Assembly: GCA_902789795.1 (NCBI GenBank)
Contig: CADAPM010000015.1
Coordinates: forward strand, 1 to 64,000
DNA: 64,000 bases
Origin: an uncultured Eubacteriales bacterium
GTDB taxonomy: Bacteria; Bacillota; Clostridia; Christensenellales; Aristaeellaceae
Direction: 5' to 3'
How positions within the stretch are numbered: the stretch's first letter is position 1; every line of letters begins with the position of its first letter. The notes below the pieces were generated by a model. It searched no databases. It was not told where the DNA came from and saw only the letters and a program-made list of their open reading frames with translations. A program made the position numbers and the translations under genes. This document shows positions 1 to 64,000 of the stretch, piece by piece.

Positions 1-276
1 ACTGCCCGCGCACAGCCGTTCAAACTCATACAGCTTCTCTTTCGCCTCGAATACCGCCGCCTGCGTGTAGAGAAAGGATCGGTCATCCACGACCTCGAAA
101 TAGAAGATCTCTGACAGCCTCAGCCGATGCATCGTATCCTCCTGCCAGCCACAAATCGTCCGCTGACCCGACGCCGCCTCTGTTACGCTGGACACCCACG
201 CTGCGCCCGGATCATAGCAGCGCACGATCAGCTCTTCTTCATCCTTTGGTTCGATATGCTCCACCGTTACCCTCAT
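1..276 (-). CDS. LytTR-type DNA-binding response regulator, partial
   Basis: Open reading frame read on the minus strand from ATG at 276 and running off the window start, so only the first 92 residues are visible. It begins MRVTVEHIEPKDEEELIVRC and later contains RLSEIFYFEVVDDRSFLYT followed by a helix with EAKEKLYEFE. That pattern (a strand with 'I.YFE', then 'R...YT', then a KL..E helix) is typical of the LytTR domain, a beta-rich DNA-binding fold that controls virulence, competence and envelope genes in Firmicutes. No receiver domain precedes it, so this is probably a short stand-alone LytTR regulator of the family often paired with a DUF3021 membrane protein; such a partner would lie outside the window. 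A G-rich stretch (GGGGGTGG) precedes the start. Confidence 0.72.
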   Translation of the reverse strand, partial: MRVTVEHIEPKDEEELIVRCYDPGAAWVSSVTEAASGQRTICGWQEDTMHRLRLSEIFYFEVVDDRSFLYTQAAVFEAKEKLYEFERLCAGS

Positions 277-586
277 TGTGCCACCCCCGGGATCCATTGT
301 ATCCAAATACCAATTCCTGTCTATACATCAGCCGGTGACCTGCGGAAATGTGCCGGTAAGATGCATTTCGATCTCATCCAGGCCGTGTGCTATGTAGTTT
401 CTTCTGCCTGTGTGCGTACCAAGCAATATGATACGCACGGCAAGATAAAAGAGGTATTATTGATTGTCAGTGCTTTCCCTGTTTTCACCTTTATTCGCGC
501 CATAGTAGACGATCCAGCCAGAATAATGTAAGGAGAAGCAGTCATCTATGCGGTCTTATTCAGTGGGAGAGAGTCGGCGCGCCTGG
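277..586. other. Intergenic region between LytTR gene and thrH
   Basis: A 310-base gap with no convincing gene; the plus-strand frame across it is low-complexity in codon use and lacks any recognisable domain. It holds a candidate minus-strand promoter (442-470) for the LytTR gene and an inverted repeat, GTGCGTA at 412-418 with TACGCAC at 432-438, placed just downstream of that promoter's -10. No clear terminator was found beyond the thrH stop. Confidence 0.5.
442..470 (-). promoter_or_regulatory. Candidate promoter for LytTR gene
   Basis: On the minus strand CTGACA (465-470) and TATCTT (442-447) are separated by 17 bases. The -35 is one base from consensus, the -10 two. The inverted repeat GTGCGTA/TACGCAC lies immediately downstream and could be an operator. 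Confidence 0.35.
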
Positions 587-1186
587 TCACAGCACCTTCA
601 TGATGGCATCGAACAGCTCGTCGTACTCCTCGAAGGCGGGCAGCTCGGGGTGGTCCTTCTTGATCTGCTCGGTGGAGCGGAACAGGAAGCCGGCCTTGCT
701 GGCCTGGATCATGCCCAGGTCGTTATAGCTGTCGCCGGCGGCGATGGTCTCAAAGCCCACGGACTGCAGGGCGCGGACGGTGGACAGCTTGGACTTTTCG
801 CACCGCATCTTAAAGCCGGTCACGGTGCCGTCCGGAGCCACTTCCAGCGTATTGCAGAAGATGGTGGGCCAGCCCAGCTTCTTCATGAGCGGGGTGGCGA
901 ACTGGGTAAAGGTGTCGCTCAGGATCAGCACCTGGGTCTCGGCGCGCAGCTTGTCCAGGAATTCCTTCGCGCCGGGCATGGGATCGACCTTTTCGATGGT
1001 GGCGCGGATCTCGTTGAGGCCCAGGCCGTGCTCGTGCAGGATGCCGATGCGCCAGTTCATCAGCTTGTTGTAGTCCGGCTCGTCGCGGGTGGTGCGGGTG
1101 AGCTCGGGGATGCCGCTGGCCTTGGAAAAGGCGATCCAGATCTCCGGTACGAGGACGCCTTCCAGATCGAGACATACGATGTTCAT
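587..1186 (-). CDS. thrH: ThrH: phosphoserine phosphatase / homoserine phosphotransferase
   Basis: 199 residues, the full length of the ThrH family of HAD-superfamily enzymes. ThrH of Pseudomonas dephosphorylates phosphoserine and can move the phosphate to homoserine, linking serine and threonine synthesis. The N-terminus (CLDLEGVLVPE) holds HAD motif I with D7 as nucleophile and E9 in the place of the usual second Asp, a ThrH hallmark. Motif II is the Ser in LILSDTF, and motif IV is GDSYNDLGM. A GGAGGTACCCCA stretch just before ATG is a good ribosome-binding site. The gene is a single minus-strand unit behind a terminator (1222-1270). No other threonine or serine gene is adjacent, so its in vivo role (serine synthesis or homoserine kinase bypass) cannot be told from context. 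Confidence 0.9.
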   Translation of the reverse strand: MNIVCLDLEGVLVPEIWIAFSKASGIPELTRTTRDEPDYNKLMNWRIGILHEHGLGLNEIRATIEKVDPMPGAKEFLDKLRAETQVLILSDTFTQFATPLMKKLGWPTIFCNTLEVAPDGTVTGFKMRCEKSKLSTVRALQSVGFETIAAGDSYNDLGMIQASKAGFLFRSTEQIKKDHPELPAFEEYDELFDAIMKVL

Positions 1187-1221
1187 TGGGGTACCTCCTT
1201 ATAGCGCTCAGAGTCTTAAGA

Positions 1222-1270
1222 CATATAGAAAACCAGCCGCCAGATGCGCTTGAACGCTCCTGGCGGCTGG
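1222..1270 (-). terminator. Rho-independent terminator after divIVA
   Basis: Perfect 11-bp arms CCAGCCGCCAG (1233-1243) and CTGGCGGCTGG (1260-1270), then TTTTCTATATGT on the minus strand. It ends the sepF-divIVA transcript before thrH. Confidence 0.8.
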
Positions 1271-1394
1271 CATTTTGTGGAGCAGCCGGCTGTGGGAACG
1301 CTGTGCGTTTTTGTGCTGGCTCTCGGTAGGGCAACTTTTGATGCTTCATTCCTGGGGGAATACTGTGATTCCTCCCCAAGCGGGGCCGGAATGT

Positions 1395-1967
1395 TTACTG
1401 CTCTTCGAACAGTCCTGCGGCGTCATCCAGCAGCTTCTGCTGGCTGGTGAGCAGGTTCTGCAGCTTCTTCTTGTATTCCAGGGCGGATTCGCGCAGGGTG
1501 CGGAGGGCTTCGTCCATCTCCTCGCGCTCCTTCTGCTGCAGCTTCAGCTGGTCGTCCGCCTTGGTCTGGGCCTGGTCGATGATGCGCTGGGCCTCGTTTT
1601 TCGCGTCGCTGACGGTCTCCTTATAAACGCGCTGGGCGGCCTGCAGCACGGCGGCGGCCTCCGCGCCTAGGTCGGTGCGCAGGGGCTTCTTGGCTTCGGG
1701 CTCGGCGGCAGGCGTTTCCTGCGCGGGGGCCGGCTCTTCGACCTCCAGGGGGGCGGGTACGCTGACGGGACGGACGTTGGTGCGCGCGTTCTGGGGCGCG
1801 GGCTGGTTCGCCTGGCTCAGCCGGACCTGCAGGCTCTGGATCTCTTCGTTCAGCCGGTCCATTTCGTCGCAGATCTCATCCAGGAACATATCGACCTCTT
1901 TGCGCTTGTACCCCATGGGGGCGGTCGTAAATTCCTTGTTTTCGATCATCTGTACGGTAATTGCCAT
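1395..1967 (-). CDS. divIVA: DivIVA domain protein
   Basis: 190 residues. The N-terminal 50 or so residues (FTTAPMGYKRKEVDMFLDEI) match the membrane-curvature-binding domain of DivIVA/GpsB, followed by a short coiled coil, a Pro/Ala-rich linker (about residues 55-95), and a second long coiled coil (about 100-185) rich in Gln, Lys and Glu. DivIVA binds the division septum and poles and recruits other proteins. The two-coil arrangement with a proline-rich linker is common in Clostridia. It lies 10 bases downstream of sepF, in the same transcript, fitting a division-gene cluster; in many Firmicutes sepF, ylmG and divIVA are neighbours. A GAGGTGTAAT sequence precedes the ATG. Confidence 0.9.
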   Translation of the reverse strand: MAITVQMIENKEFTTAPMGYKRKEVDMFLDEICDEMDRLNEEIQSLQVRLSQANQPAPQNARTNVRPVSVPAPLEVEEPAPAQETPAAEPEAKKPLRTDLGAEAAAVLQAAQRVYKETVSDAKNEAQRIIDQAQTKADDQLKLQQKEREEMDEALRTLRESALEYKKKLQNLLTSQQKLLDDAAGLFEEQ

Positions 1968-1977
1968 ATTACACCTC

Positions 1978-2886
1978 TCAGTTCACAGCCTCCATCCGGT
2001 CCGGTACGTAGCCGGTGCCGGGACGCTGGCTCTCAAAGGCCGGCGTGGCGGGAGCCTGCATGGGCTGCTGATAATAGAAGGACTGCTGCGGTTCGGGCGC
2101 GGGAGCGCGGTACTCGAAGCCGTTCTCGTCCGTGGGGGCCTGGTAGCTGGGCGCATAGGCCTGGGGCTGCTGGTACTGGGCGGGACGGGCCTGGGGCCTG
2201 CGCTGGGAGCCGGAGTTCATCTGGCTGGTGGCGGCGTCCGCCATGACGGCCATGGTGCCGGGGGCCAGCAGGTATACGCCGTTGCGGGAGACCTTCGTGA
2301 TGGTCGCGTTCAGGGAGAAGCAGGCGCCGGAGAGGGTATCCACATAGCGGCGCATCTCGGCGGCGTCGCCCACGTTTTCCATGGTGACCATCAGGGCGTT
2401 GCCCTTGCGGAGCTGGGAGATCGCCAGGCGGCAGTCGGCGTTGTTGCGCATGTTGAGGATGCAGATGCCCACCTGGGCGGGCTGGGCCTGTTCAGGCGCC
2501 TGCTCGCCGGTGTAAGCGCCGGGGAAGGGCACCATGTTGGGGTTTTCCTGCTTGGTGCGGCTGCGCTGCTCCTCGATCTGGGCGGCGAACTGGGTCATGG
2601 GCTGGGGCTGCACCGGCTGCTGCTGGGGCTGCTGCGCGTATACCGGCTGCTGCTGGTAGACCCCCTGGTAGGGCGCCTGCCAGGCCTGCTCCACCGGGGC
2701 TTCCTCCTGCACCTGCTGGGCAGCGCGGCGGCTGCGGCGGGGTTTCACCTCGGCCTCGTAGGGCGGTTCGTCTTCCATATATGCGCCGGAGCCGTAGCCG
2801 CTCCCGCGCTCTTCATACAGAAAGCGCGACATGGCTGTCTGCGCTTTATTCTTCAGTGTTGTTAACAGATTTCTCCTGCCTGGCAT
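1978..2886 (-). CDS. sepF: Cell division protein SepF
   Basis: SepF anchors FtsZ to the membrane and shapes septum assembly. The start chosen (MPGRRNLLTTLKNK, 302 residues) has GGGAGG about 10 bases upstream; an upstream in-frame ATG at 2934 lacks such a site. The N-terminal stretch can form an amphipathic helix, as SepF needs for membrane binding. Residues of roughly 30-145 are a low-complexity Gln/Pro-rich linker, then the SepF core (from VGICILNMRNNADCRLAISQ to VYLLAPGTMAVM), then another disordered Gln/Pro/Tyr-rich tail of about 70 residues. Typical SepF is near 150 residues, so this version is twice the usual size because of the two disordered segments. It heads the sepF-divIVA operon. 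Confidence 0.9.
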   Translation of the reverse strand: MPGRRNLLTTLKNKAQTAMSRFLYEERGSGYGSGAYMEDEPPYEAEVKPRRSRRAAQQVQEEAPVEQAWQAPYQGVYQQQPVYAQQPQQQPVQPQPMTQFAAQIEEQRSRTKQENPNMVPFPGAYTGEQAPEQAQPAQVGICILNMRNNADCRLAISQLRKGNALMVTMENVGDAAEMRRYVDTLSGACFSLNATITKVSRNGVYLLAPGTMAVMADAATSQMNSGSQRRPQARPAQYQQPQAYAPSYQAPTDENGFEYRAPAPEPQQSFYYQQPMQAPATPAFESQRPGTGYVPDRMEAVN

Positions 2887-2949
2887 GAGCAAAAGACCTC
2901 CCGCGATCTTATGTATGTCCGATTTCCATTGCATAGGAAATCACATTGT

Positions 2950-2978
2950 ATTATAGCTGTTCCTTAACTGATTTGCAA
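2950..2978 (-). promoter_or_regulatory. Promoter of sepF-divIVA
   Basis: Minus strand TTGCAA (2973-2978), 17-base spacer, TATAAT (2950-2955). Near-consensus sigma-A promoter about 65 bases before the chosen sepF start. Confidence 0.75.
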
Positions 2979-3161
2979 CAGGTCATGAAACAAAATTTAC
3001 GGGAAATTAAAGTTTATTTACGGTATTTTAACATACTTTGGGCAGGGTGTAAAGAGGTTTTCCGCAGACACCGCATTGCGCAAAGCGGCCGACCGCCGAG
3101 CAGGATTTTTCCGCTGCCCGGAGTAATTAATAAGGACAGGAGATTAGGGGAAGGGAGGCGG

Positions 3162-3932
3162 ATGACCGTGGATGGGATGGACCGGACGATCCCCGTGCGC
3201 CGGGTGATCGAAAAGATGAACGAGCACATGAGCCGCCTGGACTATGATGCCGCCGAACGGCACCTCAAGTACTGGCTCAGCGAGGCCCGCGCCCTGGGCG
3301 ACCGCCGGGGCGAGCTGACGGTGCTCAACGAGCTGATCGGCCACGCGCGCAAGACGGACCAGCGGGAGCTGGCGGAACAGAGCGCGAAGGCGGCGCTCCG
3401 GCTCGTCGACGAGCTGCAGCTGGACAACAGCGAGACGGAGGGCACCACCTGCATCAATATCGCCACGGCCTGCTGCGTCTTCGGTGAATATGAAGCCTCT
3501 TTGCGCATGTTCAGCCGTGCGGAAGCGGCCTACCGGCAGATGAAGGAGCAGGACCCCTGGAAGATGGGCGGCCTGTACAACAACATGGGGCTCACGCTGA
3601 CGGCCCTCAAGCGCTACGACGAAGCCATGGCGGCCTACCGCCAGGCGCTCCAATGGATGGGCAGTGTGCCCGACGGCGCGCCGGAGCAGGCGGAAACCTG
3701 CCTGAATATGGCGAACACACTGGAATACCAGTTCGGCGCGGTGGAGGCGGAAAAGGAGATCGCCGCCCTGCTGGACCGGGCGGAGGCGCTGCTGGATACG
3801 CCGGGGTTGACTAAAGACGGCTACTACGCCTACATTCTCGACCACTGTGCGCCAACTTTTGAGCATTACGGCTACTTCCTGACCGCCCAGCGGCTGAGAA
3901 ACTGGACAAAGGATTATTATGAACGGACTTGA
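3162..3932 (+). CDS. Tetratricopeptide repeat protein
   Basis: 256 residues, all predicted helical, built from TPR-like pairs. A clear TPR unit is GGLYNNMGLTLTALKRYDEA (residues about 139-158), with others before it (EGTTCINIATACCVFGEYEA) and after it. The start at ATG 3162 has GGGAGG directly upstream; earlier in-frame starts lack one. TPRs bind proteins; there is no enzyme domain and no signal peptide, so this is a cytoplasmic scaffold or adaptor. Its stop overlaps the next gene by 14 bases, so it is translated together with the DUF4037 protein and probably acts with it. The exact function is unknown. Confidence 0.8.
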   Translation: MTVDGMDRTIPVRRVIEKMNEHMSRLDYDAAERHLKYWLSEARALGDRRGELTVLNELIGHARKTDQRELAEQSAKAALRLVDELQLDNSETEGTTCINIATACCVFGEYEASLRMFSRAEAAYRQMKEQDPWKMGGLYNNMGLTLTALKRYDEAMAAYRQALQWMGSVPDGAPEQAETCLNMANTLEYQFGAVEAEKEIAALLDRAEALLDTPGLTKDGYYAYILDHCAPTFEHYGYFLTAQRLRNWTKDYYERT

Positions 3933-4860
3933 ACTTTCCCGCGCATACTATGAGAGCTACGGAAAACCTATGCTGGAGCGGGATTTCCCGGGCCTGCTCC
4001 CGCTGATCGCCGTGGGGCTCACGGGCAGCGGCTCGGAATGCTACGGCTATGACGACGATCTGTCCCGGGACCATGACTTTGAGCCGGGCTTCTGCCTGTT
4101 CCTGCCCGATGAGGAAACGGTGGACCGGCCCACCGCGTTCAGGCTGGAGCGGGCCTACGCCAAGCTGCCCAAGTCCATGGACGGGGCCTCCCGCTCCCTG
4201 ATGTCGCCCACGGGCGGCGCCCGGCGCGGGGTGCTCAGGACGGCGGAGTACTTCGGGGACAAGGTGGGCTCCTCCGACGGGGTTTTGACGCCGGACCAGT
4301 GGCTGCGCCTGCCGGATTACGCCCTGAGCGAGGCGACGAACGGGGAGATCTTTTTTGACGGATACGGCCAGGTGACGCGCATCCGGGATCGGCTCAGTCA
4401 GCAGCCCGAGGACATCCGCAGAAAGAAGCTGGCCGGGCACGTGCTGCTGATGGCCCAGGCGGGGCAGTACAATTACGCGCGCTGCCTGCGCCACGGGGAG
4501 ACCGGCGCGGCCCAGCTGGCCGTGGGGCGCTTCGTTGAGAGCACGATGCAGGCGGTGTTCCTGCTGAACCGCGCGTACATGCCCTATTACAAGTGGGCCT
4601 TCCGCGCCATGCGGGAGCTGCCCAAGCTCAGCTTGCTGGCTGAGCTGCTGGAATACCTGCTGACCACCGACAATGACGGGGAGCGCGCCCAGGACAAGCA
4701 GGACGTGATCGAGAGCATCGCGGCGGATGTGATCGACGAGCTGATCGACCAGCAGCTGACCAAGGCCACCTGCGGCGATCTGGAAAAGCACGCCTATTCG
4801 ATCCAGGACGGCATCCGGGACGCGTCCATCCGGAACCTGCACATCCTGGCGGCGGTTTGA
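3919..4860 (+). CDS. DUF4037 family, nucleotidyltransferase-like protein
   Basis: 313 residues. The segment VGLTGSGSECYGYDDDLSRD followed by HDF (about residues 32-54) resembles the GS...D.D motif of minimal nucleotidyltransferases, with D46/D47 and D51/D53 as likely metal-binding acids. DUF4037 occupies the second half. Family members are common in gut Firmicutes and have no assigned substrate. The gene overlaps the TPR gene upstream (14 bases) and is followed 12 bases later by a radical-SAM activase, so the three form one operon. An antibiotic- or protein-modifying nucleotidyltransferase is possible, but nothing in the sequence names the substrate. Confidence 0.75.
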   Translation: MNGLELSRAYYESYGKPMLERDFPGLLPLIAVGLTGSGSECYGYDDDLSRDHDFEPGFCLFLPDEETVDRPTAFRLERAYAKLPKSMDGASRSLMSPTGGARRGVLRTAEYFGDKVGSSDGVLTPDQWLRLPDYALSEATNGEIFFDGYGQVTRIRDRLSQQPEDIRRKKLAGHVLLMAQAGQYNYARCLRHGETGAAQLAVGRFVESTMQAVFLLNRAYMPYYKWAFRAMRELPKLSLLAELLEYLLTTDNDGERAQDKQDVIESIAADVIDELIDQQLTKATCGDLEKHAYSIQDGIRDASIRNLHILAAV

Positions 4861-4872
4861 GGAGAAGGAATC

Positions 4873-5571
4873 ATGCTGAAAATCTACGGACTGCAGAAGA
4901 TGACCCTGCTGGACTACCCGGGGCACGTGGCCTGCACGGTGTTCCTGAACGCCTGCAATTTCCGCTGCCCCTACTGCCACAACTATGAGCTGGTCACGGG
5001 CGACGTGCCTCCGGTCATGGAGGCGGAGAAACTGCTGGCCTTTCTGGGCAAGCGGAAGGGCCTCCTGGACGGCGTGGCCATCACCGGCGGGGAGCCCTGC
5101 CTGCACCCGGAGCTGCCGGAGCTGATCCAAAGCATTCGGGACCTGGGCTTCGGGGTCAAGCTGGACACCAACGGCTGCTATCCCGCCATGCTGGGCCGCC
5201 TGCTCCGGGAGGGGCTGGTGGACTATGTGGCCATGGATATCAAAAACAGCCCCGAGCGCTATGCCGGGACTGTCGGCCTGAAGGCGGTGGATCTGGAGCC
5301 GGTCAGGGAGAGCGTCCGTCTGCTGATGGCTTCCGGCATCGACTACGAGTTCCGCACCACCGTGGTGGACGAGCTGCACAGCGAGGAGGATTTCGACCGT
5401 ATCGGGCAGTGGATCCAAGGGGCGAAGCGCTATTACCTCCAGGCCTTCACTGACCGGGACACGGTGCCCTTCGGCGGCCTGCACGCGCCCAGCGCCGAGA
5501 AAATGAAAAACTGCCTCGCCAGGGTGAAGCCCTGGGTAGAGGCAGCCCAACTGCGCGGCGTCGACGAATAA
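4873..5571 (+). CDS. Radical-SAM activase (anaerobic RNR / glycyl radical enzyme type)
   Basis: 232 residues. CNFRCPYCHN (about residues 29-38) is the CX3CX2C cluster-binding motif of radical SAM enzymes, followed by the GGEP motif (AITGGEPCLHPEL) for S-adenosylmethionine binding. The opening YGLQKMTLLDYPGHVACTVF is the pattern of the NrdG2 type of anaerobic ribonucleoside-triphosphate reductase activating protein, which installs the glycyl radical on its partner. No NrdD or other glycyl radical enzyme is in the window, so the partner is elsewhere. An AGGAGAAGG sequence precedes the ATG. The gene ends the TPR-DUF4037 operon and is followed by a strong terminator. Presence fits an anaerobe. 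Confidence 0.85.
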   Translation: MLKIYGLQKMTLLDYPGHVACTVFLNACNFRCPYCHNYELVTGDVPPVMEAEKLLAFLGKRKGLLDGVAITGGEPCLHPELPELIQSIRDLGFGVKLDTNGCYPAMLGRLLREGLVDYVAMDIKNSPERYAGTVGLKAVDLEPVRESVRLLMASGIDYEFRTTVVDELHSEEDFDRIGQWIQGAKRYYLQAFTDRDTVPFGGLHAPSAEKMKNCLARVKPWVEAAQLRGVDE

Positions 5572-5593
5572 ACGAAGCTGCGCATAAGAAAGC

Positions 5594-5635
5594 GGGCTGT
5601 TGCATGACAATGTGCAACAGCCCACTTTTTTGTTT
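5594..5635 (+). terminator. Terminator between convergent genes
   Basis: Perfect 11-bp arms GGGCTGTTGCA (5594-5604) and TGCAACAGCCC (5613-5623), then ACTTTTTTGTTT. Strong on plus; the minus side has a weaker T tract (CTTTCTT) and may serve the opposing side too. Confidence 0.88.
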
Positions 5636-5637
5636 CC

Positions 5638-6894
5638 TTACTCGATCCAATCTTCCGCCAGCGTCATCATCCGCCGGGCGATGGGGGCGAGGCCCTCGGT
5701 GCTCAGGGCACCGTCGTAACCGTTCACGATCATCACGAAGGTCATGCCCGTCTCCGGCTGCCAGAACACATCGGCGGTGATGCCGTTGAAGCGCCCCTGG
5801 TGCCCGTACCAGGTGTACTTGCCGCTGGGGGAGACCCGGGCCACGAACAGGCCGTACTCCCCGGAGACATGGACGGAGGAGCCCTCGATCCTGGACTGGT
5901 CCGCCTGCATCAGCCGCACCGTGTCCTCGTACAGCAGCCGGCGCTCGCCGATGATCCCGCCGTTCACCATCAGCGTGGCCAGGCGGTGCAGACCGGCGGC
6001 GTTGATGTACAGCTTGCCGATGGTCCGGTCCGTGTGCTCCCGGGGGTCGCAGGTATCGTCGTAGTCCTTCAGGGTCTCCAGCTCGCGCTTGGCGGTGGAA
6101 AGGGTGGTGCCGTCCTCGTACAGGATATCGCCCATGTCCGAGGTATCCGCAAGCAGGCCGGGATTGTAGGCCGCATCGATATGAAGCGGGTCGAACAGGA
6201 CCGCCTTCATGCAGCTGTTGACGCTGAGCCCGCTCAGGGCCTCGATGAGGGAGCCGGCCAGGCCGCCGTTCAGGTTGGCGTACTGGTACTTGCTGCCGGG
6301 CTCCACGGCCTTGTCGAAGTAATTGTTGTTGACGTCCAGGCTCTCCCAGGTGGGGTGGTAGCGCATCCCCTGCCGGATGGAGGAGGTGTGGGACAGGATC
6401 TGCCGGGCCGTGACCTCCTGCGTGGGCCACGCGGGATTGACGACCGGCATGGGCAGGTAGTCGGACAGCGGTGCGTCCAGGTCGAACAGGCCCGCGTCCC
6501 ACAGGCGCATGAGGCCGATGGCCGTCACCAGCTTGGTCACGGAGGCGACGCGGAACTGGGTGTTCAGGGTCACGGGATCCTTGGCCCGGTTGCGGACGCC
6601 GTAGGCTGTCTGCACCAGGGGCGCGCCGTATTTGCCGACGATCAGCACGCCGGAGCGCACCTTGGCGTTTTTGAACACCTGGGTGGCCGCAGCTTCGGCC
6701 TCAGGGTTTTCCAAATACTCGGTCAGGTACCCGTCTTCCAGCGGAAAGTCGAAGACGGAGAGGTCGGCGATGACCTGCTTTCGCGCGTCCCCGGGGAGGA
6801 CTTTTGTGCCGTAGGCAGGCACCTCCGCCGAAACAGCCTGCGGCGCTGCGAGCGCCAGCAGCAGGCACAAAAGGACAGAGAACCATCTTCTCAT
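5638..6894 (-). CDS. Secreted serine hydrolase, class C beta-lactamase / DD-peptidase fold
   Basis: 418 residues with a signal peptide (about 1-23, cleaved near VSA-EV). The catalytic SxxK motif is SVTK (S118, K121), the second motif is the YAN of KYQYANLNGG, and the third is HQG in the KTG position. Members are beta-lactamases, D-aminopeptidases, esterases and PBP4*-like peptidases; the HxG third motif and the HTSSI segment (a common HTSG variant) favour a peptidase or esterase over a beta-lactamase. ATG overlaps the stop of the upstream flavoprotein by four bases (ATGA). It acts outside the membrane, perhaps on wall peptides. Substrate is unknown. Confidence 0.85.
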   Translation of the reverse strand: MRRWFSVLLCLLLALAAPQAVSAEVPAYGTKVLPGDARKQVIADLSVFDFPLEDGYLTEYLENPEAEAAATQVFKNAKVRSGVLIVGKYGAPLVQTAYGVRNRAKDPVTLNTQFRVASVTKLVTAIGLMRLWDAGLFDLDAPLSDYLPMPVVNPAWPTQEVTARQILSHTSSIRQGMRYHPTWESLDVNNNYFDKAVEPGSKYQYANLNGGLAGSLIEALSGLSVNSCMKAVLFDPLHIDAAYNPGLLADTSDMGDILYEDGTTLSTAKRELETLKDYDDTCDPREHTDRTIGKLYINAAGLHRLATLMVNGGIIGERRLLYEDTVRLMQADQSRIEGSSVHVSGEYGLFVARVSPSGKYTWYGHQGRFNGITADVFWQPETGMTFVMIVNGYDGALSTEGLAPIARRMMTLAEDWIE

Positions 6895-8501
6895 GGGCTG
6901 TCCTCCGCGATCATCCGCGCGCAGCGGAGCCCGTCCACGGCGGCGGAGGTGATGCCGCCGGCGCAGCCCGCGCCCTCGCCGGCCAGCCAGAGGCCCTGCA
7001 GGGAGGACATATAGCGCTCGTCGCGCTCGTAGCGCACCGGGCAGGAGGAGCGCGTTTCCACGCCCGTCAGCACCGCGTCCGGGGCGTCGAAGCCCTGCAG
7101 CCGCTGGCCGAAGAGGGTGAGGCCAGCTTTCAGGTCGGAGCGGAAGGGCTCGGGCAGAAGCCCGTTCAGATCCGTGGGCGTAACGCCTGGCAGATAGGTG
7201 GGCCGCACGCTGCCGAAGCCCGTGGAGGGGACGTCCTTGAGGAAGTCGCCCAGGCGCTGCGCCGGGGCGGAATAATCGCCGCCGCCCAGCTCAAAGGCGC
7301 GCTGTTCCAGGCTGCGCTGCAGGTCAAAGCCCGCCAGCGGGCCGGGACCGGGAAAGTCCTCCGTGCGCACGTCCACCAGCACGGCGCTGTTGGCGTTCAC
7401 GCCGTCGCGTTTGAAGGGGCTCATGCCGTTCACGCACACGCCGCCCAATTCGCTGGCCGCCGGGGCGATGACGCCGCCGGGGCACATGCAGAAGGTGTAG
7501 ACGCCGCGCCCGTCCTTCAAATGCGCGCTCAGCTTGTATTCCGCCGCCGGGAGGCGCGGATGCCCGGCAAAGTGGCCGTACTGGGCCTTGTTAATCTCTT
7601 TTTGCAAATGCTCGATGCGGAAGCCGACGCTGAAGGGTTTCTGCCGGGCGGTCACCCCGGCGCTCAAAAGCAGCTCGTGGGTGTCCCGGGCGCTGTGGCC
7701 GATGGCCAGCAGCACCTGATCCGCAGGCACTTCCGTCTCGCCCTCGCCGCCGCTCAGGCGCACGCCGCGGAGATGACCGTCTTTTACGATCAGCCCGGTC
7801 AGCCGCGTGCGGAAGAGCACCTTCCCGCCCAGGGCGGTGATCTCCTCGCGGATGGCCTTGACGGTGGCCGGCAGGCGGTCGGTGCCGATGTGCGGATGGG
7901 CCAGGCGCAGGATATCCTCCGGCGCGCCGTGGGCGGCCAGCTCATAGAGCACGGTCCGGCAGAGGGGATCCTTGATGCCGGTGGTGAGCTTGCCGTCGGA
8001 AAACGCGCCGGCCCCGCCCTCGCCGTACTGGATGTTGCTCTCCGGGTCCAGCTGCCGGTGCTCGGTGAAATCGCTGACTTTCCGGGCGCGCTCCTCCACC
8101 GGGTCCCCGCGCTCGACCACCAGGGGGCAGAGGCCCGCCCGGGCCAGGTACAGCGCGGCGAACAGTCCCGCGGGCCCGAGGCCCACGACCACCGGCGCAT
8201 GGGGGCGGGAGGCCGCTTCCGGCGGAGCGAGGGGCGCGTCTTCCGGCACCGGCACGGCGACGCCCGGCTTCAGCCGGCGCAGGTATGCGCCTTCGCTGCC
8301 GCGCAGGATCGCGTCCGCAGATACGACAAAGTGGACATCCCGCTTGTCGCGGGCGTCCACTGAGATTTTTGCCAGGCGGCAGGAGGTCAGATCCTCCTCC
8401 CGGGCTTTGAGTGTTTTGAGGACCTGCTGCCTCAGCTCGCGGTCTTCACCGTCGAGGCTGAGGCGCAGGTTGTTGATCCTGAGTTTACTGCATGCAGGCA
8501 A
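6891..8501 (-). CDS. FAD-dependent dehydrogenase of the COG2509 family
   Basis: About 536 residues. VVVGLGPAGLFAALYLARAG is the FAD-binding Rossmann motif (GxGxxG), followed by VVERG. Family members start with a 70-90 residue N-terminal domain before the FAD fold, as seen here (LRINNLRLSL onward). Later motifs include LAIGHSARDT and a C-terminal GLWLAGEGAGCAGGITSAAV, the second FAD contact. The start is a judgement: TTG at 8501 has GGAGG eight bases upstream, inside the end of the previous gene, whereas the longer TTG start at 8516 has no site. The family is widespread in Clostridia and its substrate is unknown. It overlaps the secreted repeat protein gene upstream and the hydrolase gene downstream. 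Confidence 0.85.
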   Translation of the reverse strand: MPACSKLRINNLRLSLDGEDRELRQQVLKTLKAREEDLTSCRLAKISVDARDKRDVHFVVSADAILRGSEGAYLRRLKPGVAVPVPEDAPLAPPEAASRPHAPVVVGLGPAGLFAALYLARAGLCPLVVERGDPVEERARKVSDFTEHRQLDPESNIQYGEGGAGAFSDGKLTTGIKDPLCRTVLYELAAHGAPEDILRLAHPHIGTDRLPATVKAIREEITALGGKVLFRTRLTGLIVKDGHLRGVRLSGGEGETEVPADQVLLAIGHSARDTHELLLSAGVTARQKPFSVGFRIEHLQKEINKAQYGHFAGHPRLPAAEYKLSAHLKDGRGVYTFCMCPGGVIAPAASELGGVCVNGMSPFKRDGVNANSAVLVDVRTEDFPGPGPLAGFDLQRSLEQRAFELGGGDYSAPAQRLGDFLKDVPSTGFGSVRPTYLPGVTPTDLNGLLPEPFRSDLKAGLTLFGQRLQGFDAPDAVLTGVETRSSCPVRYERDERYMSSLQGLWLAGEGAGCAGGITSAAVDGLRCARMIAEDSP

Positions 8502-11385
8502 GATAGCTGCCTCCAATGAAGGCCCGGATGGGGCCGCGGTTGGGGGACTGGTACTCGATCAGCGCCCATCTGTGCGTGGAATCGGTCCAGGCCAGGAATG
8601 TCACCGGCGTGCCGACCGTCACGCGGTCGATCTGCTTGGTGTTCATGATCGGGTCGTCGGTCACGGGGCCTTCTTTGACGATGGTGGTCTCGACGCCCGC
8701 GTAGGTCAGGCGCTGGACGCTGGCGGGATCGATCTTTTCAGGCAGGGTGTAATTGTGGATGTAGCCGATGCGGTAATCGCCGTTGCTCAGGCCGTAGCCG
8801 ATCAGCAGCCATTCGCCGTCGGTGCCGTAGATGCGGGCATTGCCGCCCTTGCCGTAGGAGGCCTTGCCGCTGTTGCTGCGGTAGAAATTGGTGCCGGGGC
8901 CCTGGTATACGGGATAGTTAGCGTTCAGGACGCCGTTCAGAGGCTTCGGCAGCTCCTGGTTGAGGTCGCCGGAGTAGGAGGGCGGGCCGGGCACGGGCGT
9001 GGGGGCCGGCGGCTGGGTCACGGGGGCGGGCGTGATGGGCTCCACATTGGGCCGCACGCTGAACACGACCGGGCTCGGGCTGGCGACGCCATCCGCGCTG
9101 ACGGTCACCGTCACGCGCTGGCTGCCTTCAAACACGTAGCCCTGCGGCAGGGCCGAAGCATCCGCGTTGACCGTGGTCTGGCTGCCGGATTCCAGCATCA
9201 CCATGGTGTTGTAGATCACGGTATTGCCGTAGCGGTATTCCACCGGCACGGGCACCGGGAAAGCGGGCGGCGGGGTCACGGGATCAGGCGCGATCGGGAT
9301 CAGGTAGAAGGAGATGAAGGGCGGCTGCGCGTTGCCGTTGGCATCCACCTTCACGTTCACATGGTCGTCGCCCTGCAGGGTGTAGGAGCCTTCATAGATG
9401 GACGGATCTGCGCGCACGGTGGTAGTGGCGTTGATGGGGCAGACCTCCTGGTAGGAGGCAATCAGGTTGGTCCCGGACATGTAGCGCACCGTCACGGGAA
9501 CCTCGGAGATGGGCACCGCGGTGGGCGCGGGGGCCGGGGTCGTCTTCGGCGTCAGGTAGAAGGTGACGCTGGAGGGGCTGGCCACGCCGGTCACGGACAC
9601 AGTGACCCGGGCGGAGGAAGCGCCGGTCAGGTCATAGTCCCTGCTGTACACGGCGGGATCCGCGTTGATGGTGATGGTGGTGCCGTTCTGGACGGAGACG
9701 TCCTGGCTGGCGATCACGCGGGTGCCGTACTGGTAGCGCACGGGCACGTTGACGTAGAACACCGGCACTGCGGTGGGCGCGGGTGTCGCGGTGGCCCTGG
9801 GCACCACGTTGAAGGTGACGATGGACGGGCTGGCGATGCCGGCGGCCGAGACGATGACCCGGGCACTGGTAGCGCCGCTGACCACGTAGCCGCTGCCGTA
9901 TACGGATTCATCCGCGTAGACGTAGGAGGTGGTCCCGGTCCTCAGATAGACCGTCTGGCTCCCGATCAGCCGGGATCCGTACATATAGCGTACCTGCACG
10001 GAGACCTGGGTGATGACCGGGGTGGGCGTCGCGGTAGGCGCGACCCGGAAGGTGACGCTGGCCGGGCTCGCGGTGCCGTTGCGCACGGTCACGTAGACGC
10101 TGGAGGCACTGGTCAGGGAGTAGCCGGGCAGCAGGCTCATATTCGCGTACACCAGCTGGGAAGCGGCCAGGGTCACGGTGGTGCTGTACACGACGCGGTT
10201 GGAGTTGTCGATATAGTTGACCGGCAGCGTCACGCCGACGACGGGCGTCGCGGCGGGCTGGTAGCGGAAGGTGACGCTGGAGGGGTTGGCCCGTCCGTTG
10301 GTCACGGTCACCGTGGCGTAGGAGTTGCCGACCAGGGTGTAGCCGCTGGGCACCAGGTTCTGCTGCGGGTAAATGGTGCTGGTGCGGTACAGAGTCACGC
10401 TCTGGGACGCGATGACCGCGCCGGTGACCGCGTTCACATAATTGACCGGCACCACGACGCCGGAGACCGGCACGGGCGTGGCGGTGGGCAGACTGCTGTT
10501 CAGCCGGAACAAAATCGGGTTCGGGGAAACGGTGGAGCCGCTCAGAGTCACATAGACCACCGAGGATCCGGACAGGGTGTATCCGGCGGGGATCAGGCTG
10601 GTATCCGCCGCCACAGCGCCGGACTGGTAGACCATCCGGTTCTCCCGGGCGACGATCCGGTTTGAAGAATCCAGGTAATAGATCGGAACGCTGACGCCGG
10701 TGCTGGGCGCCGCGGTGGCGCTGCGCTGGTAATAGAAGGTCACCGTGGAGGGAGAGGCGATGCTGTTGGCCACCTGGATGTACACATAGCTGTTGGATAC
10801 CAGGTTGTACGCGGAGGGCACCATATTCGGGTTGGCGTAGACGTTGGTATTCGCGTAGCACTGCACCGTGGCCTGATTGAGCAATGCGCCGGTGCTGATA
10901 TCCACATACCGGACGCTGACCAGGGCGGGAGCTACCGGCGTGGGCGTCACGGGCACGATGGTGGGGATCAGGGTCGGCACGGCCCTGGCATAGACCACAT
11001 CTGGGCTCTCAAACATGATCTGCTGGGTGTTGCGCCCGGCGATGCCGTCCACCTTCAGGCCGTTGGCGCGCTGGAACCGTTCCACCGCGGTCTTGGTCTG
11101 GGCGCCGTAGCTGCCGTCCGCGCTGCCCGTCAGGTAGCCCAGCTCGATGAGCCGGTTCTGGAGCGCACGCACGTTGTTGCCCTTATCGCCCACATACAAA
11201 GTCGTATAGCGCGTGGGCCGGGGCGTGGCGGTGAAGACGGGCCCGGGCGTGACCGGCGCCTGGGTCACATAGGGCGTCGGCGTGGGCAGGGCGCTGGCCG
11301 GCATGGGCGTCACGTCCGGGGATACGCCGGTGGCCGTATTCACCAGCATCATCATATACAATAACAGAGTTTTGACCAGATCCAT
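8485..11385 (-). CDS. Secreted peptidoglycan-binding protein with eight MucBP-like repeats
   Basis: 966 residues from an ATG with GGGAGAG six bases upstream; the longer start at 11442 adds 19 residues that mask the signal peptide (MDLVKTLLLYMMMLVNTATG). Order: signal; Thr/Pro linker; PG_binding_1 domain (LYVGDKGNNVRALQNRLIEL...VERFQRANGLKVDGIAG, about residues 65-125); then eight tandem units of about 75-85 residues with the pattern V.V.Y......(I/V)......V........A......GY.L.G.S...V.V..G.A.P..V.F; then a C-terminal SH3-like part (NYPVYQGPGTNFYRS; WLLIGYG). Repeats are joined by TPTP/PAPT linkers. The repeat pattern resembles MucBP/MBG folds used to stand proteins off the wall or bind glycans. 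It probably sits on the cell wall. Direct DNA similarity between repeats makes copy-number change likely. Confidence 0.8.
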   Translation of the reverse strand: MDLVKTLLLYMMMLVNTATGVSPDVTPMPASALPTPTPYVTQAPVTPGPVFTATPRPTRYTTLYVGDKGNNVRALQNRLIELGYLTGSADGSYGAQTKTAVERFQRANGLKVDGIAGRNTQQIMFESPDVVYARAVPTLIPTIVPVTPTPVAPALVSVRYVDISTGALLNQATVQCYANTNVYANPNMVPSAYNLVSNSYVYIQVANSIASPSTVTFYYQRSATAAPSTGVSVPIYYLDSSNRIVARENRMVYQSGAVAADTSLIPAGYTLSGSSVVYVTLSGSTVSPNPILFRLNSSLPTATPVPVSGVVVPVNYVNAVTGAVIASQSVTLYRTSTIYPQQNLVPSGYTLVGNSYATVTVTNGRANPSSVTFRYQPAATPVVGVTLPVNYIDNSNRVVYSTTVTLAASQLVYANMSLLPGYSLTSASSVYVTVRNGTASPASVTFRVAPTATPTPVITQVSVQVRYMYGSRLIGSQTVYLRTGTTSYVYADESVYGSGYVVSGATSARVIVSAAGIASPSIVTFNVVPRATATPAPTAVPVFYVNVPVRYQYGTRVIASQDVSVQNGTTITINADPAVYSRDYDLTGASSARVTVSVTGVASPSSVTFYLTPKTTPAPAPTAVPISEVPVTVRYMSGTNLIASYQEVCPINATTTVRADPSIYEGSYTLQGDDHVNVKVDANGNAQPPFISFYLIPIAPDPVTPPPAFPVPVPVEYRYGNTVIYNTMVMLESGSQTTVNADASALPQGYVFEGSQRVTVTVSADGVASPSPVVFSVRPNVEPITPAPVTQPPAPTPVPGPPSYSGDLNQELPKPLNGVLNANYPVYQGPGTNFYRSNSGKASYGKGGNARIYGTDGEWLLIGYGLSNGDYRIGYIHNYTLPEKIDPASVQRLTYAGVETTIVKEGPVTDDPIMNTKQIDRVTVGTPVTFLAWTDSTHRWALIEYQSPNRGPIRAFIGGSYLACMQ

Positions 11386-11495
11386 GGTGTACTCTCCCTT
11401 CTTATGGACGTGAGGCGTCCACTGGTTAGGCTCTTGTACCAATATAGACGGGAATGGAAACGGATTTCCTGCACTTTTTCCGAAAATTCAATGAT

Positions 11496-12506
11496 TCAGA
11501 CATCGATGAACTTCCTGAACTCGGTCAGGATGCCGTAGCCGTCCGGATAATGGGCGGCAAACTGGGGTACGGCGTGGCTGGGGAAGGAGTTGCCCTCGAT
11601 GAATTTCGGGCCGTCCTCGGTGATCGCCACGTCCCAGGCCACGTACCGCATTTCCGGCACCTTGCGCATGGCCTTGAGGCACAGGGCCTTGACCTCGTCC
11701 CAGTAGGGGATCTGGAAGCCGATGATGGGCGTGCCGGTCATGGGGTGCTTCTCGAACACGTTGCCGGCCTTGTCGGCGGCCACGGTCTTGAGGGTGCCGG
11801 TCTCCAGGTCAACCCGGGCCGCCATGCCGCCCTGGTCCACATTGTCCATGACCTTGCCGTTGCCGATGCGCAGGAAGGCGTAGACGATGCCCTCCTGTTT
11901 GTCGCCCAGCAGGGTGGCTACGCGCACCGTGTTGACGGAGGTGGGGCACATCCGCGCCATCTCGGGATGCTGGACGAGCAGCTCCTCAAGCACGGCGTCG
12001 CCCATGCCGCGGATCTTCTCGTAGAAGCTGTGGAGGTCCTTTTCCCAAGCGGAGCGCTCGAATTTCTCGATGCCCACGCCGGAGGAGCCCTCCAGGGGCT
12101 TGTAGAGCACCGCGGGCAGGTCCTTTAGGAACTCGGCCAGCTGCTCTTCGGTCAGCTTGTCATCGCTGCGCAGCCATTTGCGGCCGATCTCTTCGGCAAA
12201 CAGGGTGTTGAACTCCGTCTTGTCATCGAAATAGTGCCAGTAGGCCTTGTCGTTCATCCGGCGCACGATGCCGTTCGAGATGCCGCGGGTGATGACCGAG
12301 CGCTTCTGGTCGTCGTTCAGGCGGTACATTTCCGCGATCATGTAATCCATGTACCCGGCGTTGTACTTGAGGCCGCAGCGCAGCATATCCGCCAGCAGGG
12401 CGACCCGGTTTTTGCCCGAGCGCTTCTGGATGATGGCGGTCATCTTCCACATTTTGTGCCAGTCCATTTTGACCAGCCGCTTGAAAAAGAAGGAAAGCCT
12501 GCTCAT
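11496..12506 (-). CDS. Sugar-transfer-associated ATP-grasp protein
   Basis: 336 residues. PAVLYKPLEGSSGVGIEKFE carries the ATP-grasp lysine and glycine-rich loop, and FIEGNSFPSH near the C-terminus has the metal-binding E..N pair. The middle (TSVNTVRVATLL) matches the ATPgrasp_ST family (sugar-transfer associated) often found beside polysaccharide or teichuronic genes; related enzymes join an acid to an amine using ATP. No glycan cluster surrounds it here, so substrate cannot be named. The N-terminal 80 residues are basic and helical (MSRLSFFFKRLVKMDWHKM). It follows ychF by 18 bases on the same strand and probably shares its promoter. Confidence 0.75.
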   Translation of the reverse strand: MSRLSFFFKRLVKMDWHKMWKMTAIIQKRSGKNRVALLADMLRCGLKYNAGYMDYMIAEMYRLNDDQKRSVITRGISNGIVRRMNDKAYWHYFDDKTEFNTLFAEEIGRKWLRSDDKLTEEQLAEFLKDLPAVLYKPLEGSSGVGIEKFERSAWEKDLHSFYEKIRGMGDAVLEELLVQHPEMARMCPTSVNTVRVATLLGDKQEGIVYAFLRIGNGKVMDNVDQGGMAARVDLETGTLKTVAADKAGNVFEKHPMTGTPIIGFQIPYWDEVKALCLKAMRKVPEMRYVAWDVAITEDGPKFIEGNSFPSHAVPQFAAHYPDGYGILTEFRKFIDV

Positions 12507-12524
12507 ATCTGCCTTTCCGGACGT

Positions 12525-13622
12525 TTACACATTAAAGCGGAAGAGTGTAACGTCCCCGTCCTGCATCACATAGTCCTTGCCTTCGCTGCGCACCAGGCCC
12601 TTTTCCTTGCAGGCGGCCATGCTGCCCAGCTCCTTGAGCGTCGTGAAGGGCACGATCTCTGCGCGGATGAAGCCGCGCTCGAAGTCGGTGTGGATCTTGC
12701 CGGCGGCCTGGGGGGCCTTGGTGCCCTGGGTGATGGTCCAGGCGCGGCACTCGTCCTCGCCGGCGGTCAGGAAGGAGATGAGGCCCAGCAGTCGGTAGCA
12801 GGCCTGCACCATGCGGTCGAGGCCGCTCTGGGGAATGCCCAGGTCCGCCAGGAACTCCGCCTTCTCGTCGTCAGGCATCTGGGCGATCTCTTCCTCGATC
12901 TGGGCGGAGATCACCAGCACTTCCGCTCCCTCCTGGGCGGCGGCCTTGCGCACGGCCTGCACATAGGGCAATTCGCTCTCGTCCAGGCCCAGCTGGTCCT
13001 CGGCGATGTTGGCCGCATAGATCACGGGCTTCATGGTCAAAAGGAAATAATCGCGCAGCGTGGCGGCCTCATTCTCATTGAGGGGGAAGGTGCGGGCGGG
13101 GCGGCCGCTTTCCAGGTGCGCATACAGGCGCTTGGCCAGGTCAGCCTCCTCGGCGTACTTCTTATCGCCGGTCTTGACCAGCTTTTCAGCCTTGTCGCCG
13201 CGCTTCTTGACCGTCTCCAGGTCGGCGAAGATCAGCTCCAGGCTGATGGTCTCCATATCCCGGGCGGGGTCCACCGCGCCGTCCACATGAATGATGTTCT
13301 CGTCGTCAAAGCAGCGCACGACGTGCACGATAGCGTCGCACTCGCGGATGTGGGACAGGAACTTATTGCCCAGGCCCTCGCCGTGGCTCGCGCCCTTGAC
13401 CAGGCCGGCGATGTCCACGAACTCCACGGTGGCGGGGGTCACCTTCTTGGGGTGATACATGTCCGCCAGCGCCTGCAGGCGGTCATCCGGTACGCTGACC
13501 ACGCCCGCGTTGGGCTCGATGGTGCAGAAGGGATAGTTGGCCGCCTGTGCGCCGGCGTTGGTGATAGCGTTGAAAAGCGTGCTCTTGCCCACGTTCGGCA
13601 GGCCGACGATACCTAATTTCAT
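12525..13622 (-). CDS. ychF: Ribosome-associated GTPase/ATPase YchF
   Basis: 365 residues, the standard length of this Obg-family P-loop protein. The G1 motif is [15 protein letters not shown] (residues 6-20), G3 is DIAG, and the NxxE motif specific to YchF's ATP preference sits at about residue 201 (ANIAEDQLG). The C-terminal TGS domain is complete (from about 280, ending in DVTLFRFNV). YchF binds ribosomes and prefers ATP; it affects stress responses. AAGGAGATGTGATCGAAA precedes the ATG. A near-consensus promoter lies at 13692-13720. Confidence 0.96.
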
Positions 13623-13691
13623 TTTCGATCACATCTCCTTATAGTCAGAGGTTTTTACCCGCTTTCCAAATGCGGATAAAACCCCTGATAC

Positions 13692-13720
13692 ATTATAGCA
13701 GAAGAAGTTTGTTTTCACAA
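13692..13720 (-). promoter_or_regulatory. Promoter of ychF
   Basis: Minus strand TTGTGA (13715-13720), 17-base spacer, TATAAT (13692-13697), 70 bases before the ychF ATG. Confidence 0.7.
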
Positions 13721-13769
13721 TAGCCCATCTGAGGAAAGAGCGGGTTGGCGCGGAGAAGGGCCCGGGCCA

Positions 13770-13798
13770 TTGACGCCGCGGGCCCGGGGAGGTACAAT
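13770..13798 (+). promoter_or_regulatory. Promoter of the secreted protein at 13854
   Basis: TTGACG (13770-13775), 17-base spacer, TACAAT (13793-13798). A GC-rich inverted repeat, CCCGGGCC (13761-13768) and GGCCCGGG (13781-13788), straddles the -35 and may be an operator. Confidence 0.65.
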
Positions 13799-13853
13799 AA
13801 TGCTGTATCCCTTATAAAACATCAGATGCGACCGGGACAGGAGGAGAACTGAT

Positions 13854-14684
13854 ATGAAAAAGAAAACGGCATTCGCACTTGCGCTCATGATCCTGCTGAC
13901 TGCGCTGCTCCTGCCTGTATCCCAGGCAGAGACGCGGGGAGCGACCATCTTCTTGGAGGGCCAGGAGGAGATGATCCACGAAACGCTGTATGTAAGCCCG
14001 CTGGGCTTTTCTTTCTGGTATGCCGACGAACGGCTGGAGGCTTATCCCGGCGATGCCGGCGACACGGAAGGCGTGGTCGTAAGCGCGCTGTATTCGAACG
14101 ATGCCATGACCCTTTCCATGATCCCGGAGGAGGATGCCCAGGAGTACGTGGAAGACCTGGGCTGGAACATCGCGGAGCGGTCCGCCGGGACCCGCGTGCA
14201 GACGGATATATACCGGGAGCTGGAGGACGGGCGCTATTATTTCCTGATCCTGATCGCGGAGAACGGGAAGTACATGAGAGCCGTCGGCGACTATGCCGAG
14301 GAAGCGGCGGAGGGCAACGCCCGGTTCCTGAGCCGTGTGCTGGACAGCGTGTCCTTCGGCGCGGGCAGCCCGATCCGGGTGGAATGGGGCGAGGAGGAGC
14401 CGGATGAGGAGGGCTTCGCCCAGGTGATCCTGACGGCGCTGGAGCCGGTCACGGAGGTCTCCCTTCTGAGGCTCGACTGGGAAGGCACCGATCCCTCCTG
14501 GCGGGCCTATGCGCCGCTGGGCAGCTTCAGCGCTGAGCAGAGAGTGGCGATCACCCTGCGCTTCATGGGTGATATGCCGGAAAACGGCCTTCAGTATACG
14601 GACGCGCAGGGCCAGGAGCACGCCTGCGCCGTGGACATCAGCGGAGAAAACGGGGATCTCTATCTGTGGGAGCTGGGGAAATAA
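13854..14684 (+). CDS. Secreted protein of unknown function
   Basis: 276 residues with a classical signal peptide (MKKKTAFALALMILLTALLL, cleaved near SQA-ET). The mature protein is acidic. One stretch (YRELEDGRYYFLILIAENGK, then a helix ending in FLSRVLDSVSF) resembles lipoprotein-like domains that sense or bind something at the surface, but no family could be assigned. The second half looks beta-rich (VSLLRLDWEGTDPSW), possibly an Ig-like fold. AGGAGGAGAACTGAT sits before the ATG. The gene is alone, with its own promoter, and converges on the glucan operon. Confidence 0.7.
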   Translation: MKKKTAFALALMILLTALLLPVSQAETRGATIFLEGQEEMIHETLYVSPLGFSFWYADERLEAYPGDAGDTEGVVVSALYSNDAMTLSMIPEEDAQEYVEDLGWNIAERSAGTRVQTDIYRELEDGRYYFLILIAENGKYMRAVGDYAEEAAEGNARFLSRVLDSVSFGAGSPIRVEWGEEEPDEEGFAQVILTALEPVTEVSLLRLDWEGTDPSWRAYAPLGSFSAEQRVAITLRFMGDMPENGLQYTDAQGQEHACAVDISGENGDLYLWELGK

Positions 14685-14699
14685 AACAACGAACGAATA

Positions 14700-14737
14700 T
14701 AAAAACGACGGCCGCCGGAGTTCTCCTCCGGTGGCCG
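14700..14737 (-). terminator. Terminator of the alpha-glucan operon
   Basis: 12-bp arms (14709-14720 and 14726-14737, one G-T pair), then TCGTTTTTATAT on the minus strand. Located between convergent genes. Confidence 0.8.
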
Positions 14738-14750
14738 AATGCTTATGCGG

Positions 14751-16013
14751 TTATCTGCTCCTGCCGCCGCGGCCGTTCCTGAAGAACTTGGCGACGGTGC
14801 GGAAGAAGTAGTCTGATTTCCCGTTGCGGGCGGGGTGCAGGTGGCGGCGGTAGTCGCGGCACACGTTGTCGTATTCCCGGTAGGCGCGGCGCACGCTCTC
14901 GTCCCAGCTCAGGTACAGTTCCGCCTGGGCGCATTCGCCTATCCGGCGCATGGCCTCGGGATGGGAGAGCATCTCCAGGCAGATCTTGGCGAGGCTCTCC
15001 GGGGTCTTGTCCACGGTCAGGCCGTTCCGGCCGTCGATCACGTTTTCGGCGGCGCAGCTGCCCGCCAGGGTGACGCTGGCCGTGCCGCAGGCGGCGGCTT
15101 CGTGCACCACCAGGCCGTTGGTGTCGTAATCCGAGGGGAACAGGAAGAGGTCTCCCCGGGAGTAGTAGGCCCTCAGCTGGTTGCGGTCGGTGACGGCGGG
15201 CAGGAAGATCGTGCGGTCGGTAACGCCGATCTCCTGGGCGTAGCGGACGATTTCGTCCTTATCCAGACCGTCGCCCACGAACAGCATCCTGAAATCGGGG
15301 TTCTCCGGCTTCATCAGCCGCACCGCGTCCAGGATCTGGCGGATGCCCTTGTACCACATGATGCGCCCGATGAACAAAAGCAGGGGCGTGTCAGGCGCGA
15401 GGCCCAGCTGATCGTTGATGGCCATGACCGCTTCCGCCGGGGCGGTGCCCAGGGGCAGGTCCACGCCGTTCTGCATCACGCGGTACTCGCCGGTGTAGCC
15501 CAGGTTGCGCAGGCTGCGGCTGGCGCCCTCGCTGACGGTCCATACGGCGTCCGCGGCCTCGATGTTGGCCAGGATCGCCTTGGTGGCCTGCTCCTGGACG
15601 GCGGGGGAGGGGATTTCCTGCTGGATATCCACGTCGAACTTGCTGTGATAGGTCAGGATGATGGGCCGGTGCACCAGCTCGCGCACGGTGCGGGCCATCA
15701 CCATGGACATGATGGGGCAGTGGACGTGGATCACGTCGATGGGCCACTGCTTCAGCTGCTCGATGGTCTTGCGGTCGAAGGGCATGCCGGCGCGGTAGCC
15801 GATGGCCTTGCTGATGTTGAAGCTGGGGTAGCGCAGCACGGGATAGGGATAGTTGTCCTGGACATGGGGATAGTGGGGCGTGCACACGAGGGCGTGCCCC
15901 AGGTCGCGTTCTATGATGTCCGCGTAATTCTTGACGCAGTTCGCCACCCCGTCGATGGTGGGCGGGAACGAGTCGTTCATCAGGCAGACGTTCATGCCGT
16001 TTTGCTGATTCAT
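14751..16013 (-). CDS. Glycosyltransferase family 4 (GT-B fold)
   Basis: 420 residues from ATG 16013 (GAGGG site just upstream). The N-terminal acceptor domain begins NVCLMNDSFPPTIDGVANCV and includes VIHVHCPIMSM; the C-terminal nucleotide-sugar domain begins LLLFIGRIMWYKGIRQILDA and holds FPSDYDTNGLVVHEAAACG, where the conserved E of the EX7E motif sits. Similar proteins make glycolipids (alpha-glucosyl or mannosyl diacylglycerol) or glycogen-like glucans. As last gene behind malQ and glgP, with seven bases to glgP, it may act in glucan synthesis, yet the sequence is equally close to glycolipid synthases. The C-terminus is basic (RNGRGGRSR), which would suit membrane contact. Confidence 0.82.
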   Translation of the reverse strand: MNQQNGMNVCLMNDSFPPTIDGVANCVKNYADIIERDLGHALVCTPHYPHVQDNYPYPVLRYPSFNISKAIGYRAGMPFDRKTIEQLKQWPIDVIHVHCPIMSMVMARTVRELVHRPIILTYHSKFDVDIQQEIPSPAVQEQATKAILANIEAADAVWTVSEGASRSLRNLGYTGEYRVMQNGVDLPLGTAPAEAVMAINDQLGLAPDTPLLLFIGRIMWYKGIRQILDAVRLMKPENPDFRMLFVGDGLDKDEIVRYAQEIGVTDRTIFLPAVTDRNQLRAYYSRGDLFLFPSDYDTNGLVVHEAAACGTASVTLAGSCAAENVIDGRNGLTVDKTPESLAKICLEMLSHPEAMRRIGECAQAELYLSWDESVRRAYREYDNVCRDYRRHLHPARNGKSDYFFRTVAKFFRNGRGGRSR

Positions 16014-16020
16014 GGATCCC

Positions 16021-18360
16021 TCACTCAAGACGCCAGATCTCCCGGGCATACTCGCTGATGGTGCGGTCGGAGGAGAAGCTGCCCGCGTTCGCCGCATTCA
16101 GCAGGCACTTGCGGGCGAAGGCGGCGGGTTCGCGGTAGTCGCGGTTCACGCGCAGCTTGGCCTCCAGGTACGGCTCGAAATCCAGGCAGATGAAATAGTG
16201 GTCGGGCTTGTGCCAGCTCGCGCCCTTGAGGAGCGCGTCGTGCAGCTCCTTGAGCATCCCGTTCTTGTCTTCGATGCGGCCGTTGATCAGCCAGTCCATG
16301 GCGTGGGCCAGGCGTAAGTCCTTCTTGTACAGGAGGTTCGGGTCGTAGGTATCGCGGATGCGGTTCAGCTCCTCCACGGTCGCGCCGAAGATGTAGTTGT
16401 TTTCAAGACCCGCCTTCTCCACGATCTCGATGTTCGCGCCGTCCATGGTGCCCAGGGTCACCGCGCCGTTCATCATCAGCTTCATGTTGCTGGTGCCGCT
16501 GGCTTCGGTGCCCGCGGGAGAGATCTGCTCGGAGATCTCGGCGGCGGGGATGATCTTTTCGGCGTAAGAGCAGTCGTAGTTGTGCACGAAGACGACGCGC
16601 AGCAGGTCGCGGGTGGCGGGGTCGCGGTTGACGATGGCGGCGATCTGGTTGATGAAATAGATGATCGCCTTGGCCCGGACGTAGCCCGGGGCCGCCTTGG
16701 CGCCGAAGATGAAGGCGGTGGGCGTGAAGTCCTTGATGCTGCCGTCCTTGAGGCCCTCATACAGGGCGATGACAGAGAAGGCGTTCATCAGCTGGCGCTT
16801 GTACTCGTGCAGGCGCTTGATCTGGACGTCGTAAATAAAGCTCTCGGGCAGCTCGAAGCCCTCACGGGCCTTGATGACCCGGGCCAGCTCCCGCTTGTTG
16901 TTCAGCTTGATGGCCTGGATGCGCTCGAGGGCAGAGGCGTCGTCGGCCAGCGCCGCCAGGGCGGACATCTTGTCCGGCTCTTTGAGCACGTCGGCCCGGG
17001 CGGCCTCGTTCATGAGGGCGGTCAGCTCGGGATTGCACAGCCCCAGCCAGCGGCGCTGGGTGATGCCGTTGGTCTTGTTGCTGAACTTCTCCGGGCAGAC
17101 GGCGTACCAGTCCTTGAGCACATCCTTTTTCAGGATCTCGGTGTGGATGTGCGCCACGCCGTTGACCGCGCGGCCGCCGTACATGGCCAGGTTGGCCATA
17201 TGGATCAGGGAGCCCTGGCGGATGCCCATGCCGGGCGTCATCCGGCTGCCCAGCTCCTGGCGCATGGCCTTGTCGATCTCGAGCAGGATCTCCGCGTTCT
17301 CCGGGGAGAGGCGCTTGAGCAGGCTGAGATCCCACTTCTCCAGCGCTTCCTGCATGACCGTGTGGTTGGTGTAGGCGAAGGTGGCTTTTGCGATTTCCAG
17401 CGCTTTCTCGAACGAGACGTGGTCCAGCATCAGCAGGCGGACCAGTTCGGGAATCGACAGCGTGGGATGCGTATCGTTGAGCTGTACGGCATAGCATTCC
17501 GCGAAATGAGAATAGTCGCGGCCGTAACGCTCACGGTAGGCGCGGAGCATATCCTGCAGGGACGCGCTGGAAAGCACGTACTGCTGCTTCAGGCGCAGCA
17601 GCTTGCCCGCGGGCCTGGTATCATTGGGATACAGGAATTTGACGATATCTTCGGCCGCGTTCTTGTCCTTCGCGGCCTGGGCATAACGCTGCTCGTTGAA
17701 GGTTTTGAAATCGATCTCATGCAGGCTCTCGGTCTGCCACAGGCGCAGGGTGCCGACGACGCCGTTTTTGTAGCCGATGACCGGCATGTCGTAAGGCACG
17801 GCGCTGACCGGCCCATCCTTGATGGGGACGATGACCTTGAGGTCGTCGCGGCGTACGCTCCATGGGTCGCCCAGGCGCGACCAGTCGTCGGGCGCTTCCT
17901 TCTGGCAGCCGTCCTCGAAATACTGGTAGAAAAGCCCGTAGCGATAGCGCAGACCGTAGCCCGTCAGCGGGACGTCGAGCGTCGCTGCGCTGTCCAGGAA
18001 GCAGGCGGCGAGGCGGCCCAGGCCGCCGTTGCCGAACGCGTCGTCCTCGATGTCCTCGAGGACCGCCAGGTCTATGTCCCGGGTCTTGAACAGGGCTTTC
18101 GTCTCGTCCAGGATGCCCAGGCACATCAGGTTATTGTACACCAAACGTCCGGTCAGGTATTCGGCGGACAGATAGGCCGCCTGCCGCTTTTCAGATCGGG
18201 TCTGGCTGGTATGCATCCAGTCCGGCGCGATGAGCGCCATGACGGCGCTGCCCAGGGCGTTGTGTAGCTCATGGGCGTCCGCTTGGGTCAGTTCTTTATG
18301 ATAGAGGGCCCGGATATTCTGCTCCGTCAGGGCAAGGATATCCTGTGGTTTTACTGGCAT
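16021..18360 (-). CDS. glgP: Glycogen/alpha-glucan phosphorylase
   Basis: 779 residues, a full-length GT35 enzyme that releases glucose-1-phosphate from alpha-1,4-glucans. Diagnostic stretches are FGNGGLGRLAACFLDS and GYGLRYRYGLFYQ near the N-terminus, and the pyridoxal-phosphate segment EASGTSNMKLMMNGAVTLGT with the cofactor lysine in SNMK. AINRD-type NRDP segments and KRLHEYKRQLMN are present. It lies three bases after malQ, so the two are translated as a unit: MalQ reshapes maltodextrins and GlgP degrades them. Start ATG 18360 follows the malQ stop directly. Confidence 0.97.
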   Translation of the reverse strand: MPVKPQDILALTEQNIRALYHKELTQADAHELHNALGSAVMALIAPDWMHTSQTRSEKRQAAYLSAEYLTGRLVYNNLMCLGILDETKALFKTRDIDLAVLEDIEDDAFGNGGLGRLAACFLDSAATLDVPLTGYGLRYRYGLFYQYFEDGCQKEAPDDWSRLGDPWSVRRDDLKVIVPIKDGPVSAVPYDMPVIGYKNGVVGTLRLWQTESLHEIDFKTFNEQRYAQAAKDKNAAEDIVKFLYPNDTRPAGKLLRLKQQYVLSSASLQDMLRAYRERYGRDYSHFAECYAVQLNDTHPTLSIPELVRLLMLDHVSFEKALEIAKATFAYTNHTVMQEALEKWDLSLLKRLSPENAEILLEIDKAMRQELGSRMTPGMGIRQGSLIHMANLAMYGGRAVNGVAHIHTEILKKDVLKDWYAVCPEKFSNKTNGITQRRWLGLCNPELTALMNEAARADVLKEPDKMSALAALADDASALERIQAIKLNNKRELARVIKAREGFELPESFIYDVQIKRLHEYKRQLMNAFSVIALYEGLKDGSIKDFTPTAFIFGAKAAPGYVRAKAIIYFINQIAAIVNRDPATRDLLRVVFVHNYDCSYAEKIIPAAEISEQISPAGTEASGTSNMKLMMNGAVTLGTMDGANIEIVEKAGLENNYIFGATVEELNRIRDTYDPNLLYKKDLRLAHAMDWLINGRIEDKNGMLKELHDALLKGASWHKPDHYFICLDFEPYLEAKLRVNRDYREPAAFARKCLLNAANAGSFSSDRTISEYAREIWRLE

Positions 18361-18363
18361 ATT

Positions 18364-19833
18364 TTATTTCCTCCCGTATTCATGGTTCATCATCTGGATC
18401 CGCTTGAGCAGCGCGGGGCTCAGGTCGCCGGGCATCATGCGGTAGCGCCAGTTGGTGCCGCCCACGGTGCCGGGGTAGTTCATGCGCGCTTCGTTGTCCA
18501 GGCAGAGCCAGTCCTGAATGGGAATGACAGCCAGGAATGCGGACGAAGACAGTACTTTTCTGATCATGGTATCACAGATGTCATCCCCGGCCTTCATGCC
18601 CAGGATGTTCTGCGCGTTTTGGCGTTCCTTGCGGTCGATGCGGTTATACCAGCCAAGGACGGTATCGTTGTCGTGTGTGCCGGTATAGGCGACGGTATTC
18701 TCTGTGATGTTGGCGGGGTGGTGCGGGTTGCTCTCGTCACTGTCCAGGCCGAACACCAGCACCTTCATGCCGGGGAAGCCGGTCTCCCGGAGCAGCTTTT
18801 TCACGCGCGGGCTCACTTCGCCCAAGTCTTCGGCGATGATGCGCATGTCGGGCAGCTGGCGGCTTACCTCGTTAAAGAACAGCTTCCCCGCATTTTTGAC
18901 CCACTTTCCGTGGCGCGCGTTATCCGCGTCGGCGGCGACGGAGTAATAATTCGCGAATCCGATGAAATGGTCGATGCGGATGATGTCGAAGCGCTCGCTG
19001 ATCCCGCGCAGGCGGTCGATCCACCAGTCGTAATGGTGCGCCCACAGCCTGAGCCAGCGGTAGAGCGGGTTGCCCCAGAGCTGGCCGTCCGCAGAGAAGT
19101 AATCCGGCGGCACGCCGGCGACGCGCTGGGGGTTCAGGTTTTCGTCCACCTGGAAATACTGCGGGCTCTGCCAGACGTCGCAGCTGCCCGGTGCGACATA
19201 GATCGGGATGTCGCCGAACAATGACAGCTCTTTTTTGGCGGCGTATTCGCGCAGTTCCGTCCACTGGCGGTCGAAGAGGTACTGCACAAACGCGTGGTAC
19301 AGCACCCGGTCTTTGAGGCTCTCGAGCTCTTTGGCAGTTTCCGCGTTATGGTCGGTGGGGTAGCGCCGCTGGGCGATCGGCCAGGTGTTGAAGGGACCGT
19401 GCGCTTCCTTGAGCGCTTCGTACTGCGCGTAAGGCCAGACCCAGGCTTTCCTGGCGGCAAAGCTTTCAACCTCGGATTTCAGGTCTCCGATGGAAGCTTC
19501 GTAGGCGCGCAGCAGGCAGGCTGTTTTGGTCTTTTCGACGGCGTCAAAATCGACGCGCGGCGCAGGTTCCGCGGCAAAGTCCGCATCCTTGGGCAGGATG
19601 CCTTCATCCCGGAGCGCGGTCAGGTCGATCAGCAGCGGATTGCCCGCGTAAGTGGATGGGCTCTGGTAAGGCGACGCGCCGAAACCCGTGGGCCCGACCG
19701 GCAGCATCTGCCATACGCGGACGTCCGCGTCGTGTAGAAAATCCGCCATCTCGCGCGCAGGCGCGCCAAGCGTGCCGATGCCTTCCGGCCCGGCCAGCGA
19801 CGTGAGATGGACCAGCATCCCGCTCTGTCGCAT
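18364..19833 (-). CDS. malQ: 4-alpha-glucanotransferase (amylomaltase)
   Basis: 489 residues, GH77 family. Visible signatures: the opening GTLGAPAREMADFLHDADVR, WQMLPVGPTGFGASPYQSPS, the catalytic nucleophile region IIRIDHFIGF, the acid/base region IIAEDLGEVSP, and YTGTHDNDT. It disproportionates maltodextrins, making glucose and longer chains for GlgP. It is second in a minus-strand operon after a phosphoribosyltransferase (30 bases) and before glgP (3 bases). Ribosome-binding sequence GGAGGACATACAT ends the gap. Confidence 0.97.
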   Translation of the reverse strand: MRQSGMLVHLTSLAGPEGIGTLGAPAREMADFLHDADVRVWQMLPVGPTGFGASPYQSPSTYAGNPLLIDLTALRDEGILPKDADFAAEPAPRVDFDAVEKTKTACLLRAYEASIGDLKSEVESFAARKAWVWPYAQYEALKEAHGPFNTWPIAQRRYPTDHNAETAKELESLKDRVLYHAFVQYLFDRQWTELREYAAKKELSLFGDIPIYVAPGSCDVWQSPQYFQVDENLNPQRVAGVPPDYFSADGQLWGNPLYRWLRLWAHHYDWWIDRLRGISERFDIIRIDHFIGFANYYSVAADADNARHGKWVKNAGKLFFNEVSRQLPDMRIIAEDLGEVSPRVKKLLRETGFPGMKVLVFGLDSDESNPHHPANITENTVAYTGTHDNDTVLGWYNRIDRKERQNAQNILGMKAGDDICDTMIRKVLSSSAFLAVIPIQDWLCLDNEARMNYPGTVGGTNWRYRMMPGDLSPALLKRIQMMNHEYGRK

Positions 19834-19863
19834 ATGTATGTCCTCCGATATAGAGAATCAGGC

Positions 19864-20424
19864 TTATCCGATGATCTCGCCTTTTGCGTTGAAGACCGGC
19901 AGCTTTTCGAGGTAAATGAGGTCTTCGCGGTTCTGGGCTTCACCTTCGGCCAGGATCGCCATGCGGCCCACGATGTTGCCGCCGGCCTTGGTGACCAGCT
20001 GCTCCAGTGCCTTCAGGGATTCGCCGGTGGAGATGACGTCATCCACGATCAGCACGCGGCGGCCCTTCATGAACTCAGCGTCCGCGCCGTCCAGGCAAAG
20101 CACCTGCTCCTTCGCGGTGGTGATGGAGTTGACCTTGACGGTGAACACGTTCTGCATATAGAGCTTGGGCGCTTTGCGGGCCAGCAGGTAGCGGTTCTCG
20201 CCACTCTGGCGCGCCATTTCGTACACCAGCGGGATGCCCTTGGATTCCGCGGTGATCATGATGTCGTGCTCAGGCGCGCGCTTGAGCAGCTCGCGGGCGC
20301 AGGCTTCCGTCAGCTCCACGTCGCCGAAAATGACGAACGCGCCGATGTACAGATCATCCGTGACCTTGCAGATGGGGAGATCGCGCTCCAGGCCCGCTAC
20401 CTTCATCTTATAAGCGAGAGACAT
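19864..20424 (-). CDS. Phosphoribosyltransferase family protein (apt-like)
   Basis: 186 residues. The PRPP-binding loop is VLIVDDVISTGES (residues 124-136), and a GIPLVYEMA segment precedes it as in adenine phosphoribosyltransferases, with the E/SKG motif (TAESKGI) in place of the usual E(S/A)RGF. Long N-terminal part (about 50 residues) as in the Firmicutes apt-like group. Purine salvage is the family function, but the substrate base is uncertain because residues around the hood differ from typical Apt. It is the first gene of the operon with malQ and glgP, an odd pairing. CGGAGGAAAAACAC precedes the ATG. Confidence 0.78.
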   Translation of the reverse strand: MSLAYKMKVAGLERDLPICKVTDDLYIGAFVIFGDVELTEACARELLKRAPEHDIMITAESKGIPLVYEMARQSGENRYLLARKAPKLYMQNVFTVKVNSITTAKEQVLCLDGADAEFMKGRRVLIVDDVISTGESLKALEQLVTKAGGNIVGRMAILAEGEAQNREDLIYLEKLPVFNAKGEIIG

Positions 20425-20476
20425 GTGTTTTTCCTCCGTTTTCCGCCGTTATGTCAGCCGCAGGGGCTGCTTTTCT

Positions 20477-20505
20477 ATTTTATCCAGTTTACGAAGGATT
20501 GTCAA
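20477..20505 (-). promoter_or_regulatory. Promoter of the phosphoribosyltransferase-malQ-glgP operon
   Basis: Minus strand TTGACA (20500-20505), 17-base spacer, TAAAAT (20477-20482). It overlaps the opposite-facing rsmI promoter by 18 bases. Confidence 0.75.
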
Positions 20506-20516
20506 CGTGCTATAAT
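20488..20516 (+). promoter_or_regulatory. Promoter of rsmI
   Basis: TTTACG (20488-20493), 17-base spacer, TATAAT (20511-20516). Overlaps the divergent promoter at 20477-20505. Confidence 0.7.
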
Positions 20517-20547
20517 GGCCGTATATTATTGAAGGAGTGACGCGGCA

Positions 20548-21402
20548 ATGGTGCTTTACGTGGTGGCGACGCCCATCGGGAATCTGGGGGATATGAGCCC
20601 CCGGGCGGTGGAGACCCTGAGGAGCGTGCAGTTGATCGCTGCTGAGGATACCCGGGTCACCATGAAGCTGACCAGCCATTTCGATATCCATACGCCCCTG
20701 ACCTCCTGCCACAGGCATAATGAGGCCGGGAAGGCCCAGGAGATCGTGAGCCGCATGCTGGCGGAAAACATCGACGTAGCCCTGGTCACGGACGCGGGCA
20801 CGCCCGGCGTGTCCGACCCCGGCATGATCCTGACCCGGCTGTGCGCCGAGGCGGGCATCCCCGTCATCGCGGTGCCCGGGCCCACGGCGCTGGCGGCGGC
20901 CCTGTCCGTCAGCGGCTTCGACGTGACGGAGTTCACTTTTTACGGCTTCCTGCCGCGCGAAAAAAAGCCGCTGGAGGAAAAACTCCGAAGTATGATCGGC
21001 GGCCAGGCGGCGGTGATCCACGAATCGCCCTTCCGCGTGATCGCGCTGATGGAAGCGGTGGAGCGGGTGCTGCCCGAGGTCCGGGTCAGCGCCTCCTGCG
21101 ACCTTTCCAAGCTGCACGAGCTGACCCTGCGCGGCACGCCCGCGGAGGTGCTGACCGCCCTTCGCGCCAATGAGAAGGCCGAAAAGGGCGAATATTGCAT
21201 CGTGCTGGACCTGCGCAATGTGCCTGCGCCCGAGAAAGATGCGGTCCCCGCCGAGCTGACGCCCGAGCTCAGGCTGCTTTCCCTGATGCTCACCGGCCTG
21301 TCCCTCCGCGAAGCCCGGGAACAGCTTCAGGCCCAGGGCCTCCGTAAGAACGAGCTCTACGCCGCGGCGCTCAAGGTCAAGGAAATGATCGAGAATCAGT
21401 AA
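20548..21402 (+). CDS. rsmI: 16S rRNA (cytidine-1402-2'-O)-methyltransferase
   Basis: 284 residues. LYVVATPIGNLGDMSPRAVE at the start, AAEDTR, and DAGTPGVSDPG are the signatures of RsmI, a tetrapyrrole-methylase-fold enzyme that uses S-adenosylmethionine to 2'-O-methylate C1402 in the ribosome decoding centre. PGPTALAAALSVSGF and FYGFLPREKK are also conserved. The C-terminal 60 residues (LMLTGLSLREAREQL) form the usual helical tail. GAAGGAGTGACGCGGCA precedes the ATG. Alone on its transcript. Confidence 0.96.
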   Translation: MVLYVVATPIGNLGDMSPRAVETLRSVQLIAAEDTRVTMKLTSHFDIHTPLTSCHRHNEAGKAQEIVSRMLAENIDVALVTDAGTPGVSDPGMILTRLCAEAGIPVIAVPGPTALAAALSVSGFDVTEFTFYGFLPREKKPLEEKLRSMIGGQAAVIHESPFRVIALMEAVERVLPEVRVSASCDLSKLHELTLRGTPAEVLTALRANEKAEKGEYCIVLDLRNVPAPEKDAVPAELTPELRLLSLMLTGLSLREAREQLQAQGLRKNELYAAALKVKEMIENQ

Positions 21403-21420
21403 GAGATACAGACAGTAAAG

Positions 21421-21454
21421 TAAAAGGGCATGCCGTGTTTTTCACGGCATGCCC
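21421..21454. terminator. Bidirectional terminator between rsmI and the ferric-type ABC operon
   Basis: 12-bp perfect arms GGGCATGCCGTG (21426-21437) and CACGGCATGCCC (21443-21454). On the minus strand the T tract is CCCTTTTACTTT; on plus it is weak (CTCTTGC). Confidence 0.75.
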
Positions 21455-21471
21455 TCTTGCTGTGTTATGGA

Positions 21472-22491
21472 TCAGCGGGTTTCGGCGTAGAGCGCGTTCC
21501 ACTTCTCGAGCATCTCGGCTTTGTGCGCGATCAGCCAGGCGGTGTCGCGGGATACCCAGTTGATGGTATCGTCGGCGGGCAGGTACTTGATCTCGTACTT
21601 GGCCTTGGGGTTGGTGAAGCGCAGGGTCTCCAGGCGGGTCGCCAGCGCTTCCTGGCCTTCGGGGCTCATCAGGAAGTTGATCATGGCCTTTGCGGCTTCG
21701 GGATGCGGGCAGTTTTCGATCATTGCGCAGCCCATGGTGGTGCCGGACGCGCCGTTTTCGGGATACTGGATGCGGATGCGGTCAGAGCCGGACTTGAGCA
21801 GAGTGTCAGCGCCGTCCTCGTAGGTCAGGCCGACCACATACTCGCCGCTGTCCACGGCCTTGAAGCACACGGAGGAAGAGGTGGAGATGACCAGGCCGTT
21901 TTCGAGCAGTCCGCGCATGATGTCCCAGGCTTCGTCGCTGTCATAGCCGTACACCGCGAAGATGTTGCACACGTTGTTCCAGGCGGCGGAGGAGCTGTTG
22001 GGGTCGCTCAGTACGATGCGGCCCTTGAGGGCGGGATTCAGCAGGTCTTCATAGGTCCGGATCTCCAGGCCAAGCTCCTTCTCAAGCTCTACGTTCACGC
22101 AGAAGCAGACGGTGCTCAGATGGTCCTGGTTGTAGCGGCCGTTATGGCTCTTGTAATCGTCAGGCAGATCAGCCTCATACGGAGAGGTATAGAGGGCATA
22201 GATGTCATCGTTGGCGGAGCCGTCAGACGGAGAGAGACCGCCCCACTGCACGTCGCCCTGGGGATTGCCGGCCTCAGCGCGGGTACGGGCCTGCAGCTCA
22301 CCGGCGGAACCGTTGACGACTTCCACTTCCACATCGGGATATACTTCGTTGAACACTTCGATCAGGTTGTCGATGTCGTTGTCGGTCATGGAGCTGTACA
22401 GCACCAGGGGACCGGACACGGATTCCGCGATCGCGGAGCAGGCGGCCATCAGCATCATGGCAGCCAGGAGCAAAGCTGTAAGTTTCTTCAT
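21472..22491 (-). CDS. ABC transporter substrate-binding protein, ferric/AfuA-FbpA type
   Basis: 339 residues with an N-terminal signal (MKKLTALLLAAMMLMAACSA). A possible lipobox MAAC ends it, but AIA-ES could be a type I cleavage site instead. The mature part starts LVLYSSMTDNDIDNLIEVF, typical of the ABC binding proteins for Fe(III), putrescine or phosphonates (SBP family 6/FbpA), and includes GDVQWGGLSPSDG and a C-terminal FLMSPEGQEA. The metal tyrosine pair of classical FbpA is not obvious, so the ligand is uncertain. Order on the minus strand is ATPase, permease, binding protein; the terminator at 21421 ends the unit. Confidence 0.82.
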   Translation of the reverse strand: MKKLTALLLAAMMLMAACSAIAESVSGPLVLYSSMTDNDIDNLIEVFNEVYPDVEVEVVNGSAGELQARTRAEAGNPQGDVQWGGLSPSDGSANDDIYALYTSPYEADLPDDYKSHNGRYNQDHLSTVCFCVNVELEKELGLEIRTYEDLLNPALKGRIVLSDPNSSSAAWNNVCNIFAVYGYDSDEAWDIMRGLLENGLVISTSSSVCFKAVDSGEYVVGLTYEDGADTLLKSGSDRIRIQYPENGASGTTMGCAMIENCPHPEAAKAMINFLMSPEGQEALATRLETLRFTNPKAKYEIKYLPADDTINWVSRDTAWLIAHKAEMLEKWNALYAETR

Positions 22492-22546
22492 AAAGAGAAA
22501 CCTCCTTTGAATAGATTTATTTTCAGGCGCACCATGCGCCCGGGGA

Positions 22547-24199
22547 TCAGAGTTTGATGTCCTCGCTCTTGGTGACCGCCAGGTAGATGATCAGCGAGAT
22601 GGCGGTCAGCACGGTCAGAATGGCTGCGAAAGCGCAGGCCAGGCCGTCGTTGCCGCGGCTGATGGCGGCATAGGTGCTCATGGTCAGGGTGATCGTCTTG
22701 TTATTGTACAGGATGATCGCGCTTGAGAGCTCGGTCACGATGGCAACCCAGCTCAGGACTGCGCCGCTCATAATGCCGTTGCCCATCATCGGGGCGGTGA
22801 CCTTCAGGAAGGTCTTGAGCTTGCCCGCGCCGAGGGAGATGGAAGCCTCCTCGGTACTGATGGGGATGCCCTGCAGCGTCGCTGTAGCGGAGCGTATCGT
22901 GTAAGGCATCCTTCGGATGACCAGGGCGATGATCATGATGGCCATGGTGCCGGTCAGGGCCAGGGGCTGCTTGCCGAAAGCAATGACCAGGGCGATGCCG
23001 ATGATGGAGCCGGGCATGATATAGGGCAGCATGGACAAAGTATCGATGGTGTGGTTCAGAGGCCGGGGCCTGCGCACCACCAGGTAGGCGATCAGGATCG
23101 CAAATATGATGATGATAACCAGTGAAACGATGCCGAAGATCATGGTATTGTTGATGGAACGCACCAGCAGCTTCTTCATCGCCTTTTCGTAGTTGACCAG
23201 GCTGAAGCCGGGCTTGAAGACCGCGCCGTCGCAGTTGCGGAAGGACAAGTACACGATGTACAGCTGGGGCAGGAAGGCCAGCGCGATCAGACCGTAGCAG
23301 TACACATACATCAGAACGCCGGCAACGCCGCGCGGCTTGCGCTTCTGGATCGGGTGCAGGGCGTTGATAGAGAAGTTGTACTTGTTGGTCGCCCATTTCT
23401 GGATGAAGAAGACGATGGCGGTCACAACGATCGCGATCACGGAGATGGCGGCAGCAAAGTTATGGTCCGTGCCGTTCTCACCGAGGTACTGGTTGTAGAT
23501 CTCCACCGGGAAGGTGCGGTAGCCTTCGCCGATGAGCAGCGGGGTGCCGAAGTCTGCGAACGCGCGCATGAATACGAGCAGCGACGCGGCCAGGATGGTC
23601 GGCATGGAGAGCTGCATGATGACCTTGAAGAACCGGCGGACGCCCGTGCAGCCCATGTTGGCGGAGGCCTCGATCAGGCTGTTGTCGATGGATTTGAAGG
23701 CGCCGTTCATGTACACGAACACCAGCGGGAAAAACTTGAGCGCCTGCACCATCAGGATGCCGCCGAAGCCGTAAATGCTGGCCAGCTTGATGCCGAAGGC
23801 GTCCTTCAGGAATACGGTGATGACGCCGTTGCGGCCCAAGAGCATGATCCAGCTGTACGCGCCGATAAAGGGCGCGCTCATGCAGCAGAGGATGGATACG
23901 ACGAAGATGAACTTGCTGCCTTTCAGCTGGAAGAAGGAGTAAAAGTATGCGAAGGGGATGCCGATCAGCAGCGTCACCGCTGTCACGGCGATAGTGACCA
24001 CGAAGCTGTTCTGGATCGTGGAGGAATAGTAGGGCGTGGAGAAGAATTTGCTGAACTGTTCCAGCGTAAACCGGCCGTCGCTGCTGATGACGGACTGCTT
24101 CAGGATGCCGAACATGGGATAGATCAGGAACAGCCCGAACAGCGCCAGAAAGATCCAGGTGATGAACGTCCAGACCTCATATTTCTTTTTCACGGTCAC
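22547..24199 (-). CDS. ABC transporter permease, two-domain (FbpB-like)
   Basis: 550 residues with about twelve predicted membrane segments in two halves, each with the binding-protein-dependent permease fold; EASANMGCTGVRRFFKVIM in the first half and EASISLGAGKLKTFLKVTAP in the second are the EAA-type loops that contact the ATPase. Such fused permeases belong to ferric-iron (FbpB, AfuB), thiamine and phosphonate importers. It overlaps the ATPase gene by four bases (ATGA-type junction), so translation is coupled. The binding-protein gene follows 55 bases on. Confidence 0.88.
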   Translation of the reverse strand: MTVKKKYEVWTFITWIFLALFGLFLIYPMFGILKQSVISSDGRFTLEQFSKFFSTPYYSSTIQNSFVVTIAVTAVTLLIGIPFAYFYSFFQLKGSKFIFVVSILCCMSAPFIGAYSWIMLLGRNGVITVFLKDAFGIKLASIYGFGGILMVQALKFFPLVFVYMNGAFKSIDNSLIEASANMGCTGVRRFFKVIMQLSMPTILAASLLVFMRAFADFGTPLLIGEGYRTFPVEIYNQYLGENGTDHNFAAAISVIAIVVTAIVFFIQKWATNKYNFSINALHPIQKRKPRGVAGVLMYVYCYGLIALAFLPQLYIVYLSFRNCDGAVFKPGFSLVNYEKAMKKLLVRSINNTMIFGIVSLVIIIIFAILIAYLVVRRPRPLNHTIDTLSMLPYIMPGSIIGIALVIAFGKQPLALTGTMAIMIIALVIRRMPYTIRSATATLQGIPISTEEASISLGAGKLKTFLKVTAPMMGNGIMSGAVLSWVAIVTELSSAIILYNNKTITLTMSTYAAISRGNDGLACAFAAILTVLTAISLIIYLAVTKSEDIKL

Positions 24200-25314
24200 A
24201 CCGCCTTCTTTTCAAGGTCGTTCTGTACACCTTGCAGGATGTTGGCGCTGCCGTCTTCGGTCATGATGTTGATCTTTTCGCGCTTGACCGTCAGGCGGAC
24301 GTGCTCACCCTTGGGGATGATGCTGTCGATCTGGGATTCCTGCACGATCTCCGCTTTGATCCCGTCAGCAGTAGTCACGAAATAGTGGGTGTTCAGGCCC
24401 AGGAATACACTGTCGTCGATCCTGGCGTCGACGCCTTCGTCAGTATTGGAGATGACCAGCTCTTCCGGACGCACGCAGACCTTGACCGGCATCTCCTTGT
24501 GGTATTCGGGCAGGACATGCCCGACCGGCACGGCGTAGCCGCCTTCAAACACGAGCGTGGGCACCTGGCCATTCATGGTGAGTTTCGCATCGAAGATGTT
24601 GGTGCGGCCGATAAATGACGCGACGAACAGGTTGGCCGGCCGCTGGTACAGTGCTTTCGGGGTGCCGATCTGCTGGATGACGCCCAGGTTCATGACGGCG
24701 ATGCGGTCCGATACAGCCATGGCCTCTTCCTGGTCGTGGGTCACGTATACGGTCGTGATGCCGACAGAGTTCTGGATCTCCTTGATGACGGTACGCATCT
24801 CGACGCGCAGCTTGGCGTCCAGGTTGGAAAGCGGCTCGTCCATCAGCAGCACGTCGGGCTGGATCACCAGCGCACGCGCCAGTGCCACGCGCTGCTGCTG
24901 GCCGCCGGACAGGCGGTCCGGCATGCGGTCGGCGTATTCGTCGATATGCATCAGTTTCATGAACTTGTTGGTTTCTTCAATGACCTGGGCTTTGGGCATC
25001 CTGCGCTCTTTCAGGCCGAATGCGACGTTGTTGCGTACGCTCAGGTGCGGGAAGATCGCGTAATTCTGGAACACCATGCCGATATTGCGCTTCGCTGGAT
25101 CCAGGTCGTTGATGCGCTTGTCGTTGAAGCAGATATCGCCGCCCTCGATGGAGTTGAAGCCGGCGATCATGCGCAGCAGGGTGGTCTTGCCGCAGCCCGA
25201 GGGGCCCAGCAGGGTGAAAAACTCGCCTTCTCGGATGGTCAGGCTCAGATCAGGGATAACAGTGTTATCACCATATTTTTTTATGACGTTCTTGACGTTG
25301 ATATTGACGCTCAT
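24196..25314 (-). CDS. ABC transporter ATP-binding protein (FbpC/PotA type)
   Basis: 372 residues. Walker A LLGPSGCGKTTLLRMI, signature LSGGQQQRVALARAL, Walker B DVLLMDEPLSNLDAKL and H-loop VYVTHDQEEAM are all intact. The C-terminal 120 residues form the TOBE region typical of MalK/PotA/FbpC subfamily ATPases and often regulate uptake. First gene of the operon, with GGGGAGATTCAG before the ATG. It energises the 550-residue permease downstream. No confident promoter was found in the 140 bases before it. Confidence 0.92.
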   Translation of the reverse strand: MSVNINVKNVIKKYGDNTVIPDLSLTIREGEFFTLLGPSGCGKTTLLRMIAGFNSIEGGDICFNDKRINDLDPAKRNIGMVFQNYAIFPHLSVRNNVAFGLKERRMPKAQVIEETNKFMKLMHIDEYADRMPDRLSGGQQQRVALARALVIQPDVLLMDEPLSNLDAKLRVEMRTVIKEIQNSVGITTVYVTHDQEEAMAVSDRIAVMNLGVIQQIGTPKALYQRPANLFVASFIGRTNIFDAKLTMNGQVPTLVFEGGYAVPVGHVLPEYHKEMPVKVCVRPEELVISNTDEGVDARIDDSVFLGLNTHYFVTTADGIKAEIVQESQIDSIIPKGEHVRLTVKREKINIMTEDGSANILQGVQNDLEKKAV

Positions 25315-25459
25315 CTGAATCTCCCCTTTTCACTTGAGTCGCTGGATCATGGTCAGGTTTATCGCTCACTTATTGCAAAAGTATAACACATCATGTATCC
25401 AAAATCCATAGATACTGGTAACTTTTTATATATTTTTCTGTATGTCGGCGGCTTTTCTG

Positions 25460-25488
25460 TTGACAAGGGCCCGGCCTTCATATATATT
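25460..25488 (+). promoter_or_regulatory. Promoter of the MATE-ATPase fusion gene
   Basis: TTGACA (25460-25465), 17-base spacer, TATATT (25483-25488), 35 bases before the ATG. Confidence 0.75.
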
Positions 25489-25523
25489 TGAAATGGCTGA
25501 AGTTTTAGGGGGATGGAAACGCC

Positions 25524-27317
25524 ATGAGACACAAAACGGGGCAGAATGACAGCGCCATGATCTCCCGCCTCTTTTTCAGGCTGCTGCCGGTGCAGGTGGC
25601 GATCGTGGCGATGGGGTCGATCAATTCTATCGTGGACGGCATCGTCGCGTCGCGGTTCTGCGGGGAAACGGCCGTCGCCGTGGTGGGCCTGTATTTTACG
25701 ATGCTGCGGATCCTGGAGGCGGTGGGCTCCGTGCTGCTGGGCGGTGCGTCGGTGCTGAGCGGGCGTTACCTGGGCGCGGGCAAGATCGAGAAGACCCGGG
25801 GCGTCACCTCTCTGGCGCTGACGGCTGCGCTGATCGTAGGCGCGGTGCTGACCACCGCCAGCCTGGCCGCGCCGGAAGCGATCGCGGGTCTGCTGGGCGC
25901 GAACGAGCAATTGAAGAAGGACCTGGCGACCTATATCGTGGGCTACGCCTTCGGCCTCATCCCGCTTCTGCTTTCGCAGCAGCTGGCGGCGTGCCTGCAG
26001 CTGGAGCGCCAGGAAAAGCGCGGCCAGCTGGGCATCCTGGTGATGATGGCCGTGAACGTGATCCTGGATATCCTGTTCACCGTGGTCATGGACATGGGCA
26101 TCTGGGGCCTCGCGCTGTCGACCTCGCTGGCCAATTGGGCTTACTTCCTGGTGCTGGCCCAGTATTACCTGACGGACAAGGTGCAGCTGAGGCCCAGTGC
26201 GAAGCTGATCGTCTGGCGCGAGCTGCCGCAGATGCTGAAGACCGGCCTGCCCAACGCGCTGCTGGTGGCGTGTCTTGCGGCGCGCAGCCTGGTGATCAAC
26301 CGCCTGCTGCTGGCCCACGCGGGGGAGGACGGCCTGAGCGCGCTGTCCGCGTTCAACATGGTCAGCGGCCTCATCCTGGCCATCGCGCTGGGCGCTGGGG
26401 CGGTCATCCGCATGCTCGCCAGCGTTTTCCTGGGCGAGGAGAACCGGGAGGCGCTCCTGGCGCTGATCCGGACGGCGGCGACCAAGGTGATGGCGATGAT
26501 GGGCGCGGTGGCCGTCCTGGTAGCCCTGCTCGCCCCGGTGCTGACCGGCATCTTCTTCCCGGATCCGACCGCCGGCGTCTTCGGTTTGACCCGGGACCTG
26601 TTCGTCATCTACGGGCTCAGCGTCCCGCTGGCGCTGTTGTGTATCATTTATTCGAGTTACTGCCAGGCGGCAGGCTACCGCTGGTTCGTCAACCTGGTCT
26701 CCCTGATGGATGGCTTCTTCAGCGTGGTCATCCCGGCGGTGACGCTGACGCCCGTGCTGGGTGCGCTGGGTGTGTGGCTCTCCTTCCCGCTCGGGCTGTG
26801 CATCACTCTGGCGGTATGCGTGCTCTACGCGGTGATCCGCTGCCGGCGCTGGCCCCGCAGCCTGGATGAATGGCTGCTGCTGCCGCCGGAGTTCGGCACG
26901 GGCGAGCGCCTGGTGATGGTGCTCCGGGATGTGAACGACGTGACCCGGACTGCGGTCAATGTGCAGAACTTCTGCCGCAGCCACGGCATCCCGGACAGGA
27001 TCGGCGCTCACGCGGGCCTGTGTCTGGAGGAGATGGCCGGGAACATCGTGGAGCACGGATTCGAGAAGGACAAACGGTCCCACGTGGTGGAGGTCCGCGT
27101 CGTCCTTTTGCAGGAGAGCGTGATCCTGCGCATCAAGGATGACTGCATCCCCTTCAACCCGAAGGAAATGTATGAGATGACCGCGAACGACGATCCCTTC
27201 TCGAACGTCGGCCTGCGGCTGGTGTACGGGATCGCGCAGGATATCAGCTACCAGAACCTGCTTGGCCTGAACGTGCTGACGATCACCCTGTCCGGCCCGG
27301 CCACCGAAACAGCGTGA
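25524..27317 (+). CDS. MATE-family transporter fused to a GHKL (SpoIIAB/RsbW-like) ATPase domain
   Basis: 597 residues. Residues about 1-455 are a MATE (NorM/DinF-like) exporter with twelve predicted membrane helices (opening SRLFFRLLPVQVAIVAMGS, then GGASVLSGRYLGAG). From residue 462 a soluble domain follows: RLVMVLRDVNDVTRTAVNVQ, then the N-box (EEMAGNIVEHGF, with E503, N507 and H511), a DDCIPFNP segment matching the D.G.PFDP box (D539/D540), and NVGLRLVYGIAQD followed by GLNVLTITL, matching the lid and last strands of anti-sigma-factor serine kinases. So transport and a kinase-like ATP-binding module share one chain. Such fusions are known in gut Clostridia but their role is open. Good AGGGGGATGGAAACGCC before ATG. 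It is followed by proC 45 bases later. Confidence 0.85.
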   Translation: MRHKTGQNDSAMISRLFFRLLPVQVAIVAMGSINSIVDGIVASRFCGETAVAVVGLYFTMLRILEAVGSVLLGGASVLSGRYLGAGKIEKTRGVTSLALTAALIVGAVLTTASLAAPEAIAGLLGANEQLKKDLATYIVGYAFGLIPLLLSQQLAACLQLERQEKRGQLGILVMMAVNVILDILFTVVMDMGIWGLALSTSLANWAYFLVLAQYYLTDKVQLRPSAKLIVWRELPQMLKTGLPNALLVACLAARSLVINRLLLAHAGEDGLSALSAFNMVSGLILAIALGAGAVIRMLASVFLGEENREALLALIRTAATKVMAMMGAVAVLVALLAPVLTGIFFPDPTAGVFGLTRDLFVIYGLSVPLALLCIIYSSYCQAAGYRWFVNLVSLMDGFFSVVIPAVTLTPVLGALGVWLSFPLGLCITLAVCVLYAVIRCRRWPRSLDEWLLLPPEFGTGERLVMVLRDVNDVTRTAVNVQNFCRSHGIPDRIGAHAGLCLEEMAGNIVEHGFEKDKRSHVVEVRVVLLQESVILRIKDDCIPFNPKEMYEMTANDDPFSNVGLRLVYGIAQDISYQNLLGLNVLTITLSGPATETA

Positions 27318-27361
27318 GCGGAGATAGACTGCATTTTGAACAATAAAGGAGGCTTCGGATC

Positions 27362-28153
27362 ATGAAGATCGCGATTCTGGGCACGGGGAAAATGGGCGCG
27401 GCGATGGCAAAGGGCCTGACCCGCGACGGCAGGAGCATGTGGGACCTGGCGCTGACCAATACCACCGGTGTCCTGCCTGAAAGCCTGCGGGACCTGGAGC
27501 TGTACTGCACAAAATCGAATACCGAGGCGGTCATCGGCGCGGATATCGTGATCCTGGCGGTGCTGCCCCAGCAGTATCCCGCGGTGCTCAACGAGGTGCG
27601 GGACGCGGCACAGCCGGGTGCCTGCCTGATCTCCATCGCGCCCGGATATACGCTGGAAAAGCTGAACGCGCTGACGGACGGGCGCTTCCAGGTAGTGCGC
27701 GCCATGCCGAATACCCCGGCCCTGATCGGCGCGGGGATGATCGCCGTGTGCCGGGACGCGCGCGTGTCGGACGACACCTTCGCCCTGGCCGAGCGCGTGC
27801 TTTCCTGCCTGGGGCAGACGGAAGCGGTGACCGAGGCCCAGCTGGACGCGGTGATCGGCGTCAGCGGCAGCGCCCCGGCCTATGTGTACATGTTCGTGGA
27901 CGCCCTGGCGGACGCGGGCGTCCTGGGCGGCCTGCACCGGGACCAGGCCGTGCGCATGGCGGCCCAGATGCTGTACGGCAGCGCCGCTTTGCTCAAGGAG
28001 ACGGGCAAGAGCCCCGCGGAGCTCCGGGAAATGGTCTGCTCTCCCGCCGGGACCACCATCGAGGCGGTCGCTTCCCTGGAGGACAGCGGCTTCCGCGGCG
28101 CGGTGATCAAAGCCGCCCGGACTGCCATGGATAAGGCGAAGAAAATGGGATGA
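27362..28153 (+). CDS. proC: Pyrroline-5-carboxylate reductase
   Basis: 263 residues, the family length. N-terminal Rossmann motif AILGTGKMGAAMAKGL, the conserved VRAMPNTPALIGAGM, and the C-terminal GVSGSAPAYVYMFVDALADA plus CSPAGTTIEAV signature mark ProC, which reduces pyrroline-5-carboxylate to proline. AAAGGAGGCTTCGGATC precedes ATG. It follows the MATE fusion gene without a terminator between them, so the two may be co-transcribed. Confidence 0.96.
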   Translation: MKIAILGTGKMGAAMAKGLTRDGRSMWDLALTNTTGVLPESLRDLELYCTKSNTEAVIGADIVILAVLPQQYPAVLNEVRDAAQPGACLISIAPGYTLEKLNALTDGRFQVVRAMPNTPALIGAGMIAVCRDARVSDDTFALAERVLSCLGQTEAVTEAQLDAVIGVSGSAPAYVYMFVDALADAGVLGGLHRDQAVRMAAQMLYGSAALLKETGKSPAELREMVCSPAGTTIEAVASLEDSGFRGAVIKAARTAMDKAKKMG

Positions 28154-28154
28154 G

Positions 28155-28346
28155 GCCCTTTGGGCAGTGAAATACAGCTTCGCTGTGTGAAATAGTCCTG
28201 TGAAATGCTGCTTCGCAGCGTGAAATACGGCTCAGCCGCTGGCTGAGCCGTGTGTTATTATAGTCATGAAGTAGAATTTCACACCGCCGCAGGCGGTATT
28301 TCACAACGGCGGAGCCGTTATTTCACAGCCCGAAGGGCCATTTCAC
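28155..28346. repeat. Mirror-symmetric hairpin array with GTGAAAT / ATTTCAC motif
   Basis: Four copies of GTGAAAT (starting 28167, 28187, 28200, 28220) on the left and four of its reverse complement ATTTCAC (28276, 28298, 28320, 28340) on the right, mirrored about 28251-28275. Between most neighbouring copies sits a small hairpin with a short loop: ACAGC/GCTGT, GCTGC/GCAGC, a 25-base one (28227-28251), ACCGCC/GGCGGT, AACGGC/GCCGTT and GCCC/GGGC at both ends. Hairpin sequences differ while the linkers stay fixed, so pairing rather than sequence is conserved. It looks like a miniature repetitive element of the kind seen in gut Firmicutes genomes; spurious proteins with FHC/AVFHC strings come from it. 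It lies between proC and the ABC-2 permease gene. Confidence 0.8.
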
Positions 28347-28355
28347 TGCATCGCC

Positions 28356-28982
28356 TTACAGCTCTCTCTTTTGATAGAACAAAATGGACAGCCGCCAGGA
28401 CAGGGCGTACAGGGCGATGACGGCGATGCAAAGGACGGGCAGGAGTCCCGTGGGGGTGACCTGCGCCTGCAATTGATCCCTGAACACGGTGTTGGCGATG
28501 GCGCTGGCGCCGCAGATGAAGCCGATCACCGCCAGATAAGCGATGCGGCCCTTCTCCACGCCCAGCTTGAACATGACGGGCAGGATGATGGAGGCAGCGA
28601 AGAGGCAGGCAATGAGCAGCATCAGCGCCAGGGACATCAGCTCGGCGGCATTGAAAGCGCCGCGGGACAGCATCCCGGCCGCCTGCACCAGGAGGGTGAC
28701 GACCAGCAGTACTCCCTGGGCGATCAGGCCGAACAGGTACTTTTCGCTGACGATCTGGGCCCTGGTGACGGGCAGCGTCGCCGCGTAGGGCAGCCAGCGG
28801 CTGCGCTCATCGATGCTGAGCAGGGTGACGGGCAGCATGGCGCTGATGACGCAGGGATAGAAGATGAAGATCAGGTTCTCGGTGCTCATGAAGGACATGG
28901 CGAAGAACACCACGGCAATCAGCAGGTAGGAGCGGCAGTATTTCAGCATCATATAAAAGTCTTTGAGGAGCAGGCCTTTCAT
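28356..28982 (-). CDS. ABC-2 type transporter permease
   Basis: 208 residues from ATG 28982 (AAGGAGGTGTAACGAG precedes); the longer start at 29024 would add 14 residues overlapping the ATPase gene. Six predicted membrane segments and the charged loop LLSIDERSRWLPYAATLPVT are features of the ABC2_membrane_5 group, whose members pair with YtrB/BcrA-like ATPases for drug or peptide resistance or acetoin use. It is third in the GntR-ATPase-permease operon, four bases after the ATPase stop. The export substrate is unknown. Confidence 0.82.
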   Translation of the reverse strand: MKGLLLKDFYMMLKYCRSYLLIAVVFFAMSFMSTENLIFIFYPCVISAMLPVTLLSIDERSRWLPYAATLPVTRAQIVSEKYLFGLIAQGVLLVVTLLVQAAGMLSRGAFNAAELMSLALMLLIACLFAASIILPVMFKLGVEKGRIAYLAVIGFICGASAIANTVFRDQLQAQVTPTGLLPVLCIAVIALYALSWRLSILFYQKREL

Positions 28983-28986
28983 CTCG

Positions 28987-29826
28987 TTACACCTCCTTGA
29001 CCATGAATACGAACAGGTCTTCAATGCTGATGGCGCCCGCTGTGAGCCCGGCGGGGAGCCTGTCGCGCAGGACCAGGGCCTCCGCGCCGTAGGGGGTCAC
29101 CCTTTTGCGGATCAGCGCGCCTTCAGGCAGCGCGCTCAGCTGGTCCAGGGGGCAGTGCAGCAGGCCGTACTCTTCCAGCAGCCGGTCCTTCTCCTCGCAC
29201 AGCAGGAGTTTGCCCCGGTGCAGGAAGGCGATGTAGTCGCACAGCTTTTCCAGATCGCTGACGATGTGGGAGGAGATGAGGATGGAGTGGCTCTCGTCCC
29301 GGGTGAAATCACAGAACATCTCCACCACCTGGTCGCGCACCACGGGGTCCAGGCCGGAGGTGGGCTCGTCCAACAGCAGGAGCTTGGCACCGTGGGACAG
29401 GGCGACGGCGATGCTCAGCTTCATCTTCATGCCGCGGGACAGGTCCTTGAAGGGCTTGTTTTCCGGCAAAGACAATTCCTTCAGCAGGAGGGAATAGCGC
29501 GCGTCGTCCCACTGGCGGAAAATGCGGCTCATCACCTTGCCCGCCTGCAGGGCGGTCAGGCAGTCGGGGATGCCCGGCTCGTCCAGCACGACGCCCACTT
29601 CCTCCCGGATGAGGCAGCTGCCGCTCTGGTGATCCTGGCCCAGGATGGTGATCTGCCCGCCGTCCTTGCGGATCATATCCATGATCAGGCGGAGGGTGGT
29701 GCTCTTGCCCGCGCCGTTCTCGCCGATCAGGCCCATGATGCAGCCGCTGGGCAGGGTCAGGCTGAGGTTATCCAGGGTGAAGTCGCCGTAGCTCTTTTTC
29801 AGGTCTCTGATCTCCAATGCGTTCAT
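28987..29826 (-). CDS. ABC transporter ATP-binding protein (YtrB-like)
   Basis: 279 residues. Walker A LIGENGAGKSTTLRLIMD, signature LSRGMKMKLSIAVALSHGAK, Walker B LLLLDEPTSGLDPV and H-loop SHIVSD are complete, and a short C-terminal regulatory tail follows. The signature motif LSRGM is the variant common in YtrB/EcsA ATPases that pair with ABC-2 permeases. It overlaps the GntR gene by four bases (ATGA) and feeds the permease four bases on. GGAGGATGAAC precedes ATG. Confidence 0.92.
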   Translation of the reverse strand: MNALEIRDLKKSYGDFTLDNLSLTLPSGCIMGLIGENGAGKSTTLRLIMDMIRKDGGQITILGQDHQSGSCLIREEVGVVLDEPGIPDCLTALQAGKVMSRIFRQWDDARYSLLLKELSLPENKPFKDLSRGMKMKLSIAVALSHGAKLLLLDEPTSGLDPVVRDQVVEMFCDFTRDESHSILISSHIVSDLEKLCDYIAFLHRGKLLLCEEKDRLLEEYGLLHCPLDQLSALPEGALIRKRVTPYGAEALVLRDRLPAGLTAGAISIEDLFVFMVKEV

Positions 29827-30200
29827 CGTTCATCCTCCAGACTGAATCGTACCATTTCCAGGATGTCTTCATTGCTGATGCCGCCGTTTCCGGCGATGCG
29901 GACGATCTCTTCGATATGCTCCTCGATCCTGCGCAGGCTCTCTTCGCGGATCAGCTCCGCGTTCCGGGGGGCCACATAGCAGCCCTTGCCCTGCACAGTA
30001 TAGATGAAGCCTTCCTTCTCCAATTCGTCATAGGCCCGCTTGGTGGTCAGGAAGCTGATGCGCAGGTCCTTGGCCAGGCCGCGGATGGAGGGCAGGAGCT
30101 CATTCTCCGCGAGACCGCCGCTGATGATCTGGCTGCGGATCTGGGAATAGATCTGGTTGTAGATCGGCTCGCCGCTCTTGTTATCGATCAGGATGTTCAT
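29823..30200 (-). CDS. GntR-family regulator, YtrA subfamily
   Basis: 125 residues, the short GntR type. The winged helix (PIYNQIYSQIRSQIISGGLA, then LRISFLTTKRAYDELEKEGF and the wing VQGKGCYV) fills most of it; no ligand domain follows, as in YtrA. Such regulators repress their own operon with an ABC exporter and respond to cell-wall antibiotics. It is first in the operon. An inverted repeat AACTGTAT/ATAACAGTT flanks the -10 of its own promoter, a likely self-operator. GGAGGTGGGGCG precedes ATG. Confidence 0.9.
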   Translation of the reverse strand: MNILIDNKSGEPIYNQIYSQIRSQIISGGLAENELLPSIRGLAKDLRISFLTTKRAYDELEKEGFIYTVQGKGCYVAPRNAELIREESLRRIEEHIEEIVRIAGNGGISNEDILEMVRFSLEDER

Positions 30201-30226
30201 CGCCCCACCTCCGTTATCATCGTTAT

Positions 30227-30260
30227 AACTGTATTATACATAAACATAACAGTTTGTCAA
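30227..30260 (-). promoter_or_regulatory. Promoter and putative operator of the YtrA operon
   Basis: Minus strand TTGACA (30255-30260), 16-base spacer, TATAAT (30233-30238). Arms AACTGTAT (30227-30234) and ATAACAGTT (30246-30254) form an inverted repeat covering the -10 and spacer; a second palindrome GTTATAAC lies at 30222-30229. Placement fits autorepression. Confidence 0.7.
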
Positions 30261-30307
30261 TACGAAGATGAAAATTCCGAATTTGTAACAACTTTGAAAT
30301 AATTTTA

Positions 30308-30336
30308 TTGACTTTGTTACAAGTACGTCATATAAT
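30308..30336 (+). promoter_or_regulatory. Promoter of the SH3-repeat protein gene
   Basis: TTGACT (30308-30313), 17-base spacer, TATAAT (30331-30336), 76 bases before the ATG. Confidence 0.75.
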
Positions 30337-30411
30337 TCACTTGTTGAGGTCTGTCCGCAGCGTTTATTTGCGATGGATCCCAGCTACATATCTGTAAATG
30401 AGGTGCTGTTC

Positions 30412-33400
30412 ATGTTTACTCTGACGGGAAGGCGTTTCATTGCCCTGATGCTGGCGCTTTTGATGTTCTGCGCGTGCATCCCGGCTGCGGTCGCTGAAGA
30501 AACGGAAATATTCGGCTGCACGACCAGTGACAAGGTCAAGCTGCGCCAGTATGCCAGCAAATCCGCCGGCTACTGGGAGATGCTGCCTCAGGGCTGGGTC
30601 ATGACCGTCCTGGGTACGACCAAGGTCCAGGGTGAGCTGTGGTATCACGTGAAGGGCGAAATGCCCAGCTCGTCCAAGAGTACCAGGAGCGGCTATATCA
30701 TGGGGGATTATTTCCGCCCGCTCACGCTGGACGAGACCGGCATCTGGCTGAATAACCCCACCCAGGGCACCATCGCCGGCCTGCCGCTGGAAGAGGTGCA
30801 GGAGGAAGAAAACCCCGCGCCGGTCGTCGCGGCCCAGGGCGGCTTTGTGGTGACCACGGTCAGCGGCGTGAGCCTCAGGCCGGAGCCTGCCGCCTCCTCG
30901 GAGAGCCTGGCGGTCCTGTCCCAGGGAGTGGTGCTGCAGGTCAGCGCCGCTACCAACGGCTGGTATTTTGTGAACTACGGCGGTGAGTACGGCTATGTTT
31001 CCTCCGCCTATGTGCGCGCGGCCTCCGCGGCGGAGATCAGCGCTTACATGAACAGCACGGAGACCGCCGAAGAGACGGAATCCGACGCCGTGACCGCGCA
31101 GCTGAACGCCCAGACCGAGGCGACCGCCGCTGGCGCGGTCCAGGCGGTGGTCTATACCCCCGACGGGGAGACCATCTCCCTGCGCAGGTCCCCCGCGAAA
31201 TCCGCCGCGACCATCACCTACCTGCCCAACGGCACTGCGGTCACCGTGACGGAAGTATCGGACGGCTGGGCTGCGGTCGTCTATGAATCGAAGAACGGCT
31301 ATGTGCTGGCGGACTGCCTGATCTATGCCGACGTGCCTTCCGGCGCGGGCGGCAAGCTGATTGGGAATGACATGATGGCCACCGTGAACGTGGGCAGCGG
31401 CACCCTGCCCCTGCTCAAGGAGCCTTCTGAATCTGCCGACAGCCTGAAATACATCCCCAACCATGCGGAGCTGTTCGTCCTGGAAGCCCGCACCGACTGG
31501 AGCAAGACCATCTACGCCGGCAAGACCGGTTATGTGGACAGCAACCTGATCACCTTCGCCACGACCAGTACCGGCTATGCGCCTTATGTGGTCATCACCA
31601 GCCAGAAGAGCGTCAACGTCCGCGGCAACGCGAAGAAGAACGCCAAGGTGGTGGACCATGTGAATCCCGGCGCGGTGCTGCCCCTGTGGGCCAGCCCCTG
31701 GACCAACGACGGCTATACCTGGTATCCCGTCAAGGTGAATAACGCCGAGGCCTATGTGCGCGGCGACACCTGCCGGCTGCTGACCGCGCTGGAATACTAC
31801 GGCGGGGAGCCTGAACCCGAACCGGAAGAGGAGCTTTCCGATGTCTTCGAGAGCCTGTCCAGCGCGCTGAATATCCGCGCGGCGGCCACCACCTCCTCCA
31901 AGTCCCTGGGCAAGCTGCGCCTGCACAACCGCATGCGCTTCACCGGCACCACCACCGTCAAGGACGTGCTGTGGTACAAGGTGAACTATAAGGGCACCAC
32001 CGCCTTTGTGATGGGCAAGTTCGTGCGCGTGCTGACCAAGTCCGAAGCCGGCGAGGATGTGCCGGCGCCCACCGCGGCCCCGACGCCCGCGCCCTCCGGC
32101 TTGAGCGACGTGGCCTATACCCTCAAGAAAAACAGCTATGTCCGCAAGGAGAACACCATGAGCTCCGCCAGCCTGACCAAGATCCGTCAGAGCGGCAGCT
32201 ACATGACCTGGCTGGGCGAGCTGCTCCCGGACAAGAAGGGCGAGAACTACACCTGGTATCACGTCAAGTACCTGAACACCACGGGCTGGATCCGGGGCGA
32301 CCTGATCCACGTGATGACCGTGGAGGAGTGGGAGAAGGAGTTCGGCCCGGTGACGCCCACGGCGGCGCCCACGGTCCCGGCTCCCACTGTTGCGCCGACC
32401 GCGACCCCCGATCCGAAGTCCCAGGACCTGACCGACGTGGCCTACACGATCAAGAGCAACGTCTTCGTCCGCAAGCAGAACACCATGAACTCCACCAGCG
32501 TCACCAAGATCTTCAAGGAGCGCTCCTACATGACGCTGCTGGGCGAGATCAAGGCGGACAAAAACGGCGAGAACTATACCTGGTACCATATCAATTACAA
32601 CAATAAGATCGGCTGGATCCGGGGCGACCTGATCCACATCATGACCAACGAGGAGTGGGATGACGAGTTCCCGACTCCGGCACCGGTGGTCACCCCCGTG
32701 CCCACCGCCGCGCCCGTGCCCTCCGGCGACGACAGCGACCTGGGCCCCTATGTGGCCTATGACATCCTGCGCTACGGCGCGACCGGCACGGCCGTGACGG
32801 AGCTGCAGCAGGTCCTGTACGAGCAGGGTTATCTGGCCCCCAACAACGTCATCGGCACCTATAACGAGGCCACCCGGCAGGCGGTCCGCACCTTCCAGCA
32901 GGACAACGGCCTGACGGTGGACGGCGTGGCCGGCCAGCTGACCCAGGCGACGCTGTTCAAGACCATGGCCTATGACACGACCCTGTACCCGGTGGAAAAG
33001 GTGAGCTGGGGCGAGGCGAACAAGGCCTGGCCGCGCGGCTCCGTGGCCATGGTGACCGACGTGGTCACCGGCCTGTCCTTCGCCTCCAAGCGTTACGCCG
33101 GCGGATCCCACGCGGACGTGGAGCCGCTGACCGCGGCGGATACGGCCATCATGTGCCGCATCTACGGCGTGGAGACCGCTCAGGATATCGCCGAGCAGAA
33201 CCTGTACCAGCGCCGCGCGCTGTGGGTGACCATCGGCGGGCGCAGCTTCGCCGCTTCCATGTACGGCGTGCCGCACAATCCGGGCGGAGACACCCTGCCG
33301 GACAACGAGTATACCGGCCAGTTCTGCATCCACTTCGTCGGCAGCAAGACCCACAACAAGGATGAGGTGGACTCGGCGCACCAGGCCGCAATCAATTATG

Positions 33401-33429
33401 CTTACAATAACGCTCCTGTAAAAAAATGA
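30412..33429 (+). CDS. Large secreted protein with SH3-like repeats and a peptidoglycan-binding domain
   Basis: 1005 residues from ATG 30412, chosen because GAGGTG lies six bases upstream and the protein then opens with a signal peptide (MFTLTGRRFIALMLALLMFC). It holds at least seven bacterial SH3-like units (for example VSGVSLRPEPAASSESLAVL; ISLRRSPAKSAATITYLPNG; VNVRGNAKKNAKVVDHVNPG; LNIRAAATTSSKSLGKLRLH), then Thr/Pro linkers, two near-identical units of about 80 residues (SYVRKENTMSSASLTKI and VFVRKQNTMNSTSVTKI), a PG_binding_1 domain (about 785-850), and a C-terminal domain with GGSHADVEPL and FCIHFVGSKTHNKDEVDSAH. The last part may be an enzyme or binding domain with H-rich motifs. It binds the cell wall; cleavage activity is not proven. 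Confidence 0.78.
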   Translation: MFTLTGRRFIALMLALLMFCACIPAAVAEETEIFGCTTSDKVKLRQYASKSAGYWEMLPQGWVMTVLGTTKVQGELWYHVKGEMPSSSKSTRSGYIMGDYFRPLTLDETGIWLNNPTQGTIAGLPLEEVQEEENPAPVVAAQGGFVVTTVSGVSLRPEPAASSESLAVLSQGVVLQVSAATNGWYFVNYGGEYGYVSSAYVRAASAAEISAYMNSTETAEETESDAVTAQLNAQTEATAAGAVQAVVYTPDGETISLRRSPAKSAATITYLPNGTAVTVTEVSDGWAAVVYESKNGYVLADCLIYADVPSGAGGKLIGNDMMATVNVGSGTLPLLKEPSESADSLKYIPNHAELFVLEARTDWSKTIYAGKTGYVDSNLITFATTSTGYAPYVVITSQKSVNVRGNAKKNAKVVDHVNPGAVLPLWASPWTNDGYTWYPVKVNNAEAYVRGDTCRLLTALEYYGGEPEPEPEEELSDVFESLSSALNIRAAATTSSKSLGKLRLHNRMRFTGTTTVKDVLWYKVNYKGTTAFVMGKFVRVLTKSEAGEDVPAPTAAPTPAPSGLSDVAYTLKKNSYVRKENTMSSASLTKIRQSGSYMTWLGELLPDKKGENYTWYHVKYLNTTGWIRGDLIHVMTVEEWEKEFGPVTPTAAPTVPAPTVAPTATPDPKSQDLTDVAYTIKSNVFVRKQNTMNSTSVTKIFKERSYMTLLGEIKADKNGENYTWYHINYNNKIGWIRGDLIHIMTNEEWDDEFPTPAPVVTPVPTAAPVPSGDDSDLGPYVAYDILRYGATGTAVTELQQVLYEQGYLAPNNVIGTYNEATRQAVRTFQQDNGLTVDGVAGQLTQATLFKTMAYDTTLYPVEKVSWGEANKAWPRGSVAMVTDVVTGLSFASKRYAGGSHADVEPLTAADTAIMCRIYGVETAQDIAEQNLYQRRALWVTIGGRSFAASMYGVPHNPGGDTLPDNEYTGQFCIHFVGSKTHNKDEVDSAHQAAINYAYNNAPVKK

Positions 33430-33438
33430 GGCATAGTG

Positions 33439-34368
33439 ATGATCATTACAGTAACTCTGACGCCTGCCCTGGATAAGACGGTGATCCTGCCGGATTTCCG
33501 GGTCAACGAGGTGAACCGGATCCAGAGCCTCCGCCTGGATCCCGGCGGCAAGGGCATCAACGTGTCCAAGGGCTTGCGCGCCCTGGGCGTGGACAGCCTG
33601 GCCACCGGCATCCTCGGCGGGGATACGGGGCGGTATATCGAAAAGAGCCTGCATGAGGCGGGCGTCGCCTGTGACTTTGTCTGGACAGACCGGGATACAC
33701 GCACCAACCTGAAGGTGGTGGACCCGGTCCGGCATACGAATACGGACATCAACGAGCCCGGCGCGCCGGTCAGCGCGGAGGTGCTGGAAACGGTGTTCCG
33801 CAAGGTGGAGGCCGCGTCCGGCGCGGGCGACATCGTGGTGCTGGCGGGTAAGGCCCCGGCAGACACGCCGGATACGATCTTCGCGGACTGGACCCGCCGG
33901 CTGAAGGCGCGGGGCGTGCGCGTGTATATGGACGCGGACGCCGGGCTGCTGATCCGAGGCGCGGAAGCCTGTCCGGCCCTCATCAAGCCCAATGACATGG
34001 AGCTCAGCCGCCTGACGGGCCGCAACTTTTCCTCCGTTGAGGAGATGGCGGACGCGGCCAGGGAGCTGGTCGATCAGGGCATCGGGACCGTGGTCGTCTC
34101 CCTGGGCGGGGACGGGGCGCTGTTCGTGACCCAAGAAAAAGCATACCGCGGATACGGCCTGAAAGTGGACGTGCAGAGCACCGTGGGCGCGGGGGACAGC
34201 ATGCTGGCCGCCCTGGCCTGCGCGGAGAGCCGGCACATGTCCTTCAGGGACGGCTGCGCCCTGGCGATGGCCTTCAGCGCCGCGGCGGTGACTACGCCGG
34301 GCACTCAGCCCGCCGCGCAGGAAGTGGTCGACGCCCTGCTGGCCCAGGTCAGAATCGTTGAATTGTAA
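33439..34368 (+). CDS. PfkB-family hexose kinase (1-phosphofructokinase-like)
   Basis: 309 residues. TVTLTPALDKTVILPDF at the start, DPGGKGINVSKGLRALG (sugar-binding motif) and TVGAGDSMLAALACAE (catalytic Asp in GAGD) show the FruK/LacC branch of PfkB kinases, which phosphorylate fructose-1-phosphate or tagatose-6-phosphate. The ATG at 33439 has TGAGG seven bases upstream; a GTG directly before it is possible. Downstream is a zinc dehydrogenase (24 bases), and an FGGY kinase and sugar ABC importer follow further on, so a ketose or sugar-alcohol route is likely. No PTS gene is adjacent. Confidence 0.85.
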   Translation: MIITVTLTPALDKTVILPDFRVNEVNRIQSLRLDPGGKGINVSKGLRALGVDSLATGILGGDTGRYIEKSLHEAGVACDFVWTDRDTRTNLKVVDPVRHTNTDINEPGAPVSAEVLETVFRKVEAASGAGDIVVLAGKAPADTPDTIFADWTRRLKARGVRVYMDADAGLLIRGAEACPALIKPNDMELSRLTGRNFSSVEEMADAARELVDQGIGTVVVSLGGDGALFVTQEKAYRGYGLKVDVQSTVGAGDSMLAALACAESRHMSFRDGCALAMAFSAAAVTTPGTQPAAQEVVDALLAQVRIVEL

Positions 34369-34392
34369 CTTTTGTCTGAAAGGAGATCAATC

Positions 34393-35655
34393 ATGAAAAC
34401 CCGAGCTGTCCGTCTGCATGCCGCAAATGATCTGCGGCTGATGGAGTTTGAACTGCCTGAAATCAAGGAGGACGAGATCCTCGTCAAGGTGATCTCAGAC
34501 AGTATCTGCATGTCTACCTACAAGTGCGCCATCCTGGGCACGAAGCACAAGCGCGTGCACCCGGACGTGGCGGAGCATCCCGCCATCATGGGCCACGAGT
34601 TTGCCGGCGTGATCGTGCAGGTGGGCAAAAAGTACGAGGGACAGTTCACCCCCGGCACCAAGTTCACCCTGCAGCCCGCGCTCAATTACAAGGGCACCAT
34701 GTGGAGCCCGGGCTACAGCTATCCATTCTTCGGCGGGGACTGCACTTACTGCATCATCCCGCAGGAGGTCATGGAGCTGGGCTGCTTCCTGGAGTACAAG
34801 GGTGAGGCTTTCTTTGAGGCGTCCCTGGCGGAGCCCTACAGCTGCAGCATCGGCGCGGCTCACGCGGCCTTCCATACCCGAATGGGCGATTACCACCATG
34901 AGATGGGCATCCGCGAGGGCGGCAAAATGGCCATCCTCGCCGGCGCCGGCCCCATGGGCCTGGGCATGGCGGAATATATCATCCACTGCGACCGCCGCCC
35001 CGGTGTGCTGGTGGTGTCGGATATCGACGCGGCCCGCATCGAGCGCGCGAAGGAGCTCTTCCCGGAAGAACTGGTCAGGGAAACGGGGGTCGAGGTGCAT
35101 TTTGTCAATACCCGGGACATGGCGGATCCGGCCCAGTATTTGAAGGACCTGGTGGGCGGCGGCTATGACGACGTGTTCGTCTACGCGCCGGTGGAAAGCG
35201 TGATCCGGCAGGCCTCGGATATCCTGGGCCGCGACGGGTGTCTGAATTTCTTCGCCGGTCCCACGGACCCCAAGTTCTCTGCCGGGATCAACTTCTATGA
35301 CGTGCATTACAACAGCACCCACGTGATTGGGACCACGGGCGGCAACACCGCGGACATGGTCGAGTCCCTGGAGCTGACCGCCGCCGGACGTATCCGTCCC
35401 GCCGTCATGGTCACCCATGTGGGCGGTCTGGACAGCTGCGCGGAGACCACCCTGAACCTGCCCAAGATCCCCGGCGGCAAAAAGCTGATCTACACCCACA
35501 TCAATATGCCCCTCACCGCCATCGATGATTTCGCGGAGAAGGGCAAAGAAGACCCGCGCTTCGCGGACCTCGCCGAGATCGTCTCCCGCCACAACGGCCT
35601 GTGGTGCCTGGAGGCGGAAAAATACCTGCTGGCGCATTGGGAAAACGTGGAATAA
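34393..35655 (+). CDS. Zinc-dependent medium-chain dehydrogenase (L-sorbose-1-phosphate reductase-like)
   Basis: 420 residues, from ATG with AAGGAG seven bases upstream. Zinc-site residues are C39, H68 and E69 (IMGHEFAG), and the NAD(P) fold has AILAGAGPMGLGMAEY. Length and regions such as GDCTYCIIPQEV resemble SorE/YggP-type sugar or sugar-phosphate reductases more than simple alcohol dehydrogenases. It follows the PfkB kinase on one transcript: reduction or oxidation of a sugar phosphate next to a phosphofructokinase-type kinase would make a short catabolic route. The exact substrate is unsettled. Confidence 0.72.
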   Translation: MKTRAVRLHAANDLRLMEFELPEIKEDEILVKVISDSICMSTYKCAILGTKHKRVHPDVAEHPAIMGHEFAGVIVQVGKKYEGQFTPGTKFTLQPALNYKGTMWSPGYSYPFFGGDCTYCIIPQEVMELGCFLEYKGEAFFEASLAEPYSCSIGAAHAAFHTRMGDYHHEMGIREGGKMAILAGAGPMGLGMAEYIIHCDRRPGVLVVSDIDAARIERAKELFPEELVRETGVEVHFVNTRDMADPAQYLKDLVGGGYDDVFVYAPVESVIRQASDILGRDGCLNFFAGPTDPKFSAGINFYDVHYNSTHVIGTTGGNTADMVESLELTAAGRIRPAVMVTHVGGLDSCAETTLNLPKIPGGKKLIYTHINMPLTAIDDFAEKGKEDPRFADLAEIVSRHNGLWCLEAEKYLLAHWENVE

Positions 35656-35813
35656 TAGACAAGTAGTAAGTAGGAGCTAAGGAGCACAAGGTAGGAAGTA
35701 GAAAGTAGGAAGTAGGAAGTAATATTACTGACTGCAGCGGCGTTTGGAACGCCACCTGATTCAGTAGAATTACTTCCTACTTCCTAACTCCTACTTCCTA
35801 CTTTTTTCTTTTC
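35656..35813. repeat. Three-tier giant inverted repeat between convergent genes
   Basis: The left side is a tandem of GTAGGAAGTAG-type units (35662-35723), the right side its reverse complement (35769-35803), ending in TTTTTTCTTTTC on plus. Inside is a second stem TACTGA (35725-35730) with TCAGTA (35761-35766), and at the tip GGCGTT (35739-35744) pairs with AACGCC (35748-35753). The folded structure would be about 140 bases. Both flanking genes converge on it, so it could serve as a bidirectional terminator; the repeated GGAAGTA units are also known as a scattered repeat in some Clostridia. Confidence 0.75.
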
Positions 35814-35823
35814 GTCCCTGCTT

Positions 35824-37314
35824 TTATTGCTGAAACCTGTAAATATCCTGATAGACTTCCTTCATCCTTGGATATAGGGTGCGGTAGAGTTCGCAGTGCC
35901 GGCGGTAGAGGCCGGCATTTGCTTTGTCGGGCAGCACTTCCCGCTGGATGTGGATCTGTCGGGCGGCCTCGGCGAAATCCCTGTACCAGCCGATGCCGAC
36001 GCCGGCGGTCAGGGCGGCGCCCAGGGAGGTGGCTTCGCGCGGGGTCTGGTGCACGCGCACCGGCACCTCGAACATGTCCGCGGCCATCTGCGCCCAGAGC
36101 GTGCTCTTGGCGCCGCCGCCGATCAGCGTGATGTGGTCGGAGCACAGGCCGTTTTCGCGCAGGATTGCGCCGCACATGTTCAGGGACTGCATGATGCCCT
36201 CGTACACCGCCCGGGCCGCGTCCTCCCTCGTGTGGGAGAGGGTGAAGCCGATGAGGGTGCCGGAGGCTTCGGCGGTCCACCAGGGCGTGCGTTCGCCCAT
36301 CAGCGTGGGCAGGAAGAAGACGCCGTGGGCCCCGGCCGGGGCGGCGGACGCCCATTTTTCGACGGTGCGGGGGTCCTCTGCGCCGAACAGCTGGCGGGCC
36401 GCCCAGTCGAAGGCCGCCGCGCCGCTCTGCACGGTGCCGCAGACGTTGTAGTGCTTTGCGTCGCTGTCGAAATAATTGAACAGACGCGTATCTGTCACCG
36501 GGCGTTCGCTCATGGCGCTCACCCAGGCGGAGGAGCCGATATTCATGTAGGTGTCGCCGACGGTCTGGCTTCTCGCGCCGTGGGCGGCACACGCGCCGTC
36601 GCCCGCGCCGACGGCCACGGGCAGGCCTTCGGGCAGGCCGGCGGCAGCCGCGAAGTCCGCGCACAGCCTGCCGCTGACGTCACAGGAAGGACGGAGCTGC
36701 GGCATTTTATCGCGGCTGATCCCGCATTCGCTCAGGATGTTCCAGGCCCAATCCCCGTTGCGCAGGTCCAGGCAGTTGCACAGGGAAGCGTCGGTCAGGT
36801 CCGTGCCGCCCGTCAGGCCGGTGGCGCGGCCGTACAGGTAGTCCTTGATGTTCACGAAGGCGGCGGCCCGGCGGTAGACGTCCGGCTCGTGGGCTTTCAG
36901 CCACATATACTTGGGCAGCCCGCTGTGCACGTCAATATGGTTGCCCGTCACGGCGTAATAATCTTTGAGGGGGATCCGCTCGGCGATCTCAGCCGTCTCC
37001 GGCGCGGCCCGCAGGTCGCTGTGGATCATGTTGTCGTACAGGGCGTTCCCTTCCCTGTCGATGGGGATGCAGCCGTTCATCGTGCCGGTAAAGACCAGGG
37101 CCTCACAGCCGTCTGCCGGGATGCGGGCGTTAAGCTCCCGGATGGCCTGAACGGACGCTTCCAGCTGCTCCTGGGGCCGCTGCTGGGCCCAGCCCAGTTC
37201 CGGAAACCGGGTCGGGTATGCCGCCACCGCGCTGTCCAGCATCAGGCCCTCTCTGGTGAAGGCCGCGCATTTTACGCCGGTGGTACCGGTGTCCAGTGTC
37301 AGGATGTATGCCAT
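35824..37314 (-). CDS. FGGY-family carbohydrate kinase (xylulokinase-like)
   Basis: 496 residues, full FGGY length. Phosphate-1 motif ILTLDTGTTGVKCAAF at the start; the second domain has GAGDGACAAHGARS and NIGSSAWVSAMS, with LIGGGAKSTLWAQMAADMF as the FGGY C-terminal signature region. Xylulokinase, glycerol, gluconate and ribulose kinases all share this fold; the TGTMNG segment and 496 length favour a pentulose or related sugar. Divergently placed against the sugar ABC importer (promoters 37359-37388 and 37405-37433), so both likely respond to the same sugar. GGAGGCGCGGACC precedes ATG. Confidence 0.82.
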   Translation of the reverse strand: MAYILTLDTGTTGVKCAAFTREGLMLDSAVAAYPTRFPELGWAQQRPQEQLEASVQAIRELNARIPADGCEALVFTGTMNGCIPIDREGNALYDNMIHSDLRAAPETAEIAERIPLKDYYAVTGNHIDVHSGLPKYMWLKAHEPDVYRRAAAFVNIKDYLYGRATGLTGGTDLTDASLCNCLDLRNGDWAWNILSECGISRDKMPQLRPSCDVSGRLCADFAAAAGLPEGLPVAVGAGDGACAAHGARSQTVGDTYMNIGSSAWVSAMSERPVTDTRLFNYFDSDAKHYNVCGTVQSGAAAFDWAARQLFGAEDPRTVEKWASAAPAGAHGVFFLPTLMGERTPWWTAEASGTLIGFTLSHTREDAARAVYEGIMQSLNMCGAILRENGLCSDHITLIGGGAKSTLWAQMAADMFEVPVRVHQTPREATSLGAALTAGVGIGWYRDFAEAARQIHIQREVLPDKANAGLYRRHCELYRTLYPRMKEVYQDIYRFQQ

Positions 37315-37358
37315 GGTCCGCGCCTCCGTCGCTGCTTTGTTGTTTATTATGCATCTGC

Positions 37359-37388
37359 ATTATACCATCGACCGGCTCTATTTGACAA
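37359..37388 (-). promoter_or_regulatory. Promoter of FGGY kinase gene
   Basis: Minus strand TTGTCA (37383-37388), 18-base spacer, TATAAT (37359-37364). An imperfect palindrome ATTATGCA-TC-TGCATTAT (37346-37363) overlaps the -10 and could be an operator. Confidence 0.65.
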
Positions 37389-37404
37389 TAAAGTTCTTTA
37401 AAAC

Positions 37405-37433
37405 TTGACAAGCGGAAAAACAAACGATATAAT
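37405..37433 (+). promoter_or_regulatory. Promoter of sugar ABC importer
   Basis: Perfect consensus TTGACA (37405-37410), 17-base spacer, TATAAT (37428-37433), about 100 bases before the binding-protein ATG. Confidence 0.85.
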
Positions 37434-37534
37434 ATAGAAAATCCGGAAAGACTTTGACGTTTTACTACATGAATCCGATTTGAAATGGCGTGTGTCGCCA
37501 TTTTGAAAATAATTCACAAAAGGAGCAATGTTGT

Positions 37535-38851
37535 ATGAAAAAACTGCTTGCTTTCTGTCTGGCACTGACAATGGTGATCGGTCTGGTGACCGTCGCCGCG
37601 CAGGCCGATGAACCCATCGAGATCCTCTTCTGGTCGACCCGTAAATCCGGTGCGAACCTGACCGTGGTCGAGCATGAGGTCGAGACCTTCAACGAGACCA
37701 TCGGCAAGGAGCTGGGCATCCATGTGACCCACGAACCGCAGGGCGGCTACCCGGAGATCTGGGCTGCGCTGTCCACCGCTGCCGGCAACGTGGCGCCTGA
37801 CGTGGTCGCGCTGGGCAACACCTACATCCCCTACGCCCTGGGCGAAGATATGCTGGCCGACATGGCCCCGCTGGCCGCGGCTGACAACTATGACCTGGCC
37901 GGCAACCTGATGAGCTGGGTGCTTGATATCAAGGGCAACACCGACGGCGAGATCCACTCCCTGCCCTATATCCGCTCCACGCCCGTCCTGTATTACAACA
38001 AGGGTCTGGCGGACGAGCTGGGCATCACCATCAACCAGCAGATCACCATCGAAGAGCTGGAGAACTTCGGCCGCGCCGCCATGCTCAAGGATGAGCAGGG
38101 CAACGTGACCCGCTACGGCTTCGAGCTGCTGAAGGACTTCGGCTACTACAACGCCGCCTGGATCTATCAGCTCGGTTCCCAGTTCATCGCGCCCGAAGGC
38201 GGTTCCCCGTCCCTGGAAGACGGCACGATGCTGAAAGTGCTGTCCGACTGGCGCCGCTGGGTCGACGAGGGCTGGTGCCGTCCCTTTGACGCCAGCAGCC
38301 AGGCTGACGGCGCGCTGCAGGAGTTCAAGGCCGGCCGTCTCGCCGCCTATGTGAACAGCTGCTCCGCCATGGCCGGTATCATCAAGAACGCCAAGGAAAG
38401 CGGCATCGAGCTGGGCGTGGCCATGTTCCCGACCTATGACAAGGACCATCACGTAGCTGAGATTGGCGGCGGCAACATCGCCATCATCAGCGAAGGCAAG
38501 AGCGACGAGAAGATCAAGGCTGCCTGGGAATTCATCAAGTTCGTGATGAGCGATTCCGAGCAGTACTTCAACTCCATCAACACCGGCTACTGCCCCTGCA
38601 CCCTGAGCGTGGCCAACGATCCTGAAATGGCCAAGTTCTGGGAGGAGAATCCCTTCTATAAGGTGCCCTTCGATCAGCTGAACACCGCTGGCCGCGGCCA
38701 GGAGCTCCCGGCGCTGAACAACGCTCAGGACTTCATCCAGCTGTGCGAGGATACCGCTGGCCGTCTGATCCAGGCGCAGGAGACCACGCCTGAAGAAGAA
38801 GTCAAGCGCCTGACCGAAGGCGCCGCCAACATCGTCTGGGACGACGACTGA
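37535..38851 (+). CDS. Sugar ABC transporter substrate-binding protein
   Basis: 438 residues from ATG with AAGGAG nine bases upstream; signal peptide MKKLLAFCLALTMVIGLVTV ends near QA-DE, with no lipobox, so anchoring is unclear. The mature protein follows the family-1 solute-binding fold (EILFWSTRKSGANLTVVEHE; NVAPDVVALGN; FKAGRLAAYVNSCSAM), with ligand contacts unassigned. A terminator hairpin after the stop lets this gene be expressed more than the ATPase and permeases that follow, the usual arrangement for importers. The ligand is likely a sugar or sugar alcohol used by the nearby kinases. Confidence 0.88.
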   Translation: MKKLLAFCLALTMVIGLVTVAAQADEPIEILFWSTRKSGANLTVVEHEVETFNETIGKELGIHVTHEPQGGYPEIWAALSTAAGNVAPDVVALGNTYIPYALGEDMLADMAPLAAADNYDLAGNLMSWVLDIKGNTDGEIHSLPYIRSTPVLYYNKGLADELGITINQQITIEELENFGRAAMLKDEQGNVTRYGFELLKDFGYYNAAWIYQLGSQFIAPEGGSPSLEDGTMLKVLSDWRRWVDEGWCRPFDASSQADGALQEFKAGRLAAYVNSCSAMAGIIKNAKESGIELGVAMFPTYDKDHHVAEIGGGNIAIISEGKSDEKIKAAWEFIKFVMSDSEQYFNSINTGYCPCTLSVANDPEMAKFWEENPFYKVPFDQLNTAGRGQELPALNNAQDFIQLCEDTAGRLIQAQETTPEEEVKRLTEGAANIVWDDD

Positions 38852-38865
38852 TCAACAGTACAACT

Positions 38866-38900
38866 GTCTCACCGGTCTCAGGGCCGGTGAGACCCTTTTC
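38866..38900 (+). terminator. Intra-operon attenuating terminator
   Basis: 10-bp perfect arms GTCTCACCGG (38866-38875) and CCGGTGAGAC (38884-38893), then CCTTTTCC. A short, imperfect T tract fits partial read-through between the binding-protein gene and the ATPase gene. Confidence 0.7.
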
Positions 38901-38938
38901 CAATTTTGGAACTATTTTTGAATGAAGGGGCTGGTGTC

Positions 38939-39991
38939 ATGGCGGAAATCGTATTTGAACATGTCGGAAAATCCTTCGGAGATACGAAGGTCATTGAAAA
39001 CCTGAACCTGACCATCGAGGATGGCAAGTTTACGGTGCTGGTCGGCTCCTCGGGCTGCGGCAAAACCACCCTGCTGCGCATGATCGCCGGCATCGGCCCG
39101 GCGACCTACGGGCGCATCCTGATGGACGGCAAGGACATCACCCACCAGCCGCCTGAAAAGCGTGATATCGCCATGGTGTTCCAGAATTACGCCATTTATC
39201 CGACGATGAGCGTGCGGGAAAATATTGAATTTGGCCTGAAAAACAAAAAGGTGCCCAAGCCGGAACGCGACCGCCGCATCGCGGAGTATGCTGAGGTAGT
39301 CGGCATGACGCCCTATCTCGACCGCAAGCCCTCCGACCTTTCCGGCGGCCAGCGCCAGCGTATCGCCCTGGCCCGCGCCATGGTCAAAAAGCCCAGCGTG
39401 TTCCTGATGGACGAGCCGCTGTCCAACCTGGACGCCAAGCTGCGCGCCGCCATGCGCGTGGAGCTGATCGAGCTGCAGCGCCGCCTGGGCACCACCTTCG
39501 TCTACGTCACCCATGACCAGATCGAGGCCATGTCCATGGCAGACACCATTGTGCTGATGGAAAAGGGCGAGATCCAGCAGATCGGCAGCCCGGAGGAGAT
39601 CTACCACGAGCCGGCAAACATCTTCAGCGCCCAGTTCATCGGCACGCCGCCCATGAATATCATGGACCTGGGGGACGGTATCCGCTACGGCGTGCGGCCC
39701 GAATCCCTGCGCATGAATACTGAGCGGATGGAGGGCATGGCGCTGTACCGCAAGGGCCACGTGGTGACCCGCGAGATGCTCGGCGCAGAATTGCAGTACA
39801 AGGTCCGCCTGAGCGACGGCTCCACCATCATGGTCAAGAGCGAGAACGAGCGTGACGATGTGGAAGAGGACATCGACGTATGGGTCATGGCGCCCGCGCG
39901 TCATATCCATTTCTTCGGCTCGGACGGCAAGCACATCGGCCACAACGGCCCGCAGAACCTGCTGGATAAGCTGGGAGGGCTGAACGAATGA
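38939..39991 (+). CDS. Sugar ABC transporter ATP-binding protein (UgpC/MsmK type)
   Basis: 350 residues. Walker A LVGSSGCGKTTLLRMIA, signature LSGGQRQRIALARAM, Walker B VFLMDEPLSNLDAKL and H-loop VYVTHDQIEAM are intact, and a C-terminal regulatory TOBE-type domain follows (about 240-350). The start MAEIVFEHVGKSFGD has AGGGG eight bases upstream; an earlier in-frame ATG lacks a clear site. It overlaps the first permease gene by four bases. Normally one MsmK-type ATPase may serve several sugar importers in Firmicutes, which could explain why the second sugar system at 60-64 kb has no ATPase in view. Confidence 0.93.
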   Translation: MAEIVFEHVGKSFGDTKVIENLNLTIEDGKFTVLVGSSGCGKTTLLRMIAGIGPATYGRILMDGKDITHQPPEKRDIAMVFQNYAIYPTMSVRENIEFGLKNKKVPKPERDRRIAEYAEVVGMTPYLDRKPSDLSGGQRQRIALARAMVKKPSVFLMDEPLSNLDAKLRAAMRVELIELQRRLGTTFVYVTHDQIEAMSMADTIVLMEKGEIQQIGSPEEIYHEPANIFSAQFIGTPPMNIMDLGDGIRYGVRPESLRMNTERMEGMALYRKGHVVTREMLGAELQYKVRLSDGSTIMVKSENERDDVEEDIDVWVMAPARHIHFFGSDGKHIGHNGPQNLLDKLGGLNE

Positions 39992-40923
39992 CGACAGCTT
40001 TATCGGAGATTGAGAAGCAGGCGCTTCGCGAGACACGGCGCATCAAGCACCGCAGCTGGCTGGCCAGCTATGTGATGGTGCTGCCCGCCATGGCCTTCCT
40101 GATTGCCTTTGTCCTGTACCCGTCCGTGGCCATGTTCATCATGAGCCTGTATTACGGGAACGCGAAGAATCCCTTCAAGAGCTGGCGCGGGCTGCAGAAC
40201 TACAGCATGCGCCCGGATTTCTGGATCGCCCTGCGCAATACCGCCGCCTACACCGGCATGGCGCTGGTGCTGGTGATGATCCTGTCCATCCTGTTCGCGC
40301 AGTGGATGTACAAGAGCCGCAAGCTAAACAACGTGGCGCAGACGCTGTTCTTCACGCCCCACCTGGTGGCCGGCGTGTCGGCCGGCTTCATCTGGAGCTG
40401 GCTGATGAGCAGCCAGCCCTACGGCCTGTTCAACACCGTGCTGGGGCCGATATACCAGGTGCTGAACGTGCCCTCCATCCGCTGGCTGGATTCCAGCAAC
40501 ACGGCCATGTTCTCCATCGTGCTCATGAACACCTGGAAGAGCGTGGGCTACTACTGCCTGATCATTATGAGCGCCATGAAGAGCATCCCCACCGAGATCT
40601 ACGAATCCGCCAAGCTGGACGGCTCCTCCGCCTTCAAGACGTTCTTCAAGATCACCATCCCCATGATCAGCCCGCAGCTGTTCTTCCTGCTGATCACCAT
40701 CACGACCGGCAGCTTCAAAGTGTTCGACTCCGTGCGCATCATGACCAACGGCGGCCCGGGCGACGCCACCCGCGTGCTGAGCATGTATATCTATGATTAC
40801 GCCTTCCAGCGCAACAATACGCTGGGCTATGCCTGCGCTGCCGGCATCATCATGATGCTGATCATGGTGGGCGTCACCATCTTCGACTTCGCCTTCGTTG
40901 AGAAAAAGGTCTATTATCAGTAA
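39988..40923 (+). CDS. Sugar ABC transporter permease (MalF/UgpA type)
   Basis: 311 residues with six predicted membrane segments; the EAA loop is YESAKLDGSSAFKTFFKITI. The N-terminus has a basic cytoplasmic lead (LRETRRIKHRSW) before the first helix (VMVLPAMAFLIAFVLYPSVA). It overlaps the ATPase stop (ATGA) and precedes the second permease by 15 bases. It forms the channel with that partner. Confidence 0.93.
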   Translation: MTTALSEIEKQALRETRRIKHRSWLASYVMVLPAMAFLIAFVLYPSVAMFIMSLYYGNAKNPFKSWRGLQNYSMRPDFWIALRNTAAYTGMALVLVMILSILFAQWMYKSRKLNNVAQTLFFTPHLVAGVSAGFIWSWLMSSQPYGLFNTVLGPIYQVLNVPSIRWLDSSNTAMFSIVLMNTWKSVGYYCLIIMSAMKSIPTEIYESAKLDGSSAFKTFFKITIPMISPQLFFLLITITTGSFKVFDSVRIMTNGGPGDATRVLSMYIYDYAFQRNNTLGYACAAGIIMMLIMVGVTIFDFAFVEKKVYYQ

Positions 40924-40938
40924 AGGGGGGACATCGGC

Positions 40939-42171
40939 TTGCTGTATCGCTATATCCGCAACAAAGTTCAGCACGGACAGGCCGGGTCCGTCAAGAGACT
41001 GACGATCACCCTGGCTGTCATCGGCGTTGTGCTGTTCGTACTCGCTTTTGTCGGGTGGTATACCTACGTGCCGGTCAAGCAGGCGCTGGCCGCCGAAAAC
41101 GCGGCTGAGCTGCGGGCGCAGCTGTTCACCGGCGTGTTCATGGACCGTTCCGTTCTGCCCGCTTCCCTGGCCGGGATCAGCACCTTCGGCTTTGCCTGCG
41201 CGATGCTCATGAAGGAGTTGCTGATTGCGTCCAGCGTGTTCTTTGCGCTGTCGTTCATCGTGGCGATGGAAAAATCCCTGGCAGTCAAGCAGGAAAACGG
41301 CAGCCTCTGGGAGACGGTCAAGAATACCGCCGTCGAGTACTTCCAACAGCCCAAGTGGGGCTTGCAGCTGTTCAGCGACGTGATGAAGATCATCCTGATG
41401 CTGGCCTTCGTTTTCCCCTTCTACTGGATGATCATCACTGCCTTCAAGACCTATCCGGAATCCCTGAACGTGCCGCCCACCATGTGGCCGACCCAGTGGA
41501 CGATGGAGGGCTATGAGAACACCTTCTTCTCCGGCGAGAACATCCTGAATTACTTCAAGAACACCGTGGTCGTCACCGCCGCGGTGATCATCCTGCAGCT
41601 GGTGATCATGGTGCCCGCAGCCTACGCCTTCGCAAAGCGTGAATTCCCGCTGAAGGGCCTGCTGTTCGGCATCGTGCTGGTCGCCTTCATGATCCCGCTG
41701 CAGCTGACCTACATCCCCGTGTACCTGCGCATGCAGGACCTGAACCTGATCTTCACGCTGTGGCCGCAGATCCTGCCCCTGGGTGCGGACGCCTTCGGCA
41801 TTTTCATGCTGCGCCAGTCCTTCAAGCAGATCCCGGACGAGATCGTGGAGAGCGCCAAGCTGGACAGCGCGGGCGAGCTGCAGATCATGACGCGCATCAT
41901 GCTGCCCATGTGCAAGAGCGCCATGGTGACCATCGCCATGTTCTCCTTCATCGGCACCTGGAACGCCTACTTCTGGCCGTTGGTGATGACCCGCAGCCGC
42001 GACGTGCAGCCCCTGACCATCGTGGTCGAGCATCTGCGCGACGCCGAGCTGGGCATCCGCTGGAACACCGTCATGGCCGCCAACACCCTGCTGGTGCTGC
42101 CTATCCTGATCGTGTTCATCTTCGCCAGCAAGAAGATCATCGAGGGCTTTGCCTACCGCGGGGTCAAGTGA
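40939..42171 (+). CDS. Sugar ABC transporter permease (MalG type) with long N-terminal extension
   Basis: 410 residues from a TTG start with GGGGGG eight bases upstream. The MalG-like core (about 138-410; MLAFVFPFYWMIITAFKTYP onward, EAA-type loop VESAKLDSAGELQIMTRIML) is normal. Ahead of it lie about 135 extra residues with two to three hydrophobic segments (LAVIGVVLFVLAFVGWY; ISTFGFACAMLMKELLIASS). MalG proteins are usually about 280 residues. The extension looks like a small membrane domain in the same chain, not a mis-called start: the frame is open throughout with the same GC-rich codon use. Confidence 0.88.
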   Translation: MLYRYIRNKVQHGQAGSVKRLTITLAVIGVVLFVLAFVGWYTYVPVKQALAAENAAELRAQLFTGVFMDRSVLPASLAGISTFGFACAMLMKELLIASSVFFALSFIVAMEKSLAVKQENGSLWETVKNTAVEYFQQPKWGLQLFSDVMKIILMLAFVFPFYWMIITAFKTYPESLNVPPTMWPTQWTMEGYENTFFSGENILNYFKNTVVVTAAVIILQLVIMVPAAYAFAKREFPLKGLLFGIVLVAFMIPLQLTYIPVYLRMQDLNLIFTLWPQILPLGADAFGIFMLRQSFKQIPDEIVESAKLDSAGELQIMTRIMLPMCKSAMVTIAMFSFIGTWNAYFWPLVMTRSRDVQPLTIVVEHLRDAELGIRWNTVMAANTLLVLPILIVFIFASKKIIEGFAYRGVK

Positions 42172-42184
42172 TGATGACACTATG

Positions 42185-42218
42185 ATCAAACAGGGGAGCG
42201 GCTGCTCCCCTGTTTGAT
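42185..42218. terminator. Hairpin between convergent genes
   Basis: 15-bp perfect arms (42185-42199 and 42204-42218, GGCT loop) between the MalG-type permease gene and the DUF4097 gene. The T tract is weak on both strands, yet position and stability suggest a bidirectional terminator. Confidence 0.65.
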
Positions 42219-42235
42219 TGCTTGCTTTGGCTGTT

Positions 42236-43363
42236 TTATCGGACCGTGATATCTCCGGACACGCTCGTGAGCTGGATGACGGCGGGATCAGGGCCGGGCT
42301 GGCAGTTTACCTCACAGTCGCCCGTGACCGTATTGGCCTTGACATCGGAGGGCTGGCGGTCGGCGAGGATGATCTCCGCGTCGCCGGAGACGGCGCTGCC
42401 CTTGATCCTGCGCAGCTCGCCGTGCAGCTCCAGTTCGATATCGCCCGAGACCGTGTTATAGACGACCTCCCTCGCTTCGCCCCTGAAGTCGAAGTCGCCG
42501 GAGGTCGATTTGCATTCGAGGGACCCAGTGCTGACCCGGGTGAGGTCTGCGTCGCCGCTGGTGGTCGTGACGCGGAGGGCGGCGTACTGCCCCTCCAGGT
42601 CGATATCGCCGCTGGTGGTGCTGACGCTGACATTCCCGGCGGCACCGCTGACATTCATGTCTCCGCTGGCGCTGTTGATCCGGACATCCTGCGTGCCTTC
42701 GTACAGCCGGATGTCGCCGTCGCCGCTGCCGGTGCGGACGGTCAGGCTCTCCAGCGGCAGGCCGATCCGCACGTCGCCGCTGCCGGTGTTGACGATGAGC
42801 GCCCCGCGCCAGGCTGCCGGTACAAGCAGCGTCGCGCGGCAGGGAGAGTGGGTATCGATGAACTCCACGAGCATCCGGGCGGCGCGCTGCAGCAGGCCGT
42901 TGAGGCTGTAATCGGCGTCCGGGGGAGGCGCGGCTTTTTTGCTTTCTTCGGGACGGACGACTTCGAGGGACAGGCGGCTGCCGTCGCGTTCGCTGTGCCA
43001 CTGCGCTCCGTCCTTGCTGTCCAGCTCCAGGTGGATGAGGGCGTCCTCGGACGGGATCACCTGCAGGTCGTCCGCGCCCAGGCTGACCCTAATCTCCCGG
43101 ATGCCCGAAACGGGGATGGTGCCCGGCGCGGGTACCGACAGGGCGCGCTCGCGGTGGGGAAAAGCGCTGGTCAGCTCGCTGAAGCCGGTCAGGTCCTCCA
43201 TGATTTGGCGGGTGGCCGCTTCCTCGCCGAGGCCGGAGGCCAGCAGGTCGGCATAGCGCTCGTTCAGGTCGGCGGTCAGCTCCTCCTTCAGGGCCTGGGC
43301 CTCTTCGGTCATCTCGATATCATGAAACAATTGATCGGTGATCTCTGTGATCTTCTGATACAT
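42236..43363 (-). CDS. DUF4097 beta-strand repeat protein
   Basis: 375 residues. The first 80 residues are helical (MYQKITEITDQLFHDIEMTE), resembling the HAAS/DUF1700 domain of PadR partners; then repeated short strands with SGD turns (TGSGDVRI, TSGDIDLE, TSGDADLT, TSGDFDFR, VSGDIELE) form the DUF4097 beta-helix. No signal peptide or membrane segment was found, so it is probably cytoplasmic or peripheral. It follows a padR gene by 16 bases, a common pair in Firmicutes envelope-stress operons. Its binding partner is unknown. Confidence 0.8.
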   Translation of the reverse strand: MYQKITEITDQLFHDIEMTEEAQALKEELTADLNERYADLLASGLGEEAATRQIMEDLTGFSELTSAFPHRERALSVPAPGTIPVSGIREIRVSLGADDLQVIPSEDALIHLELDSKDGAQWHSERDGSRLSLEVVRPEESKKAAPPPDADYSLNGLLQRAARMLVEFIDTHSPCRATLLVPAAWRGALIVNTGSGDVRIGLPLESLTVRTGSGDGDIRLYEGTQDVRINSASGDMNVSGAAGNVSVSTTSGDIDLEGQYAALRVTTTSGDADLTRVSTGSLECKSTSGDFDFRGEAREVVYNTVSGDIELELHGELRRIKGSAVSGDAEIILADRQPSDVKANTVTGDCEVNCQPGPDPAVIQLTSVSGDITVR

Positions 43364-43379
43364 TTCATTATCCTCCCCG

Positions 43380-43715
43380 TTACTCGTTGCCGTCCAGCAG
43401 GAGCGTATCCAGTACGTGCTTTGTTTCCCGCCAGGCCTCCTGGTCGCTAAAAAGGCGTTCCCGGCCCTTGACTGTCAGGCGGTAATACCGCCGCCGCGCG
43501 CCGCTCTGCTCGTCGCCCCAGTAGCTGTCGATCAGCCCCTCCTGGGCGAGCCGCCGGAAGGCCGTATACAGCGTGGGCTCCTTGAGCTGCAGCGCGCCGC
43601 CGCTCTTATCGCCGATCTGCTTGATCATCTGGTAGCCGTAGCTGTCGCCGCCATCCAGACATTTGAGCAGGATCGTGTCCGTATATCCCCTCAGGATATC
43701 CGCGCTCAGTGCCAT
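43380..43715 (-). CDS. PadR-family transcriptional regulator
   Basis: 111 residues, the small PadR type. The winged helix (TILLKCLDGGDSYGYQMIKQ; PTLYTAFRRLAQEGLI; RRRYYRLTVKGRE) is complete and a short C-terminal dimer helix follows. Such proteins repress their own operon. A consensus promoter lies 110 bases upstream (43828-43856), and two direct repeats AAATAGAATACT (43734-43745, 43752-43763) sit just before the ribosome-binding site and could be binding sites. Expressed together with the DUF4097 gene. Confidence 0.92.
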   Translation of the reverse strand: MALSADILRGYTDTILLKCLDGGDSYGYQMIKQIGDKSGGALQLKEPTLYTAFRRLAQEGLIDSYWGDEQSGARRRYYRLTVKGRERLFSDQEAWRETKHVLDTLLLDGNE

Positions 43716-43733
43716 TGATCCACCTCCTATAAC

Positions 43734-43763
43734 AAATAGAATACTCTAAGAAAATAGAATACT
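43734..43763 (-). promoter_or_regulatory. Direct repeat before padR
   Basis: AAATAGAATACT occurs at 43734-43745 and 43752-43763, 18 bases apart (reads AGTATTCTATTT on the coding strand), directly upstream of the TAGGAGGTGG ribosome-binding site. Likely an operator or leader element. Confidence 0.5.
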
Positions 43764-43827
43764 GCCATGGTGACGCTCATACACATCTCACCATCCCTCC
43801 TTCGGTCGGTTTGGCGATCGCAAATAT

Positions 43828-43856
43828 ATAATACAGCAAGATACATCGTCTGTCAA
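43828..43856 (-). promoter_or_regulatory. Promoter of padR-DUF4097
   Basis: Minus strand TTGACA (43851-43856), 17-base spacer, TATTAT (43828-43833). Leader of about 100 bases before the PadR ATG. Confidence 0.75.
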
Positions 43857-43917
43857 GGTATCTCACAAAAGAAATTTTGTCTTTTGTTTTTTAGTGAAAA
43901 ACGGACCGATTTCATCC

Positions 43918-43947
43918 TTGACAAGGACCGGCGTTTTATAAGATAAT
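43918..43947 (+). promoter_or_regulatory. Promoter of upp-atp operon
   Basis: TTGACA (43918-43923), 18-base spacer, GATAAT (43942-43947), about 50 bases before the upp ATG. Confidence 0.65.
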
Positions 43948-43986
43948 AGATTGGTTAAATTTTGACGGGGACGGTCCCGGAGTTGA

Positions 43987-44628
<642 letters not shown>

Positions 44629-44642
44629 GGGGGAGACCTTCC

Positions 44643-45110
44643 GTGAAGGTACAGCCTGCCGTACGGCAGGAAACGGCGAAGATCGCCCTCGGCACCGCGG
44701 TGCTGACCCTGATCATGATCGGCGTGTTCATGATCCTGGGCAGATTTGACTGGACGGTGCTCACCGGCGCGCTCCTGGGCTGGGCCGCGGCTGTCGGGAA
44801 CTTTTTCCTGATGGCGCTGACCGTGCAGAAAGCCGCCGATGAGATGAAACCCACCGCGCAGCCTGCGGCGGACGAGGACGATCAGGAAGAGGACGACGGC
44901 GAGGAAAAGCCGGAGGCTCCCTTGAGCGAGGACGCCAAGCGCGGCAAACAGCGCATCCAGCTGAGCTATACTTTGCGCATGCTGGGTCTGGGCGTCATCG
45001 CGATCCTGGGGGTCACGCTGCCCTGGTTCCAGTCCGTGGCGGTGCTTTTGCCCATGCTGTTCCCGCGCATCGTCATCATGCTTTTGAACAGCCGGCCTTC
45101 AACACTGTAA
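44643..45110 (+). CDS. atpI: ATP synthase subunit I family protein
   Basis: 155 residues from a GTG start with GGGGGAG eight bases before. Four predicted membrane segments in two pairs, split by an acidic loop (DEDDQEEDDGEEKPE). AtpI proteins assist c-ring assembly and are the first gene of many ATP synthase operons. Sequence conservation is low in this family, so the call rests mainly on its position directly before atpB and its topology. Confidence 0.8.
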   Translation: MKVQPAVRQETAKIALGTAVLTLIMIGVFMILGRFDWTVLTGALLGWAAAVGNFFLMALTVQKAADEMKPTAQPAADEDDQEEDDGEEKPEAPLSEDAKRGKQRIQLSYTLRMLGLGVIAILGVTLPWFQSVAVLLPMLFPRIVIMLLNSRPSTL

Positions 45111-45134
45111 GAAAGGGAGGGAAGGCGTAAGCAA

Positions 45135-46022
45135 ATGAAAGAAAAAGATACGCGTTTCCGACTGCTGGACGCGCTGTACATCGCGCTCATGATCCTGCCG
45201 CTCGTGGCCTGCATGGTGCTGAAGATCCTGACCACGCCCGGCGGCGAGGGCATTTCGATCACCGGCGCGCAGATCTACCTGACGATCCCCATGCCGCTGA
45301 TGGACCTGACCATCACCTCGTCCCAGATCACCTCCTGGGCGGTCATGCTCTCGATCCTCGGGCTTTGCCTGTACCTGACCCACGGGCTGACCGTGCGGCC
45401 GGGCAGCAAGCGCCAGCTGGTGGCGGAATGGGCCGTGGAGCAGGTCAATAAACTGGTATCGGAAAACATGGGCCAGCGCTTTATGGCCTTCGCCCCGTTC
45501 GTGGCGGCCATCATGCTCTTGTCCGCGTTCTCCAGCCTGACCAGCCTGATCGGGCTCTTCCCGCCCACCTCGGATATGAACGTGGTGGCCGGCTGGGCGA
45601 TCCTGGTGTTCATCCTGATCACGCATTACAAGCTCAAGGGCGGCTTCTGGCCGTACTTCAAGGGCTTCTTTGAGCCGGTGCCGATCTTCGCGCCCTTCAA
45701 CATCATCGGCGAGATCGCGACGCCCGTCTCCATGTCCTTCCGTCATTACGGCAACGTGCTGTCCGGCGTGGTCATCTCCACCCTGGTGGCCTACGCGCTC
45801 AGGAGCCTGTCCCACATGCTGTTCAGCTTCCTGGGCAACTTTACCATCCTGCAGATCGGTCTGCCGGCGGTATTGTCCATCTACTTCGATATTTTCAGCG
45901 GCCTCATGCAGGCCTTCATCTTCGCGATGCTGACGATGCTCTACATCGCCACCGGCTTCCCGGAGGAAGAATACGAACGGCGCAAAGCAAAGAAAGCCAA
46001 AGCTACTTTGCCTGCTGCATAA
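45135..46022 (+). CDS. atpB: F-type ATP synthase subunit a
   Basis: 295 residues, about six membrane helices. The essential arginine lies in SMSFRHYGNVLSGVVI, where ions exchange with the c ring, and the final helices (FSGLMQAFIFAMLTMLYIAT) are conserved. It forms the stator half-channels. Located between atpI and atpE in the standard order. GGGAGGGAAGGCGTAAGCAA precedes the ATG. Confidence 0.96.
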   Translation: MKEKDTRFRLLDALYIALMILPLVACMVLKILTTPGGEGISITGAQIYLTIPMPLMDLTITSSQITSWAVMLSILGLCLYLTHGLTVRPGSKRQLVAEWAVEQVNKLVSENMGQRFMAFAPFVAAIMLLSAFSSLTSLIGLFPPTSDMNVVAGWAILVFILITHYKLKGGFWPYFKGFFEPVPIFAPFNIIGEIATPVSMSFRHYGNVLSGVVISTLVAYALRSLSHMLFSFLGNFTILQIGLPAVLSIYFDIFSGLMQAFIFAMLTMLYIATGFPEEEYERRKAKKAKATLPAA

Positions 46023-46044
46023 AGAAACGAACCAACAACTTTGA

Positions 46045-46362
<318 letters not shown>

Positions 46363-46393
46363 TCCACACACCACGCAGAAAGGCAGATGAAGG

Positions 46394-46900
46394 ATGGTAC
46401 AGTCACTGGATATCATTTCTGTCAATATCTGGCAGATCCTGATTTCCCTGATCAATCTGCTGATCCTGTTCCTCATGCTCAAAAAGTTCCTGTTCAAGCC
46501 GGTGCAGAACATGATGGCCGCGCGTCAGGCGCAGGTCGATCAGGTGTACCAGGACGCGGATGAGCGCCTGCAGTCCGCCACCCAGATGAAGCAGGAATAC
46601 GAGCAGCGGCTTTCCACCGCGCGTGACGAGGCGGATACACTGGTCAAGAACGCGACGACGACCGCCCAGAAGCGCGGGGATGAGCTGCTGTCCGAAGCGC
46701 AGCAGCAGGCTGCCCGCCTCAAGCAGAAGGCCGAGGAAGAGATCGAGCAGCAGAAAAAGCAGATGCTCAACGAGGTCCGTCAGGACATTTCCGAGCTGGC
46801 AGTGGATATCGCCTCCAAGGTGATCGAACGCGAGATCAAGCAGGGCGACTATGACGCGTTCGTGGACGAATTTATCAGAAACGTGGGTGACAAGACGTGA
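46394..46900 (+). CDS. atpF: F-type ATP synthase subunit b
   Basis: 168 residues. One N-terminal membrane helix (ILISLINLLILFLMLKKF) followed by a long alpha-helical stalk rich in Glu, Gln, Lys and Arg (from about 45), the peripheral stator. Stop overlaps the GTG start of atpH by four bases. Family length is 150-170. Confidence 0.95.
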   Translation: MVQSLDIISVNIWQILISLINLLILFLMLKKFLFKPVQNMMAARQAQVDQVYQDADERLQSATQMKQEYEQRLSTARDEADTLVKNATTTAQKRGDELLSEAQQQAARLKQKAEEEIEQQKKQMLNEVRQDISELAVDIASKVIEREIKQGDYDAFVDEFIRNVGDKT

Positions 46901-47433
46901 CGGAATTCGGCCGGGAATACGGGGACGGTCTGTTTGAGCTGTGCGCGGAAGAGGGACTGGACGAACAGGTGCTGGGCGAACTGGAATGCCTGAGGATTCT
47001 GTTCAAGGAAGAGCCCGATTTCGTGCGCCTGCTCATGAACATGACCCTGAGCCGCGACGAGCGGCTTAAGATCGCTGACAGCGCTTTGCGCGGTCAGGTG
47101 CATCCCTATGTACTGAATTTCATCAAGATCCTGGTAGAGCGCGGGGCCGTCAGCGAGTTTTCGAGCTGCGCGGACGCCTACCGCGACCGCTATGGCAAGG
47201 CCCATGACATCGCCGAGGCGGAGGTCACCACAGCCACCGCCCTGAGCGACGAGCAGCGAAAGGCGCTGACAGAGCGTCTGGAGCGCATGACCGGGCAGAA
47301 GATCCGGCTTAAGGAGCACGTGCGTCCGGAAGTCGTGGGCGGCGTTCTGCTGGAGCTGAACGGCAAACGTTACGACAATACCGTCCGGCAGCGGCTGGAC
47401 AATATCAGGCGCGTCATGTCTGGCAAAGTCTGA
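46897..47433 (+). CDS. atpH: F-type ATP synthase subunit delta
   Basis: 178 residues from a GTG start that overlaps the atpF stop (GTGA). The protein is mainly helical with the conserved C-terminal strand region VGGVLLELNGKRYDNTVRQR. It joins the F1 head to the b stalk. Normal length. Confidence 0.95.
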   Translation: MTEFGREYGDGLFELCAEEGLDEQVLGELECLRILFKEEPDFVRLLMNMTLSRDERLKIADSALRGQVHPYVLNFIKILVERGAVSEFSSCADAYRDRYGKAHDIAEAEVTTATALSDEQRKALTERLERMTGQKIRLKEHVRPEVVGGVLLELNGKRYDNTVRQRLDNIRRVMSGKV

Positions 47434-47437
47434 GTAA

Positions 47438-48973
<1,536 letters not shown>

Positions 48974-48985
48974 AGGAGGCGCTTC

Positions 48986-49837
48986 ATGGCAGGTTCTTCC
49001 ATGAAAAGCATCAAGCTCCGCATCAAAAGTGTCGAGAGCACGATGCAAATCACCCGGGCCATGCAGCTCGTCGCCACATCCAAGCTCCGCCGTTCCAAGG
49101 AGCGGATGGAGATGAGTAAGCCCTATGCCGAGATCTCCCGCGAGGCGATCCATGCGGCCATCCTGGCCTGCGGCGACCAGAGCGTGCCCTATGTCTCTGC
49201 CCGCCCCGTGCAGAAGCGCTGCTATATCGTGATCGCGGGCGAGCGCGGCCTGGCCGGCGGTTATAACGCCAACGTCTTCAAGGCTGTGGCTGCCGACGCG
49301 GGGGAAACGCCCTACATGGTGCTGCCCATCGGCCGCAAGGCGATCGACAAGTACCAGCGCCTGGGCGTGGAGCTCCTGGACACGGATCACAGCCATGTGG
49401 AAGGGCTGAGCGTCAGCGCATGCTTTAAGCTGGTGCGGCAGCTGACCGAAGGCTATCTGAACGGCAGCTTCGACGAGCTGGTCCTGGTATACACCAACTT
49501 CGTCAGCATGATGAGCCAGGAGGTGCAGGTGGAGCGCCTGCTCCCGGTGGAAATACCTGAGGATGCCGCCCCCGAGAGCCGGAACGTGCAGACCCTGTAC
49601 GACCCGACCCCCGAGGAGACGCTGATGCGGGCCATGCCGGACTACCTGGCCGGCCGCCTGTACTCCGCGGCCTGCGATGCCTTTGCCAGCGAAGTGGCGG
49701 CCCGGCGCAACGCCATGGACTCCGCCACCAAGAACGCCGGCGAGATGATCGACGGCCTGCGGCTCAAGTACAACCGTGCTCGCCAGGGCGCCATCACCCA
49801 GGAGATCACGGAGATCGTGGCCGGCGCGGAGAACTGA
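48986..49837 (+). CDS. atpG: F-type ATP synthase subunit gamma
   Basis: 283 residues. N-terminal coiled-coil half SIKLRIKSVESTMQITRAMQ and C-terminal half KNAGEMIDGLRLKYNRARQG are conserved; GERGLAGGYNANVF lies in the globular part. Rotor shaft of F1. AAAGGAGGCGCTTC precedes ATG. Confidence 0.97.
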   Translation: MAGSSMKSIKLRIKSVESTMQITRAMQLVATSKLRRSKERMEMSKPYAEISREAIHAAILACGDQSVPYVSARPVQKRCYIVIAGERGLAGGYNANVFKAVAADAGETPYMVLPIGRKAIDKYQRLGVELLDTDHSHVEGLSVSACFKLVRQLTEGYLNGSFDELVLVYTNFVSMMSQEVQVERLLPVEIPEDAAPESRNVQTLYDPTPEETLMRAMPDYLAGRLYSAACDAFASEVAARRNAMDSATKNAGEMIDGLRLKYNRARQGAITQEITEIVAGAEN

Positions 49838-49862
49838 GCGCCCGGCGCGGAAACGCAATTGA

Positions 49863-51271
<1,409 letters not shown>

Positions 51272-51272
<1 letters not shown>

Positions 51273-51670
51273 TGGCCGTCTTTACCTTAGAGATCGTGAC
51301 GCCTGACCGCCTGATCTACGAGGGGAAGGCCGAGCGCCTGATCGTGCGCGGGGTCACAGGCGATCTGTGCATCCTGGCGCATCACATCGATTACGCCACC
51401 GCCCTGATCCCGGGGGAGGCCAGCGTCACGACCGCCGAGGGCGAGCGCTATGCCGCCTGCAGCGGCGGGATGCTGAGCGTGCATGACAACCATGTGCGCC
51501 TGATGGCCACCACCTTCGAGTGGGAGGACGAGATCGACTTGGAGCGTGCCCAGCGCGCCCGGGAGGCCGCTGAGCAGAAGCTCGGCTCCATGACCACCGC
51601 CGATAAGGACTATGCCCTGGTGGAAGCCAAGCTCAAACGCGCTCTGGCTCGCATCAGAACGAAAAGCTGA
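51272..51670 (+). CDS. atpC: F-type ATP synthase subunit epsilon
   Basis: 132 residues from ATG 51272 which overlaps the atpD stop. N-terminal beta-sandwich (FTLEIVTPDRLIYEGKAERL) and C-terminal helical pair (RAQRAREAAEQKLGSM) are present. It may inhibit ATP hydrolysis. Ends the operon, before a strong terminator. Confidence 0.95.
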
Positions 51671-51674
51671 AATC

Positions 51675-51703
51675 AGATCCGCCTGATATGGGCGGATCTT
51701 TTT
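51675..51703 (+). terminator. Terminator of the atp operon
   Basis: 9-bp arms AGATCCGCC (51675-51683) and GGCGGATCT (51691-51699) followed by TTTTT and C. Strong. Confidence 0.88.
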
Positions 51704-51765
51704 CTGTGAGAAACGCTTTGGGCGGCCGGATAGTTGCGCATCAGGCACAGAATCCGTGAATAGAC

Positions 51766-51794
51766 TTGAGAATTCCTTCTCTTTCTGCTATAAT
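51766..51794 (+). promoter_or_regulatory. Promoter of WG-repeat protein
   Basis: TTGAGA (51766-51771), 17-base spacer, TATAAT (51789-51794), about 60 bases before the ATG. Confidence 0.75.
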
Positions 51795-51854
51795 TTGATC
51801 AGCGAAACGGGCACGTCAGGTGCCGCTCAAGTGTAAAAGGAGGAACCCGGATCC

Positions 51855-53534
51855 ATGAAGAAAAGTGCTTTTTTGATCATTTTTGTCTGCCTGACCCTGC
51901 TGGTGTCAGCCGTATCGGCAGAGACCGGTCTGCTCACGCTCAAAGCGAGGGATCTGACCACCGGTCGTGGAACGCGAAACCTGGCCTATGAGTCCGAAGA
52001 CACGAGAACCTACAGCCTGATGGATACCCAGGGGAACCTTCTGACTTCGGAAGCGTATACCTATATGACCAATTACATCGACACCTCACTGTGGAGGGTG
52101 AAAGTTGCTTCCTCCGACGGTGTGCATGTGGAGGGCGTGATCGACGACCAGGGCCGGGTGATTGTGCCGCCGCAGTATGCGGACATCACGATATGGTCCG
52201 ACCGCTGGTGCACCGGTGTCAAGCTGGTGCCCTCCTCTTCGGATGACAAGGACTACACATATACCAATTTTTCTACGGATCTGAAGTCTTTCTACCGCAT
52301 CGATGCGGTGGATTTTTACCACAACGGCAGGCTGGCGGGCACCCTGTCCCGCAGCGAGTACGGCGGCATGGTCTCACCGCACGGCGATTATATCTGCGTA
52401 ACCAACCAGGCCGGAGAACGGATTTTCTACAATAAGGACATGCAGCGCTCTCCTGCGCAGACCAGCGGAAGCTCTGAATACAACCAGGTCAGGCTGAACG
52501 GAAAGTATGTGTATGTCCATCAGGGCAGCGGCCAGTATGCCTTCCAGGAAGGCTGCACCCTGACCGAGGATGAGGTGGAAAAGGCCTGGCTGTACGATAA
52601 GGGCGTCGTGTACGGCCTGCAGGGCCAGGTCCTGTTCAAGGCGGCCCAGAATTATGATTCCATCCAGAATTTCAACGGTGATTATGCCATTGTCAGGATG
52701 AATTCCAAGAAGGGTGTGATCGATCGCAGCGGCAAGGAGATCATCCCCGTAGAGTATGAAGACCTGGGCAATTACAGCGAAAAGCTCTTTGAGTACGGCT
52801 ATATCAGTGCGGTGAAGGATGGCAAGTTCGGCTTCCTGGACATCAACGGGAATGTGACCTGCGATTTCGTATACGGCAAGGATGCGGTGCGGAACCGCGG
52901 TGTCTTCGCCACCATCAAGAATCTAGACGGCAAGTACATCGTGCTGAGCGCGGCGGTGGGTGAGCTGCCGGAGCATTATACGAACGTCTCGATGCCCAGC
53001 GCGGGCTGCATGGCCTTCGTGGCGGAGAACGAGAACCGTCAGTACGCTCTGATCGATCTGTACGGCAATACCGTCATCCCCTTCTCTGATTACCGGTCCA
53101 TCGACGTCAATAACGCGGGCACCGTGGCGCTGGCTTATCAGGGCAACAGGATTTACGATATTTATACGCTGGACATCCAGGCTCCTCAGAAATCGGATAC
53201 AGTGCCGGAGCAGGAAGTGATCGAAGCAGAGGAGCGCGAAGCCCAGGATCAGGGCGGCAGTTCGACCTCTCTCCTGGATGTGTTCAACTTCTTCAAAAAG
53301 ACTTCCGAAACGCAGAACGACGACCAGGAAGCGCCTGCCCCTGCCGCCGAGGATGACGGCAGCTGGACCTGCGTGAACGGCCACGCCGGGAACACCGGCA
53401 ATTTCTGCGCCGAGTGCGGCTCCCCGCGCCCCGCGGAGGAAGCGGCCAACAAGTGCCCCAACTGCGGCAATGAGTTTGAGGCCGGCAATGTGCCGCGCTT
53501 CTGCCCCAACTGCGGCACGAAGCTGCACGACTGA
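51855..53534 (+). CDS. Secreted WG-repeat protein with C-terminal zinc ribbons
   Basis: 559 residues. Signal peptide MKKSAFLIIFVCLTLLVSAV to SA-ET; then WG repeats (units such as GVIDRSGKEIIPVEYEDLGN and KFGFLDINGNVTCDF, with others earlier), a beta-propeller-like fold; then an acidic linker (about 430-500) and two C-terminal zinc ribbons (CVNGHAGNTGNFCAECG; CPNCGNEFEAGNVPRFCPNC). Having zinc ribbons on an exported protein is unusual, since such ribbons are usually cytoplasmic; perhaps the protein is surface-exposed with the ribbons used for metal-dependent packing. Own promoter and terminator. Confidence 0.78.
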   Translation: MKKSAFLIIFVCLTLLVSAVSAETGLLTLKARDLTTGRGTRNLAYESEDTRTYSLMDTQGNLLTSEAYTYMTNYIDTSLWRVKVASSDGVHVEGVIDDQGRVIVPPQYADITIWSDRWCTGVKLVPSSSDDKDYTYTNFSTDLKSFYRIDAVDFYHNGRLAGTLSRSEYGGMVSPHGDYICVTNQAGERIFYNKDMQRSPAQTSGSSEYNQVRLNGKYVYVHQGSGQYAFQEGCTLTEDEVEKAWLYDKGVVYGLQGQVLFKAAQNYDSIQNFNGDYAIVRMNSKKGVIDRSGKEIIPVEYEDLGNYSEKLFEYGYISAVKDGKFGFLDINGNVTCDFVYGKDAVRNRGVFATIKNLDGKYIVLSAAVGELPEHYTNVSMPSAGCMAFVAENENRQYALIDLYGNTVIPFSDYRSIDVNNAGTVALAYQGNRIYDIYTLDIQAPQKSDTVPEQEVIEAEEREAQDQGGSSTSLLDVFNFFKKTSETQNDDQEAPAPAAEDDGSWTCVNGHAGNTGNFCAECGSPRPAEEAANKCPNCGNEFEAGNVPRFCPNCGTKLHD

Positions 53535-53553
53535 TTACCGCTGAACGCAGTCA

Positions 53554-53622
53554 AAAAGGCTGCTGTCCTTCCCTTCTGCCAAGCTCCGACGCTTGGCGTG
53601 GGAAAGGCAGCAGCCTTTTCAT
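53554..53622 (+). terminator. Long-stem terminator of WG-repeat gene
   Basis: 12-bp outer arms AAAAGGCTGCTG (53554-53565) and CAGCAGCCTTTT (53608-53619), with a nested inner stem (GCCAAGC/GCTTGGC region). Ends TTTTC. Confidence 0.8.
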
Positions 53623-53659
53623 ATAGCAATTTTGGTTCTTCATTTTTAGGAGATCAACG

Positions 53660-53909
53660 CCCTCATCCGTCAGGCTATCGCCTGACACACACCTGGGCCT
53701 GCCGGCCCGCTCTTCACTGAGATCGGTCCACCGGACCGATCTCTGGGCGTTCAGAGCCCCCGAGATCGGGGAAAGGCCTTCGGATGGCTCACTTTTAGGA
53801 TTAAATGCCTACGATCGCAGTGTGTATGTTTGTTCAACAAGCCAAGATCCCGACAGAGCCTTCCCCCGATCTCGGGGGAAGGTGCCGAGCGCAGTGAGGC
53901 GGATGAGGG
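53660..53909. mobile_element. MITE-like element with inverted ends
   Basis: Ten-base ends CCCTCATCCG (53660-53669) and CGGATGAGGG (53900-53909) in inverted orientation. Inside are perfect hairpins: GAGATCGGTCC (53719-53729) with GGACCGATCTC (53733-53743); CCCCGA (53758-53763) with TCGGGG (53766-53771); TTCCCCCGA (53861-53869) with TCGGGGGAA (53872-53880). The total size of about 250 bases, no ORF and symmetric ends suit a miniature inverted-repeat transposable element, a type known in gut Clostridia. No target-site duplication could be named with confidence. Confidence 0.65.
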
Positions 53910-53959
53910 TGCTCAACTTGTGTATTTCATTCAGGCGTTTCCTCGTCCGTGAAGAATCT

Positions 53960-54364
53960 TCATTTCGCCGTATCGATGGACTTCCCGAATACGAACCAGC
54001 GCTGATAGAGGAACTCGGTCACGAAATTCAGAATCATGTTCAGGGCGGTGACCAGGTACTCGTTCCAGCCCAGGGTGCCGACCAGCCAGTTGCCCAGCCA
54101 GGTGCTCAGCGGCGTGAACACGGCGTAATAGGCCGCGACCTTCGCCATGGCGATGGGCACGTTGGCGGCGGAGCGGAAGGTGAACTTCCGGTTCAGGGTG
54201 AAGTTCCAGAGCACGGACAAAACAAGGCTCAGCAGATAGCAGACCCAGTAGTCCCAATGGAAAACCTCGTTGAACAGGGTGAAGCTGCCGATCTGGATGA
54301 GGCCGGCGCTGATGGAAAAGAGGGCGAATTTGACGGCCCGCAGGGCTTCCTGATTCTTGCTCAT
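53960..54364 (-). CDS. GtrA-family membrane protein
   Basis: 134 residues from ATG 54364, overlapping the luxS stop (ATGA). Four predicted membrane helices; RAVKFALFSISAGLIQIGSF, then WNFTLNRKFTFRS and the C-terminal FLYQRWFVFGKS match GtrA, flippase-like proteins that help transfer sugars to surface polymers or move undecaprenyl-linked sugar. The longer upstream start reading through luxS in another frame is rejected because the true coding frame there is luxS. Function with luxS is unknown. Confidence 0.85.
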   Translation of the reverse strand: MSKNQEALRAVKFALFSISAGLIQIGSFTLFNEVFHWDYWVCYLLSLVLSVLWNFTLNRKFTFRSAANVPIAMAKVAAYYAVFTPLSTWLGNWLVGTLGWNEYLVTALNMILNFVTEFLYQRWFVFGKSIDTAK

Positions 54365-54837
54365 GACCGGGCCTCCGGATAGACGGTGCGGGGACTGTCC
54401 GTGAGCTCCTTCAGGTAGCGGCGGATATAGTATTTGGCCATGTTCAGGCTCTGCTCGGAATAGTTGCCGCATTCCTCGAGCTTCGCGCCGGGGATCTCGC
54501 CCTCGAAACCGAGGATGAAGGCGCACATGTCCCTGACCAGGGGCAGAACGTCCTCAGCATCCAGCGCGCCGAACATCAGCAGGTAGAAGCCGGTGCGGCA
54601 GCCCATGGGCCCGAAGTAGACGATGTCCGCCTTCCTGGCGCTGTTGCGCAGGTAGGTCGCGCCCAGGTGCTCGATGGTGTGGATGGCGGGCTGGTCCATC
54701 ACCGGCTCGCGGTTCGGCGCGGTCAGCCGCAGGTCGAAGGTAGTGACGGTGCTCAACCCATCGCTGTCCCGGCGGGAAACGTACACCCCGGGCAGCAGGT
54801 CCAGGTGGTTGACGGTGAAGCTGGTGATCTTGTCCAT
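54361..54837 (-). CDS. luxS: S-ribosylhomocysteine lyase
   Basis: 158 residues from ATG 54837 (AGAGG seven bases before). Metal-binding HTIEH (H53, H57) and C123 (ECGNY), and catalytic C80 in FGPMGCRTGFYL are present. LuxS splits S-ribosylhomocysteine into homocysteine and the autoinducer-2 precursor DPD, as part of the methyl cycle. It is followed by gtrA, translationally coupled. Confidence 0.96.
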   Translation of the reverse strand: MDKITSFTVNHLDLLPGVYVSRRDSDGLSTVTTFDLRLTAPNREPVMDQPAIHTIEHLGATYLRNSARKADIVYFGPMGCRTGFYLLMFGALDAEDVLPLVRDMCAFILGFEGEIPGAKLEECGNYSEQSLNMAKYYIRRYLKELTDSPRTVYPEARS

Positions 54838-54857
54838 ATTCAATCCTCTCGTCCGCA

Positions 54858-54890
54858 AATGAAAACTGCCGTCGCATCCGGACGGCAGTT
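54858..54890 (-). terminator. Terminator of yebC
   Basis: 10-bp arms (54864-54873 and 54881-54890, AACTGCCGTC/GACGGCAGTT), then TTTTCATTTG on minus. Lies between yebC and luxS. Confidence 0.78.
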
Positions 54891-54903
54891 CTGGTGATGG
54901 AGC

Positions 54904-55650
54904 TTACTCCTCTTCTTCCTCTTCGGGCAGCTCCGCGTTGTGATAGACCTCGGATACGTCGTCGTTGTCGTCCAGCATGTCCAGGAGCTTCTGGATCTTG
55001 GCGACCGTTTCAGGATCCTCCACCTTGATGGTGTTCTGGGGCACCATCTGCTTGTCGGCGGAGAGGAAGGACAGGCCTTCGTTCTCCAGCGCTTCACGCA
55101 CGGCGGAGAAGTCGTTGGGCGCGGTGTAGATGATGAAGGCGTCTTCTTCGGTCTTCATATCCTCAGCGCCGGCGTCCATGGCCTTCATCATGATGTCGTC
55201 CTCGTCCATATCGGGCTCGCGCTCGATCACGATGACGCCCTTGTTGTCAAACTGGTAGCTGACGGAACCGGTGGTGCCCAGGGAGCCGCCGTTCTTGTCG
55301 AAGATGTGGCGGATATCGGAGGACGTGCGGTTGCGGTTGTCGGTGACCAGATCCACGATGATGGCGACGCCGCCGGGGGCATAGCCTTCATAGCTGAATT
55401 CTTCGTAGTTCGCGCCGTCGCCTTCGCCGGAGGCCTTTTTGATGCTGCGCTGGATGTTGTCGTTGGGCATGTTATTGGCCTTCGCCTTGGCGATGATATC
55501 GCGCAGTTTGCCGTTTACGTTCGGGTCGGGGCCGCCTTCGCGCACAGCGATGGCGATCTCACGGCCGATCTTGGTGAAAATTTTGCCGCGGGCGGCGTCA
55601 GCCTTGCCCTTTTTGGCCTGAATATTATGCCATTTAGAATGTCCGGACAT
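54904..55650 (-). CDS. YebC/PmpR-family protein
   Basis: 248 residues, standard length. [20 protein letters not shown] begins the typical N-terminus; [17 protein letters not shown] and [20 protein letters not shown] are hallmark segments. The family was described as transcriptional regulator (PmpR) and, more recently, as a translation factor that eases ribosome stalling at proline stretches. The C-terminus is acidic (PEEEEEE). Own promoter, whose -35 lies across the stop codon of the Rho-like gene. GGAGGGTTCCCGT precedes ATG. Confidence 0.95.
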
Positions 55651-55684
55651 ACGGGAACCCTCCTGTCAAATGAGAAATCATGAT

Positions 55685-55714
55685 ATTATAGCACGCGGGA
55701 TATGGGCGCGTCAA
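55685..55714 (-). promoter_or_regulatory. Promoter of yebC gene
   Basis: Minus strand TTGACG (55709-55714), 18-base spacer, TATAAT (55685-55690), overlapping the end of the Rho-like gene. Confidence 0.7.
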
Positions 55715-57399
55715 ACAAATATTTGGAAACCGCGCGCATTGACGCTGCCGTTCAGGGCGAATACGCCCTGGTCGCCGTCGGGCATCAGGGTCAGGCGCAG
55801 GCTCTGGCTCTTGCAGAAGCGCGCGTCCGGCTCCTCGGGGGAGATCAGGATCACGGTGACGCTGCCGCCCTCCTTAAAGGTGCGGCCGGCCGCGAAGGTG
55901 CCCAGCAGAGCTTCGTACAGGGAGCTTTCGCTCTGCTCCAGGCTGTTCGGGCAGCTGATGATCAGCACCGCGTCCAGCTTCTGCTCCGCCTGGCGGGCCG
56001 CCCAGGCGCCGGCGAGGCGCACGGTCTGGGCCTGCTTCTCCATCGGCGCGGAGGGCTCGGTGGCCAGGAGGGGCCAATGGGCCGCCGCGCGGGCCAGCGC
56101 GGTCTCCTCCGGGGTATCCTGCACGCTCAGCACCATCAGGCGGGCATTGGGCTTGGATTCCTGCAGCTGCTTGGCCAGATCATGGGTCAGCTTGAGGGGC
56201 ACGGCTCCCTTGGCCAGGGCGCAGATGCGCTGGCCGTAGAGCAGGGGAGTGCTGGCGCTGTCGCCCTTTTCGCCGGTCTCGGTGCGCAGGGGCATGGAGA
56301 GCAGGCGCTTGCCGGGCACGATGACGTGCAGGGAATCAAAGGAAACGCGGTTCTTGATATCGTCCACCGGGATGCCGTTGACCCCGGTCACATAGAGCAT
56401 GAAGCGGTATTTGTCGCCATCGCGGCGGGAGCGGATCTTGCCTGCGACGCGGTCGCCCATGCGCAGCTGGAAGCGCCGCACCTGGGCCGCGGTCAGGTAG
56501 ATGATTGTCTCGTCATCCAGGTTGTAGTCCGGATAGAGGAAGGCGGTGCCGTCGTTCAGGAGCACGCAGGTGCCCTCGGCGTCCTCGCTCTCGTCCTGAT
56601 TGAGCAGCTCGTTGACGGCGGGCTTGCCCAGGCTCTGATAGTCGCGCAGCGCGGCGGGCGGCACGGAAGAACGGGCGTTCTGCCAGGCAGCGCCCCGGGG
56701 CTGGGCCTCGGGCACCGCGTTGGTCTCCACCGGCAGGCTCTCTGCGCGGGGAGCGGCGGCCTGGGCTTCCGCGGGACGGGCGGTCTCCGCCGGGCCGAAG
56801 CGCTGCATGGGCGCAGCCGGGCGCGGGGCGGCGGTGCGGCTGTCATAGGGCCGGGAGACGGGCGCTGCCGTGCGGGCCGGGTCCGCGGCGCGCTGGCCGT
56901 AGGGGGTATGGGAAGCGGTGGCCGGAGAGGCCGGCGCATGATAATTGTTGGGCTGGAAGCTGCGCGGGTTGTGCCAGGCCTTGGTGCCGCTGTCGATATG
57001 GAAAGCGGGGGCCTTGCTGGAGATGGTGCTCAGCACGTCGGACGTGCTGCGGGCAGCGGGGGCCGCCGGCGTGCGCACGGGATCAGAGCTGTAGCGGGGG
57101 CGCTCGGTCTGGGGGCGCGTATAGGTGCCCATGCCGTAGCCGATCTCCCGGCTCTCGTCGTCATCGTCCGAGATGATGGACGCCCGGCGAACCGCGGGCT
57201 TGGGCTGTGTTTCCGCCGGAGTCTCCACCGGATTCTCTACCGTTTCCACGGTCAGCTGCTCCGGAGCCTGGGACTGCTCGTGTTCCGCGATGCGGTCCAG
57301 GATCCCTTGCTTGTTAATGCCTGCGGACAGGGTAATGCCATGCTCGCGCGCGTACTTTCTCAACTCAGCGACTGTCATATCATCCCACACTGACGCCAT
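55711..57399 (-). CDS. Rho-like protein with degenerate ATPase (predicted catalytically dead)
   Basis: 562 residues from ATG 57399 (GGAGGAGAAAAT upstream). Parts in order: Rho_N SAP-like fold (about 8-40; TVAELRKYAREHGITLSAGI); a disordered Pro/Ala/Arg-rich linker (about 41-255); a cold-shock RNA-binding domain (about 275-345; QVRRFQLRMGDRVAGKIRSR aligns closely with Rho's QIRRFNLRTGD region); then a Rho ATPase-like domain (350-562). At the P-loop position, where Rho has APPKAGKT, this protein reads ALAKGAVP; at the Walker B position LLDS is IISC; the region of the arginine finger is cut short. The overall order and many residues (e.g. GGSVTVILIS versus GGSLTIIATA) still match. Inference: an RNA-binding Rho paralogue without ATPase activity, possibly a Rho regulator or competitor. 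A true rho gene must lie elsewhere if the organism has one. Confidence 0.85.
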   Translation of the reverse strand: MASVWDDMTVAELRKYAREHGITLSAGINKQGILDRIAEHEQSQAPEQLTVETVENPVETPAETQPKPAVRRASIISDDDDESREIGYGMGTYTRPQTERPRYSSDPVRTPAAPAARSTSDVLSTISSKAPAFHIDSGTKAWHNPRSFQPNNYHAPASPATASHTPYGQRAADPARTAAPVSRPYDSRTAAPRPAAPMQRFGPAETARPAEAQAAAPRAESLPVETNAVPEAQPRGAAWQNARSSVPPAALRDYQSLGKPAVNELLNQDESEDAEGTCVLLNDGTAFLYPDYNLDDETIIYLTAAQVRRFQLRMGDRVAGKIRSRRDGDKYRFMLYVTGVNGIPVDDIKNRVSFDSLHVIVPGKRLLSMPLRTETGEKGDSASTPLLYGQRICALAKGAVPLKLTHDLAKQLQESKPNARLMVLSVQDTPEETALARAAAHWPLLATEPSAPMEKQAQTVRLAGAWAARQAEQKLDAVLIISCPNSLEQSESSLYEALLGTFAAGRTFKEGGSVTVILISPEEPDARFCKSQSLRLTLMPDGDQGVFALNGSVNARGFQIFV

Positions 57400-57478
57400 A
57401 TTTTCTCCTCCGGTCCGTATTGCGATCAACAGGGCGAAAACACTCGATCATAACGATACGGTTGTCTTCAATGGGTGT

Positions 57479-57507
57479 ATTATAACAGACAAAACCCGGT
57501 TGCGCAA
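57479..57507 (-). promoter_or_regulatory. Promoter of Rho-like gene
   Basis: Minus strand TTGCGC (57502-57507), 17-base spacer, TATAAT (57479-57484), about 80 bases before the ATG. Confidence 0.65.
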
Positions 57508-57613
57508 GGAAAAATCTTGAGAATATCGGCGGTTTCTCATGTTCTGCGGGCAAAAATGGATGGATCCCGCCGGGTTTTTATCAGATGAGACAACTCCGGG
57601 CCTTCCGGACATG

Positions 57614-57639
57614 AAAAAAACGCCCCGCAAGGCGGGGCG
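57614..57639 (-). terminator. Terminator of small acidic ORF
   Basis: 8-bp arms CGCCCCGC (57621-57628) and GCGGGGCG (57632-57639), then TTTTTTTCAT on the minus strand. Strong; ends the small gene before the Rho-like promoter region. Confidence 0.85.
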
Positions 57640-57658
57640 CTTCAGATGTTTTGCCGGA

Positions 57659-57820
57659 TCAGGCAGACTGCTTTTCGCCGTATTCGACGGACCAGAAGAG
57701 CTTCGTTTCATCCTCGCTGGAGGAGACGACGATCTCGTTTTCCTGGTTTTCTGTATTCGCAGCCATCGCGTCGCTTTCTTCGATCGCGTCCTGCAGCATG
57801 GCCATGTTTTCATCCATCAT
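57659..57820 (-). CDS. Small acidic protein of unknown function
   Basis: 53 residues if started at ATG 57820 (AAGGAG about 12 bases before; a GTG at 57841 would put the site inside the gene and is less likely). Sequence MMDENMAMLQDAIEESDAMA, then an Asn/Glu stretch, ending with LFWSVEYGEKQSA. Strongly acidic, no signal peptide, no Cys. It has its own consensus promoter (57917-57945) and terminator (57614-57639), so it is likely a real, independently expressed gene. Role is unknown; a small regulator or peptide precursor are possibilities, with nothing to decide. Confidence 0.6.
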   Translation of the reverse strand: MMDENMAMLQDAIEESDAMAANTENQENEIVVSSSEDETKLFWSVEYGEKQSA

Positions 57821-57916
57821 AATTGTTTCTTTCTCCTTCACACACGCTCGGCGGTTCGCTCCATCGGCGGCGCCGGCTTTACCTCAGGGAGAGCATTTCC
57901 TGTTCTCCGGTGGAGG

Positions 57917-57945
57917 ATTATATTGCGTTTCAGGGGAAATGACAA
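57917..57945 (-). promoter_or_regulatory. Promoter of small acidic ORF
   Basis: Minus strand TTGTCA (57940-57945), 17-base spacer, TATAAT (57917-57922), leading to a leader of roughly 90 bases. Confidence 0.75.
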
Positions 57946-57990
57946 TCGATGAAAAGTCTCGTTACCGGTCATTTAAGACATGGATGGCTG

Positions 57991-59256
57991 TCAGACGAGC
58001 ATTTTTACAATTTGCGCCGGGGCGTCGGCCAGGGCGATCTCCTGCTCCTCGCGGGTCTGGAGGTCGCGCACCTTGACGTTGCCGCGCTCAAATTCGTCGC
58101 CGCCCACCATCACGATCAGTCGGGTGCCGAGCTTGTCGGCATATTTGAACTGGGCCTTAAGGCTGCGGCTGCACAAGTCGCTGTCCGCCTTCACGCCCTG
58201 GGCACGCAGCGCCTGGGTCAGTTTGAAAGCGTCGGTGCGGCGCTCGTCGCCGATGTTTGCCACGTAGACATCCGTCACGGAGGGCGCAGGCGGCTCGAGG
58301 CCCTGGTTTTTGAGCTCCAGCAGGATGCGCTCCAGCCCCAGGCCGAAGCCGGCGGCGGGCATATCCGGGCCGCCCAGCTGCTCGATCAGGTTGTCATAGC
58401 GGCCGCCGCCGCAGAGGGCCAGGCCTTCGCGGCCGGTCTGCATGATGACCTCGAACACGGTGCGGGTATAGTAGTCCAGGCCGCGGACGATGGTGGGATC
58501 GACCTCAAAGGGGATGCCCTGGGCGGCCAGAAGCTCCTGCAGCTGGGCAAAGTGCGCCTTGCAGTCGTCGCAGAGGCAGTCCAGGATGGACGGCGCGCCC
58601 TTCACGATCTCCTTGCACTTATCCTTCTTGCAGTCCAGGATGCGCAGGGGATTGCGGTCGAAACGGGAACGGCAGTCCTCGCACATTTCGTCGATGCGGC
58701 CGCCCAGATAAGCGCGCAGGGCCTCGTGGTACTTGGGCCGGCACTCCTTGCAGCCGATGGAGTTGATGTGCACCACCAGGTTCTTGAGGCCGACTTCGTG
58801 GAGCAGCGTCATCAACAGGTTGATCAGCTCGGCTTCCACCGCGGGGGACTTGCCGCCGAAGCACTCCATGCCGAACTGGTGGTGCTCCCTCAGGCGTCCG
58901 GCCTGGGGATTCTCATAGCGGAAGATGGGCGCGGCCAGGTAATAGACCTTGCAGGGCAGGGGCTCGGCGTACAGGCGGCTTTCGATGAAAGCGCGCACCG
59001 CGCCGGCGGTGCCCTCGGGCTTCAGGGTGATGGAACGGTCGCCCTTGTCGGTAAAGGTGTACATTTCCTTATTCACGATGTCGGTGGTATCGCCGACGCC
59101 GCGCAGGAACAGCTCTGTATGCTCAAACACGGGGGTGCGGATCTCGCGGTAGCCCCACAGCGCGGCCAGCGCGCGCATCTTCGCTTCCAGGCCCTGCCAC
59201 AGATAGGCCTGCTGCGGCAGCATGTCCCGGGTCCCCTTGGGTGCTTGTGTCAGCAT
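57991..59256 (-). CDS. hisS: Histidine-tRNA ligase
   Basis: 421 residues from ATG 59256 (GGAGG seven bases before); the longer frame adds a non-conserved 65 residues. Class II motifs: PKGTRDMLP at the start, RSITLKPEGTAGAVRAF (motif 2 region), histidine motif RGLDYYTRTVFEV and GGRYDNLIEQLGG, and the C-terminal anticodon domain (VYVANIGDERRTDAFKLTQA). Standard length. Transcribed from a perfect consensus promoter. No T-box leader was seen, so regulation is probably not by uncharged tRNA binding. Confidence 0.97.
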   Translation of the reverse strand: MLTQAPKGTRDMLPQQAYLWQGLEAKMRALAALWGYREIRTPVFEHTELFLRGVGDTTDIVNKEMYTFTDKGDRSITLKPEGTAGAVRAFIESRLYAEPLPCKVYYLAAPIFRYENPQAGRLREHHQFGMECFGGKSPAVEAELINLLMTLLHEVGLKNLVVHINSIGCKECRPKYHEALRAYLGGRIDEMCEDCRSRFDRNPLRILDCKKDKCKEIVKGAPSILDCLCDDCKAHFAQLQELLAAQGIPFEVDPTIVRGLDYYTRTVFEVIMQTGREGLALCGGGRYDNLIEQLGGPDMPAAGFGLGLERILLELKNQGLEPPAPSVTDVYVANIGDERRTDAFKLTQALRAQGVKADSDLCSRSLKAQFKYADKLGTRLIVMVGGDEFERGNVKVRDLQTREEQEIALADAPAQIVKMLV

Positions 59257-59307
59257 GGTGCGTCCTCCAAATTTCCTCGATTCGTAACCGGTTCGGTCAC
59301 GCTTCCA

Positions 59308-59336
59308 ATTATAATGGCTCGCAAGCGGTTTGTCAA
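59308..59336 (-). promoter_or_regulatory. Promoter of hisS
   Basis: Minus strand perfect consensus TTGACA (59331-59336), 17-base spacer, TATAAT (59308-59313). Confidence 0.85.
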
Positions 59337-59461
59337 TTTGGCAAAAGCCAGCTTTCCTCCACCGCGTCATGGATGTGAATTGTTGAACATAAGCCGCAAA
59401 ATTCCCGTGTTTGACAGCTGTTTTGTAAGGAAAGATGTATAAATTGAACACAGATTATCAA

Positions 59462-59490
59462 TTGACACAGCAAATTTGGGCTGGTATAAT
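59462..59490 (+). promoter_or_regulatory. Promoter of the LplB-LplC operon
   Basis: Perfect consensus TTGACA (59462-59467), 17-base spacer, TATAAT (59485-59490). Confidence 0.85.
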
Positions 59491-59574
59491 GACCCCTTGG
59501 AGATACTATTTTAGCTTGTCAACGTAAGGGCGTGATCCGCCCAAACTGTGCATCAGCCGTTGAGGAGTATAAGA

Positions 59575-60162
59575 GTGGAAAAACAGCGGACGATTGGGCA
59601 GTACCGGGCGATCGACTTATCAGTGTTCGCGTTGATGGCCATGGTTTCGGAAATGCTGCTGGTCACTGCGGCGACGCGATGGTTCCCGATGGAGGCCTAC
59701 ACCGTATCAGCGACGGCGGCTCTGACAGCCGTCGTGATGATACGCTGGGGCCCGTGGGCTGCCCTGCACGCCTTTTTGGGCGGACTGGCGTTTTGTCTGG
59801 CGTCGGGGGCGAACCTGAGACAATTCGTTACCTATTGTATAGGCAACGAGCTGGCGATGCTGCTGTTGTTCTTCGTCAAAAAGAAGGGCGACGGGTACAT
59901 CCGTGAGACCGCCTTCAGGACGATGGCTTTCGGCGGCGCGGCGCTTCTGCTGATGCAGCTGGGGCGCGCGGCGGTCTCGATCCTGTTCGGGGCGGAGCCC
60001 GGACAGGCGGCAGGGTTCTTTACGACAGATTCCGTTTCCATGATCTTTACGCTGGTCATCATGTGGATCGTTCGCAGACTGGACGGCGTATTCGAAAATC
60101 AGTATCACTATCTCAGGCGTATCCAGGCGGAACGCGACAGGGAAGAAGGAGGATATCGATGA
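59575..60162 (+). CDS. Small multi-pass membrane protein
   Basis: 195 residues from GTG 59575 with GAGGAG seven bases upstream (longer ATG 59548 has no site). Five to six predicted membrane helices (VFALMAMVSEMLLVTAATRW; ALTAVVMIRWGPWAALHAFL; AFGGAALLLMQLGRAAVSIL) with short loops, and a charged C-terminal tail (HYLRRIQAERDREEGGYR). Topology resembles ECF-transporter S components, but no diagnostic motif is visible. It overlaps the next permease gene (ATGA), so it is likely part of the same transport system. Function is a guess. Confidence 0.65.
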   Translation: MEKQRTIGQYRAIDLSVFALMAMVSEMLLVTAATRWFPMEAYTVSATAALTAVVMIRWGPWAALHAFLGGLAFCLASGANLRQFVTYCIGNELAMLLLFFVKKKGDGYIRETAFRTMAFGGAALLLMQLGRAAVSILFGAEPGQAAGFFTTDSVSMIFTLVIMWIVRRLDGVFENQYHYLRRIQAERDREEGGYR

Positions 60163-61217
60163 AAGGTCGGGCAGGAGATTATCTGATCCTTGATCAGGCG
60201 ACAGGCCGGTATCGGGAAAATCCCGAGCAGGTGGTTCGCGACGATGTCGAGAAGCATTACTGGCTGCATGTGGGCCGCACCATTGTGAAGGACTGGCGGC
60301 TTTACGTCATGCTGGTGCCGATGCTTCTGGTGTTCCTTTTCTGGCGCTATCTGCCGATGTATGAGCTGCTGGGCTCCTTCAAGGTGTCTGACCAGGTCAA
60401 GGCAGTCAACGACCAGTACTTTGCAGGCTTTTCCTATTTTAAGACGCTCCTGGTGGGCACCGGCTCCCTGAGCACAGATTTCTGGCGGGCGCTGCGCAAC
60501 ACCTTCCTGCTGAGCTTCTACGGCCTGCTGTTCGGCTTCCCGATGCCGATTTTGCTGGCGCTGTTCTTCAACGAGGTCCGCTCCAACATCGCCCGCAGCG
60601 TGCTGCAGGTGATGACGTACCTGCCGAAGTTCATGTCCACCGTTGTTATGACCTCTCTGGTGGCCATGCTGGTCAAGCAGGGCATCACGACCCTCAACAT
60701 CCAGCCCGGTATCATCTCCCAGCTGCTGGCCAACCTGGGCCTCATCTCCCAGGAGACGGCGCGCGCGGGCCTGCTGAACGATCCGGCCTTCTTCCGCGCC
60801 ATCTACCAGATCAGCGGTATCTGGGAGACGGCGGGCTATGACTCGATCGTCTTCTTCGCCGCCATCATCGCGATCTCGCCCACCAGCTACGAAGCCGCCC
60901 AGATCGACGGCGCGGGCAAGATGGCCCAGATGCGCTACGTGGTATTGCCCAGCATCCTTTCCACCATCGTCATCATGCTGATCACCCGTATCGGCTCCAT
61001 GCTGTCCATAGGCTATGAAAAGGTCTTGCTGCTGTATAACCCCAACACCTATGTCACCGCGGACGTCGTTTCGACCTTCGCACAGCGCAACGGTCTGGCG
61101 GGCTCCCAGCAGGGCATCGCTTCCGCGGCTGAAATGATGAACAACGTGGTCGGCATGCTGCTGGTCATCGGTGCCAACACCATCGCGCGCAAAGCCTCGA
61201 ACGTATCGCTGTACTGA
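60159..61217 (+). CDS. Oligosaccharide ABC transporter permease (LplB type)
   Basis: 352 residues from ATG 60159 with AAGAAGGAGG before. Six helices; the long N-terminal lead before the first helix (VRDDVEKHYWLHVGRTIVKD) is typical of LplB/polysaccharide permeases; the EAA loop is YEAAQIDGAGKMAQMRYVVL. It pairs with the LplC-like permease 15 bases downstream. A generic MsmK-type ATPase encoded elsewhere may energise it. Confidence 0.92.
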   Translation: MKGRAGDYLILDQATGRYRENPEQVVRDDVEKHYWLHVGRTIVKDWRLYVMLVPMLLVFLFWRYLPMYELLGSFKVSDQVKAVNDQYFAGFSYFKTLLVGTGSLSTDFWRALRNTFLLSFYGLLFGFPMPILLALFFNEVRSNIARSVLQVMTYLPKFMSTVVMTSLVAMLVKQGITTLNIQPGIISQLLANLGLISQETARAGLLNDPAFFRAIYQISGIWETAGYDSIVFFAAIIAISPTSYEAAQIDGAGKMAQMRYVVLPSILSTIVIMLITRIGSMLSIGYEKVLLLYNPNTYVTADVVSTFAQRNGLAGSQQGIASAAEMMNNVVGMLLVIGANTIARKASNVSLY

Positions 61218-61232
61218 TAAGGGGGACGGATC

Positions 61233-62123
61233 ATGAAAAGACGGCTTGAAGCTTCCGAGCTGATATTCAAAATCATCAGCTATACCCTGCTGACAGTGTT
61301 CGCCCTGTGCTGCCTGTATCCATTCGTGTACGCGATCTCCGCGGCCATGAGCGGCAGGCACGCGGTTGAATACGGCGAGGTCATCCTCTTCCCGAAGGCG
61401 GTCCAGTTTGACGCCTTCAATCAGATGTTCAACGACAACATGTTCTGGAATTCCTATTCCAACACGCTGTTTTTGACCTTCTACGGCACCGTGTGGTCCC
61501 TGATCGTGTCCATCCTGGGCGCTTACGCGCTGAGCAAGCGCCGGCTGCTGTTCCGCAAGTTCTTCAACTTCTTCCTGGTCTTCACCATGTGGTTCTCCGC
61601 CGGTATCGTACCGCAGTACCTGAACTACCTGGCCACCAAGGAAGTCTTCAACGGCCTGGGCATCATGGACGACAAGTGGCTGGTGGTCATCGCCATGGGT
61701 ATGGCGGCCATGAACATCATCCTGCTGCGCAACGCCTTTGAGGGCGTGCCCAGCGAGATCGAGGAAGCCGCCATCGTGGACGGCGCCGGCGAGTTCCAGG
61801 TGCTGACCAAGGTCTTCATCCCGATGTCCAAATCCACCATCGCCACCGTGGCCCTGTTCTTCGGCATTTCCCGCTGGAACGGCTACTTCTGGGCGCGCCA
61901 GATGATCTCCAACCAGAACGAGCATCCGCTGCAGGTGTTCATCCGTCTGAAGCTGGAGCAGTATACGGACCCCGAATTCCTGGCCGGCTGGAACGCGAGC
62001 TACGCCACCGACTCCGTCATCTACGCGCTGATCGTGTGCTCCATCGTTCCGATCCTGATCATCTACCCCTTCATTCAGAAGTACTTCGCCAAAGGCACCA
62101 ATGCCGGCGGTGTGAAGGAATAA
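61233..62123 (+). CDS. Carbohydrate ABC transporter permease (LplC/YtcP type)
   Basis: 296 residues, six helices, from ATG with AAGGGGGACGGATC before. EAA loop: EEAAIVDGAGEFQVLTKVFI. Partner of the permease upstream. Its gene is 23 bases before the binding-protein gene. Confidence 0.93.
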   Translation: MKRRLEASELIFKIISYTLLTVFALCCLYPFVYAISAAMSGRHAVEYGEVILFPKAVQFDAFNQMFNDNMFWNSYSNTLFLTFYGTVWSLIVSILGAYALSKRRLLFRKFFNFFLVFTMWFSAGIVPQYLNYLATKEVFNGLGIMDDKWLVVIAMGMAAMNIILLRNAFEGVPSEIEEAAIVDGAGEFQVLTKVFIPMSKSTIATVALFFGISRWNGYFWARQMISNQNEHPLQVFIRLKLEQYTDPEFLAGWNASYATDSVIYALIVCSIVPILIIYPFIQKYFAKGTNAGGVKE

Positions 62124-62146
62124 TATTATTGAGGAGGAAAACAAGA

Positions 62147-64000
62147 ATGAAACGCATTGTCTCATTGGCTTTGGTCCTGGCTCTGGCGCTGTCCATGATG
62201 GTCGTCACCGCCGGCGCTGAAGCTGAAAAGAAGTATGCTGACGGCACCGTGCTGCGCATGGCGACCGGCTACAACAGCGCGAAGACGGGTATCGCCTTTG
62301 ACGCTGAGACCGCCGGCGAAGGCATCACCCTGGCTGACGGCAAGACCTACAACACCGGCGACCTGAAGCCCACCTGGGTGGCTGCGCAGGAGATCCTCGG
62401 TGTCAAGTTCGAGAACAAGTACCAGGGCAACAACTCCACCAAGGAGTTCGAGTACTGGAAAGATCGTCTGAACGAGATCGACATGCTGAGCGGCACCGCC
62501 TCCGCGCTGACCGCGAACGGCGAAGAAGGCTCCTTCGTGGACCTGGCCAAGTATCTGGACGTGATGCCCAACTTCAAGGCCTATCTGGAAGCGAACCCCA
62601 TCGTCCGCCTCTCCATCACCGGCAACACCAGCACTGGCGCGATCTACTTCAGCCCCTACTTCGACGGCGTCAACGACATCGAGCGCTTCCCGCTGATGCG
62701 TGTTGACTGGCTGGTCAAGCTGCTGGACGGCGAAGGCGAATTCACCGCGGAAGCCTGCAAGGACATCGCGGCCCCCGTGTATGAGCCCTTCATGCCCACC
62801 TCCGGCAAGATCGAGATCGAAACCCCGACCCTTGACGGCACCGCCACCGAGATCGTGACCAAGGACTATGACGCGGCCGGCAACATCGTCGCCAACATGA
62901 ACGCCAAGGGCGTCATGAGCGGTGTGGAAGCCGTCAACATGCTGCGTGAATACATCGACAAGGCCTACAACGGCTACTACGGCACCGAGCGCTCCAACCT
63001 GTTCGCCGGCCAGAACGCCGCGTGGGACGTGGACGAACTGGTCGCCCTGCTGCGCTGCGTGGTCGCGAACCCGCAGACCCTGAACGGCTCCGATCATGTC
63101 GAAGGCCTGTTCAGCCGTGAAGACAACAACACCGCCCGCCGTATGGACATGGTCCGCTTCACCAGCACCCTGTTCGGCGTCCGCGGCCTCGAATCCCGCC
63201 AGGATTACCTGTATGTCGGCACCGACGGCATCCTGCACGATGCCCGTCAGGAAGTTGACGCCTACAAGGCTCTGGCCAAGATGAACGACATGGCCAAGGA
63301 AGGCCTCATCTCCAGCGCTTTCCTGAATGAAGAAGCGGTCAACTCCGGCAACTACCTGGAGAACGACCTGGGCTTCATGTCCTACGACTACAACCAGACC
63401 CAGACCCTGATGAACGCCACCAAGCTGCAGAATGACGAAGGCGAAAAGTACATGGCGATCATGGTGCCCGTATCCTGCTGGCAGGATGGCACCGAGGGCG
63501 GCCACTACATGCGCTTCACCGAGTCCTGGCGTTCCGTCAAGACCGACGGCTGGGGCATCTCTGCAAAGGGCGTTGCGGGCGACGATAACAAGTTGTACGC
63601 CGCGCTGGCTCTGATCGACTATGCTTACTCTCCCGAAGGCCAGGTGCTGATGAGCTACGGCCCCGACGCCTTCATCAAGACCAAGGCTGACGGCAGCTAT
63701 GAGACCTTCATCTTCAACGGCAAGGAAATGCCCGTGATCGCGGATGCGACCTATGAAGAGCTGTGGGCCAAGGCCGGCGGTAACTACACCAACTACGCCC
63801 GTATGTACCTGGGCTCCACCCTGTCCTTCGTGAAGAACCAGGCCTTCGAATATCAGTGCACTCATGCGATCGGCCGCGAAGGCGCCGGCAAGGTGTCTGT
63901 GGCTATCGCGCTGGGCACTGTGAAGCATCCTGAGCTGGCCATCACCGAGAACCCCTGGTACACCTCCGTGCCCACCGTGCTTCCGAACAGCAAGGTTGAG
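62147..64000 (+). CDS. Extracellular solute-binding protein (LplA type), partial
   Basis: Open from ATG 62147 (GAGGAGGAAAACAAGA before) to the window end, 618 codons without stop, so the gene continues. Signal peptide MKRIVSLALVLALALSMMVV, cleaved near AGA-EA. The mature protein resembles LplA/oligosaccharide-binding proteins (LRMATGYNSAKTGIAFD; NSTKEFEYWKDRLNEIDMLS; SPYFDGVNDIERFPLMRVDW). Over 600 residues is longer than the usual 500-560. It delivers an oligosaccharide or similar to the permeases upstream. Confidence 0.88.
   Translation, partial: MKRIVSLALVLALALSMMVVTAGAEAEKKYADGTVLRMATGYNSAKTGIAFDAETAGEGITLADGKTYNTGDLKPTWVAAQEILGVKFENKYQGNNSTKEFEYWKDRLNEIDMLSGTASALTANGEEGSFVDLAKYLDVMPNFKAYLEANPIVRLSITGNTSTGAIYFSPYFDGVNDIERFPLMRVDWLVKLLDGEGEFTAEACKDIAAPVYEPFMPTSGKIEIETPTLDGTATEIVTKDYDAAGNIVANMNAKGVMSGVEAVNMLREYIDKAYNGYYGTERSNLFAGQNAAWDVDELVALLRCVVANPQTLNGSDHVEGLFSREDNNTARRMDMVRFTSTLFGVRGLESRQDYLYVGTDGILHDARQEVDAYKALAKMNDMAKEGLISSAFLNEEAVNSGNYLENDLGFMSYDYNQTQTLMNATKLQNDEGEKYMAIMVPVSCWQDGTEGGHYMRFTESWRSVKTDGWGISAKGVAGDDNKLYAALALIDYAYSPEGQVLMSYGPDAFIKTKADGSYETFIFNGKEMPVIADATYEELWAKAGGNYTNYARMYLGSTLSFVKNQAFEYQCTHAIGREGAGKVSVAIALGTVKHPELAITENPWYTSVPTVLPNSKVE

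Follow-up and report, generated by a model that had tools for sequence, protein, structure and literature searches.

Rho has been treated as a motor, and bacterial lineages have been scored as Rho-positive or Rho-negative. E. coli Rho needs ATP to complete termination, and the Rho of Mycobacterium tuberculosis keeps its motor motifs. The M. tuberculosis protein is reported to show poor NTPase and helicase activity (PMC8828861), inactive oligomers have been described for E. coli Rho (PMC11829017), and Bacteroides Rho carries a disordered region, with short charged motifs that control condensation (Krypotou and colleagues, PMC13269538; PMC10284900). A further study describes a relaxed purine bias of genes in Bacilli that lost rho (PMC13323073).

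We analyzed a window of 64,000 nucleotides from an uncultured bacterium of the family Aristaeellaceae, in which a rho gene is present and, by substitution rates, selected while its motor is gone. Its protein has in common with Bacteroides thetaiotaomicron Rho a disordered region with short conserved motifs; however, the Bacteroides protein is an active terminator with charged KE and PLD motifs. M. tuberculosis Rho resembles the window protein in its reportedly poor NTPase and helicase activity but differs in keeping the motor motifs. The Rho-less Bacilli (PMC13323073) have no working Rho termination, as would hold for the lineage of the window; they lost the gene, whereas here it is kept in a motorless form. 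Within the Rho literature searched, a scope outside which the Moreira 2024 survey lies, no report of a Rho lineage with a lost motor was found. We describe the window protein as a putative pseudo-ATPase derived from Rho; no other Rho was found in the genomes that carry it. The finding cautions against concluding from the mere presence of a rho homologue that termination is Rho-dependent.

The Gene and Its Protein

The gene lies on the minus strand, as do all features given in this section, at 55711..57399 and encodes 562 amino acids plus a stop. The protein is Rho-derived from end to end, in the order Rho_N, linker, RNA-binding domain and RecA-like domain, and scores 95.3 bits against TIGR00767 (termination factor Rho), below the curated cut-off of 509.45. 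The Rho_N-like domain (residues 1-45; 57265..57399) reaches 15.8 bits against a profile cut-off of 24.9, and three helices are confidently predicted across residues 1-40 (pLDDT about 76-90). A linker of about 217 residues follows (residues 46-262; 56614..57264), predicted to be disordered with pLDDT below 50 across residues 45-305. It contains the motif RASIISDDDD (residues 72-81; 57157..57186) and the stretch ISSKAPAFHIDSGTKAWHNPRSFQPNNY (residues 126-153; 56941..57024), which includes WHN. The Rho RNA-binding (cold-shock/OB) domain (residues 275-344; 56368..56577) is recognized by Pfam PF07497 (E 3.3e-15; 56.1 bits, cut-off 27) and has low confidence in both AlphaFold models. Among its base-contact positions, F64, Y80 and Y110 are kept and the F62, R66 and D78 positions are changed.

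The RecA-like fold of Rho is retained (residues 361-560; 55720..56319), but without the motor residues. The Walker A position reads ALAKGAVP (residues 394-401; 56197..56220), the position of the catalytic Glu211 is Asp428 (56116..56118), and the Walker B position reads DAVLIISC (residues 476-483; 55951..55974) with Ser482 in place of Asp265. Compared to Rho as defined by TIGR00767, the window protein shares the domain order, the OB RNA-binding fold, the RecA-like core and descent, but it has lost the Walker A GK[ST], the catalytic Glu (E211) and the Walker B Asp (D265); the Q-loop, the R-loop Lys and the arginine finger are deleted or replaced, and the C-terminal end is missing. An earlier note on this DNA had described an ATPase-dead protein with the domain order of Rho and a disordered linker. 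The domain order is confirmed, the linker is disordered in the structure predictions, and the loss of Walker A, Glu211 and Asp265 makes ATPase activity implausible, to judge from the sequence. Similarity of residues 350-562 to Rho, which the earlier note had proposed to check, was found.

A -10-like TATAAT (57479..57484), our own reading and absent from the list of the scan, is the likely promoter of the rho gene, and a terminator-like site lies 5' of the gene on the same strand (57617..57643). The 3' end of the gene overlaps a strong promoter-like site at 55714-55685 (minus; TTGACG, 18, TATAAT with TG), which probably belongs to yebC.

The Only Rho Found in the Genus

The protein had earlier been taken for a paralogue beside an active Rho, a claim that did not survive a search of eight genomes. 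In the genome of the window (G000, 88% complete), a rho-model search of the whole genome found no second rho; besides the window gene, it returned only two matches, weak ones of 28 and 25.6 bits inside the window, which are read as AtpA and AtpD. A search of the same genome with the protein itself gave no other match. All eight genomes examined from the genus contain a rho homologue in an open frame, with best rho E-values of 1.6e-13 to 4.5e-37; in none of them (68-92% complete) does a match exceed the rho cut-off. Multiplying their missing fractions gives a probability of about 2e-7, if the genomes are independent, that an active rho went unseen in every one through incompleteness. The earlier note had named, as speaking against it, the combination of a genome without an active rho and ATPase activity of this protein; the first was observed, but ATPase activity is implausible from the sequence. 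Membership in the NCBIfam family paralog_Rho2 (NF041509) was considered as well. Both proteins are Rho-like; however, the score of 54.2 bits is far under the cut-off of 628 and no second rho was found in G000, and the assignment was rejected.

Across the family, 192 of 200 genomes match the rho model at 1e-6 or better and 84 are over the cut-off; a small number of the 192, G003, G116, G127 and G188 among them, do so only at 1e-6 to 1e-8, where the AtpA and AtpD hits also lie. In G080, a rho over the cut-off is accompanied by another match, to positions 3-317 of the rho model at 431.7 bits; the loci are G080:C7:3639-6146 and G080:C118:875-1972. G048, a genome of g48, carries a pair of eroded Rho genes on separate contigs (L058 and L073), both with Lys at Glu211; the P-loop of one keeps GKS and that of the other reads GKA.

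Stepwise Loss of the Motor

The family alignment comprised 62 Rho proteins, 15 canonical and 47 others. The motif table took 15 of a set of 30 loci over the cut-off and used stop-to-stop frames, so that some codons ahead of the start are included. Fragments (L064, L065/L074, L068-L071, L075) and ATPase hits (L072, L076, L077) were left out, L013, whose rho has an in-frame stop, was not used, and L005, L006 and L007 were taken as G081, G141 and G103, each counted once.

GK[ST] is intact in 30 of the 62 proteins and missing in 32, Glu211 is intact in 40 and Asp265 in 50. All three core positions are kept in 28 (15/15 canonical, 13/47 others). With these columns removed before tree building, the Rho tree requires at least 10 changes for Walker A, 8 for Glu211 and 3 for Asp265. 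Every one of the 47 non-canonical proteins belongs to one of two sister clades, A with 23 members and B with 24. GK[ST] is still present in g14, g33, g24 and g3 of clade A and in g11, G004 and G030 of clade B, and the genus of the window stands at the far end of the erosion series. An eroded motor is also found in a single-contig genome, G184 of genus g26, where the P-loop reads GKA and Val stands at Glu211.

The main groups of the Rho tree recur in an rpoB tree of 27 genomes (two canonical, some sequences partial); the differences are small, such as G044 of g44, which groups with g48 in the Rho tree. This agreement shows that rho was inherited vertically. By this phylogenetic evidence, the window gene is an orthologue that descended vertically from canonical Rho, with intermediates in sister genera. 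Since no other rho was found, it is taken as the only, vertically inherited Rho of its lineage. The rpoB of G000 itself is split over two open frames of 733 and 564 amino acids (G000:C26:23069-26489, L120), perhaps by an assembly error. In G190, rho is split into two overlapping frames (G190:C10:6089-7980; L065, L074), either by an assembly error or by a real break.

Motor damage is not confined to the family. The order was scanned in 121 genomes, 112 of them outside the family and all at least 90% complete apart from the window's own; 77 have a rho over the cut-off and nine have no rho-model match (G208, G221, G230, G241, G243, G257, G281, G292 and G303). Six of these nine belong to genus g72 of f23 and are 0.8-1.2 Mb in size, listed as 98-100% complete. 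Ten sub-cut-off rho loci from other families were fetched. Three are intact (G210, G263, G266), and seven, from five families, lack Walker A and/or Glu211: G309 (f12), G205 (f7), G270 (f23), G222 (f24), and G224, G259 and G305 (f26); the alignments of the most diverged of these order-level proteins are rough. The dead G309 and the intact G210 belong to one genus, which makes the loss in f12 recent and separate. If motifs are never regained, the motor was lost at least three times (clade A, clade B and f12) and probably more often. Graded natural intermediates in one family, together with cases in other families, offer a direct test of ATP-free Rho functions.

Selection and Constraint

Pairwise dN/dS was estimated by domain with bootstrap; some bootstraps are incomplete, with as few as 18 of 150 replicates for one Rho_N row. 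In three pairs of the window's genus, omega is 0.27-0.41 for the dead RecA domain, 0.11-0.14 for the OB fold and 0.18-0.23 for the linker. For the dead RecA domain of a g30 pair, omega is 0.26; for that of a g35 pair lacking the P-loop, it is 0.06. No completed bootstrap reaches 1 in any of these five pairs. L042 and L043 of the window's genus lie further apart and are less constrained; their dead domains are 46% identical and have an omega of 0.57, a value without bootstrap. By these rates, the gene is under purifying selection.

The distribution of constraint has changed as well. Between L001 and L039, identity is 93% in the OB fold, 72% in the RecA domain and 70% in the linker; in a canonical pair of similar dS (L011/L016), the corresponding values are 80%, 86% and 21%. 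In the two canonical pairs compared, the RecA domain is best conserved (84-86%) and the linker worst (21-27%). Judged from such identities, the strongest constraint in the window's genus now lies on the N-terminal RNA-binding part and no longer on the motor. The shift is also seen in the g30 and g35 pairs, is not clear in g48, and is absent in g11, where the motor residues are kept; among two g48 pairs and the g11 pair, the OB fold is at least as variable as the RecA domain in two of three. Selection and the pattern of constraint together suggest that, in the window's genus, the protein is kept for something that leans on its N-terminal half.

Linker Motifs

Two stretches of the linker are conserved, a SIIxDD-type motif and KAPAF...G..AWHNP. 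The SII-type motif occurs in 19 of the 24 clade B proteins. WHN is found within the first 420 amino acids in 38 of the 47 proteins of clades A and B, with an aromatic or KAPAF stretch upstream of WHN/AWHNP, and, outside g46, in none of the 14 canonical proteins of the family that were examined. In g46, a sister genus whose Rho is intact, the motif takes a WTRP form (YVHRWTRPG). A DNA pattern for AWHNP gave one rho hit in each of eight genomes and, elsewhere, one hit each in G006 and G141, and the reversed control pattern gave no hit. WHN is present in proteins with all three core positions intact (g24, g33 and g11), so the motif seems to be older than the loss of the motor.

Possible Functions and Alternatives

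We favor, with a probability of roughly 60%, the reading that the gene encodes the only detectable Rho of its genus, descended vertically, whose ATP-driven helicase motor decayed while the protein was kept to bind RNA independently of ATP, anchored by a partner. Rho descent, the loss of the motor residues and the purifying selection are established by the comparisons above; the other task that the protein would serve is proposed. Rho_N and the OB fold would hold RNA with an altered base preference, since F62, R66 and D78 are not preserved at their positions but F64, Y80 and Y110 are; RNA binding may thus persist in modified form. The dead RecA domain would persist as a fold or oligomer scaffold, and the conserved WHN motif would dock a partner, for which RNA polymerase and RNA-processing factors are possible candidates. 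Classical ATP-driven Rho-dependent termination would then be absent from the lineage. A wider version, which we regard as doubtful, extends ATP-free Rho to the clade: once WHN had tied Rho to a partner, the motor would no longer have been needed and would have decayed several times over. What remained would be an RNA-bound regulator of transcription or RNA fate that has no motor and works without translocation.

Decay as a pseudogene, in which Rho is dispensable and the remaining frame is being lost, would agree with the stepwise erosion of the motor motifs, the nine order genomes without a rho-model match and the weaker constraint in one genus pair (omega 0.57). It is nevertheless very improbable and already contradicted for most pairs: as the earlier note had held, the frame is intact, being free of stops in all eight genomes examined from the genus, five pairs give a dead-domain omega of 0.06-0.41 with every completed bootstrap below 1, and Rho_N, the OB fold and the linker motifs are conserved. 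Hardly credible is a paralogue with a dominant-negative or regulatory role inside the hexamers of an active Rho. The retained RecA fold speaks for such mixing, but no rho over the cut-off was found in any of the eight genus genomes (chance of a miss about 2e-7 if independent). Within the limits set by eight genomes that are 68-92% complete, this rules out both mixing, an option raised earlier, and competition with an active Rho.

Two other possibilities were considered. By analogy with Bacteroides Rho, the disordered linker and the OB fold might form RNA-dependent condensates, here without a motor. The linker is predicted to be disordered and is constrained (omega 0.18-0.23 in three pairs), and short conserved IDR motifs are reported to control condensation of Bacteroides Rho (PMC13269538); however, KAPAF..AWHNP and SIIxDD differ from the charged KE motifs of that protein, and motifs of this kind fit partner docking too; condensation is unlikely. 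Also quite unlikely, in our judgment, is a transcription factor independent of translocation, which would stay bound to RNA polymerase by its N-terminal part and would make the enzyme pause or inactivate it with no need of ATP. The N-terminal modules are the most constrained part of the protein in the window's genus, and a translocation-independent step was reportedly proposed for E. coli Rho by Said in 2021, but E. coli Rho completes termination only with ATP, and contact with polymerase is hypothetical for the window protein.

Purine Bias

The purine bias of genes was compared between 21 genomes of the eroded clades, one stretch each (the 64-kb window, 19 stretches of 20 kb and one of 14 kb), and 20 canonical genomes (17 stretches of 20 kb and three of 18-19 kb). 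G011 and G158, both in the eroded-clade sample, keep all three core positions. No relaxation was found in these samples, with a median purine content of 51.3% in the eroded and 52.0% in the canonical genomes (p 0.41). Relaxed bias, expected if the loss of Rho termination has the effect described for Bacilli, thus finds no support, which counts against the favored reading; the test equally cannot show that termination persists. At fourfold sites, purine is lower in clade B (p 0.008) and higher in clade A (p 0.04), both without phylogenetic correction. In f12, the dead G309 has 53.3% purine, not below its four active relatives (51.1-53.3%), and in the f26 genomes, with a dead rho or none, purine is high at 54-57%.
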